A DNA stretch of 41,877 nucleotides from Nitrospirae bacterium 13_2_20CM_2_62_8 (GTDB lineage Bacteria; Nitrospirota; Nitrospiria; Nitrospirales; Nitrospiraceae): positions 1 to 41,877 of the forward strand of contig MNDM01000075.1 of NCBI GenBank assembly GCA_001914955.1. Reading direction: 5' to 3'. The notes under the pieces were generated by a model. It did not search any database. It was not told where the DNA came from and was given only the letters and a program-made list of their open reading frames with translations. Position 1 is the first letter of the stretch. Each line of letters starts with the position of its first letter. Position numbers and translations under genes: made by a program. Shown here in pieces: positions 1 to 41,877 of this stretch.

Positions 1-1032
<1,032 letters not shown>

Positions 1033-1051
1033 TGTGAGGAACCTCCGCGAA

Positions 1052-1080
1052 ATTGTAATCGGACGCGAGGGCGATGTCAA
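1052..1080 (-). promoter_or_regulatory. sigma70-type promoter for dnaE
   Basis: On the minus strand TTGACA (1080-1075) is followed after exactly 17 bp by TACAAT (1057-1052). Transcription should begin near 1045, inside or beside the GGAGG ribosome site of dnaE. Seen by eye; not tested. Confidence 0.75.
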
Positions 1081-1178
1081 CGAAAAGAGGGGAAGGAATC
1101 CCGAGGCCGATCAGGCCGGCCCGATGGCTCGTGATGCACCACTAGGTAAAAGAGCCCACACCCAGCCCCAGCGCCGCC

Positions 1179-1207
1179 TTGAACTTCAGGAACGCATCTG
1201 TTATTCT
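1179..1207 (+). promoter_or_regulatory. sigma70-type promoter for purH-purD
   Basis: TTGAAC (1179-1184), a 17-bp spacer, then TATTCT (1202-1207). Transcription would start near 1214, about 40 bases before the purH ATG. It lies back to back with the dnaE promoter, roughly 100 bp away. Confidence 0.6.
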
Positions 1208-1254
1208 GGCCCCTCGTTTTGAGCCAGCGGCGGCTGAGGAGCGCAGGAGGCAGG

Positions 1255-2805
1255 ATGGCCGGTCTGAAACGGGCGTTGGTCAGCGTCTCGAATAAAACCG
1301 GGGTCGTGGACCTGGCCCGAGGCCTGGTGGCGCTGGGCGCAGAAATCCTCTCCACGGGCGGCACCGCCAAGACGTTGCGGGACGCCGGCATCCCGGTGAC
1401 CGACGTGGCGGCCTATACCGGATCACCGGAAATCCTGGACGGTCGGGTCAAGACGCTGCACCCGAAAATCTACGGAGGACTGCTCGGTCGCCGCGGCGAC
1501 CCCACGCACGTGGCCGAGATGCAGCGGCACGGGATCGATCCCATCGACGTGCTGGTGGTCAATCTCTATCCGTTCGAGGAGGCGATCTCGCGACCGGACT
1601 GCACGGTTGCGCACGCGATCGAGCACATCGACATCGGTGGCCCCTCGATGCTGCGCGCCGCCGCAAAAAATCATGACGAGGTGCTGGTCCTGGTGGACCC
1701 GGCCGATTACCCCCGTGTGCTGGACGCGCTCAAAGCCGGCACGGTGACGGCCGAGCTCCGGCGCGAGTTGGCGACGAAAGTCTTTCAGCATACGGCGCGC
1801 TACGACAGCCTGATCGCCGGCTACCTGGAGCGACAAGCCCCGCACGCTGAACGATTTCCGGCGGTGCTGTCGCTGCATTATGAACGGGCCGACCTCCTGC
1901 GATACGGCGAGAATCCGCACCAGCAGGGCGCGTTCTATCGTGAACCGGGGACGCGCGAGCCCTCCGTGTCTCGTGCGACCACCCTGCACGGAAAAGCCAT
2001 GTCGTATAACAACTACCTCGATGCCAATGCGGCGCTGGAGCTGGTGAAAGAGTTCGACGAGCCGGCCGTGGTGATCGTCAAGCATACCAATCCCTGCGGG
2101 GTCGCCCTCGGCGCGAGTGTGGCGGAGGCCTATGTCCGGGCGCGCGCGACCGATCCGGTGTCGGCCTTCGGCGGCGTGATCGCATTCAATCGCCCGGTGG
2201 ACCTCGCGGCGGCCAAGGAGCTCGCGTCCACCTTCATCGAGGTCGTGGTGGCGCCCGACTATGCCGCGGACGCGCTGACGGAGTTGAAGCGGAAGAAGGA
2301 TCTCCGGCTTCTGGCGGTCGGACCGCTCACCTCGGGCGTACGCGAGGGACTGGATTTGAAACGATTGGTTGGCGGCCTTATCGTGCAGGATCGCGATCTG
2401 GGCCTGCTCAAGGACCTTCGCACCCTTCCGGTGCCGACCAAACGACGTCCCACCGACGAGGAATACGCCGCCTGCGCATTCGCCTGGACAGTGTGCAAAC
2501 ATGTGAAGTCAAACGCCATCGTGTACGCGCGAGAGGGGCAGACGGTCGGGATCGGCGCGGGGCAGATGAGCCGGGTTGACTCGGTCAGGCTCGCCAGCAC
2601 GAAAGCGGTGCTGCCGGTGAAGGGCTGCGTGATGGCGTCGGATGCCTTCTTCCCCTTCCGGGACGGTCTTGACGCGGCGGCGCAAGCCGGCATCACCGCA
2701 GTCATCCAGCCCGGCGGCTCGATTCGCGATCAGGAGGTCGTCACGGCTGCGGACGAGCATCAGATGGCGATGATTCTGACCGGCATGCGGCATTTCCGTC
2801 ATTGA
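1255..2805 (+). CDS. purH: Bifunctional AICAR formyltransferase/IMP cyclohydrolase
   Basis: Catalyses the last two steps of IMP synthesis in the cytosol: formylation of AICAR with 10-formyl-THF, then ring closure to IMP. The 516-residue product has the family length. Residues 1-150 form the MGS-like cyclohydrolase domain, with RVKTLHPKIYGG and DIGGPSMLRAAAKN. The remainder is the transformylase, with RYGENPHQQGAFY, the KHTNPCG motif carrying the catalytic Lys276-His277 pair, and a C-terminal DEHQMAMILTGMRHFRH. An upstream in-frame TTG at 1219 exists, but ATG 1255 has AGGAGG at 1245-1250 and matches the normal N-terminus, so it was chosen. purD follows after 129 bp, probably in the same transcript. 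Confidence 0.97.
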   Translation: MAGLKRALVSVSNKTGVVDLARGLVALGAEILSTGGTAKTLRDAGIPVTDVAAYTGSPEILDGRVKTLHPKIYGGLLGRRGDPTHVAEMQRHGIDPIDVLVVNLYPFEEAISRPDCTVAHAIEHIDIGGPSMLRAAAKNHDEVLVLVDPADYPRVLDALKAGTVTAELRRELATKVFQHTARYDSLIAGYLERQAPHAERFPAVLSLHYERADLLRYGENPHQQGAFYREPGTREPSVSRATTLHGKAMSYNNYLDANAALELVKEFDEPAVVIVKHTNPCGVALGASVAEAYVRARATDPVSAFGGVIAFNRPVDLAAAKELASTFIEVVVAPDYAADALTELKRKKDLRLLAVGPLTSGVREGLDLKRLVGGLIVQDRDLGLLKDLRTLPVPTKRRPTDEEYAACAFAWTVCKHVKSNAIVYAREGQTVGIGAGQMSRVDSVRLASTKAVLPVKGCVMASDAFFPFRDGLDAAAQAGITAVIQPGGSIRDQEVVTAADEHQMAMILTGMRHFRH

Positions 2806-2934
2806 TCGAGTGGATGCACACGTCCCTGTCGTCGCTCCGGCCCCGCGCGCGCTCGGTGGGTGGCGTCCCTCGCCGGACAGCCAGTGCGGGCGGGAGGCTC
2901 CTCAGTTCCTCCCTCACTCTGAGAAGGGTTCTCG

Positions 2935-4212
2935 GTGAAAGTATTGGTGATCGGCAGTGGAGGGCGAGAACATGCCCTCGTTTGGAAGATCGCGCAAAGC
3001 CCGCGGGTCTCGGCCCTGTTCTGCGCGCCGGGGAACGCCGGGATCGAGCGGACGGCGCGCTGCGTCCCGATCGCCGTGGAGGACATTGCGAGGCTCCGGG
3101 CCTTCGTGACGGCGGAAGGCATTGACCTGACGGTCGTCGGACCGGAAGGGCCGCTGGCGCTGGGCATCGTGGACGAATTTCGCAGAGCAGACCTGAGGAT
3201 TTTTGGCCCGACGCGCGGCGCGGCGCGCATCGAGTCCAGCAAAACCTTCGCGAAAGGCCTCATGGTCCGCCATCAGATTCCTACGGCGGCGGCGCAGAGT
3301 TTTGACGAGCTGAAAGCCGCCTTGGCCCATCTGGAGCACCAGCCGCTTCCGGTCGTGGTGAAGGCCGATGGGTTGGCGCAAGGCAAGGGCGTCGTCGTCG
3401 CCACGACACGGGACCAAGCCTGCCAGGCCGCGACGTCCATGCTCGAGCACCGAGTCTTCGGCGAGGCGGGGCGCCGGATCGTCGTCGAACAGTTCCTCGA
3501 CGGTGAGGAGTTCACGGTCATGGCGTTCACGGACGGGAAGACGGTGCTCCCGATGGTGCCGGCCCAAGATCACAAGCGAGTCGGCGATGGGGACACGGGT
3601 CCCAACACCGGCGGGATGGGAGCCTATGCGCCGGCGCCGGCCGTCACTCCCGCGCTGCAACTGACGGTCATACGAGATGTGCTCCAGCCCATCGTGCACG
3701 CGCTGTCCCGCCTGGGGAGCCCCTTCACGGGCGTGCTGTACGCCGGCCTCATGGTCGTGCGCGGGACGCCCTACGTCCTGGAGTTCAATGCCCGATTCGG
3801 AGACCCGGAGACCCAGGTGGTCCTCCCCCTGTTGAAAACCGACCTCATCGATGTGATGGAGGCCGCGATCGCGCACCGCTTGGACCAAGTGACGTTGGAA
3901 TGGCACGAGCAGGCTGCCGTGTGTGTCGTGCTGACCTCGGCCGGCTACCCGGGCGACTACGCCATGGGCGCGCCGATTCGGGGCCTGTCTCAGGCGCCTT
4001 CGTCAGAGGACACCCTCGTCTTTCACGCCGGGACGAAGCGACAGGGGAACGATGTCGTCACCGCAGGCGGCCGGGTCCTGGGAGTGACCGGTCTCGGCCC
4101 CAGCCTGACCGTTGCGAGAGAACGAGCGTACCGAGTCGCACGCGCGATCGCCTTCGATGGCTGTCATCTTCGGTCGGACATCGCCACCCGCGCGCTCCAA
4201 TCGGTCAGCTGA
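2935..4212 (+). CDS. purD: Phosphoribosylamine--glycine ligase (GAR synthetase)
   Basis: Step two of de novo purine synthesis: ATP-dependent ligation of glycine to phosphoribosylamine. The 425-residue length is normal. The N-terminal GSGGREHAL loop, the ATP-grasp core with KADGLAQGKGVVV and GPNTGGMGAYAPAP, and FNARFGDPETQVVLPLL are all clear. The start is GTG 2935; the AGAAGG that could serve as ribosome site lies inside a small hairpin (GAGAA, loop GGG, TTCTC, 2921-2933). Another hairpin (GGGAGG/CCTCCC, 2892-2913) lies just before it. Downstream of purH, upstream of a YrdC-family gene. Confidence 0.97.
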   Translation: MKVLVIGSGGREHALVWKIAQSPRVSALFCAPGNAGIERTARCVPIAVEDIARLRAFVTAEGIDLTVVGPEGPLALGIVDEFRRADLRIFGPTRGAARIESSKTFAKGLMVRHQIPTAAAQSFDELKAALAHLEHQPLPVVVKADGLAQGKGVVVATTRDQACQAATSMLEHRVFGEAGRRIVVEQFLDGEEFTVMAFTDGKTVLPMVPAQDHKRVGDGDTGPNTGGMGAYAPAPAVTPALQLTVIRDVLQPIVHALSRLGSPFTGVLYAGLMVVRGTPYVLEFNARFGDPETQVVLPLLKTDLIDVMEAAIAHRLDQVTLEWHEQAAVCVVLTSAGYPGDYAMGAPIRGLSQAPSSEDTLVFHAGTKRQGNDVVTAGGRVLGVTGLGPSLTVARERAYRVARAIAFDGCHLRSDIATRALQSVS

Positions 4213-4228
4213 ACGCAGAGGACACCTG

Positions 4229-4903
4229 GTGGGACAGAGAGAGTTGGGAGCCGCCTTGGCCACGAGGCTGACTGTCCAGGGTCACCCGTCCGATCGGATG
4301 GTGGAGCAGGTCGCGCAGCTCATCCGCCGCGGCGGAGTCGTGGGCATCCCCACCGAAAGTTTCTACGCGTTAGGGGCGGCAGCCTTGGACGCCGCGGCCG
4401 TCCGTCGCGTGCACACGATCAAGGGACGGGCGGATGGGAAACCGATCCTGGTGGTGATCTCGGATCGGGCCCAACTGGACCCGCTGGTGGCCGAGATCAC
4501 GCCGGCCGCGTCCATGCTGATCGCACGGTTCTGGCCAGGGCCCTTGACGATTATCTTCCCGGCTTCACCGCTCCTGCCCGACGGGCTGACCGCGGGAACC
4601 GGCACGGTGGGGGTCCGGCAGACCGCCGACCCGGTCCTGGTCCGGTTGCTCCGTCAGACGGGGCCGTTGACCGGGACCAGCGCCAATCGTTCAGGGCAGC
4701 CGGCGGCGCGATCGGCTGAGGAAGTGGAGAAGAGCCTTGGATCCGAGCTGGACCTGATCGTGGATGTCGGCCCGACCTCGGGCGGACCGCCGTCCACCAT
4801 CGTTGATGCCGTGGGTCCGATCCGGCTCCTGCGGGAAGGCCCGATCTCCCGTCAACAGATTGCGGCGGCCCTGGCTCAATCGGGCATGAGCTTGGTGTCG
4901 TAA
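4229..4903 (+). CDS. tsaC: YrdC/Sua5 family L-threonylcarbamoyladenylate synthase
   Basis: Expected to make threonylcarbamoyl-AMP from threonine, bicarbonate and ATP for t6A modification of ANN-decoding tRNAs. The 224-residue product is essentially a single YrdC domain: GGVVGIPTESFYALGAAA, then IKGRADGKPILVVISD (nucleotide pocket), PGPLTIIFPA, the family hallmark GTSANRSGQPAA, and a final STIVDAVGPIRLLREG. It lacks the extra C-terminal Sua5 domain. The frame is open further upstream, but GTG 4229 follows purD's stop by 16 bp and has AGAGG at 4217-4221; ATG 4298 is a possible shorter start. A YciO-type paralogue of unproven activity cannot be ruled out. Confidence 0.85.
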   Translation: MGQRELGAALATRLTVQGHPSDRMVEQVAQLIRRGGVVGIPTESFYALGAAALDAAAVRRVHTIKGRADGKPILVVISDRAQLDPLVAEITPAASMLIARFWPGPLTIIFPASPLLPDGLTAGTGTVGVRQTADPVLVRLLRQTGPLTGTSANRSGQPAARSAEEVEKSLGSELDLIVDVGPTSGGPPSTIVDAVGPIRLLREGPISRQQIAAALAQSGMSLVS

Positions 4904-4992
4904 TCATCTCGGGGTAGAAGAGGCAGAGGAGCAGACGCGTTGGACAGAAGGGCGATCGTTCCGGCACATTCGTCTAACAGGGAGGGAAGGGC

Positions 4993-5373
4993 ATGAGAAG
5001 GAAGCGGCTAGGCATGGTGCTGGGGTCGGTGATGTTGGCGGCGGCCCTGGGGGTCGGGCTGAGTGGCTGTGATTACTGGCCGCCGGCTCTCCAAGCTCAA
5101 ATCGAGCAGCTGCGGGCTGAAGCGCAGGGCTTCGCGGCCGAGCGCGCGAAGTTTGAGAGTCAACTCGCGCAAACCTCCAGAACGAGGGATGAGCTGCAGG
5201 CCCGGGTCACTGAGCTCACGAATCAGAATCAGGATCTGACCGGGAAGCTCACCGCGCTCGAGCAGAGCCTGGCAGCCGAACGGGAGAAGGCCGCGAAGAC
5301 GGGCAAACCGGCCGCAAAAGGCAGCGCCAAGGCCAAAGTGGCCAAGAAGCCTGCCGCCAAGAAGCGGCCGTAG
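4993..5373 (+). CDS. Small coiled-coil lipoprotein with a Lys/Ala-rich tail
   Basis: A 126-residue protein I cannot assign to a named family. It has a basic N-terminus, a hydrophobic stretch (residues 8-22) and a lipobox L-S-G-C ending at Cys26, so it should be a membrane-anchored lipoprotein. Residues ~30-95 are heptad-like (IEQLRAEAQGFAAERAKFES and following), a predicted coiled coil. The last ~27 residues are almost only Lys, Ala, Pro and Gly, resembling histone-H1-like or other polyanion-binding tails. Start ATG 4993 has GGAGGGAAGG immediately upstream. By analogy with Lpp-type proteins the basic tail could contact peptidoglycan or LPS; that is inference. It converges on the fmdB gene 7 bp downstream. 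Confidence 0.8.
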   Translation: MRRKRLGMVLGSVMLAAALGVGLSGCDYWPPALQAQIEQLRAEAQGFAAERAKFESQLAQTSRTRDELQARVTELTNQNQDLTGKLTALEQSLAAEREKAAKTGKPAAKGSAKAKVAKKPAAKKRP

Positions 5374-5380
5374 CGAGTGA

Positions 5381-5767
5381 TCACGATGTTTTGGGGGATG
5401 AGGAGGAGGATCCGGAGGGGGTAGCTGCGGCTCCCGGATCGGGCCCGGGGCTGGACGCGGTCCCGGCAGTCGGTCCCGCCGATCCGGTCGTTTGGGGAGC
5501 GGGTGCGTCGCCCGGCTTGGCGGAATCAGCTTCTTTCTTGCCGTCGGCGGGCTTGTCCCCCGAGTCCGATTGAGCCGGCGGCTTGAGCTTGTCAGAGTAG
5601 TCGGTCACGTACCAGCCGCTCCCCTTGAACTTGATGGCGGAGGGCGAGATCAGTTTGCTCACCGCCTTGCCACACCGGACACAAGCCGACACCGGCGCAT
5701 CGCTCATCTTTTGTCTCACTTCAAACCGGTGCTGGCAACTGTGACACAGGTATTCGTAAATCGGCAC
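5381..5767 (-). CDS. FmdB-type zinc-ribbon protein with a long disordered tail
   Basis: The first 55 residues are the FmdB putative regulatory zinc ribbon: MPIYEYLCHSCQHRFEVRQK, two CxxC pairs (Cys8/11 and Cys29/32) and GSGWYVTDYS. The family is widespread but its role is largely unknown. The rest (~70 residues) is low-complexity Ser, Pro, Gly, Ala, Asp and Lys, longer than in the usual small FmdB proteins and probably disordered. The start is GTG 5767 with GAGGGAG just upstream; the frame is open further upstream but overlaps the aminotransferase gene there. Last gene of the rsmD-coaD-aminotransferase-fmdB run. Confidence 0.85.
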   Translation of the reverse strand: MPIYEYLCHSCQHRFEVRQKMSDAPVSACVRCGKAVSKLISPSAIKFKGSGWYVTDYSDKLKPPAQSDSGDKPADGKKEADSAKPGDAPAPQTTGSAGPTAGTASSPGPDPGAAATPSGSSSSSPKTS

Positions 5768-5777
5768 GTGCTCCCTC

Positions 5778-6971
5778 TCAGGCCAACTTGTCGAGTGCGG
5801 CCTCCATCCGATCCAAGCCTCGCCTGATCGCCTCCACGCTGGTCGCGTAGGACAGCCGGAGGTGAGCAGCGCTTCCGAACGGCTCACCCGGCACGACCGC
5901 GACTCTGGCCTCCTTCAGGAAATAATCTGCGAGGTCCGCCGCGGTGGCGATGGCGCCGCGATCGCTCCGCCGACCGAACAGGCCGGCCACGTTCGGAAAG
6001 GCGTAGAAGGCTCCCGCCGGCATGCGGCAACTGATTCCCGGCATCTTGTTCAGCCGCTCGACGATCAGCCGACGACGACGATCGAATTCCCCCACCATCT
6101 GCCGGGTGAACGCGTCGCCGCTCCGGAGCGCGGCCACGGCGGCTTTCTGCGAGATCGAGGACGGATTCGACGTGCTCTGGCTTTGAATGTTGGCCATGGC
6201 CGTGATGAGCTCCTTCGGCCCCGCGCCATACCCGATCCGCCAGCCGGTCATCGCATACGCTTTGGACACCCCGTTCACGACGACGGTGCGCGCGGCCACC
6301 TCCGGCCCCAGCGCCGCGATACTGAGGTGACGGGCGCCGTCGTAGAGGATTTTCTCGTAGATCTCGTCGGAGACCACGATCAGGTCGTGCCGCAGGGCCA
6401 CCTCCGCAATCGCTTCGAGCGCGGCGCGATCGTAGATCGCCCCGGTGGGATTACACGGACTATTCACGATGATGGCCTTGGTCCGCGGGGTGACACACGA
6501 TTCCAGCTTGGCGCGGTCGATGGCGTACCCCTCCGCCTCCCGCGTCTCGAGGAGCACCGGCGTGGCATCGTTGAGCAGGACCTGGTCTCGGTACGACACC
6601 CAGAACGGGGTGGGGATAATCACCTCATCGCCGGCTTCCAACAGGGCCTCAGCCAGGTTGTATAACGTGTGCTTGGCACCGCAGGAGACGAGCACCTGCG
6701 AGGGGTCATACCGCAGACCCTGCTCGGCCTCCAGCTTGTCGCTAATCGCGCGTTTCAGTTCGTCAATGCCGGAGGAGGCGGTGTACTTGGTAAACCCACT
6801 TCGGATCGCCGCTTCCGCTTCGGCTTTCACCGGATCCGGCGTATCGAAATCCGGCTCCCCTGACGCGAAATCGACCACGTCGACCCCCTGCGCGATCAAC
6901 GCTTTGGCCACGGCCATGAGCCTGAGGGTAGGGGAGGGGACAATGCGCCCCGCGCGGGCTGCCAGCTTCAT
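5778..6971 (-). CDS. aspC: Class I pyridoxal-phosphate aminotransferase (aspartate aminotransferase type)
   Basis: Should interconvert aspartate/2-oxoglutarate and oxaloacetate/glutamate. The 397-residue protein has the class-I fold-type-I hallmarks: DFASGEPDFDTP near the N-terminus, KYTASSGIDELKRAI, NSPCNPTG (Asn174 region), SDEIYEKILYDG (Asp202, Tyr205), the Schiff-base Lys237 in NGVSKAYAMTGWRIGY, and a C-terminal RLSYATS carrying the carboxylate-binding Arg. The N-terminus resembles the Thermus/Bacillus (Ib) subgroup. Its ATG overlaps the coaD stop by 4 bp, so the two are probably translationally coupled. Substrate specificity within the subgroup is not proven. Confidence 0.92.
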   Translation of the reverse strand: MKLAARAGRIVPSPTLRLMAVAKALIAQGVDVVDFASGEPDFDTPDPVKAEAEAAIRSGFTKYTASSGIDELKRAISDKLEAEQGLRYDPSQVLVSCGAKHTLYNLAEALLEAGDEVIIPTPFWVSYRDQVLLNDATPVLLETREAEGYAIDRAKLESCVTPRTKAIIVNSPCNPTGAIYDRAALEAIAEVALRHDLIVVSDEIYEKILYDGARHLSIAALGPEVAARTVVVNGVSKAYAMTGWRIGYGAGPKELITAMANIQSQSTSNPSSISQKAAVAALRSGDAFTRQMVGEFDRRRRLIVERLNKMPGISCRMPAGAFYAFPNVAGLFGRRSDRGAIATAADLADYFLKEARVAVVPGEPFGSAAHLRLSYATSVEAIRRGLDRMEAALDKLA

Positions 6972-7456
6972 GGGGTGTGCCTCCGCAGGCGTTGGCGCAG
7001 GCGTTTCGCCACTTCGGGGTGGACGAAGTCTTTCACGGTGCCTCCCAGGCCGGCGACCTCCTTGATGATGCTGGAGGTGAGATAGGAATATTCTTCTCTC
7101 GGCATGAAGAAGACTGATTCGACCGTTTGGTCCAGCTTCCGATTGATGAGCGCCATTTGGAATTCGTGCTCGAAGTCGGAGATCGCCCGCAGCCCCCGGA
7201 TCACCGCCCGCGCGCCGCGCTGCCTGACGAAGTGCACCAGAAGCCCTTCAAAGGTCTCGACCTCCACCCGCGCCAAGTCCTTGGTGGCCAGCTTCACCAT
7301 TTCCACTCGCTCCGCCACGTCAAACAGGGGACTCTTGCCGGGGTTGGGCGCGACCGCGACGATCACCTTGTCGAAGACCCGGAGGCTCCGGGTGATGATA
7401 TCGGTATGACCGTGGGTGATGGGATCGAACGTGCCGGGGTACACCCCTATGTTCAT
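6968..7456 (-). CDS. coaD: Phosphopantetheine adenylyltransferase
   Basis: Penultimate step of coenzyme A synthesis: 4'-phosphopantetheine plus ATP gives dephospho-CoA. The 162 residues match the family size. Diagnostic are GVYPGTFDPITHGHTDII with the T-x-G-H nucleotidyltransferase motif (residues 14-17), and RGLRAISDFEHEFQMALINR in the middle. It overlaps both neighbours by 4 bp (rsmD upstream, the aminotransferase downstream). The rsmD-coaD pairing is common in bacteria. Confidence 0.96.
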   Translation of the reverse strand: MNIGVYPGTFDPITHGHTDIITRSLRVFDKVIVAVAPNPGKSPLFDVAERVEMVKLATKDLARVEVETFEGLLVHFVRQRGARAVIRGLRAISDFEHEFQMALINRKLDQTVESVFFMPREEYSYLTSSIIKEVAGLGGTVKDFVHPEVAKRLRQRLRRHTP

Positions 7457-8025
7457 GGGGCAGGAGTCCCCTTCACCGTGACCCCGAACAGCGACAGGGT
7501 GGTATCACCATAGCCATACTCGCGCACGAGGGTCAGGCGGCCAACCTGGGAGGGAAGTGGCAGTTTGGTGAACCGTTCGAGGATCACGGTTGATTCGGGC
7601 GGTATGATAGCAGCTTGATCCAGTGATGGCAACAGCGTCGCCCCGGTGCCGGTGTGGTAGGGCGGGTCCGCAAACACGAGATCATAGGGACCGCCCCGCG
7701 CCTCCCTCCGTCGGAGGAAGACGCCCGCACGACAGGCCTGAATGTCGGCTGATGCTCCCATCCCACACCGCTCCAGGTTGGCCCGCAGGACACGGAGGGC
7801 CGTCGGGTCCGATTCGACGAAGGTGACCCATCGGGCACCGCGGCTGAGGGCTTCGATCCCGATCGCCCCGGTCCCCGCGTAGAGATCCAGGAAACGCGCT
7901 CCGTCGATTCGAGGCCCAAGGATCGCAAACAACGCCTCCTTGACACGATCCGCGGTCGGGCGCAGGCCAGGCCCTTTGGGTCCCACCAGCCGCCGTCCCT
8001 TGTGAAGCCCGGCAATGACGCGCAT
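7453..8025 (-). CDS. rsmD: 16S rRNA (guanine(966)-N(2))-methyltransferase
   Basis: Methylates G966 of 16S rRNA using SAM. The 190-residue product begins MRVIAGLHKGRRL as expected, has the SAM-binding motif DLYAGTGAIGIEAL (residues 47-60) and the catalytic DPPY at 120-123. The frame is open seven codons further upstream, but ATG 8025 has an AAGGGGAG ribosome site directly before it and gives the family N-terminus. First gene of a four-gene run; a TATAGT hexamer at 8067-8062 may be its -10 box, but no convincing -35 was found. Confidence 0.95.
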   Translation of the reverse strand: MRVIAGLHKGRRLVGPKGPGLRPTADRVKEALFAILGPRIDGARFLDLYAGTGAIGIEALSRGARWVTFVESDPTALRVLRANLERCGMGASADIQACRAGVFLRRREARGGPYDLVFADPPYHTGTGATLLPSLDQAAIIPPESTVILERFTKLPLPSQVGRLTLVREYGYGDTTLSLFGVTVKGTPAP

Positions 8026-8140
8026 CGCGCCTCCCCTTACGTCCACGGTGAGCTGGACTGTACTATACCGTTTTTTTAACGGTCACGGTAGAGGAGGCTC
8101 AACCGAAACGCTCCTGGTGAGCCAGCCGGGTCCCTGCGCT

Positions 8141-8169
8141 TTGACGGGTCCAGAATTGGTAGGTATAAT
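8141..8169 (+). promoter_or_regulatory. Strong consensus promoter with no adjacent gene
   Basis: TTGACG (8141-8146), exactly 17 bp, then TATAAT (8164-8169). Initiation near 8176 would read rightwards, antisense to the small zinc-ribbon gene (8256-8453) and on towards radC at 8617. No open frame with a ribosome site follows immediately. Confidence 0.6.
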
Positions 8170-8255
8170 GCTTCCCCTCCACCGGCCTGATCGTGTGAGG
8201 CTGGGTGACTGCAAGGGGAACGGCGCAGTGCCCTTGATCCGACCGGATGAGAGGA

Positions 8256-8453
8256 CTAGCGAGCAGTGACCGTCTGGGGGTCAAGCGACGCGAGGCTCTT
8301 CCGCCTGTTCATCGCAATCGTTCGATCGATGATCGAGCCACAGTTAATGCATTTCCAGGCATAGAAGATGAGGAAGAAGTCAGAGAACCGCTCCAACATC
8401 ATCAAGCCTTTGCACTTTGGACATTCCATGACTTCCTCCTGGGTGTCAGCCAT
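8256..8453 (-). CDS. Small zinc-ribbon protein of unknown function
   Basis: A 65-residue protein with two CxxC knuckles, CPKC (11-14) and CINC (35-38), separated by a hydrophobic aromatic stretch LERFSDFFLIFYAWK; a single zinc-ribbon fold is likely. No function recognised. Two starts are possible: ATG 8453 (GGAG 7 nt upstream) and ATG 8429, which gives MECPKCKG and has an AGGAGG 5 nt upstream; the second would yield 57 residues. A good promoter precedes it on the same strand. It stands alone between the divergent rsmD and radC units. Confidence 0.75.
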   Translation of the reverse strand: MADTQEEVMECPKCKGLMMLERFSDFFLIFYAWKCINCGSIIDRTIAMNRRKSLASLDPQTVTAR

Positions 8454-8489
8454 CTATCAACTCCGGCTCTGGGAGGAAGCAAATCCCGG

Positions 8490-8517
8490 ACCATAGCGGT
8501 CATTTGCGTCATTTCAA
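8490..8517 (-). promoter_or_regulatory. Promoter for the small zinc-ribbon gene
   Basis: On the minus strand TTGAAA (8517-8512), 16-bp spacer, TATGGT (8495-8490). It predicts a leader of about 30 nucleotides before ATG 8453. Confidence 0.5.
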
Positions 8518-8616
8518 TAGGTTATAAATCCGCTAGCGAGGGTGTTCGCACAGTGCTGCGCACTGCCTTCCAAAAATCGTCGCCGTTCTGAGCAGGTCTG
8601 GACAGAGAGGGCCATC

Positions 8617-9450
8617 TTGCCCAAGCAAGCCAAAGGAGGCGGCATCCATCGCTGGCCGGAGAGCGAGCGTCCTCGGGAACGGCTCTTTCGCGAAGGGCCG
8701 GAGGCCCTGTCGGATGCGCAACTGCTGGCCATCCTGCTGCGCGTGGGTCGCGCGGAGGCCTCCGCCGTGCAGGTTGCCATGGACCTCCTTCATCATCTGG
8801 ACGGTCTTCAGGGGATCGCCAACCGTGGGCTGGGCGAACTCTGTGGAGTGCGGGGCGTCGGACTCGCCAAGGCGGCTCAACTGAAAGCGGCCCTCGAGCT
8901 CGGGAAGCGCGCCCTGACCACCCCGCTGTCGACGGGAACACGTATCGGGTCCAGCCGTGATCTGTTTGACTATTACTACCCGCGGTTGCGTGACCTCCGT
9001 CACGAAGTGTTCAAGATCATCTTGCTCGACGCGAAGCACGCCATCATCCGTGACGCCACCGTGTCGGAAGGGAGTCTGACCCTCAGCATCGTCCATCCCC
9101 GCGAGGTCTTCAACCTGGCCGTACGCGAGTCAGCGGCCGCCGTGATCTTTCTGCACAACCATCCGAGCGGAGACCCCCAGCCGAGCAGTGAAGACCGGGC
9201 GCTGACCGCCAGACTGGTGGCGGCAGGGGAGGTCCTGGGCATTGGCGTCCTGGACCATCTGATCGTGGGAGACGGTCGCTATGTCAGTTTTGCAGACCGG
9301 GGATGGCTGGAACCGGACCGCCGTGCCGCTTCGCGTCCGCCCGCGGAGACCGGGGAGAGGATCCGGACCGCGCCGACCAGGGCATCCCGCCCGGGTCACG
9401 CCCAGTCACAAGACGGACGGGGGGGCAGCAAGCCATCAACCGAGCCATGA
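8617..9450 (+). CDS. radC: RadC-family JAB/MPN-domain protein
   Basis: Members of this family (UPF0758) were once linked to DNA repair; the biochemical role is still unclear. The 277-residue product has an N-terminal helix-hairpin-helix-like region (LGELCGVRGVGLAKAAQLKA, ~71-90) and the metal-binding JAMM motif: His180, His182 and Asp193 in HNHPSGDPQPSSED. A C-terminal extension of ~45 residues (Arg, Pro, Ser, Gly rich) exceeds the usual family end and is probably disordered. Start: TTG 8617 with GAGAGG a few bases upstream gives the normal N-terminus; a GTG at 8542 would add 25 poorly conserved-looking residues. Confidence 0.9.
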   Translation: MPKQAKGGGIHRWPESERPRERLFREGPEALSDAQLLAILLRVGRAEASAVQVAMDLLHHLDGLQGIANRGLGELCGVRGVGLAKAAQLKAALELGKRALTTPLSTGTRIGSSRDLFDYYYPRLRDLRHEVFKIILLDAKHAIIRDATVSEGSLTLSIVHPREVFNLAVRESAAAVIFLHNHPSGDPQPSSEDRALTARLVAAGEVLGIGVLDHLIVGDGRYVSFADRGWLEPDRRAASRPPAETGERIRTAPTRASRPGHAQSQDGRGGSKPSTEP

Positions 9451-9480
9451 TTGGCCCGGTCGGGAGCGTGTTGGTATAAG
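9451..9480 (+). promoter_or_regulatory. Promoter for the yqgE/EF-G-like pair
   Basis: TTGGCC (9451-9456), 18-bp spacer, TATAAG (9475-9480), starting at the base after the radC stop. Moderate match. Confidence 0.45.
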
Positions 9481-9510
9481 CGACGATCACCGGGGAGGGC
9501 GACAGAGAAC

Positions 9511-10200
9511 ATGGCGTTCGCACGACATGGCTGGCTGGCTGCCGGTGGGACGCTGGTGCTGTGCGGCCTCGTCATGAGCGGCTCACTGTTCCAAGGCAGG
9601 CCGGCCGCCGCAGAGCGTGCCCCGGACTCCCTGCCCCCGCTCGGAAAAGGCGTGTTTCTGGTGGCCAGTCCCAATCTGGCCGATCCGAATTTCCGGCAGA
9701 CGGTGGTGCTGATTTGCGAGTACGGTCCCGAGGGGACGCTCGGCGTGATCGTCAACCGGCCCAGCGAATTTCTCCTCTCCGAGGCGTTGCCGAAGCTCTC
9801 TGTGCTGAAGGGTACGTCGTACGTCCTCTTCCTGGGTGGACCGGTTCAACCGAGCGGCATCCTCATGTTGTTTCGCGTCGGTGAGGAGCCGGTCGACACT
9901 CGACACGTGTTGGAAGGGGTCTACCTCGGTGGGAACATGGCGACGCTGGAACGCGTCATCACGCAGCCCAAGCCGACCGAGACCTTCCGCGCCTATGCGG
10001 GGTACGCCGGCTGGGCGCCCGGCCAGCTCGAGTTCGAGATGGCGATGGGATCCTGGGCCACGGTGCACGCCGACCCGGCCAGCATCTTTGACAAGGACCC
10101 GATCGGTCTGTGGTCCGACATGCTCAAGGCGCTGAGTGCCCCGCGCGTGATCCATTCACGCCTGGCCCATGACACATGGACCAGGCAGATCCTTCCTTAG
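9511..10200 (+). CDS. YqgE/AlgH family (DUF179) protein with a signal peptide
   Basis: The conserved part starts near residue 45: LGKGVFLVASPNLADPNFRQ, then GTLGVIVNRPSE, FLGGPVQPSG and YAGYAGWAPGQLEFEM, all hallmarks of the YqgE/AlgH family, whose function is unknown. From ATG 9511 the product is 229 residues and begins with a hydrophobic segment (LAAGGTLVLCGLVMSGSLF, ~9-27) ending in a plausible cleavage site PAAAER. As I recall, most YqgE proteins lack an export signal, so a periplasmic form is unusual. The frame is open 20 codons upstream of 9511, but that part overlaps the promoter. The EF-G-like gene follows 34 bp downstream. Confidence 0.87.
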   Translation: MAFARHGWLAAGGTLVLCGLVMSGSLFQGRPAAAERAPDSLPPLGKGVFLVASPNLADPNFRQTVVLICEYGPEGTLGVIVNRPSEFLLSEALPKLSVLKGTSYVLFLGGPVQPSGILMLFRVGEEPVDTRHVLEGVYLGGNMATLERVITQPKPTETFRAYAGYAGWAPGQLEFEMAMGSWATVHADPASIFDKDPIGLWSDMLKALSAPRVIHSRLAHDTWTRQILP

Positions 10201-10234
10201 AAGACCGGAGTGGGGCCATCATGAGGTGGAAGCC

Positions 10235-12334
10235 ATGAGACAGCCTAGAACCGAAACGATCCGGAATATCGCCCTCGTGTCCTATACGGGCGCGGGGAAA
10301 ACCTCGCTGGCAGAAGCGCTCCTCTACACGGCCGGTGCCATCCCGGCCATGGGCTCGGTGACGAGCGGGACCACGGTGTCTGATTATGAGCCTGAAGAGG
10401 TTCATCGCAAGATTTCCGTCAGCTCAGCCGTGCTGCACTGCGACTGGAAGGAGTCCACGCTCAATCTGGTGGATACGCCCGGGGGGCTCAGCTTTCTGGG
10501 TGAGACCCAGACCGCCCTTCGCGCCGTGGATGGAGCCGTGATCGTCCTGGGAGCGTCCGCGGGAGTCAGGACCGAGCTGGAGAAGATCTGGAACACCATC
10601 AAGGAATTGAGACTGCCCTGCCTCCTGTTCGTGAACGAGCTGGACAAAGAACGGAGCGCGTGGGAGCCGGTGCTCGAAGGGTGTGAGAAGGCGCTCGGGC
10701 TCAGGGGGCTGCCGGTCGTCATCCCGATCGGCCGGGAGTCGCAGCTCGAAGGCGTCGTGGACCTGGTCGCGCAGGTCGCCTACCGACCCGCCCGGGAGGC
10801 GAACAAGGTCTTGCAAGCCTCCATCCCCTCAGAGCTGACCGGCCTCTCCGCCGAGGCCCGGAAGAAGCTGGTGGAGGGCGTCGCCGAACCGGATGATCAG
10901 CTGGTGGAAAAATATTTAGCCGACGGCGACCTGTCGAGGGACGACATCACGCGGGGGCTCCAAGCAGGCACCCTGGCGGGATCTTTCGTGCCGGTCGTCT
11001 GCGGCTCGGCCGCGCGCAATATCGGCACCTCCGCGCTGCTGGACGCCCTGATCGCCTATCTGCCGTCCCCCCGGGAACGGGCGACGATCTCCCCGCTGGC
11101 AGGGGTCCACCCGCACACCGCTGAACCGGTCACGCGGCAACCCAGCCCGTCCGACCCGTTCTCCGGGTACGTGTTCAAAACCATCATCGATCCCTTCATG
11201 GGCCGTCTCACCTACGTCCGAGTCCTCTCGGGGACACTGGAATCTGATTCGGCTTTCTATAACTCAACCCGGAAGGTCAAGGAAAAAGGGGGGCACCTGT
11301 TTCATATTCTGGGCAAGAAATACACCCAGGTGCCGACCCTGTGCGCCGGCGAGGTGGCCGCGATCGGGAAACTCAAGGACACGCAGACCGGCGATACGAT
11401 CTGCGACGACCACTCACCGATCCTCTATCCGGGCCTCCACCTGGCCAAACCGGCCATGTCCTTCGCGCTTGAGCCCAAGTCCAAAGCCGACGTCGAGAAG
11501 GTCAGCCTGGGCTTGCATAAGCTGGTTGAAGAAGATCCCACCCTGGAGTTTGTCCGCAACCAAGAGACGAAGGAAATGATTCTGAGCGGCATGGGACAAC
11601 TGCACGTGGATGTCACCTTTGAGAAGCTGCGTCGCAAGTACGGGGCCGAGGTCAACATCCACACGCCCAAAGTTCCGTATAAGGAAACCATCCGGAAGAT
11701 GGCGCAAGCGCAAGGGAAATACAAAAAACAGACCGGCGGACACGGACAATACGGAGATTGCTGGCTCCAGCTCGATCCGTTGCCCAGAGGAGCGGGGTTC
11801 ACGTTCGAAAACAAGATCGTGGGCGGCGCCATCCCGCGGAATTTTGTCCCCGCCGTGGAAAAGGGGGTGGTGGAGGCGCTGCACGAGGGCAGTCTGGCCG
11901 GGTTTCCGGTGGTCGATCTCCGTGTGACGGTCTATGACGGGTCCTACCACACGGTGGACTCCTCAGAAATGTCGTTCAAGATCGCCGCCTCGATGGGATT
12001 CAAGAAAGCGATGGAAGCGGCTCATCCGGTCTTGCTGGAGCCGGTCATGAGTGTGGAGGTCACGACGCCGGATGAGTTCGTCGGCGCGGTGATCGGGGAT
12101 CTGAATTCCAGGCGAGGCCGGATCTTGGGCGTGATCGCAAAAGGCAGCGCCCAGTCGATCAAGGCGCTGGTGCCGCTGGCCGAAATGTTGAAATACACGC
12201 CGTCACTCAACTCACTCACGGGCGGGCGGGGGACCTACCTCATGGAATTCTCCACCTATGAGGAGGTGCCCCGGGAGCACGCGACGCGGGTCATCGAAGA
12301 ACACAAGACCGCCAAGCACGCGGTGGCTCAGTAA
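10235..12334 (+). CDS. EF-G-like translational GTPase paralogue (FusA2 type)
   Basis: A 699-residue protein with the EF-G domain order: G domain, domain II (GYVFKTIIDPFMGRLTYVRV), domains III-V including GMGQLHVDVTFEKLRRKYG and GGHGQYGDCWLQLDP. It is not the housekeeping EF-G. The P-loop is SYTGAGKTSL (16-25). The switch I RGITI is replaced by RKIS (58-61). The G3 motif is DTPGG (80-84), lacking the catalytic His of DTPGH. The G4 motif is NELD (134-137) instead of NKxD. Such EF-G-like paralogues occur in many phyla without a settled role. ATG 10235 has GAGGTGG just upstream. Converges on htrA with 8 bp between stops. Confidence 0.9.
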   Translation: MRQPRTETIRNIALVSYTGAGKTSLAEALLYTAGAIPAMGSVTSGTTVSDYEPEEVHRKISVSSAVLHCDWKESTLNLVDTPGGLSFLGETQTALRAVDGAVIVLGASAGVRTELEKIWNTIKELRLPCLLFVNELDKERSAWEPVLEGCEKALGLRGLPVVIPIGRESQLEGVVDLVAQVAYRPAREANKVLQASIPSELTGLSAEARKKLVEGVAEPDDQLVEKYLADGDLSRDDITRGLQAGTLAGSFVPVVCGSAARNIGTSALLDALIAYLPSPRERATISPLAGVHPHTAEPVTRQPSPSDPFSGYVFKTIIDPFMGRLTYVRVLSGTLESDSAFYNSTRKVKEKGGHLFHILGKKYTQVPTLCAGEVAAIGKLKDTQTGDTICDDHSPILYPGLHLAKPAMSFALEPKSKADVEKVSLGLHKLVEEDPTLEFVRNQETKEMILSGMGQLHVDVTFEKLRRKYGAEVNIHTPKVPYKETIRKMAQAQGKYKKQTGGHGQYGDCWLQLDPLPRGAGFTFENKIVGGAIPRNFVPAVEKGVVEALHEGSLAGFPVVDLRVTVYDGSYHTVDSSEMSFKIAASMGFKKAMEAAHPVLLEPVMSVEVTTPDEFVGAVIGDLNSRRGRILGVIAKGSAQSIKALVPLAEMLKYTPSLNSLTGGRGTYLMEFSTYEEVPREHATRVIEEHKTAKHAVAQ

Positions 12335-12342
12335 GCCCTCCG

Positions 12343-13734
12343 TCACTTCTCCGTGGTCTTCAAGACCACATAGAAGGCGCGGCTCTCCCTGAGCACGCGC
12401 AGCAGGATGGTCTCACCCCGCTTCACCCGGGTGACCGCCGCCGTAAACTCGCCGACTGACGAGACCTCACTGCGGTTCACCTCTTTGATCAAGTCACCCT
12501 CCCGCAGCCCTTCCGCCTGGGCGATGCTGCCCTGGTCCACCTTGGCAATGAGGACCCCCTTGGCATCCTTCAGCTTGAACTTCTCGGCCAGTTCGACGCT
12601 TAGGTCCTGGACATCGATCCCCAGCTTGACGTCCGACCGTGAGGGCGGAACCGAGGCCACCACGGCGTTCTCGCGCTTCTCGCTCAATGCCACCGACAGG
12701 ATCTGGCGTTTCCCGTCCCGCACCACCTCGATGTGGGTGGTCGCGCCGGGTTCCAATCCCGCGATCAGGCGGGACAAGAGGTTGGGGGTATCGACCGTCT
12801 TGCCATCCAGCTTCGTAATAATGTCACCGGGCTTCATGCCGGCTCGGGCCGCGGGGTCGTTCTCGAACACTTCATTCACCAAGACTCCCTCCCCCTCGTT
12901 GACGCCGAACTTGGTGCCCAGTTCAGCCGTCACCGGCTGAATGCCGACGCCCAGCCAACCTCGGACGACCTTCCCGCGCGCCAGCAATTGCTGGATGACC
13001 TGCTTGGTCATATTCGACGGGATGGCAAAGCCGATCCCCTGCGCAAAGTTGATGATCGCGGTGTTGATCCCGATGATCTGGCCCTGCATGTTGAACAGCG
13101 GCCCGCCGGAGTTGCCCGGATTGATCGACGCGTCCGTCTGGATGAAATTCTCATAGCGCGACAGGTTCATGTTGTCCCGGCCCATTCCGCTGACCACCCC
13201 GAGCGTCACGGTCCGATCGAGGCCGAACGGGTTTCCTACCGCCAGCACCCACTGGCCGACTTTCACCGTCCCCGAGTCTCCGAAACTCGCGTAGGGGAGG
13301 CTCCGATCGGTCACAACCTTCAACAACGCCACGTCCGTATCGGGGTCCTTGCCGACGACTTGCGCGATGAATTTGGTCTTGTCCGACAGCCGCACCTCGA
13401 CCTCATTGGCCTCGCCCACGACATGGTTGTTCGTGACGATATGCCCCTGCGGGTCAATGATGACCCCGGAGCCAGAGCCGGGTGCATTGGGGGCCCGTTC
13501 GCGGGGCGCGTCCGTGGGCCGGCTGGGCCCGTGAACCGGGAACACGCTGACGACCGCGGGCTTGACCCGCTCGGCCAGCTCCGTGATGACCGACTGGACC
13601 TCTTCCAGCAGGCGGAGTCCCCCCAGGTCCGCGGCCTCCGACACGACCACGCCCATGGATGAGACCGGGAACGGGCAGACGCACCACAGGGTCATCCCCA
13701 CGAAGACAAGCGCGGCTCGTGCTCCCATGGTCAT
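12343..13734 (-). CDS. htrA: Periplasmic serine protease of the HtrA/DegP family
   Basis: Envelope quality-control protease/chaperone. The 463 residues comprise a signal peptide (hydrophobic 8-26), a linker, a trypsin-like domain with the triad His104 (TNNHVV), Asp134 (DTDVALLK) and Ser209 (NPGNSGGPL), then two PDZ domains (~260-345 with GWLGVGIQPV, and ~368-460 with LGIDVQDLS). Start ATG 13734 has GGAGGA 8 nt upstream; ATG 13728 is an alternative. It lies 35 bp downstream of the coiled-coil/TrkA-C gene on the same strand, so the two are probably co-transcribed. Confidence 0.95.
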   Translation of the reverse strand: MTMGARAALVFVGMTLWCVCPFPVSSMGVVVSEAADLGGLRLLEEVQSVITELAERVKPAVVSVFPVHGPSRPTDAPRERAPNAPGSGSGVIIDPQGHIVTNNHVVGEANEVEVRLSDKTKFIAQVVGKDPDTDVALLKVVTDRSLPYASFGDSGTVKVGQWVLAVGNPFGLDRTVTLGVVSGMGRDNMNLSRYENFIQTDASINPGNSGGPLFNMQGQIIGINTAIINFAQGIGFAIPSNMTKQVIQQLLARGKVVRGWLGVGIQPVTAELGTKFGVNEGEGVLVNEVFENDPAARAGMKPGDIITKLDGKTVDTPNLLSRLIAGLEPGATTHIEVVRDGKRQILSVALSEKRENAVVASVPPSRSDVKLGIDVQDLSVELAEKFKLKDAKGVLIAKVDQGSIAQAEGLREGDLIKEVNRSEVSSVGEFTAAVTRVKRGETILLRVLRESRAFYVVLKTTEK

Positions 13735-13769
13735 CGATCATCCTCCCTCACAAACAGGGGCGTGGCAGG

Positions 13770-14396
13770 TCATGCGGACACCCGTTGCGGCTCGAGGAAC
13801 TGTGACACCGCCGTCTTCAGTTCCGCGCGCGGGCCGATCAGGATCACGATGTCGCCCGCACGCAAGACCAGCTGCTGGTCCACGACCAAGAAGGCGGGTC
13901 CTCGACAGACCGCCACCACCCGGGTGGCGGGCGGGAGGGACAGTTGGCTGACCGGCTGGTCGAGCACCGCAGACCCCCGCGCCACCGAGATTCGCTCGAG
14001 CGTGGCGGCACGGACGGTCAGATCCTGCTGAATCCTCACCAGGTCCTCCCGCAAGGTGTCCGCCTCGAGCTCCCGCACCAGCGCATCAATCTGCATCGAT
14101 TCCTTCTTGAGCCCCCGCACCCGGGTGGTGGCCTCGACCAGCCGGGCCTCAGCTCCTTGCCGTTCACTGTCGCGTTCAGGGAGCCCACTCGCCTGAGCGA
14201 GGAGCGTCGCGAGATACGCGCCCAGTTCCTGGAGCACCGACTCCCTCTGGTCAGACAGCGAGGCAGCCCGCCAGTGAAGCTTGAGGGTCTGCACCTTGCG
14301 GTTGACACGTTCCGAGAGTCCGATGATGACCTCTCGAACGGTGTCCTGAGTCACCGAGATCTCTTTGCGAATCCTTTGCAAAAACTCCGTTGTCAT
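13770..14396 (-). CDS. Coiled-coil protein with a C-terminal TrkA-C (RCK_C)-like domain
   Basis: A 208-residue soluble protein of no named family. Residues ~1-135 are charged and helical with heptad character. Residues ~138-203 (VLDQPVSQLSLPPATRVVAV to LRAGDIVILIGPRAELK) read like a TrkA-C/RCK_C domain, the small-ligand-binding module of potassium channels and transporters: the D-x-P-[IV]-x-x-L opening, the central V-x-A-V strand, and the LRAGDIVILIG ending. No RCK_N Rossmann domain, channel or transporter is present here, so the domain is detached from its usual partner. Located directly upstream of htrA. The ribosome site is weak: the ATG follows a G-tract/C-tract hairpin. Domain call by eye. 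Confidence 0.75.
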   Translation of the reverse strand: MTTEFLQRIRKEISVTQDTVREVIIGLSERVNRKVQTLKLHWRAASLSDQRESVLQELGAYLATLLAQASGLPERDSERQGAEARLVEATTRVRGLKKESMQIDALVRELEADTLREDLVRIQQDLTVRAATLERISVARGSAVLDQPVSQLSLPPATRVVAVCRGPAFLVVDQQLVLRAGDIVILIGPRAELKTAVSQFLEPQRVSA

Positions 14397-14618
14397 GGGG
14401 GGGGCACCCCGTCACGTGAGCAAACTGAATGTCGGATAAGACCTATTATGTCAACTAATACCCTTCTCCCGATTACACCCTACGCTTCAAGTTTATAGCC
14501 TGCACCCGCCCAAAAAGCAATCTCAAGCTCTCCTTATACTTCCCAGCATGACCTTGTCAAAATCCCACGCTTTACTCGACACACAATCTATTCCCAAGTA
14601 GGATCAGTCCAATACCCC

Positions 14619-15200
14619 ATGCCGCAGCACCCACGAACTCCTCTCAAAGACTCGAAGACCGACTGGACACAACGCCTCACGAAGAGCATCCCAGCCGTGC
14701 TGCTCCTCGTCCTTCCGCTGGCCTTCTTTAATCCAACCCTCGCCACACACCACACCTCCATCCTGATGCCCCGCGCGGACCAGATTGTGAGGCAGTGGGC
14801 TGAGGTCGATCGGCGCACCATCGAACAGGAGGCCGCCCGGGCCACGGCCAACTATGCCGCGAACCGGATCGATCCGCCAGACCTGACCGTCTTGAGCCTG
14901 CTGAAAACCATCCCCTATCTGCCCAGCTATCTGGACAGGACCAAGGAGACCGAGGGACAACCGTTTCCCGAGCGTCTCGCTTTGTGGAAGCACCGGGCTC
15001 TGCTCCGCGTGGGCGAGGCGCATGACGCGGCGGTGCTAGCCCTCCTCGCGAAGCTCGCCGTTCACACGACCCGGACGTCCTATGGTCTGATCTCCATTTT
15101 CTCAACCTGCTACGAGGGGAACGCACGACGCTATGTCGCGCTGGCCGGTCAGTTTGTCGAACTCGCCGAAGAGCCGTGTGTGCCGGGAGGCACTCACTGA
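14619..15200 (+). CDS. Exported hypothetical protein
   Basis: 193 residues; I recognise no family. A hydrophobic segment (IPAVLLLVLPLAFFNPTLA, ~24-42) followed by a polar mature part suggests a signal peptide or N-terminal anchor. The rest is mainly helical (IVRQWAEVDRRTIEQEAARA and following), with one late Cys pair (Cys168 and Cys186). No strong ribosome site precedes ATG 14619 (only AGGAT about 15 nt upstream), so the start may be wrong. The 220 bp upstream, shared with the divergent TrkA-C gene, is visibly AT-richer than its surroundings. An antisense frame at 14604-15023 has no recognisable features, so this strand is preferred. Confidence 0.55.
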   Translation: MPQHPRTPLKDSKTDWTQRLTKSIPAVLLLVLPLAFFNPTLATHHTSILMPRADQIVRQWAEVDRRTIEQEAARATANYAANRIDPPDLTVLSLLKTIPYLPSYLDRTKETEGQPFPERLALWKHRALLRVGEAHDAAVLALLAKLAVHTTRTSYGLISIFSTCYEGNARRYVALAGQFVELAEEPCVPGGTH

Positions 15201-15224
15201 GCGAAGAAGAGCCGCGATCGGAGC

Positions 15225-15824
15225 TTACCGTCCAATTTTGGGTTCGATCCCCTGCCAGAGACGCAGGATATTGTCCTTATGCCGCAGGGCAATCATCGTC
15301 GCCACGACCAGCGAGAAGACCCCAAACATCCCGCTCCGCTCCAGCAGCACGGCGCACAGCGGAAGCGCCGCGAACGCCGCCAACGCCGCGCCGGAGGAAT
15401 AGCGCCACACGGCTGCCGTGACGATCCACACGAGCAACATTACCCCTCCGATCGCCAGATCCACCCCGGTGACCGCGCCGAGGGCGGTGGCAACTCCCTT
15501 GCCCCCTCGAAAGCCGAGAAACACGGAATACACATGCCCCACGATCGGAGACAACGCCACAAGCAGGACCCAGGCTTCCTGGTCCAGGCTCTGACTGGCA
15601 ATCCAGCCGACCAGCCAGCCTTTCCCCGCATCCCCGGCCAGCGTCAGCAGCCCTGCCGTCGTTCCTGCGACCCGCAAGACGTTGGTGAACCCGATGTTGC
15701 GACTCCCGGCGGTCCGGGGGTCCACGCCGCCAAGATACTTGGCAACGACCACCCCGAACGGGATGGAGCCGAGCAGGTAGCCCCCGGCAGCCATCGCGGC
15801 CGGTAGCCAATCACTAAGCAGCAT
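15225..15824 (-). CDS. plsY: Glycerol-3-phosphate acyltransferase PlsY
   Basis: Transfers the acyl group from acyl phosphate to the sn-1 position of glycerol-3-phosphate, the first membrane step of phospholipid synthesis. The 199-residue integral membrane protein carries the three PlsY motifs: GSIPFGVVVAK, GSRNIGFTNVLR with AGDAGKGW, and GHVYSVFLGFRGGKGVATALG. About five hydrophobic segments are visible. Last gene of the lepA-plsY run, 27 bp after pgsA. Confidence 0.96.
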   Translation of the reverse strand: MLLSDWLPAAMAAGGYLLGSIPFGVVVAKYLGGVDPRTAGSRNIGFTNVLRVAGTTAGLLTLAGDAGKGWLVGWIASQSLDQEAWVLLVALSPIVGHVYSVFLGFRGGKGVATALGAVTGVDLAIGGVMLLVWIVTAAVWRYSSGAALAAFAALPLCAVLLERSGMFGVFSLVVATMIALRHKDNILRLWQGIEPKIGR

Positions 15825-15851
15825 GAGGGAGATCCCGGCGCCGCGCGGAGG

Positions 15852-16472
15852 CTACAGCTCCTTAAGCGCCACTTGTCGCCAAAAGCTGAGGAGGTACCGG
15901 CCGCCTGAAATGAGCGCCAACGCCAAGGCCGCATACAGCACGACGGTGCCCACGAGGTGGAGATTCCACGCCGCCGGCACGATCCCGTCTTCGAGGATGA
16001 GGAGGACGATCGCGACCACTTGCGCGACCATCTTGTACTTGCCGATCGTCTCCGCCGACAGGACGATGCCCTGCGAGGCGGCGATGGCTCGGACGCCCGT
16101 GACCGCGACTTCCCGCGCGATGATCAGAATAGCCACCACCGCGGCCACTCGTTGAAGCTGCACGAGGAGGATCAGCCCGGACAGGACCAGCAGTTTGTCC
16201 GCGATCGGGTCGAGCAGCCGCCCCAGCTTGGTCACCTGCGACCGCCGCCGGGCGAGATACCCATCCAGCAGGTCGGTCACGGCTGCGATCACAAACACCA
16301 CCGCGGCCGCCAGCGACCGGCCCGGGGTCGGGGTCCAAAATAGCAGCACAAAGACCGGGATCAACAAGATCCGGGAGAGCGTCAAGAGGTTGGGGAGATT
16401 CACATTCGGGTGCCCGGCCTCCCACCCTGCCGCGATCGGTCCCGTCTGCTTAACGCCCTCCGTAACCGGCAT
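15852..16472 (-). CDS. pgsA: CDP-diacylglycerol--glycerol-3-phosphate 3-phosphatidyltransferase
   Basis: Makes phosphatidylglycerol phosphate from CDP-diacylglycerol and glycerol-3-phosphate. The 206-residue membrane protein has the CDP-alcohol phosphotransferase signature DGx2ARx8Gx3Dx3D as DLLDGYLARRRSQVTKLGR followed by LLDPIADK, with NLPNLLTLSRILLIPVF before it. An N-terminal tail of ~24 polar residues precedes the usual start; an internal start at a later codon is possible. Its substrate CDP-diacylglycerol needs CTP, supplied by pyrG in the same run. Confidence 0.93.
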   Translation of the reverse strand: MPVTEGVKQTGPIAAGWEAGHPNVNLPNLLTLSRILLIPVFVLLFWTPTPGRSLAAAVVFVIAAVTDLLDGYLARRRSQVTKLGRLLDPIADKLLVLSGLILLVQLQRVAAVVAILIIAREVAVTGVRAIAASQGIVLSAETIGKYKMVAQVVAIVLLILEDGIVPAAWNLHLVGTVVLYAALALALISGGRYLLSFWRQVALKEL

Positions 16473-16510
16473 CGCCCCCCGCCTCTCAGACCGACCCCTC
16501 GCCCGCGAGA

Positions 16511-17470
16511 TCAGACGACCCCGCTCTTGAGCAAATCGTGCATGTGAATCACACCGACCATCTGCCCCTGCTCCCCGAGCACCACGAGTGAGGTAATGGA
16601 AAACTGTTCCATGATTTGAACGGCGCGGGCCGCCAGATCGTCCGGGCCGATGGTCTTCGGATTCTTGCTGGCCAGGTCCCCTGCCCGCGCCGTCGCCACA
16701 TCGATACCCTTTTCCAGGCAGCGCCGCAGGTCGCCGTCCGTCACGACGCCCTGGAGCCGGCCGTGCGCGTCCACCACCGTGGTCATCCCGAGTTTCTTCG
16801 AGGTGATTTCCTTGATCGCATCCCGGGCTGAGGCGCGCTGGTCCACGCGAGGAATGGCCTCTCCCTGATGCATGAGATCCCGTACTTTCAGCAAGAGCCG
16901 ACGGCCCAGGGTGCCGCCAGGATGAAATTGGGCGAAATCTTCTTCCTTCAACCCGCGCTTGTCGAGCAACGCGATCGCGAGGGCGTCCCCCATGGCGAGT
17001 GCGGCCGTGGTGCTGGCGGTGGGCGCGAGCCCCATCGGACAGGCTTCCTCCTTCACCGACACGTCCAGCACCACTTCGCTGTTCTTCGCCAGCGTGGACT
17101 GCACCCGCCCGGTCAAGGCGATCACGGGAATGCTCAACCGTTTCACGAACGGCAGCAGCTTGAGCACTTCTTCGGTCTCACCGCTGTTGGAGATCGCGAT
17201 GAACACATCCCGCCGTGCGAGCATGCCCAGATCGCCGTGCACTCCCTCGGCCGGATGCAGGAAGAACGCGGGAGTCCCGGTGCTGGCGAGGGTCGCGGCG
17301 ATTTTTTGACCGATAAGGCCGGATTTCCCCATTCCCGACACCACCACCTTGCCGGCACAGTGGTACAGCAGATCTATCGCATCGGTAAACCGATGATCGA
17401 GCCGATCGACCAACCCGGCGATGGCCCGCGCCTCGATTTCCAGGACACGCTTCCCCTGCGGGATGCTCAT
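16511..17470 (-). CDS. kdsD: Arabinose-5-phosphate isomerase (SIS + two CBS domains)
   Basis: Converts ribulose-5-phosphate to arabinose-5-phosphate, the first committed precursor of Kdo. 319 residues: SIS domain ~1-190 ([45 protein letters not shown]), the family-specific [12 protein letters not shown] at the domain boundary, then two CBS repeats to the C-terminus. Its ATG overlaps the kdsA stop by 4 bp. KpsF and KdsD are close paralogues; the neighbouring kdsA and kdsB support the core Kdo role. Confidence 0.95.
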
Positions 17471-18306
17471 AGGCCTCCCTCGGCTCCTTTCCCCGCTGCC
17501 CGGCAGATTCGCACCAGCCGCTCCAGCAGGGGCTTCAATTGATGGAGGGGGACCATGTTGGGACCGTCGGACAACGCCGCGTCCGGGTCCGGATGCACCT
17601 CCATGAAGAAGCCGTCACAGCCTGCCGCCGCCGCGGCCGCGGCCAGCGGCGCGACGAACTCGCGCTGGCCCGATGACCGAGTCCCCGCCCCTCCCGGCAA
17701 CTGCACGCTGTGGGTGGCGTCAAACACGACCGGGTACCCCAAGCTCCGCATGATCGGCAGGGCGCGCATGTCCACCACGAGGTTGTTGTACCCGAACGAC
17801 GACCCTCGCTCGGTCAACAGGATGCGCGCGTTGCCGCTCTCCTCCAGTTTCTTCACGACATTCCCCATTTCCCACGGCGACAGGAACTGCCCCTTTTTGA
17901 CGTTCACCACTCGCCCGGTCTTGGCCGCCGCGACCAGCAGATCGGTCTGGCGACAGAGAAAGGCCGGAATTTGGAGAATGTCGGCGGCCTCGGCAGCCTG
18001 CGCGGCCTCGTCCGCACTGTGAATATCGGTCAGCACCGGCACGCCCACCTGCTCCCTGACCTTGCGCAGCACGGCGAGGCCCGCGCGGATGCCCGGCCCA
18101 CGAAAGGAGGTGATCGAGCTGCGGTTCGCCTTATCGTAGGAGGACTTGAACACATACGGAATGCCGAGCGCGCGCGTGATCTCGGCGATGCGCTGAGCGG
18201 TCTCCAGCACGATCCGCTCGCTCTCGATCACACAGGGACCCGCGATCACGAAATGCGGGTGGGATGCGCCGACCTTGAACGGACCGAGGTCAATCTCCCG
18301 CGGCAT
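17467..18306 (-). CDS. kdsA: 3-deoxy-D-manno-octulosonate 8-phosphate synthase
   Basis: Condenses phosphoenolpyruvate with arabinose-5-phosphate to Kdo-8-phosphate for lipopolysaccharide. 279 residues; [59 protein letters not shown] and [12 protein letters not shown] are all KdsA motifs. The Cys in FLCRQTDLL and the His/Glu/Asp metal-site residues seen elsewhere are those of KdsA enzymes. Start ATG 18306 has AAGGAA 6-7 nt upstream; a GTG at 18339 would add 11 unconserved residues. About 200 bp, including a nested palindrome, separate it from pyrG upstream. Confidence 0.96.
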
Positions 18307-18387
18307 GACCGATTCCTTCGTGCTTCGATTCGCTAGCACGACTATGTCTTCGCATGAGAAGATTCAACAAAGCATGCTCACTCAGCA

Positions 18388-18489
18388 CGAAGTCCTGCCC
18401 GTCGAGAGCCTCCGGGTCGAACGAAGGGAATGAATTCGTCATTCCGAGCAAAGTCGAGGGACGACGAATTCATGACTCGAAGGACTTCG
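18388..18489. repeat. Nested palindromic element between pyrG and kdsA
   Basis: Two inverted-repeat pairs are nested. The outer arms are CGAAGTCCT (18388-18396) and AGGACTTCG (18481-18489). The inner arms are ATGAATTCGTC (18430-18440) and GACGAATTCAT (18463-18473), enclosing a 22-nt loop with ATTCCGAGCAAAGTCGAG. The whole could fold as one long branched hairpin in RNA or cruciform DNA. It resembles a REP/MITE-like intergenic element; no T-run follows, so it is not a simple terminator. Confidence 0.65.
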
Positions 18490-18510
18490 GCGACACCCGT
18501 CTGGGCCCCC

Positions 18511-20115
<1,605 letters not shown>

Positions 20116-20916
20116 TCAGGCCTTCCCGCCGACCTCAATCTTCGGCGCGTTCTTTTCCCGGCGTGCCAGTCGCTCCAGGACCGCCGCCCCCGTTTCGAGG
20201 TCCTCCGGGGTGTCGATCCTGAGCGACGCATGCTCGGTTTCCCACACGCGGATCCGAATGCCGTGCTCCAGTGCCCGGAGCTGCTCCAGCTGTTCGGCTT
20301 CTTCAAGGGGCCCCGTGGGTAACTCCGCCAGCCGCAGCAAGGTCTCGCGTGCGTAGATGTACATGCCGAGATGCATGTAATACAACCCGGGCTCTCTTCC
20401 ACCGGCCGGGTGGTCCCGCCGGTGAGGAATGGGCTCACGCGAAAAATAGAGCGCGTCACCGGTGCGGTCCGTCACGACCTTCACGACGGCCGGATTCCGC
20501 ACGTCGTCCGGCGAGGTCAGTCTCCGCTTCAGCGTCCCCATCCCCGCCCCGCTCTCCAAAAAGGGGGTGACCAGATCCGGGATCAGCTCCGGGTGGAGGA
20601 GGATCTCGTCACCTTGGAGATTCACCAAGGTCTGGCCTGTCACCTGTCGCGCCACGGCTGCCACCCGATCGGTCCCGGTCCGGAACGGACCGGTGGTCAT
20701 GACGACCGTTCCGTCAAACCCCTTGACCGCCTCGGCAATACGGGAGTCGTCGGTGGCGATCAACACCTGGCCAACGCCCCGCGAGGACCGCGCGTGCTCG
20801 TAGACGTGTTGGATGAGCGGCTTGCCGAGCAGCATGGCCAGGGGCTTTCCCGGAAACCGCGACGACCCGAACCGGGCCGGGATGACAACCGTGACCGCGG
20901 AACTGCGACTAGGCAT
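20116..20916 (-). CDS. kdsB: 3-deoxy-manno-octulosonate cytidylyltransferase
   Basis: Activates Kdo with CTP to CMP-Kdo. 266 residues with VVIPARFGSSRFPGKPL, IATDDSRI, TGTDRVAAVA, VNLQGDEILLHPELI, YFSREPIPH, GMYIYARETLL and RIDTPEDLE, all typical of KdsB. The protein has ~16 extra C-terminal residues of mixed charge. Its start overlaps the rfaE1 stop by 8 bp and its stop abuts pyrG, consistent with coupled translation. Confidence 0.96.
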   Translation of the reverse strand: MPSRSSAVTVVIPARFGSSRFPGKPLAMLLGKPLIQHVYEHARSSRGVGQVLIATDDSRIAEAVKGFDGTVVMTTGPFRTGTDRVAAVARQVTGQTLVNLQGDEILLHPELIPDLVTPFLESGAGMGTLKRRLTSPDDVRNPAVVKVVTDRTGDALYFSREPIPHRRDHPAGGREPGLYYMHLGMYIYARETLLRLAELPTGPLEEAEQLEQLRALEHGIRIRVWETEHASLRIDTPEDLETGAAVLERLARREKNAPKIEVGGKA

Positions 20917-21973
20917 GCGTCAGTGCCTCCGAGAGCTGGCGCGCGGTCACCACGGCGGTGCCAACCACCCCGACCACGATCCCGGCTGCGTGATTCGCGA
21001 GCACCGCCCCATCCCGGATGGAGGCCCCGGTCGCCAGGGCAAGCGCCAGGGTGCCCACCACCGTATCGCCGGCGCCGGTGACATCATACACCTGACGCGC
21101 CACCGTAGGAATGTGCCATCGGGTCCCATCGGATTCAAACAGGCTCATGCCCTTCTCGCCACGGGTGACCAGGACGGACTGGCAGCTCAACCGCTGCCGG
21201 ATGATCTCGCCGGCTTCCTCGACGGCTTGGTCATCGTCCGCGTGCACGCCGGCGGCCTGCAGGGCTTCCAGATGGTTGGGAGTCACGACGGTGACGCCTT
21301 TATAATAGGGGAAATGCTCCACTTTGGGATCCACAATGATCGGAATGCGCTGGAGCGCGGCCAGACGGGTGAGCTCCGCCATGAGCGCTCCAGTGACGAC
21401 GCCCTTCGCGTAATCCGAGACGACCAGGCAGGAGATCTCACGCAATCGCGACTCGACATAGCGAAGCATGCGACGCTGGAGCGTGGCGTTGATTTCCGCC
21501 CGGCGTTCGACGTCGAACCTGACCACTTGTTGCTGGTGTGCGATGACGCGTGTCTTCCTGGTGGTGGGTCGATCCGGGTCGATCACCACGCCGCCACGCC
21601 CCTGCCGACGCACCCCCAACTCTTTCAACAGCCGCTGCCCGCCCTCATCCGCGCCCACGACCCCGCAGATGTCCGCCCGTCCCCCGAGGGAATGGATATT
21701 ATTGTAGACATTGGCCGCTCCCCCGAGCTGAAGCGACTCGGACTCGACCAGGACCACGGGGACCGGCGCCTCGGGAGAGATGCGACTCACCTTGCCCCAG
21801 ATGTAATGGTCCAGGATCAGATCACCCACGACCAGAACGCCGGCCTGGGGAAACCGCTCGATATGTCGCTGCAGCGACTGTTGCGGCGCACGCGCGAGGC
21901 GCGTCTCGTCCCCGCCCCGAGTCCTCGTGGACGCTTTGCGCCTTACTGAATCGCTTTGCCGAGCCGATCCCAT
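20909..21973 (-). CDS. rfaE1: D-glycero-beta-D-manno-heptose-7-phosphate kinase (RfaE domain I)
   Basis: Phosphorylates heptose-7-phosphate at O-1 on the way to ADP-heptose for the LPS inner core. It is a PfkB/ribokinase-family protein: VVGDLILDHYIWGKVSRISPEAPVP, the GGAANVYNNIHSLGG sugar-site motif, VSDYAKG, TPNHLEA and the C-terminal GAGDTVVGTLALALA with the catalytic Asp. Only the kinase half is present; the cytidylyltransferase half of bifunctional HldE is absent. Start ATG 21973 gives 354 residues and overlaps the lepB stop by about 30 bp. The first ~35 residues are basic and precede the conserved domain. Confidence 0.92.
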   Translation of the reverse strand: MGSARQSDSVRRKASTRTRGGDETRLARAPQQSLQRHIERFPQAGVLVVGDLILDHYIWGKVSRISPEAPVPVVLVESESLQLGGAANVYNNIHSLGGRADICGVVGADEGGQRLLKELGVRRQGRGGVVIDPDRPTTRKTRVIAHQQQVVRFDVERRAEINATLQRRMLRYVESRLREISCLVVSDYAKGVVTGALMAELTRLAALQRIPIIVDPKVEHFPYYKGVTVVTPNHLEALQAAGVHADDDQAVEEAGEIIRQRLSCQSVLVTRGEKGMSLFESDGTRWHIPTVARQVYDVTGAGDTVVGTLALALATGASIRDGAVLANHAAGIVVGVVGTAVVTARQLSEALTHA

Positions 21974-22728
21974 CGCACCCACCCCTGCCAGTCTCCCTGT
22001 CCGCTCCACGACCAGTAAATCCGGAAGGCCTTCCCCCTGATCTTCTCGGCGCTGACGTAGCCCCAAAATCGGCTGTCGAGACTCTGATCCCGGTTGTCAC
22101 CCATCACAAAGAACTTCCCTGCGGGGACGGTGACCGGACCAAAGTTATCCCGCGGATTGATCGCGCCGTCGATGACTCCGGGGTCCACCCGTTGCGTATA
22201 CCCGTGATCATCGAGCGGCGCCCCGTTCACGAAGACCACCTTGTTGCGGATCTCGACGGTATCGCCGGGCAGGCCCACCACGCGCTTGATGAAATCCTTG
22301 TCCTCGTCTTCCGGATAGCGGAACACAATGATGTCCCCGCGCTGAGGGGCCCCGAACGACAGCAGCGAGCTGGAGGTATAGCACGTCATGGGCGGAAAGC
22401 TCATGCTGAACCGGCAGGTCCCAGGCCACTGCAGCCCATAGGAGAGCTTACTGACCAGGATATGATCCCCGATCACCAGCGTCGGAATCATCGACCCGGA
22501 CGGAATCTTGAAGGCCTGAACGACGAAGATTCGGATGGCAAAGGCCAGCAGCATGGCCACGACGATCGCTTCCGCGTATTCGCGGAACACCGATTTCCGA
22601 CGAGGTGCAGATTCGACGCGCGCGCCCGGGACCGCCAGGGACTCCGACACCGGCGGCGAGACGGCCTCCGCTGAGGATCCCCCCGCATCCTCCAGACCCG
22701 GCTGGACCTCCTGTGGCTTCTGCTCCAT
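21943..22728 (-). CDS. lepB: Signal peptidase I
   Basis: Cleaves Sec/Tat signal peptides at the outer face of the inner membrane. From ATG 22728 the protein has 261 residues: a polar, probably disordered cytoplasmic head (1-50), one membrane helix (~52-70), the catalytic Ser79 in KIPSGSMIPTL, the general base Lys148 in DFIKRVVGLPGD, and a final FVMGDNRDQSLDSRFWG. An insert after box C carries two cysteines (Cys105, Cys116) that could form a disulfide. It starts 2 nt after the lepA stop. The frame is open upstream within lepA, but that part is a shadow of lepA. Confidence 0.95.
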   Translation of the reverse strand: MEQKPQEVQPGLEDAGGSSAEAVSPPVSESLAVPGARVESAPRRKSVFREYAEAIVVAMLLAFAIRIFVVQAFKIPSGSMIPTLVIGDHILVSKLSYGLQWPGTCRFSMSFPPMTCYTSSSLLSFGAPQRGDIIVFRYPEDEDKDFIKRVVGLPGDTVEIRNKVVFVNGAPLDDHGYTQRVDPGVIDGAINPRDNFGPVTVPAGKFFVMGDNRDQSLDSRFWGYVSAEKIRGKAFRIYWSWSGQGDWQGWVRWDRLGKAIQ

Positions 22729-22730
22729 GG

Positions 22731-24548
22731 CTACTCGTCGGTCACCTTGAGAAGCGCCAGGAACGCCTCCTGGGGCACCTCGACACGACCCACCTGTTTC
22801 ATCCGTTTCTTGCCCTCCTTCTGTTTCTCCCACAGTTTCCGCTTCCGGGTGATGTCCCCGCCATAACACTTGGCCGTGACGTTCTTCTTGAGCGCGCCGA
22901 CCGTCTCGCGGGCGATCACTTTATTCCCGATCGCCGCCTGGATGGCCACCTCGAACATCTGCTTCGGGATGACTTCCTTCATCCTTTCGGCGAGAAGCCG
23001 CCCTCTGAGCCGAGCCTTGTCCCGATGCGTGATGAAGGAGAGCGCGTCCACCGTTTCCCCGTTGAGCAGCACGTCCAGCTTGACGAGGTCCGACTCCCGG
23101 TATCCGATCACTTCATAGTCCAGGGAGGCGTACCCCTGGGTCTTGGACTTCAGACGGTCATAGAAATCCAGGATGACTTCGTTGAGCGGTAACTCGTAGG
23201 TAAGCATGACCCGGCTCGGGTCCAGGTACTGCAGTCCCATCTGCACGCCCCGCCGCTCCTGGCAGAGCTGGAGAATACCGCCCACGTGGCGCTCGGGCGT
23301 GATGATGGTAGCTTGAATGAAGGGCTCTTCGAACCGCTCGATCGTGGACAACGGGGGGAGTTTCGACGGATTCTCAATGGTCAGGGTCTCACCCGACGTC
23401 GTGAGGATCCGATAGACGACCGTGGGGGCCGTGGTGATCAGGGTCAGGCCGTACTCCCGCTCGAGGCGTTCCTGAATGATCTCCATGTGCAACAAGCCCA
23501 GAAACCCGCACCGGAATCCGAATCCCAACGCCAGGGAGGTTTCGGGCTCATACCTGAACGACGAATCGTTCAAGCGCAGCTTCTGCAGCGCATCGCGCAG
23601 GTCTTCAAACTGGGCCGCATCCGTCGAGTACAACCCGCAGAAGACGAGCGGCTTCACCTCCTTATAGCCCGGGAAGGGCGAGGCCGTGGGCCGGGCCGCG
23701 TCCGTGATCGTATCTCCGATCTTCGTGTCGGCGACCTCTCTCATCCCGGCGCACACATACCCGACCTCGCCCGCCGCGAGCCCGTCGGTCTTCATCCGCT
23801 TCGGCGTAAACACGCCCACCTCGATGACCTCGAAGATCCGATTATTCGACATCGCGCGAATCTTCATGCCGGGCCGGATCTGGCCATCGATCACCCGAGT
23901 CAGCACGATCACGCCCTGGTAATTGTCAAACCACGAATCGAAGACCAGTGCCTTCAGCGGCTTGTCGGGATCGCCGGAAGGTGGAGGGATTCGCGCAATG
24001 ACCGCCTCCAGCACGTCCCGGATCCCCCGGCCTTCCTTGGCGCTCACCGCCAAGGCGTCCTTGACCTCCAGCCCCAACACCTCCCGGATCTGACGCGTGA
24101 CGCCCTCGACGTCCGCGTTGGGCAGATCAATCTTATTGATGACCGGCAGGATCGTCAGGTGGTTGGCCACGGCGAGATGTGCGTTGGCGATCGTCTGCGC
24201 CTCCACGCCCTGGCTTGCATCGACCAAGAGCAACGCTCCCTCGCAGGCCGCCAGGCTGCGAGAGACTTCGTAGGTGAAGTCGACATGACCCGGCGTATCG
24301 ATCAGGTGCATCGAGTAGGTCTGCCCATCGTTGGCCCGATAGTGGAGCGCGACCGTATGGGCCTTGATCGTGATGCCCCGCTCACGTTCGAGGTCCATGG
24401 CATCGAGGATCTGTTCGCGGGACTCTCGGGCTGTGATGGCGCCCGTGGCTTCAAGGATCCGGTCAGCGAGGGTAGATTTCCCGTGATCGATGTGCGCGAT
24501 AATCGAAAAGTTCCGGATGTGAGTTTGCAAATCCCTGCTCTGCCTCAC
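22731..24548 (-). CDS. lepA: Elongation factor 4 (LepA)
   Basis: Ribosome-associated GTPase linked to translation fidelity and initiation. About 600 residues with [18 protein letters not shown] (P-loop), [29 protein letters not shown], the EF-G-like domains and the LepA-specific C-terminus ([40 protein letters not shown]). The furthest in-frame start is GTG 24548; the promoter predicts initiation near 24553, leaving about five leader bases. An alternative TTG at 24530 would give [18 protein letters not shown], close to the E. coli N-terminus. First gene of the long minus-strand run. Confidence 0.96.
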
Positions 24549-24559
24549 AAAACCGCTTC

Positions 24560-24588
24560 ATTATAGTAAGTCATCCGCATCTTGTCAA
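24560..24588 (-). promoter_or_regulatory. Perfect consensus promoter for the lepA run
   Basis: On the minus strand TTGACA (24588-24583), exactly 17 bp, TATAAT (24565-24560). Both hexamers match the sigma70 consensus at every base. The -35 box is 4 bp from the -35 box of the divergent bioA promoter. Confidence 0.85.
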
Positions 24589-24592
24589 AGAG

Positions 24593-24621
24593 TTGTCAAC
24601 GGGCCCTTGCGCCATTATAAT
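24593..24621 (+). promoter_or_regulatory. Consensus promoter for bioA
   Basis: TTGTCA (24593-24598), exactly 17 bp, TATAAT (24616-24621). Initiation near 24628 falls inside the palindrome at 24623-24644. Back to back with the lepA promoter. Confidence 0.8.
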
Positions 24622-24622
24622 C

Positions 24623-24644
24623 CGCAGACCCTGGCAGGTCTGCG
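24623..24644. promoter_or_regulatory. Operator-like palindrome over the bioA transcription start
   Basis: CGCAGACC, a 6-nt centre CTGGCA, then GGTCTGCG: a perfect 8-bp inverted repeat starting one base after the -10 box and ending 9 bp before the GTG start. It could bind a dimeric repressor or fold as a 5' hairpin in the mRNA. It does not resemble the BirA operator I know. Confidence 0.55.
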
Positions 24645-24653
24645 AGGACTCAC

Positions 24654-26021
24654 GTGACGCGACGGCTCCGTTCCCACGAGCTTGCCGACTGGGATCGTGC
24701 GCACCTGTGGCACCCGTTCACGCAGATGCAGGAATGGGAGCAGGAACGCCCCCTGATCATCGAGCGCGGGAAGGGTCCTTACCTCATCGACAGTCTCGGA
24801 CGGAAGTATTTGGACGGCGTGTCGTCTCTGTGGGTCAACGTCCACGGACACCGGCACCCCGCGCTTGACCGTGCGATCCACCGCCAGCTCGCGAAGATCG
24901 CCCACAGTACGTTGCTCGGGTTGTCCAACCCCCCGGCCATCCTGCTGGCGCGCGAGCTGATCCGTCTGGCCCCGCCGGGGCTGACCCGAGTGTTCTACTC
25001 GGACGACGGATCCACCGCCGTCGAAGTCGCGCTCAAGATGGCGGTCCAGTATTGGCAGCAGCATGTCCCGCGCGCCGGGCCGAAACGGACCTTCCTGCAT
25101 CTCAGACTCGGCTATCATGGGGACACCGTCGGCGCGATGAGCGTGGGGGGGATCGACCTCTTCCAGAAGCGGTTCCACCCGCTCCTGTTTTCTACGCTCG
25201 CCGCCGATCCTCCGTACTGTTACCGGTGTCCCCTGGGATTAGCGTACCCGTCCTGCGCGATCGCGTGCCTCGAACCGATCGAAGACATGCTGAAGCAGCG
25301 GCATCGGGAGATCGCCGGACTGATCATCGAACCGCTCGTCCAGGCCGCCGCCGGCATGCTGACCGCCCCTCCCGGCTACCTCACGCGCATCCGTGACCTC
25401 TGCAGCCGGTACCACGTGCTGCTGATTGCGGATGAAGTGGCAACCGGATTCGGGCGAACAGGACGGATGTTCGCCTGCGACCACGAAGGGGTCACGCCGG
25501 ATTTGATGGCCATCGGCAAGGGACTGACCGGGGGGTATCTTCCGCTGGCTGCCACGCTGGCGACCGAGGAGATCTACCGGGCCTTCCTGGGAACGCATGA
25601 GGAGGGGACCGCGTTCTTTCACGGTCATAGCTATGCTGGGAACCCGATCGGCTGCGCGGTGGCTCTGGCGAACCTGACAGTGTTCCGGAGAGAACGCACA
25701 CTAACTCGGATGGAGGCACGAATCTCCGCCCTCAGCCGATTGCTCCGCCCTCTCTCCAAGCTGGCGCATGTCGGAGACATCCGGCAGCGTGGCTACATGG
25801 TGGGCATCGAACTGGTCAAGGACCGCGCGACGCGTATCCCCTACCCGCTGGCGCACCGGATCGGGCATCGGGTGGCGATGGAGGCCCGTCGGCGAGGGCT
25901 GGTGATCCGGCCCCTGGGCAACGTCATGGTGCTGATGCCCCCGCTCATCACGAAGCTGCGTGAGCTCACCCGCATGGTCCGCATGCTCCACGACTCCATC
26001 CGCACCGTCACCGAATCCTAG
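24654..26021 (+). CDS. bioA: Adenosylmethionine--8-amino-7-oxononanoate aminotransferase
   Basis: Transfers the amino group of SAM to KAPA to give DAPA in biotin synthesis. The 455-residue class-III PLP aminotransferase has HLWHPFTQMQEW near the N-terminus (a BioA signature), GVSSLWVNVHGHRHPALD, FYSDDGSTAVEVALKMA, GYHGDTVGAMSVGG, the PLP-site IADEVATGFGRTGRMFAC, Schiff-base Lys289 in IGKGLTGGYLPLAATL, and FFHGHSYAGNPIGCA. Start is GTG 24654, with GAGG about 6 nt upstream. No other bio genes are in the window. Confidence 0.94.
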   Translation: MTRRLRSHELADWDRAHLWHPFTQMQEWEQERPLIIERGKGPYLIDSLGRKYLDGVSSLWVNVHGHRHPALDRAIHRQLAKIAHSTLLGLSNPPAILLARELIRLAPPGLTRVFYSDDGSTAVEVALKMAVQYWQQHVPRAGPKRTFLHLRLGYHGDTVGAMSVGGIDLFQKRFHPLLFSTLAADPPYCYRCPLGLAYPSCAIACLEPIEDMLKQRHREIAGLIIEPLVQAAAGMLTAPPGYLTRIRDLCSRYHVLLIADEVATGFGRTGRMFACDHEGVTPDLMAIGKGLTGGYLPLAATLATEEIYRAFLGTHEEGTAFFHGHSYAGNPIGCAVALANLTVFRRERTLTRMEARISALSRLLRPLSKLAHVGDIRQRGYMVGIELVKDRATRIPYPLAHRIGHRVAMEARRRGLVIRPLGNVMVLMPPLITKLRELTRMVRMLHDSIRTVTES

Positions 26022-26136
26022 CTCGGCGAGACAGAGGTGCGGTCGGTATACGTCGTCCTGCTCGTGAGGTATACTGGGTCCCGTACGCGCACGGCTGACA
26101 CCTGATCGCAACGAGCGCAAGAGAACGGAGTGACGC

Positions 26137-28143
26137 ATGCCCCGCGATCTTCCCCTCGGGAACGGCTCGCTGCTCGTGAACTTCGACGCCTCGTATCAAC
26201 TCCGTGACCTCTACTGGCCGCATGTGGGGTTGGAGAATCATTCCAATGGCCACGTGTTTCGCTTCGGGGTCTGGGTGGATGGCCGGTTCAGGTGGCTGGA
26301 TGACCCTGGCTGGTCACGCCGGCTGCGCTATGCCGACGAGACGCTGGTGACCGAGGTCGAGCTCTCGCATCCTGATCTCGACCTCGAGCTCCGGTGTCGC
26401 GATGCCGTGGATTTTCACCAAAATCTCTATCTGCGTCAGATCGACGTGAGGAATCCAACTGATCGCCACCGTGAGGTTCGGTTCTTTTTCCATCACGACC
26501 TGTATATTTCCTCGCACGAAGTCGGCGACACCGCCTACTACGAGCCGGAACGACGCGCCGTCTATCATTACAAGGGGCCACGCTGGTTTCTCATCAACAC
26601 CGCCACGCCGGGGAAGCAGCCCGAGGACGCGACGGATACGGTGGAAGGGTGGCATATTGGCGTGCATCAATGGGCCTGCGGGCACAAAGGGGTCAACAGC
26701 CTGCAGGGAACCTGGAAGGACGCCGAAGACGGCCTCTTGTCCGGCAACCCCATCGCGCAGGGATCGGTGGACTCCACGGTCGCCGCCCATCTCACGGTTC
26801 CCCCGCAGATGACCCAGACGACCTATTACTGGCTGGCGGCGGGCTCGACCTTTGAGGAAGTGACCCGGCTCAATCGCTCGGTGCGTCAGCGCGGTCCCTG
26901 GCATTTCATCAACCGGACCGCCGCCTACTGGCATCTCTGGCTTGATACGCATCGGCCGGATTTCGCCGATCTCCCGTCGGACGTGAGCCGCATCTACTTG
27001 CTCAGCCTGTTGATCCTGAGGACGCAAATCGATAACGGCGGCGCGATCCTTGCGGCCAACGACTCGGATATCGCCTCCACGGTTCGCGATACCTACTCGT
27101 ACATGTGGCCGCGGGACGGCGCGCTGACGGCCCATGCCCTGGACCTCGCCGGGTATCTGGACCTCACCCGCCCCTTCTACCGGTTCTGCCGCGAGGTCCT
27201 CAGCAAAGAGGGCTTCCTGCTGCACAAGTACAACCCGGACCAGACGCTGGCCTCGAGCTGGCATCCGTGGATCCGCGACGGCCGCAAAGAGTTACCGATC
27301 CAAGAGGACGAAACCGCGTTGGTCATCTGGGCCCTGTGGTTGCATTTTCAGAAGTGGAAGGATATCGAATACATCAAGCCGCTCTACCGCGCGCTCATCA
27401 TTCGCGCCGCCGATTTCATGGCGTCCTATTGCGATCCGAAGACCGGGTTGCCGCAGCCATCCTACGACCTCTGGGAAGAGCGCCGGGGGGTGCTGGCCTT
27501 CACCACCGCCACGGTCTGGGCGGGACTAACCGCCGCCGCCAGGTTCGCGACGGCCTTCGGGGAAACGGCCTGCGCTGAGGAGTACAGCGCCGCAGCAGCC
27601 CGCATGAAGCAGAGTGTGGGCGCCGTGCTGTATCGGCCGGAACTCAAGCGCTTCGTGCGGATGGCCAACCAACGATCCGACGGGAGTTGGGAATTCGACG
27701 AGAAACTCGATGCGTCGCTCTTCGGCCTCTGGTATTTCGGGATGTTTCCGCCCGATGACCCGCGGATCACCGAGACCATGACCGCCCTACAAGAGGGTCT
27801 GCGGGTCAAGACGTCCGTCGGAGGGATCGCACGCTACGAGAACGACTACTACCACCAGCAGAGCCAGGATCTGGCCAACGTTCCCGGCAACCCCTGGTTC
27901 ATCTGCACGCTCTGGCTGGCCCAATGGGCCATCGCGACCGCCCGGACGAAAGCCGATCTCAAACCGGCGGTGGCCCTCTTCGAATGGTGCGTCCACCACG
28001 GCCTGCCCTCAGGCGTCCTGGCTGAGCAGGTGCACCCTTATACCCATGCCCCGCTCTCGGTCTCTCCCCTCACCTGGAGCCACGCCACGTTCGTGATGGC
28101 GGTGCAGGAATATCTGGCCCAGTGGCGGGCGCTGCGAACGTGA
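26137..28143 (+). CDS. Glycoside hydrolase family 15 protein (glucoamylase-like)
   Basis: Predicted to release glucose from the non-reducing ends of alpha-glucans (or to cleave trehalose, as some GH15 members do). 668 residues: N-terminal beta-sandwich domain (~1-270, beginning LPLGNGSLLVNFDASYQLRD), then an (alpha/alpha)6 barrel. Visible are DTYSYMWPRDGALTAHALD (substrate-binding Trp/Arg/Asp), the general acid in YDLWEERRG (Glu447/448) and the likely general base Glu630 in GVLAEQVHP, followed by PLTWSHATFVMA. No signal peptide, so it is probably cytoplasmic and acts on internal glycogen. Upstream, TATACT at 26070-26075 may be a -10 box with no good -35. GH15 assignment is firm; substrate is not. 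Confidence 0.88.
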   Translation: MPRDLPLGNGSLLVNFDASYQLRDLYWPHVGLENHSNGHVFRFGVWVDGRFRWLDDPGWSRRLRYADETLVTEVELSHPDLDLELRCRDAVDFHQNLYLRQIDVRNPTDRHREVRFFFHHDLYISSHEVGDTAYYEPERRAVYHYKGPRWFLINTATPGKQPEDATDTVEGWHIGVHQWACGHKGVNSLQGTWKDAEDGLLSGNPIAQGSVDSTVAAHLTVPPQMTQTTYYWLAAGSTFEEVTRLNRSVRQRGPWHFINRTAAYWHLWLDTHRPDFADLPSDVSRIYLLSLLILRTQIDNGGAILAANDSDIASTVRDTYSYMWPRDGALTAHALDLAGYLDLTRPFYRFCREVLSKEGFLLHKYNPDQTLASSWHPWIRDGRKELPIQEDETALVIWALWLHFQKWKDIEYIKPLYRALIIRAADFMASYCDPKTGLPQPSYDLWEERRGVLAFTTATVWAGLTAAARFATAFGETACAEEYSAAAARMKQSVGAVLYRPELKRFVRMANQRSDGSWEFDEKLDASLFGLWYFGMFPPDDPRITETMTALQEGLRVKTSVGGIARYENDYYHQQSQDLANVPGNPWFICTLWLAQWAIATARTKADLKPAVALFEWCVHHGLPSGVLAEQVHPYTHAPLSVSPLTWSHATFVMAVQEYLAQWRALRT

Positions 28144-28166
28144 TCCGGCCCTGTTTCACCGAGTAG

Positions 28167-28242
28167 TCAGGAGACTTCGATCCAGCGAGGCCGACGGGGG
28201 TGCGCGCCACGACAGGACCCGCCTATCACGAGACTTCGATCC
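28167..28242. repeat. Duplicate of the 3' end of the downstream SAM-family gene
   Basis: The 17 bp at 28226-28242, which carry the stop codon and last codons of the minus-strand SAM hydroxide adenosyltransferase gene, recur at 28167-28183 with one mismatch (16/17). The second copy lies 59 bp beyond the stop, in the short gap towards the GH15 gene, and also ends in TGA. Confidence 0.6.
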
Positions 28243-29026
28243 GTTCGCCGCGGCCAAGCTTCAGCCATTCGGCGGCGCTCCCTTCCTTCACAAAGACCTC
28301 CAACTGCCCGTTGCTATTGATCAAGGCCTGGGGAGCGTCGGGGCTTCCTTCGGCGTAGTGGCTGGTCAGCCCCTCGATCACCGTCCCTCCGACTCGGATC
28401 GTGACGCGGCTGCGCCGTAACTTTCCCTGCACCTCCTTCAGATGAAGGGGGGTCACGTTCGAGATGAGGTTGCCGAAATGGTCCACATAGATGATGCGGC
28501 CGACCAACGCCTGCCCCTCCCAGGCGGGCTCCTGACTCGACAGCCGCACATAGTCCCGAATCAAGCGCCCGTAGGAACCGGGGGGTTGTCCTCGCGTCAG
28601 CCAGGCCGCCGCGGGGGCGAAGAGATCGCGTCCGTCGAAGGTCGCCCCTTCGGCATCCAGCCGGTACTGCTTATTCTCGATCTCGCGCACCTCGACCGAC
28701 ACCTCCTCCTGAAGAACATCGGTGAGCACGCCATTGTCCGGCGCCACAAAGTAATACCGGGAGCTGGTCACCAGCAGCGGACGTCGTGCGCTCCCGACTC
28801 CGGGGTCCACCACCACGACATGGACCGTCCCCTCCGGGAAGTAGCGATAGCAGGATTTCAGTAGATAGGCCGCCTCGTCCACCTGCTGGGGCCTCACCTG
28901 ATGCGAGAGATCCACGATTCTGGCTTGGGGGTTGATGTTCAGGATCACTCCTTTCATGCTGGCGACGAAGTAATCCCGCTCGCCGAAGTCGGTCAGCAGG
29001 GTCACGACGGAAATGGCACTTGGCAT
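28226..29026 (-). CDS. SAM hydroxide adenosyltransferase (DUF62 family)
   Basis: Members hydrolyse S-adenosylmethionine to adenosine and methionine using an activated water; relatives are fluorinases and chlorinases. 266 residues with VVTLLTDFGERDYFVASMKG at the N-terminus, DLSHQVRPQQVDEAAYLL, VVVVDPGVGSARRPLLV, FVAPDNGVLTDVL and, in the C-terminal beta-barrel, IIYVDHFGNLISNV. The Asp-Arg-His set reported for hydroxide adenosyltransferases seems present. It lacks any sign of the larger halogenase loop, but this was judged by eye only. Follows greA after a 110-bp gap filled by a repeat; the ribosome site is weak. Confidence 0.9.
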   Translation of the reverse strand: MPSAISVVTLLTDFGERDYFVASMKGVILNINPQARIVDLSHQVRPQQVDEAAYLLKSCYRYFPEGTVHVVVVDPGVGSARRPLLVTSSRYYFVAPDNGVLTDVLQEEVSVEVREIENKQYRLDAEGATFDGRDLFAPAAAWLTRGQPPGSYGRLIRDYVRLSSQEPAWEGQALVGRIIYVDHFGNLISNVTPLHLKEVQGKLRRSRVTIRVGGTVIEGLTSHYAEGSPDAPQALINSNGQLEVFVKEGSAAEWLKLGRGERIEVS

Positions 29027-29038
29027 AGGCGAACCGTA

Positions 29039-29128
29039 GGCTGAGGTTCAGGTTCAGGTTCAGGAAGCGCGCCCGAGGGATTCAGTTTCACGTCAGGTTT
29101 TCCCTGAACCTCAGCCTTGACCTCAGCC
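29039..29128. repeat. Hexamer array with a 14-bp inverted repeat between greA and the SAM-family gene
   Basis: GGTTCA occurs three times in tandem (29045-29062). GGCTGAGGTTCAGG (29039-29052) is perfectly inverted at 29103-29116, and a second partial copy (GACCTCAGCC) ends at 29128. The right half reads as degenerate 6-bp units (CCTGAA, CCTCAG, CCTTGA, CCTCAG). It could form a long hairpin between the two genes. Confidence 0.7.
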
Positions 29129-29136
29129 TGTCTGCC

Positions 29137-29613
29137 TCAGAGTTCCCCAAACGTGATGCCCCGGATCTCATAGGCGACGACGCGGGCCGGCGTGGTCACT
29201 TCCACCTGATCGCCGACGCGCCGCCCGATCAGGGCCTTGCCGACCGGAGACTGGACCGAGATTTTCCCGTTCTTCAGGTCGGCCTCGTCCTGTCCGACCA
29301 GCGTGTACTGCTTCTGCTGCTTGGACTCCAGATCCAGCAGCAGGACCGTCGCCCCGAACACCACCGTCTCGCTGGAGAGGTTCGCGGTGTCGATGATCCG
29401 CGCATCGGCCAGCTTCCGCTCCAGCTCCGTGATCCGTGATTCGATGAAGCCCTGGCGGTCTTTGGCTGCTTCATATTCGGCATTCTCAGTGAGATCGCCG
29501 TGGGACCTCGCCTCAGCAATCGCCTCGATCGCTTTCGGCCGCTCCACCTTGCGCAACCGGTCCAGCTCAGCCTTGAGCACTTCGTAGCCTTTCTTGGTGA
29601 TCGGTGTGGGCAT
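29137..29613 (-). CDS. greA: Transcription elongation factor GreA
   Basis: Rescues backtracked RNA polymerase by stimulating transcript cleavage in the secondary channel. 158 residues, the standard size: N-terminal coiled coil beginning [17 protein letters not shown] and carrying the acidic tip [18 protein letters not shown], then the C-terminal FKBP-like domain with [18 protein letters not shown]. Follows carB in the pyrimidine operon across a short heptamer repeat. Confidence 0.97.
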
Positions 29614-29623
29614 GGGGCCTCCG

Positions 29624-29651
29624 CTGAGAGCCGAGAGCTGAGAGCTGTCAG
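29624..29651. repeat. Short heptamer array at the carB stop
   Basis: Four 7-bp units in phase on the plus strand: CTGAGAG, CCGAGAG, CTGAGAG, CTGTCAG (29624-29651). The last unit overlaps the carB stop codon (29648-29650), and the array fills most of the 34-bp carB-greA gap. Confidence 0.65.
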
Positions 29652-32600
29652 TTGTGGTGATATTCCTGCAGCGATCGGATCGTGAGCCCTTTTCGCAGCG
29701 CGGCCTCCATGCCCATGACCGCCGCCCTGGCTCCGGGCATCGTGGTGCAGTAGGGCAGTCCTTTCTGGAGCGCCTCGCGGCGGATCGATGCCGAGTCGGC
29801 CTGGGAGGATTCGCTTCCGACCGTGTTCACGACCAGACTGATCTCGCCGTTCTTGATATGGTCTACGATGTGGGGACGGCCTTCCGTGACTTTATTGACC
29901 GGCTCGACCTCGACGCCGTGGTGTTGAAGATACGCCGCGGTGCCCCGGGTGGCCTCGAGCAGAAACCCCAGCCGGCGCAGCCGGCGCGCCACCTCAAGCG
30001 CCGCCGGCTTGTCGTGGTCTTTCACGCTCAACACGACCCTCCCGGCGCGCGGGAGCGGGACCCCCGCCGCAGCCTGGGATTTCGCGAAGGCCCAGCCGAA
30101 ATCGTCGTCGATGCCCATTACTTCCCCGGTGGACTTCATCTCCGGGCCCAACAACACGTCCACCCCCGCAAACTTCGTGAACGGGAACACGGCTTCCTTG
30201 ACCGCGACATGGCGCAGTGTCGGCGCCTCCGTGAATCCGAGCGCCTCCAGCGTCTTGCCCATCATCACCTTCATGGCCAGTTTGGCGAGCGGAACCCCGA
30301 TCGCCTTGCTGACAAACGGCACCGTCCGGGAGCCGCGCGGGTTGACCTCCAGCACGTACAGGTGGCCGCCGCGGACCGCAAACTGGGCGTTCATCAACCC
30401 GACCACGCCCAACTCCATGGCCAGCGCGGCGGTCTGGCGGCGGATCTCCGCGACCATGTCTCCCTCCAAGGTGTAGGGGGGCAGCGAACAGGCCGAGTCA
30501 CCCGAGTGGACTCCCGCCTCCTCGATGTGCTCCATGATCCCCGCGACCACCACCTGCCGCCCGTCCGAAATCGCATCCACGTCGATTTCGATGGCGTCTT
30601 CCAGGTACTTGTCGATCAACACCGGGTGATTGGGCGAGGCCTTCACGGCCGAGGCCATGTAATCCAACAGACCCGGCTCGTGAAAGACGATCTGCATGGC
30701 ACGTCCGCCCAGGACGTACGAGGGGCGGACCATCACCGGGTACCCGATCTTGGCCGCCGCGCGGGCCGCTTCCTCCACCGATCGCGCCATCCCGCTGTCC
30801 GGCTGGCGAAGCCCCAGCTGAACCAGGAGGGATCGGAAGCGCTCCCGATCTTCGGCGCGGTCAATCGCGTCAGGACTCGTGCCGAGGATCTTCACGCCGG
30901 CCCGCGCCAGCGGCAGCGCCAGCTTGAGCGGCGTCTGCCCGCCAAACTGGACGACCACCCCGATCGGGCGCTCACGATCCACGATGTTCAGGACGTCTTC
31001 TTCCGTCAACGGCTCAAAATAGAGCCGATCGGAGGTGTCGTAATCCGTGCTGACTGTCTCCGGATTACAGTTGACCATGATCGTCTCGAACCCCTCCTCC
31101 CGGAGAGCGAAGGCCGCGTGCACGCAGCAGTAATCAAACTCGATTCCCTGTCCGATCCGGTTGGGCCCACCGCCGAGAATCATGACCTTGCGCCGATCGG
31201 TCGGACGCGACTCACACTGCCCCTCGTAGGTCGAGTACAGGTAGGGGGTATGCGCCTCGAACTCCGCCGCGCAGGTGTCCACCCGTTTGTAGGTCACGCC
31301 GTGCGCGGCTCCTTGGGACGAACCAGCAGCCCGCCGGCGCCTCAGCTCTCCCGTCTCGACTCCGGTCAATTGGGCGAGGCGCTCGTCGGAGAAGCCGAGC
31401 CGCTTCGCCTCCCACAGCAGGTCAGGGTCGAGTGACGAAGTCGCGGCCCCCAGCCGGCGTTCGAACTCGACCAGCTCGTGGATCTGGTCCAAGAACCATG
31501 GATCGATCCTGGTCAGCGCAGCGAGTTCCTCGACTGACACCCCCAGCCGCATGGCGTCCGCCACGTGCCAGACCCGGTCGGGATGCGGAGTCTGGAGCGC
31601 GCTCCGCACGCGCGCCGCCAGCTCGTCCCGGTTCGCCCCAGGAGGGACGGCGCCATCAAGCCCGTGCAAGGAGCCCAGCCCGAAGCGGTCCACCTCCAGG
31701 GACCGGATCGCCTTTTGCAGCGCCTCCTTGAAGGTCCGTCCGATCGCCATCGCCTCCCCCACCGACTTCATCTGGGTGGTCAAGGTGGGATCAGCGCCCG
31801 GAAACTTCTCGAAGGCGAACCGCGGCATTTTCACCACCACATAGTCAATGGTGGGCTCGAACGCGGCCTTGGTCACGCGGGTAATGTCGTTCGAGAGTTC
31901 GTCCAGCGTATACCCCACCGCCAGCTTGGCCGCAATTTTGGCGATCGGGAACCCGGTGGCCTTGGAGGCCAGCGCCGAGCTGCGCGACACCCGCGGGTTC
32001 ATCTCGATGACCACCAGGTCGCCCGTCTCCGGGTGCACGGCGAACTGGATATTGGAGCCCCCCGTGTCCACCCCGACCTCCCGAATGATCCGGACCGCGG
32101 CGTCCCGCATCACCTGATACTCTTTGTCGGTCAAGGTCATCGCCGGCGCCACCGTGATGCTGTCTCCCGTATGAACCCCCATCGGATCGACGTTCTCGAT
32201 CGGGCAGACGATCACCACGTTGTCCTTCAGATCCCGCATGACCTCGAGCTCGAATTCCTTCCAGCCGATGACCGATCGCTCGACCAGGATTTCCCCCACC
32301 GGGCTCATGGCGAGTCCCCATTCCACGTGCCGCTCAAACTCCTCCCGGTTGTAGGCGATGTTCCCGCCGGTGCCGCCGAGGGTGAAGGACGGGCGGACAA
32401 TGGCCGGGAAGCCGATTCGCTCGGCCACCCTCGCGGCTTCCTCCCGCGTCCTGGCCGATCCGCTCTCAGGCGTCTTGAGCCCGATCCGCCCCATCGCAAG
32501 CTTGAAGGCCTCCCGGTCCTCGGCCTTGTGGATCGCTTCGGCGGAGGCCCCGATCAGCTCCACGCCATACTTGGAGAGCGTCCCGCGCTTGGCCAGCCCC

Positions 32601-32899
32601 ACCGCGATGTTCAACGCGGTTTGTCCTCCCATCGTGGGCAGCAGGGCATCCGGGCGTTCGCGCTCGATCACCTGCTCCACCACCTCCACCGTCACGGGCT
32701 CCAGATACGTGCGGTCGGCCAACTCCGGATCGGTCATGATGGTGGCCGGATTGCTGTTGAGCAGAATGACCCGGTAGCCTTCCTCCTTCAGAGCCTTGCA
32801 CGCCTGTGTGCCGGAATAGTCGAACTCGCAGGCCTGCCCGATGACGATGGGGCCTGACCCGATCAGGAGGATGCTCGTGATGTCAGTCCGTCTCGGCAT
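29648..32899 (-). CDS. carB: Carbamoyl-phosphate synthase large subunit
   Basis: Makes carbamoyl phosphate from bicarbonate, ammonia (from CarA) and two ATP for pyrimidine and arginine synthesis. 1083 residues, full length. The two homologous halves each hold an ATP-grasp domain: the first opens [20 protein letters not shown] and the second [36 protein letters not shown] and [15 protein letters not shown] are the paired binding loops. The C-terminal MGS-like allosteric domain (from ~residue 930) is present. Separated from carA in the operon by sppA and an M48 protease gene. Confidence 0.97.
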
Positions 32900-32911
32900 G
32901 GTCCTTCCAAG

Positions 32912-33880
32912 TTAACCTGAACTCGGCATCGGCCCGATCCCCGGACGGTACGGCCGTGACGGCGAGGCTGGCGTCTGCTCAGCCGGCGCGCTGGTCGGAT
33001 GATAGAACCGCAACGCATCCGGAACCCACGCCTCAATCTGCTGGATCCGGCTGACGTCCGACGGGTGAGTGGACAGAAACTCCGGAATCGCGGCCGCCGA
33101 CCGAAAACAAAGCTTCCCGATCATGTTCCGTGGACACCCGCTCATCCGCTCCCAGAACGGCACCGCCTCCCGTGGATCGTACCCCGCTTCCGCCATCAGC
33201 CGCAGCCCGATAAAGTCCGCCTCGGACTCCTGCCTCCGGTTGAAGGGCAACGCCACTCCCACGCCGTACGCGCTCTGGAGCCCTTGCATTGCACCGGGAT
33301 CCACAACTCCGGCAACCGCACCGGCCATGGCGCCGAGCTGGGCGATCTGCTCAAGAATGTTGCGACTGATGCGCTCGGCTCCGTGCCGCTGCAGGGCGTG
33401 CGCCACCTCGTGCCCCATCACGGTGGCCAGCCCCGCGTCATTCTTGGTGTATTTGAGTATGCCGGTGAAGACAGCCACCTTGCCGCCCGGCAAGGCGAAG
33501 GCATTCACCATCCGATCATCCTGGATCACCGCAAATTCCCAGTGATACTCCGGCTTGTGGGCCGCCACGGCAATGCGTTGGCCGACTCGTTGCACCAACT
33601 CGTTGATTTCAGGGTTCTCGTTCAGCCGCGTCCCTCGCAGCACGTCACGAAAGGCCCGCACTCCCATCGCGATCTCTTTTTCTTCGGAGATGAAGATCAG
33701 TTGCTCACGGCCGGTGCCCGGCGCCCGATAACAGCCCCAGAGGGAACCGAACAGTCCAAGCGCAGTGCAGGTCGCCAGGGCGCCCTTGGCCCCCAGGTAC
33801 AGGGCGGCCCGCCGACTGACCGGCGTCCGTAAGAATGTACTGATCGTGTGATCCGTTGATTGACCCATTGAAGGACCCAT
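32912..33880 (-). CDS. M48-family metallopeptidase, probable lipoprotein
   Basis: A zinc protease related to BepA/LoiP, periplasmic proteins that act in outer-membrane protein quality control. Of 322 residues, ~20-50 form a twin-Arg-containing signal (RRAALYLGAKGALATCTALG) ending in a lipobox-like L-W-G-C with Cys50; Trp at the -2 position is unusual. The zinc site is His157-Glu158-x-x-His161 in VMGHEVAHALQRHGAER, with a third ligand in NRRQESEADFIGL. The C-terminus is Pro/Ser rich. Start uncertain: ATG 33880 or ATG 33868. Inserted in the pyrimidine operon between sppA and carB. Confidence 0.9.
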   Translation of the reverse strand: MGPSMGQSTDHTISTFLRTPVSRRAALYLGAKGALATCTALGLFGSLWGCYRAPGTGREQLIFISEEKEIAMGVRAFRDVLRGTRLNENPEINELVQRVGQRIAVAAHKPEYHWEFAVIQDDRMVNAFALPGGKVAVFTGILKYTKNDAGLATVMGHEVAHALQRHGAERISRNILEQIAQLGAMAGAVAGVVDPGAMQGLQSAYGVGVALPFNRRQESEADFIGLRLMAEAGYDPREAVPFWERMSGCPRNMIGKLCFRSAAAIPEFLSTHPSDVSRIQQIEAWVPDALRFYHPTSAPAEQTPASPSRPYRPGIGPMPSSG

Positions 33881-33928
33881 TCAGGCCGCACGAGACATCA
33901 TCACATCACCAGATCACGACATTCCCCG

Positions 33929-34897
33929 TCACGGCATCCAGAGATACATGAATTGCGGGGTTCCTCCGCGCACGATGGCCATCAGATCGAGGCCGGACAG
34001 CGCGGTCCACCCGCTTCCCCCCTCCAGGACCCGCGAATAGATGTTGTGCCGGTATTCGCCGGGGCGCCGGTACACCACCACGCGGGCATCTGTGAGACCC
34101 GCCTGTCGTTTCGCCAGCTCGATGGCATCATCCAGGTAGCCGACGCTGTCCACAAGGCCGAGCGCCTTCGCCTGCTCGCCCGAGTAGATCCGCCCGTCCG
34201 CGAGCTTGCGAATCTCCTCAGGGGTGAGATTCCGCCGCCCTTCCTGGATGACGCTTAGGAACCGTTGATAGAAGGAGTCGATCACTCCTTGGAAGATGGC
34301 CCGTTCCTCGTCGGTCATGGTCCTGAACGGCGAGCCCATATCCTTCTTCGGGCCTGAGGCCACCGCCGTGGCTTCCAATCCGATTTTTTCCAGCAGTCCG
34401 CGGGCGTTCACGGTCAGCATGATCACGCCAAGACTCCCGGTCACCGAGGAGGGATGGACCATGATCTTGTCCGCCGCCACCGCCACGTAGTACCCCCCGG
34501 ACGCGCCGACGTCCATGATCGAGGCGATCACGGGGATCTTTCGCTTCTCCTTGAACGCCCGGAGCTCATGGTAGAGGACGTCCGAGGCGGTGACCGTGCC
34601 GCCGGGACTGTTGATGCGCACCACCAGCGCCTTGACCTTCGAATCGTTGGCGGCGCGGGTCAACTCTTCTTTCAGATGGGCCACCGGATTCGGCTGTTCC
34701 ACCAGGCCCTCGCTCTCACGAGAGCTGATCAGACCGGACAGCTCAACCATCAGCACCTTGTACGTCCCGGACCCGCTCAGCTGTTTTTCCTCGAGCGGGC
34801 CTGCCCCCGGTAAGAGGTTGATGGTGATGCATCCGGACAGCAAGGCCGCCGTGCCGACGAGCGCGAGGCCTTTCCACAATGACGTTCTCTCATGCAT
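33929..34897 (-). CDS. sppA: Signal peptide peptidase SppA, short lipoprotein form
   Basis: Degrades cleaved signal peptides in the membrane. 322 residues, the single-domain (Bacillus-like) size rather than the ~600-residue E. coli form. A lipobox L-L-S-G-C ends at Cys23, so it is probably lipid-anchored. Clp-fold motifs: [13 protein letters not shown], the nucleophile Ser133 in [23 protein letters not shown] and the probable general-base Lys184 or Lys185 in [12 protein letters not shown]. Its ATG lies 8 bp inside carA, so translation is probably coupled. Confidence 0.93.
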
Positions 34898-36071
34898 GGT
34901 TTGTCTCCATCATCCGCGTAAATTGCCGGAACAGATAGGCCGAGTCGTGCGGGCCGGGCGACGCCTCGGGATGGTACTGCACCGAGAGCACGGGCTGGTC
35001 CAGGCAGACCATCCCCTCGATGGAATCATCGTTGAGGCTGAGATGACTGATCGCCAGCCGTCCGAATCGAGTCTTCACCACCGCGTGGTCGGTCGAGTGT
35101 GGAGCGATCGCGCCCGGTGCCCGGACCGCGAAGTTATGATTCTGGGACGTGATCCCCACGGTTCGTGTCCGCAAGTCTATCACGGGATGATTGGCCGCAT
35201 GGTGGCCGAATTTCAGTTTGTAGGTGGTCAGGCCCATGGCCAACCCCAGAATCTGATGACCCAGGCAGATGCCGAAGATCGGACGCCACCCGATCAAGGC
35301 CCGGACCGCCTCGATCGCGTAGGGAACCCCTTCTGGATCGCCGGGGCCGTTGGACAGCACGACGCCGTCCGGCTGCATCCTCTTCACCGAGTCAGCCGGC
35401 GTAGACGCCGGCACCACCGTCACGGCACACCCCGTATCCACCAACCGGCGCAGGATGTTCTGCTTGGTCCCGAAGTCATACGCGACCACTCGGAGTGTCC
35501 GTCCGACCAGGGACCGTTCGGAAGATCCGTGATCCGCCTCCGATGCCCACACGCCGGACCCATCCGTCCATTCATACGGCTGGCCGCAGGTGACCTCCGA
35601 GACCAGGTCGCGTCCCACGATGCCGGGAGCGGTGCGTGCCTTCTCCACCCCGCGGCGGGGATCCAGATCCACATGGGAGATCAGCCCCTGTTGGGAGCCG
35701 GCATCGCGCAGATGGCGGGTGAGCGCACGGGTATCCAGGCCCTCGATGCCGACCACGCGGGACTCCCGGAGATAATCATCCAAGGCCTGTTCGCTCCGCC
35801 AATTACTCGGCCGCCGGCTGGATTCCTTTACCACGAACCCTTCGGCCCAGATACGGCGCGACTCGACGTCTTCGCGCGTGATTCCATAGTTGCCGATGTG
35901 CGGACAGGTCATCGTGATGATTTGTCCTTTATAGGACGGGTCGGTCAGAATTTCCTGATACCCGGTCATGGCGGTATTGAACACCACCTCGCCGACCGTC
36001 TCGCTCTCGAAGCCGAGCGCGCGGCCCTCGAACACCGTGCCGTCCGCGAGCGCGAGAAGAGCCCTTTTCAC
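34890..36071 (-). CDS. carA: Carbamoyl-phosphate synthase small (glutamine amidotransferase) subunit
   Basis: Hydrolyses glutamine and channels ammonia to CarB. From GTG 36071 the product is 393 residues beginning [21 protein letters not shown]-terminal CPSase domain with [21 protein letters not shown]-terminal class-I amidotransferase with NGPGDPEG, the triad Cys269 ([10 protein letters not shown]), His367 and Glu369 ([10 protein letters not shown]). The frame is open ~100 codons further upstream, but that is antisense-free overlap with the DUF4149 gene and has no family match. The start overlaps the DUF4149 stop (GTGA) and the end overlaps sppA by 8 bp. Confidence 0.96.
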
Positions 36072-36595
36072 GTGGTTGAAACTTCCTTCCTCATCCACTG
36101 CTGCAGCTTCACCGCCAGCAGGGCGATCCCTAAGCCGAGGTTGAACACATAGAGTCCACGGACCACCGCATGAGTCCGGAAGAAGGCGTCCAAGGCAGCC
36201 TTCTTCGCCGCCTCGTCCTGCGTCGCGAAGGCTTGCTCCTGGAGCCTCATCGACTCCGGGCCCAGGACCAGCCCGATCGCCGCTGCCACCATGATCATCA
36301 CAAGCAGGAGCGCGAGTTCGGGACGACTGACCGCGGATCCGCTCCCTCGGTGGACCCACATCCTCCACGCCGCGGCGCTGACCAGGACGAGGATCGCGGC
36401 GGCCACCACCCGATTATACCCGTCGAAGACCCGCGTAAGGAACCGGCCTCCCGGTTCCATCCCAAACGAATTGAACACCGCCGGGATGACCGCGGCCATG
36501 ATAACTACCAACCCTCCGGTCCAGATCGCGAGCGCCACCAGCTCCAGCGTGTGGCACACCAGCAGCCCTCGCCGTGGCGCGCGCCCCAGATCCAT
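36068..36595 (-). CDS. DUF4149-type membrane protein
   Basis: 175 residues with four predicted membrane segments (~12-38, 63-80, 93-112 and 145-163) and a basic C-terminus. The conserved opening ([40 protein letters not shown]) is that of DUF4149 proteins, relatives of eukaryotic TMEM205, with no established function. Sits between pyrC and carA in tight overlap with carA, so it should be expressed with pyrimidine synthesis; the reason is unknown. Confidence 0.82.
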
Positions 36596-36609
36596 CGTGC
36601 CGCTCCCCG

Positions 36610-37731
36610 TCAGGCCGCGTCATGCACCACGCGGCCGGCCACAATCGTGGTGATCACCCGCCCCTTGACTTTCCATCCGGCGAACGGAGTGTTCCGGCTC
36701 TTGGACCGGAAGCGAGCCGGGTCCACCTCCCACTGTGCCTCCGGGTCTACCATCACGACATCGGCGTCCGCGCCGGGGGCGAGACTGCCTTTGGACAAGC
36801 CGAAGGCTCGAGCCGGCTCGGTCGTCAGCTTGGCGACCGCCGCCTCTAGCGAGAGAAACCCTTCCTCCACCAAGGCCAGCGTCAGCGGCAGCGCCGTCTC
36901 GAGCCCGACGATCCCGTTCGGAGCGGCCGCGAACTGCTGTTGTTTGTCCTGCACCGCGTGCGGCGCGTGGTCGGTCGCAATCACATCGATCGTCCCGTCG
37001 CGCAACCCCTCCTTGATCGCCTGCACGTCCTGCCACGTCCGAAGCGGTGGGTTCATCTTGGCGTGGGTGTTAAACCCGCGGACCGCCTCTTCCGTCAACG
37101 AGAAGTGGTGCGGGCAGACCTCAGCCGTCACCCGGATCCCGCGCGACTTGGCCGCGCGCACCATCCGCACCGATCCGGCGGTGCTGAGATGCGCGAGGTG
37201 CAGCCGCGCCGTGGTCAGTTCCGCAAGCGCCAGGTTGCGCGCGACCATCACGTCCTCCGCGGCCGACGGGATGCCCGGCAGGCCGAGCTGGGTGGACACG
37301 AGCCCTTCGTTCATGCAGCCCCCCTCGGAAAGATGCAGATCCTCGCAGTGATCGATCACCGGCAGATCGAACGCCAGGGCATACTCCATCGCGCGGCGCA
37401 TGATCAGGCTGTTCATCACGGGCTGCCCGTCATCTGAAATCGCGACGCAGCCGGCGTGACGCAGCTCGCCGATCTCGGCCAGTTCTTTGCCCTCGGAGCC
37501 TTTGGTGATGGCCCCCACCGGAAACACATGGGCGTTGCCGGCCAAGCGGGCCTGCTCGAGGATGAACTCGGTGATCGACTGGTTGTCATTGACCGGACTC
37601 GTGTTCGGCATGCAGCAGACGGAGGTAAACCCGCCGGCGACGGCCGCCGCGGTTCCGGTCTGGATCGTGTCCTTGTATTCGAAGCCTGGTTCCCGCAAAT
37701 GGACATGCAGGTCCACCAACCCCGGCAGCAC
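36610..37731 (-). CDS. pyrC: Dihydroorotase, apparently lacking its N-terminal ~50 residues
   Basis: Converts carbamoyl aspartate to dihydroorotate. The catalytic barrel looks intact: VDLHVHLREPGFEYKDT (metal His pair), CCMPNTSPVNDN, IDHCEDLHLS, LHLAHLSTAGSV, VTAEVCPHHFSL and ATDHAPHAVQDK, with the C-terminal FAGWKVKGRVITT. But the only start codon is GTG 37731 (AGGGGG 6 nt upstream), giving 373 residues against ~425 usual for this class. Upstream the frame continues for about 40 codons (ending KADPSTTIIDARGKL, a normal pre-barrel sequence) but has no start codon and then reads through a heptamer array to a stop. The N-terminal beta-sandwich strands are therefore missing. Functional, re-initiated or decaying: undecided. 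Confidence 0.88.
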   Translation of the reverse strand: MLPGLVDLHVHLREPGFEYKDTIQTGTAAAVAGGFTSVCCMPNTSPVNDNQSITEFILEQARLAGNAHVFPVGAITKGSEGKELAEIGELRHAGCVAISDDGQPVMNSLIMRRAMEYALAFDLPVIDHCEDLHLSEGGCMNEGLVSTQLGLPGIPSAAEDVMVARNLALAELTTARLHLAHLSTAGSVRMVRAAKSRGIRVTAEVCPHHFSLTEEAVRGFNTHAKMNPPLRTWQDVQAIKEGLRDGTIDVIATDHAPHAVQDKQQQFAAAPNGIVGLETALPLTLALVEEGFLSLEAAVAKLTTEPARAFGLSKGSLAPGADADVVMVDPEAQWEVDPARFRSKSRNTPFAGWKVKGRVITTIVAGRVVHDAA

Positions 37732-37802
37732 CAGTTTCCCCCTCGCATCGATGATCGTGGTCGACGGGTCGGCCTTGCCCGCCGGCGGGCGAGTAGCTTC
37801 GT

Positions 37803-37893
37803 TAGCTAGTAGCGGACAGCTTGCAGCTAATAGCTCAGAGCTACTCGCTATTGGCTATTCGCTACCAGCTATTCGCTGTTCGCTACTCGCTAT
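37803..37893. repeat. Heptamer array filling the pyrB-pyrC junction
   Basis: Read on the minus strand from the base after the pyrB stop, about thirteen contiguous 7-bp units follow in phase: ATAGCGA, GTAGCGA, ACAGCGA, ATAGCTG, GTAGCGA, ATAGCCA, ATAGCGA, GTAGCTC and so on to CTAGCTA. AGC at unit positions 3-5 is kept in nearly all. The array occupies the place where the pyrC start and first codons should be. Confidence 0.85.
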
Positions 37894-39521
<1,628 letters not shown>

Positions 39522-39528
<7 letters not shown>

Positions 39529-39541
39529 TCGCGGGATGAGC
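39522..39541 (-). promoter_or_regulatory. PyrR-binding (anti-antiterminator) hairpin
   Basis: GCTCA-TCCCGCGAGG-TGAGC on the minus strand: a 5-bp stem whose loop gives AUCCCGCGAGGU in RNA. This fits the PyrR recognition consensus known from Bacillus (ARUCCNGNGAGGYU) at all but its outermost bases. It begins about 10 nt after the predicted transcription start. Confidence 0.82.
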
Positions 39542-39556
39542 GTTAAAGGTGAGCGG

Positions 39557-39585
39557 ATTCTACCGGGTTGGCCCGACGGTGTCAA
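39557..39585 (-). promoter_or_regulatory. Promoter of the pyrimidine operon
   Basis: On the minus strand TTGACA (39585-39580), exactly 17 bp, TAGAAT (39562-39557). Initiation near 39550 gives a ~160-nt leader before pyrR that holds the attenuator elements. Confidence 0.85.
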
Positions 39586-39601
39586 GCGGCCTGTTGCCCC
39601 G

Positions 39602-41302
39602 TCACTCCTTCCTGATCCCCACCAGCCACAGATCCGGTTTCACGCGCGCGCTCGGCAGGATGCTTTGGTGCATCCTGAAGGTCGGCAGGGTCTCCACCGG
39701 CTCAGTGGACAGAAGTCGAAGTCGGTTGGCTTGCAACGACTGGCTCAAGGCCGAGGGCCCCACCACAAACCCGAGGCCGCCTGGTCTGAGCGCACCGGCT
39801 ACGGCCCGCGCCGTCTCCTCGACCTGCGCCAGGCGGTCGAACTGGGAAAACGGGATCCATGTATAGACCAGGTCGTATGGTTGCGCGTAGGCCGCCGTTC
39901 GAGCGGACTCCACCGACATCAGCCTGATTCGCTTCGCCCACTCTACGCGTCCGGCTTTCGCCAACTGATTCCACAAGGCCTGCGCCTGCTTCTGGGCAAA
40001 GTCCGGACGAGAGTACAGAATGGTATAGTCCCTGGCGCGATCCAAGTTGACACAGGTCGTCAGGACCGCATCGAAGTTGTGAATCAACACCCGCTCGGTT
40101 CGGGCCAGGTGGGCTCGTAGATTAGAATCCTGCTCCATCGTGTCTTGGAGGTAATCCGCCACAAAGGGCTGGGTCGGGGCTTCCTCAATCTCGGTCTCAT
40201 CATCGGGGTAGAGAAGCACGGCAGAAAAAGCCCGCGCCGGCGCCACGTGTGGCGGCGGGCCCGCAAAAAGCGCACGCCAGTCCAGCGGATAGGACGGCGC
40301 CCGGCTCGGGAGGGAACCACCGATATCGCCCCAGGTCGGGCTGAGGGGCATCTCGACCCGTTTCTCGCCATCCTTCAGCACCAAGCGCCCCTGCAAGACC
40401 GCCACGGTCCGATCACCCGGCGCGAATCCCTGATGATCAGCCGCGACATAGGGCAGACCGGCTGGATCATCCGCCACGGTTACTTTCTGCACCGTGCTCC
40501 CCTTCAGGGTCACGCAGAGGTGGCGCGCCGGATCGAAATAGCGTCGAGGCGGGGCGGCTTCCGATGGGTAGGTTGGAATGCCCCGGTAGCGGAGCGGGAG
40601 GGGGGACGTCTGGTTCTGATCGTCATAGAGCCCGCGGATGAGCTCGAACACGGCGGAGCCGGTACCCGGCAGCAGCGATTGGAATAATTCCACCACCGGC
40701 AGGAAATCAATTCGGGCCCAATGCATGGTCCCCAGGCAGGCCATGAAACGGCTTCGCTCAAACGTACCGGCCTCCAACATAGAGAGCGCGTCCTTTTTGT
40801 GCCGGATGGTCGCCTGGCCCCGCGCGTCCACTGCCAGATCCTCATCCCCATAAAAGAACCGGACCTCCTCGAGGGAGACCCGCATCGCTTGCGCGGCCAT
40901 GCTGCGCAGATCGTCGGCCCGCAATCGCTCCCAGCCTGGTTTCTTGGACAGGTCCAGCGTGGTGCAGTTGGCCAGGCCCTCCGGCTTCACCCCCACCCAT
41001 TGCCCCCAGTCGAGACGCACGCGCGCCCGGGCAAGCCTCACCGTCCCCTTTGCCGCCGCGACCCACTCGCACTCATGGAAGGGGTTCCCCTCCGGATCGG
41101 TGGCCAGGAACCGCCGGTTGTCGGGGCCGTAGAAGATGAAGTGACCACCGGCTTGGCGCACCACCCGCCCGCCCGCAGCCGACAGGTCATGCACGAACGG
41201 ACGATTGGCGTGGAAGGTAATGTTGCCAGGATGCGAGAGGGCGGAGTGGATTACGGGATCCACAGGTTTAGGTTGAGGTTGAGCGGTGAGGAACTCCCGC
41301 AT
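39602..41302 (-). CDS. Unknown 566-residue protein, possible methyltransferase-like C-terminus
   Basis: I recognise no family. No signal peptide or membrane segment. The C-terminal third has a Rossmann-methyltransferase flavour (YDLVYTWIPFSQFDRLAQVE, then AGALRPGGLGFVVGPSAL), with a preceding strand-loop (KRIRLMSVE). No glycine-rich SAM motif I is visible, so it may be a degenerate or non-enzymatic relative. The middle contains beta-rich stretches (GDRTVAVLQGRLVLKDGEKR). The first residues (AQPQPKP) are encoded by a hexamer array (41264-41283), and ATG 41302 has a poor ribosome site, so the true start may lie downstream. It ends 17 bp before the pyr promoter and follows proA on the same strand. 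Confidence 0.7.
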   Translation of the reverse strand: MREFLTAQPQPKPVDPVIHSALSHPGNITFHANRPFVHDLSAAGGRVVRQAGGHFIFYGPDNRRFLATDPEGNPFHECEWVAAAKGTVRLARARVRLDWGQWVGVKPEGLANCTTLDLSKKPGWERLRADDLRSMAAQAMRVSLEEVRFFYGDEDLAVDARGQATIRHKKDALSMLEAGTFERSRFMACLGTMHWARIDFLPVVELFQSLLPGTGSAVFELIRGLYDDQNQTSPLPLRYRGIPTYPSEAAPPRRYFDPARHLCVTLKGSTVQKVTVADDPAGLPYVAADHQGFAPGDRTVAVLQGRLVLKDGEKRVEMPLSPTWGDIGGSLPSRAPSYPLDWRALFAGPPPHVAPARAFSAVLLYPDDETEIEEAPTQPFVADYLQDTMEQDSNLRAHLARTERVLIHNFDAVLTTCVNLDRARDYTILYSRPDFAQKQAQALWNQLAKAGRVEWAKRIRLMSVESARTAAYAQPYDLVYTWIPFSQFDRLAQVEETARAVAGALRPGGLGFVVGPSALSQSLQANRLRLLSTEPVETLPTFRMHQSILPSARVKPDLWLVGIRKE

Positions 41303-41353
41303 TCATTCGGAGTAGTCTGTCCGACCTTAACCTTAGCCTCAGCCTCAACCTTA
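41264..41353. repeat. Hexamer arrays between proA and the 566-residue protein gene
   Basis: Left array: AGGTTT, AGGTTG, AGGTTG (41264-41281). Right array: ACCTTA, ACCTTA, GCCTCA, GCCTCA, ACCTTA (41324-41353), five units in phase and broadly complementary to the left one. The right array includes the proA stop codon (41351-41353); the left lies in the first codons of the neighbouring gene. Confidence 0.7.
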
Positions 41354-41877
41354 TTCTCTGATCTGGCCGGAACCGAACACGACGAACTTGGAGCAGGTCA
41401 GCTCCTCCAGTCCCATCGGGCCTCGAGCATGAATGCGCGTGGTGCTGATGCCGATCTCGGCGCCGAGGCCGAACTGGTAGCCGTCGTTCAGCCGCGTGGA
41501 CGCGTTGACCATCACCGCGCTGGCATCCACCTCGCGGAGGAAGCGGAGCGCCCGGGCATAATCGTTCGTCACGATCGCTTCGGTGTGGCGGGAGCCATAG
41601 CGGGCGATGTGTTCCATCGCCTCCTCCATGCTCTTCACCACCTTGACCGCCAGAATCAGCGCGAGGAATTCCCGGCCGTAATCCTCCGGAGAGGCCGGGT
41701 TGACCTCCGAACTGAGCTGGCAGGTCTTCGGGCAGCCCCGCACGTCCACCTTGGCCTGCTTCAGTTTCCGAATCAACTCGGGCAGCCACGTGCGCGCGAT
41801 CGTCTGGTGGACCAGCAAGGTCTCCATCGCGTTGCAGGTAGCGGGACGCTGCACTTTGGCGTTCAGACAAATCCGTT
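41351..41877 (-). CDS. proA: Gamma-glutamyl phosphate reductase, C-terminal part (runs off the window)
   Basis: Reduces gamma-glutamyl phosphate to glutamate semialdehyde in proline synthesis. Only the last ~175 codons are present. The frame enters the window at [20 protein letters not shown], containing the catalytic Cys, and continues with [51 protein letters not shown] and [18 protein letters not shown], the standard ProA ending. An internal GTG at 41854 is not the real start. Confidence 0.95.

Follow-up and report, generated by a model that had tools for sequence, protein, structure and literature searches.

A divergent lepA/bioA promoter pair of a member of the Nitrospirota as the likely split descendant of a bidirectional promoter with a shared -35 box

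The window, that is, the whole stretch of 41,877 nucleotides analysed here, belongs to a fragmented Nitrospirota assembly (Nitrospirae bacterium 13_2_20CM_2_62_8; 86 contigs, 73% complete). Within it, lepA and bioA are divergently oriented and separated by a gap of 106 bp (Table 1). lepA is the first gene of a leftward run, in which a profile match to TIGR02227 identifies a signal peptidase I gene behind it, and its start codon is uncertain (GTG at 24548 or TTG at 24530). bioA begins with a GTG codon, with GAGG upstream. Judged by their sequence, the two genes are served by divergent, back-to-back sigma-70 promoters with the -35 sides facing each other. The candidate promoters score 12/12 (lepA) and 11/12 (bioA), both with 17-bp spacers, and these were the 2 promoter-like sites found in 2 kb, compared with 0.3 (sd 0.6) in shuffled sequences. 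The initial annotation had described this arrangement, with the same hexamers at the same positions and with the -35 boxes only 4 bp apart (24589-24592), and in these respects it holds. It had not noticed, however, that the two -35 boxes are the units of one direct repeat (24582-24603), used on opposite strands. No single -35 hexamer is in register with both -10s in the window, which carries two boxes. The predicted lepA transcription start is at ~24553, only 5 bp before the GTG codon at 24548, so that the lepA mRNA would be almost leaderless unless TTG at 24530 is used; at locus L004, the lepA leader, assessed by eye, is ~11 bp long.

Table 1. Features of the lepA/bioA region of the window (positions in the window) and recurring gene contexts of the same exact pattern at other loci (locus handles).
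Feature	Position or loci	Strand	Basis and remarks
lepA (elongation factor 4)	22731..24548	-	TIGR01393, 987.6 bits, cut-off 533.9; ORF
lepA -10 hexamer TATAAT	24560..24565	-	promoter search
First unit of 11-bp direct repeat, TTGTCAAAGAG	24582..24592	+	houses lepA -35
lepA -35 TTGACA	24588-24583	-	inside first repeat unit; 17-bp spacer
Second unit of 11-bp direct repeat, TTGTCAACGGG	24593..24603	+	houses bioA -35
bioA -35 TTGTCA	24593-24598	+	17-bp spacer to bioA -10
bioA -10 hexamer TATAAT	24616..24621	+	promoter search
Inverted repeat, CGCAGACC-CTGGCA-GGTCTGCG	24623..24644	.	perfect 8-bp arms; 6-bp loop
bioA (adenosylmethionine-8-amino-7-oxononanoate transaminase)	24654..26021	+	TIGR00508, 538.5 bits, cut-off 405; ORF
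Inositol-1-phosphate synthase / tRNA-Pro(CGG)	L170, L210, L236, L249, L252, L256		at least 6 loci; PF01658 tested in L170
PP-loop (TtcA-like) gene / tRNA-Arg(CCT)	L158, L184, L194, L228, L255		at least 5 loci; PF01171 tested in L194
ParA-type ATPase / divergent tRNA-Leu(CAA), first five loci	L147, L160, L168, L171, L188		PF13614 tested in each
ParA-type ATPase / divergent tRNA-Leu(CAA), other five loci	L234, L237, L254, L261, L262		PF13614 tested in each
Branched-chain amino acid transporter / glutamate-racemase-like frame	Selenomonas loci, including L218		at least 2 loci; PF05525 tested in L218
thyX-like gene, no clear left partner			at least 2 loci; name from reading the translation

In relatives encoding bioA, the DNA upstream of this gene, in some cases at lepA, was cut out and then searched for the box and the -10s, with both -10 hexamers counted at 5/6 or better. 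The commonest form in the window's family (f1) is ATTATA-16-TTGTCAA-16-TATAAT, with one -35 box between two -10s, which reads TTGACA towards lepA and TTGTCA towards bioA. Of the 132 genomes of this family that were examined, the script read 124, and 120 of these contain one box together with both -10 hexamers, with spacers of 17/17 bp in 105 genomes, 17/18 bp in 14, and 18/17 bp in one; the seeming deviations from 17/17 are mostly 18-bp spacers. The script set aside 8 genomes, in which lepA matched only beyond its start (5 genomes), the stretch did not include lepA (2) or was too short (1); two genomes set aside in this way (G055 and G145) have the element at 0 mismatches, and a third, G152, is a split pair. 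In the other five (G064, G075, G101, G103 and G128), the stretches are cut, and these genomes are thus outside the readable set. Altogether, divergent promoters with one common -35, hereafter the fused element, are present in 122 of the 127 readable genomes of the family.

The fused element is also present, whole or in part, in three sister families: in all 6 genomes of f2, in all 4 of f4, each time with 18/18 spacers, and in 11 of the 18 examined genomes of f3. In the remaining 7 genomes of f3, the lepA promoter is present and the bioA -10 is weak or missing. Measured between the outer edges of the two -10s, the element of most relatives spans 51 bp and that of the window 62 bp. The suggestion of the initial annotation that the promoters of the leftward run and of bioA are linked is therefore borne out in anatomy more strongly than it was made, because the relatives have a single common -35 box; its other part, the exclusion of one polymerase by the other, is an argument from geometry to which we return below. 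One of the fused f3 genomes, G032 (L282, L023), keeps both -10s around one box even though the stretch has no bioA next to lepA; its bioA is found on another contig, behind what appears by eye to be a terminator-like GC stem and a run of A, and may have been severed from its former promoter. In G034 (L144), a segment that runs from the shared box to the bioA start region, including the bioA -10, apparently occurs twice in tandem.

The five exceptions among the 127 f1 genomes are G000, G001, G155, G004 and G152. The close double box, with two boxes 11 bp apart, occurs only in G000 and G001, which represent the window's genus (2/2 genomes). Here, an 11-bp direct duplication has given the two promoters separate boxes without altering the 17-bp spacers; the two genomes differ at 10 of 110 positions, none of which is within the boxes or the -10s. 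Accordingly placed among its relatives, the window itself appears to be a split form of the shared -35 design. In G155, the bioA -10 is lost, and in G004, the box. In G152 (L295; 2566 and 4977), ~2.4 kb separates lepA from bioA, and both genes have a separate copy of the TTGTCAAAG box with a separate -10; next to lepA, the former bioA -10 has become TATAAC. This is a second split, unrelated to that in the window's genus. Because G155, G004, G152 and 7 of the 18 f3 genomes have lost the fusion, it is not indispensable. Loss of bioA was considered as a test of the bioA -10 and rejected: among the 17 family genomes without a bioA match, 11 also have no lepA match (absence being defined as no match at E 1e-100), and most of these 17 cases are probably assembly gaps rather than losses.

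The pattern ATTATA-16-TTGWCAA-16-TATAAT was searched against a reversed-pattern control. With up to 2 mismatches allowed, 41 genomes yielded 29 sites, 26 at lepA/bioA and 3 elsewhere, compared with 1 site for the reversed control; all 22 zero-mismatch sites in these genomes are at lepA/bioA, and a genome rarely has more than one copy of the full pattern. Across the order, 146 of 235 genomes have the 17/17 pattern with no more than 1 mismatch, the neighbour genes having been checked for part of the 146, and 0 of 235 have the reversed control. Among 395 genomes of the phylum, searched for exact matches with spacers of 17-18 bp, 115 have the pattern, 13 of them outside the order, against 2 for the reversed control. 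No exact pattern was found in 20 genomes from other orders of the class. Among the matches listed, the titled records holding lepA or bioA are nearly all from Nitrospira or other Nitrospirota.

In 18 genus representatives with the 17/17 form, which were chosen for an exact match so that their hexamers are fixed by this choice, pairwise identity averages 46% in the spacers and 36% in the flank on the bioA side. Independently of any exact-match selection, the lepA side reads TTGACA in all 151 box-bearing rows of the order, and the centre base of the box on the bioA strand is T in 151/151. The dinucleotide that follows the box is AG in 128 of the 151 rows, AA in 21 and CG in 2, a constancy that exceeds what the two hexamers by themselves require.

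The inverted repeat next to the bioA promoter begins, as initially described, one base past the -10 (the intervening base being 24622). It had been taken for an operator, a repressor site over +1, and this claim did not survive the comparison with relatives. The arms are perfect over 8 bp and lie at the expected start, and only 0.025 such repeats are expected in the gap between lepA and bioA, which would suit an operator bound by the biotin repressor, although the window as a whole contains 11 perfect 8-bp repeats with loops of 3-10 bp, compared with a mean of 9.8 in 10 simulations. Within the window, the palindrome has no second copy at up to 2 mismatches, and a limit of 3 adds one site, which has 3 mismatches; the genome-wide search that had been proposed as a check yielded, at up to 2 mismatches, 3 sites in its own genome and 2 for the reversed-pattern control, that is, no excess. 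At the same threshold, among the stretches around lepA or bioA from 160 genomes of the order, those of G000 and G001 alone contain it, and in G001 an arm change is uncompensated (CGCACACC...GGTCTGCG); beyond the window's genus, relatives with the lepA/bioA pair have no such palindrome in these stretches, an absence that the initial annotation itself had named as evidence against its reading. Only 1 of 123 other genomes with the element has a perfect repeat with arms of at least 7 bp starting within 10 bp of the bioA -10, and its sequence is different. The BirA-repressor domain (TIGR00122) was over the cut-off in 0 of 21 genomes, with one weak match in G011, a result to be read against a control in which 2 of 14 genomes were over the cut-off and 9 of 14 at a looser E-value (vs 1 of 21 here), and against the 73% completeness of the window's own genome. 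A BirA-regulated bio operator was rejected on these grounds, TIGR00122 over the cut-off and the palindrome upstream of bioA outside the genus both being absent. Thus, the operator reading, which we regard as very unlikely, fails because the palindrome is unconserved, has no regulon and is not accompanied by a BirA-type repressor over the cut-off. That the repeat instead acts in the bioA mRNA, as a hairpin near the ribosome site at the 5' end, is also very unlikely: the 8-bp stem folds if the RNA begins at 24622, but this start is 5-6 bp earlier than expected, whereas a start 7 bp after the -10 (24628) leaves little of the left arm and no predicted stem. Moreover, the fold is not clearly better than those of shuffled sequences (z -1.13; 31/200 as good), and conservation is lacking here as well. 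An Rfam search of the window gave no match. Most likely, the palindrome is a chance or genus-specific feature.

The history of the promoters can be traced further in the other orders of the class, where the lepA -10 is accompanied by TTGTCAA at 17-18 bp in 10 of 13 genomes, and bioA was beside lepA in the fetched stretch in 0 of 13. Because it is present there without bioA, the lepA promoter is most likely the older half. TTGTCAA is almost its own reverse complement and is therefore usable on both strands; owing to the centre base, the box provides a perfect TTGACA for lepA and a 5/6 match, TTGTCA, for bioA. Most simply, bioA would have gained a -10 at the right distance, taking over the lepA box from behind. 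The 11-bp duplication in the window's genus, with a length of about one helical turn, would have come last. The promoter architecture and its history appear well supported by these sequence comparisons, and the window is likely to be the split descendant of an ancient fused bidirectional lepA/bioA promoter.

In E. coli, bioA and bioBFCD are read from overlapping divergent promoters with a BirA operator. The bioA gene of the window would likewise be read from overlapping divergent promoters, but its partner is lepA, not another biotin gene, and no BirA-type operator or repressor was found in the searches described above. Bidirectional promoters with a shared, symmetrical -10 were reportedly described by Warman et al. 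in 2021. In the accessible parts of the source papers, known bidirectional promoters have a symmetrical -10 in common, with starts 7-25 bp apart (PMC10268837, PMC12825309); polymerase can bind in either orientation, and the binding of opposing polymerases is mutually exclusive (PMC12825309, PMC10268837, PMC11661796), with little competition at basal activity at the promoters that were tested (PMC12825309). As far as these excerpts describe that class, the likeness to it is one near-symmetrical core element read on both strands. The difference is that the lepA/bioA element shares the -35, with two separate -10s outside it, instead of one -10, and with predicted starts ~64 bp apart in the relatives and 75 bp apart in the window. 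The element would thus work like a bidirectional promoter, outside the shared -10 class, with the sharing of the -35 as a variant.

Two other systems come close in part. The Pc and Pr promoters of plasmid pLS20, in the available portion of the source, are divergent, overlapping and of unequal strength, with polymerase on only one of them, as might apply here; unlike in the lepA/bioA element, however, the proposed overlap is between the -10 of one promoter and the -35 of its counterpart, and the regulator RcoLS20 and looping are involved (PMC4207663). In the divergent umuDAb and ddrR genes of Acinetobacter, both -35 elements are similarly located in one short stretch, but according to the excerpted text, which mentions no hexamer common to both promoters, the UmuDAb operator has one of its inverted repeats there (PMC7273328). 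A literature search on lepA/bioA in Nitrospira and on shared or overlapping -35 elements found no paper on the element, within a coverage in which the sign '-35' is unsearchable and from which subscription papers are mostly missing.

A polymerase footprint extends from about -45 to +20. From the geometry of the element, we infer that polymerases would exclude each other and that lepA and bioA would be coupled: sigma region 4 should fit the shared box in one orientation at a time, so that a lepA-ward polymerase would exclude a bioA-ward one, with lepA as the stronger side of the shared promoter. In the split form in the window, the competition for one box would be gone, and the exclusion of polymerases should persist because their footprints still overlap. 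A reading that we take seriously, without quite favouring it, is that the fusion is real and has no regulatory meaning, bioA having reused the lepA -35, with purifying selection keeping each promoter separately and polymerases loading too rarely to interfere. The greater age of the lepA half agrees with this, as do the viability of lineages that lost the bioA half or split the element (G155, G152 and several f3 genomes), the retention of both halves in the window's genus after the box was split, and the little basal competition at the tested shared -10 promoters in the accessible text of that work (PMC12825309). The centre-base asymmetry, in contrast, never flips (151/151), as expected if relative strength matters, although selection on lepA alone would also give a constant centre base.

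It is unlikely that TTGTCAAAG is instead the binding site of a conserved regulator located between the promoters, with the two-strand match to the -35 being secondary. The prevalence of AG after the box (128/151 rows) could be explained in this way, but AA takes its place in 21 rows, including 4/4 genomes of f4 and 11/18 of f3, and nearly all genomes read from f1, f2 and f4 have a -10 at 17-18 bp from the box in both directions. Furthermore, the box is found with lepA alone in other orders and beside quite different genes, including tRNA genes, in other phyla, and the near single-copy occurrence of the full pattern also argues against a regulator.

A scan of genomes by the exact pattern yielded at least 117 stretches, at least 70 with lepA or bioA and at least 47 without. 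Among the latter, 12 of the loci listed are spanned by a frame of at least 100 codons, and 25 fall into five recurring gene contexts (Table 1). Because these loci in other phyla were picked by exact match, their hexamers are necessarily conserved, and the evidence consists of the recurring contexts. The contigs pairing inositol-1-phosphate synthase with tRNA-Pro are titled Anaerolineales, Anaerolineae or Anaerolinea. Those with the PP-loop gene and tRNA-Arg are titled Clostridia or Clostridiales, with a tRNA-deaminase-like gene next in at least three; here, the tRNA gene begins 10-15 bp after the -10 and therefore anchors that promoter. The at least 10 loci of ParA and tRNA-Leu are titled Falkowbacteria (5), Parcubacteria (2) or only 'bacterium' (3), and their spacers are only 49% and 37% identical; in L147, the tRNA is 350 bp distant. 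The racemase fragment of L218 had no Pfam family match, and its glutamate-racemase-like name comes from reading the translation.

It is possible, although we lean against it, that bacteria have a second class of bidirectional promoter, in which a self-complementary -35 (TTGWCAA) takes the place of the shared -10. If so, this class would have been kept for a long time in several phyla, at divergent pairs that are conserved, and would often link a gene for a tRNA or for translation with one for metabolism or partition: lepA and bioA in Nitrospirales, inositol-1-phosphate synthase and tRNA-Pro in Anaerolineae, the PP-loop (TtcA-like) gene and tRNA-Arg in Clostridia, and parA and tRNA-Leu in candidate-phyla bacteria. 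The orientation of polymerase on one box would then set the ratio of the two outputs, and box duplication, as in the window's genus and G152, would be a natural route of uncoupling. A simple pattern is now available for finding further members of such a class. Known work on polymerase competition concerns shared -10s of low basal activity, whereas here promoters of consensus strength are fused at the -35. This fused -35 is kept across most of a bacterial order, and the natural split forms in the window's genus and G152 are built-in controls, which allows a direct test of whether competition between the two orientations at one -35 ties a translation gene to biotin synthesis.
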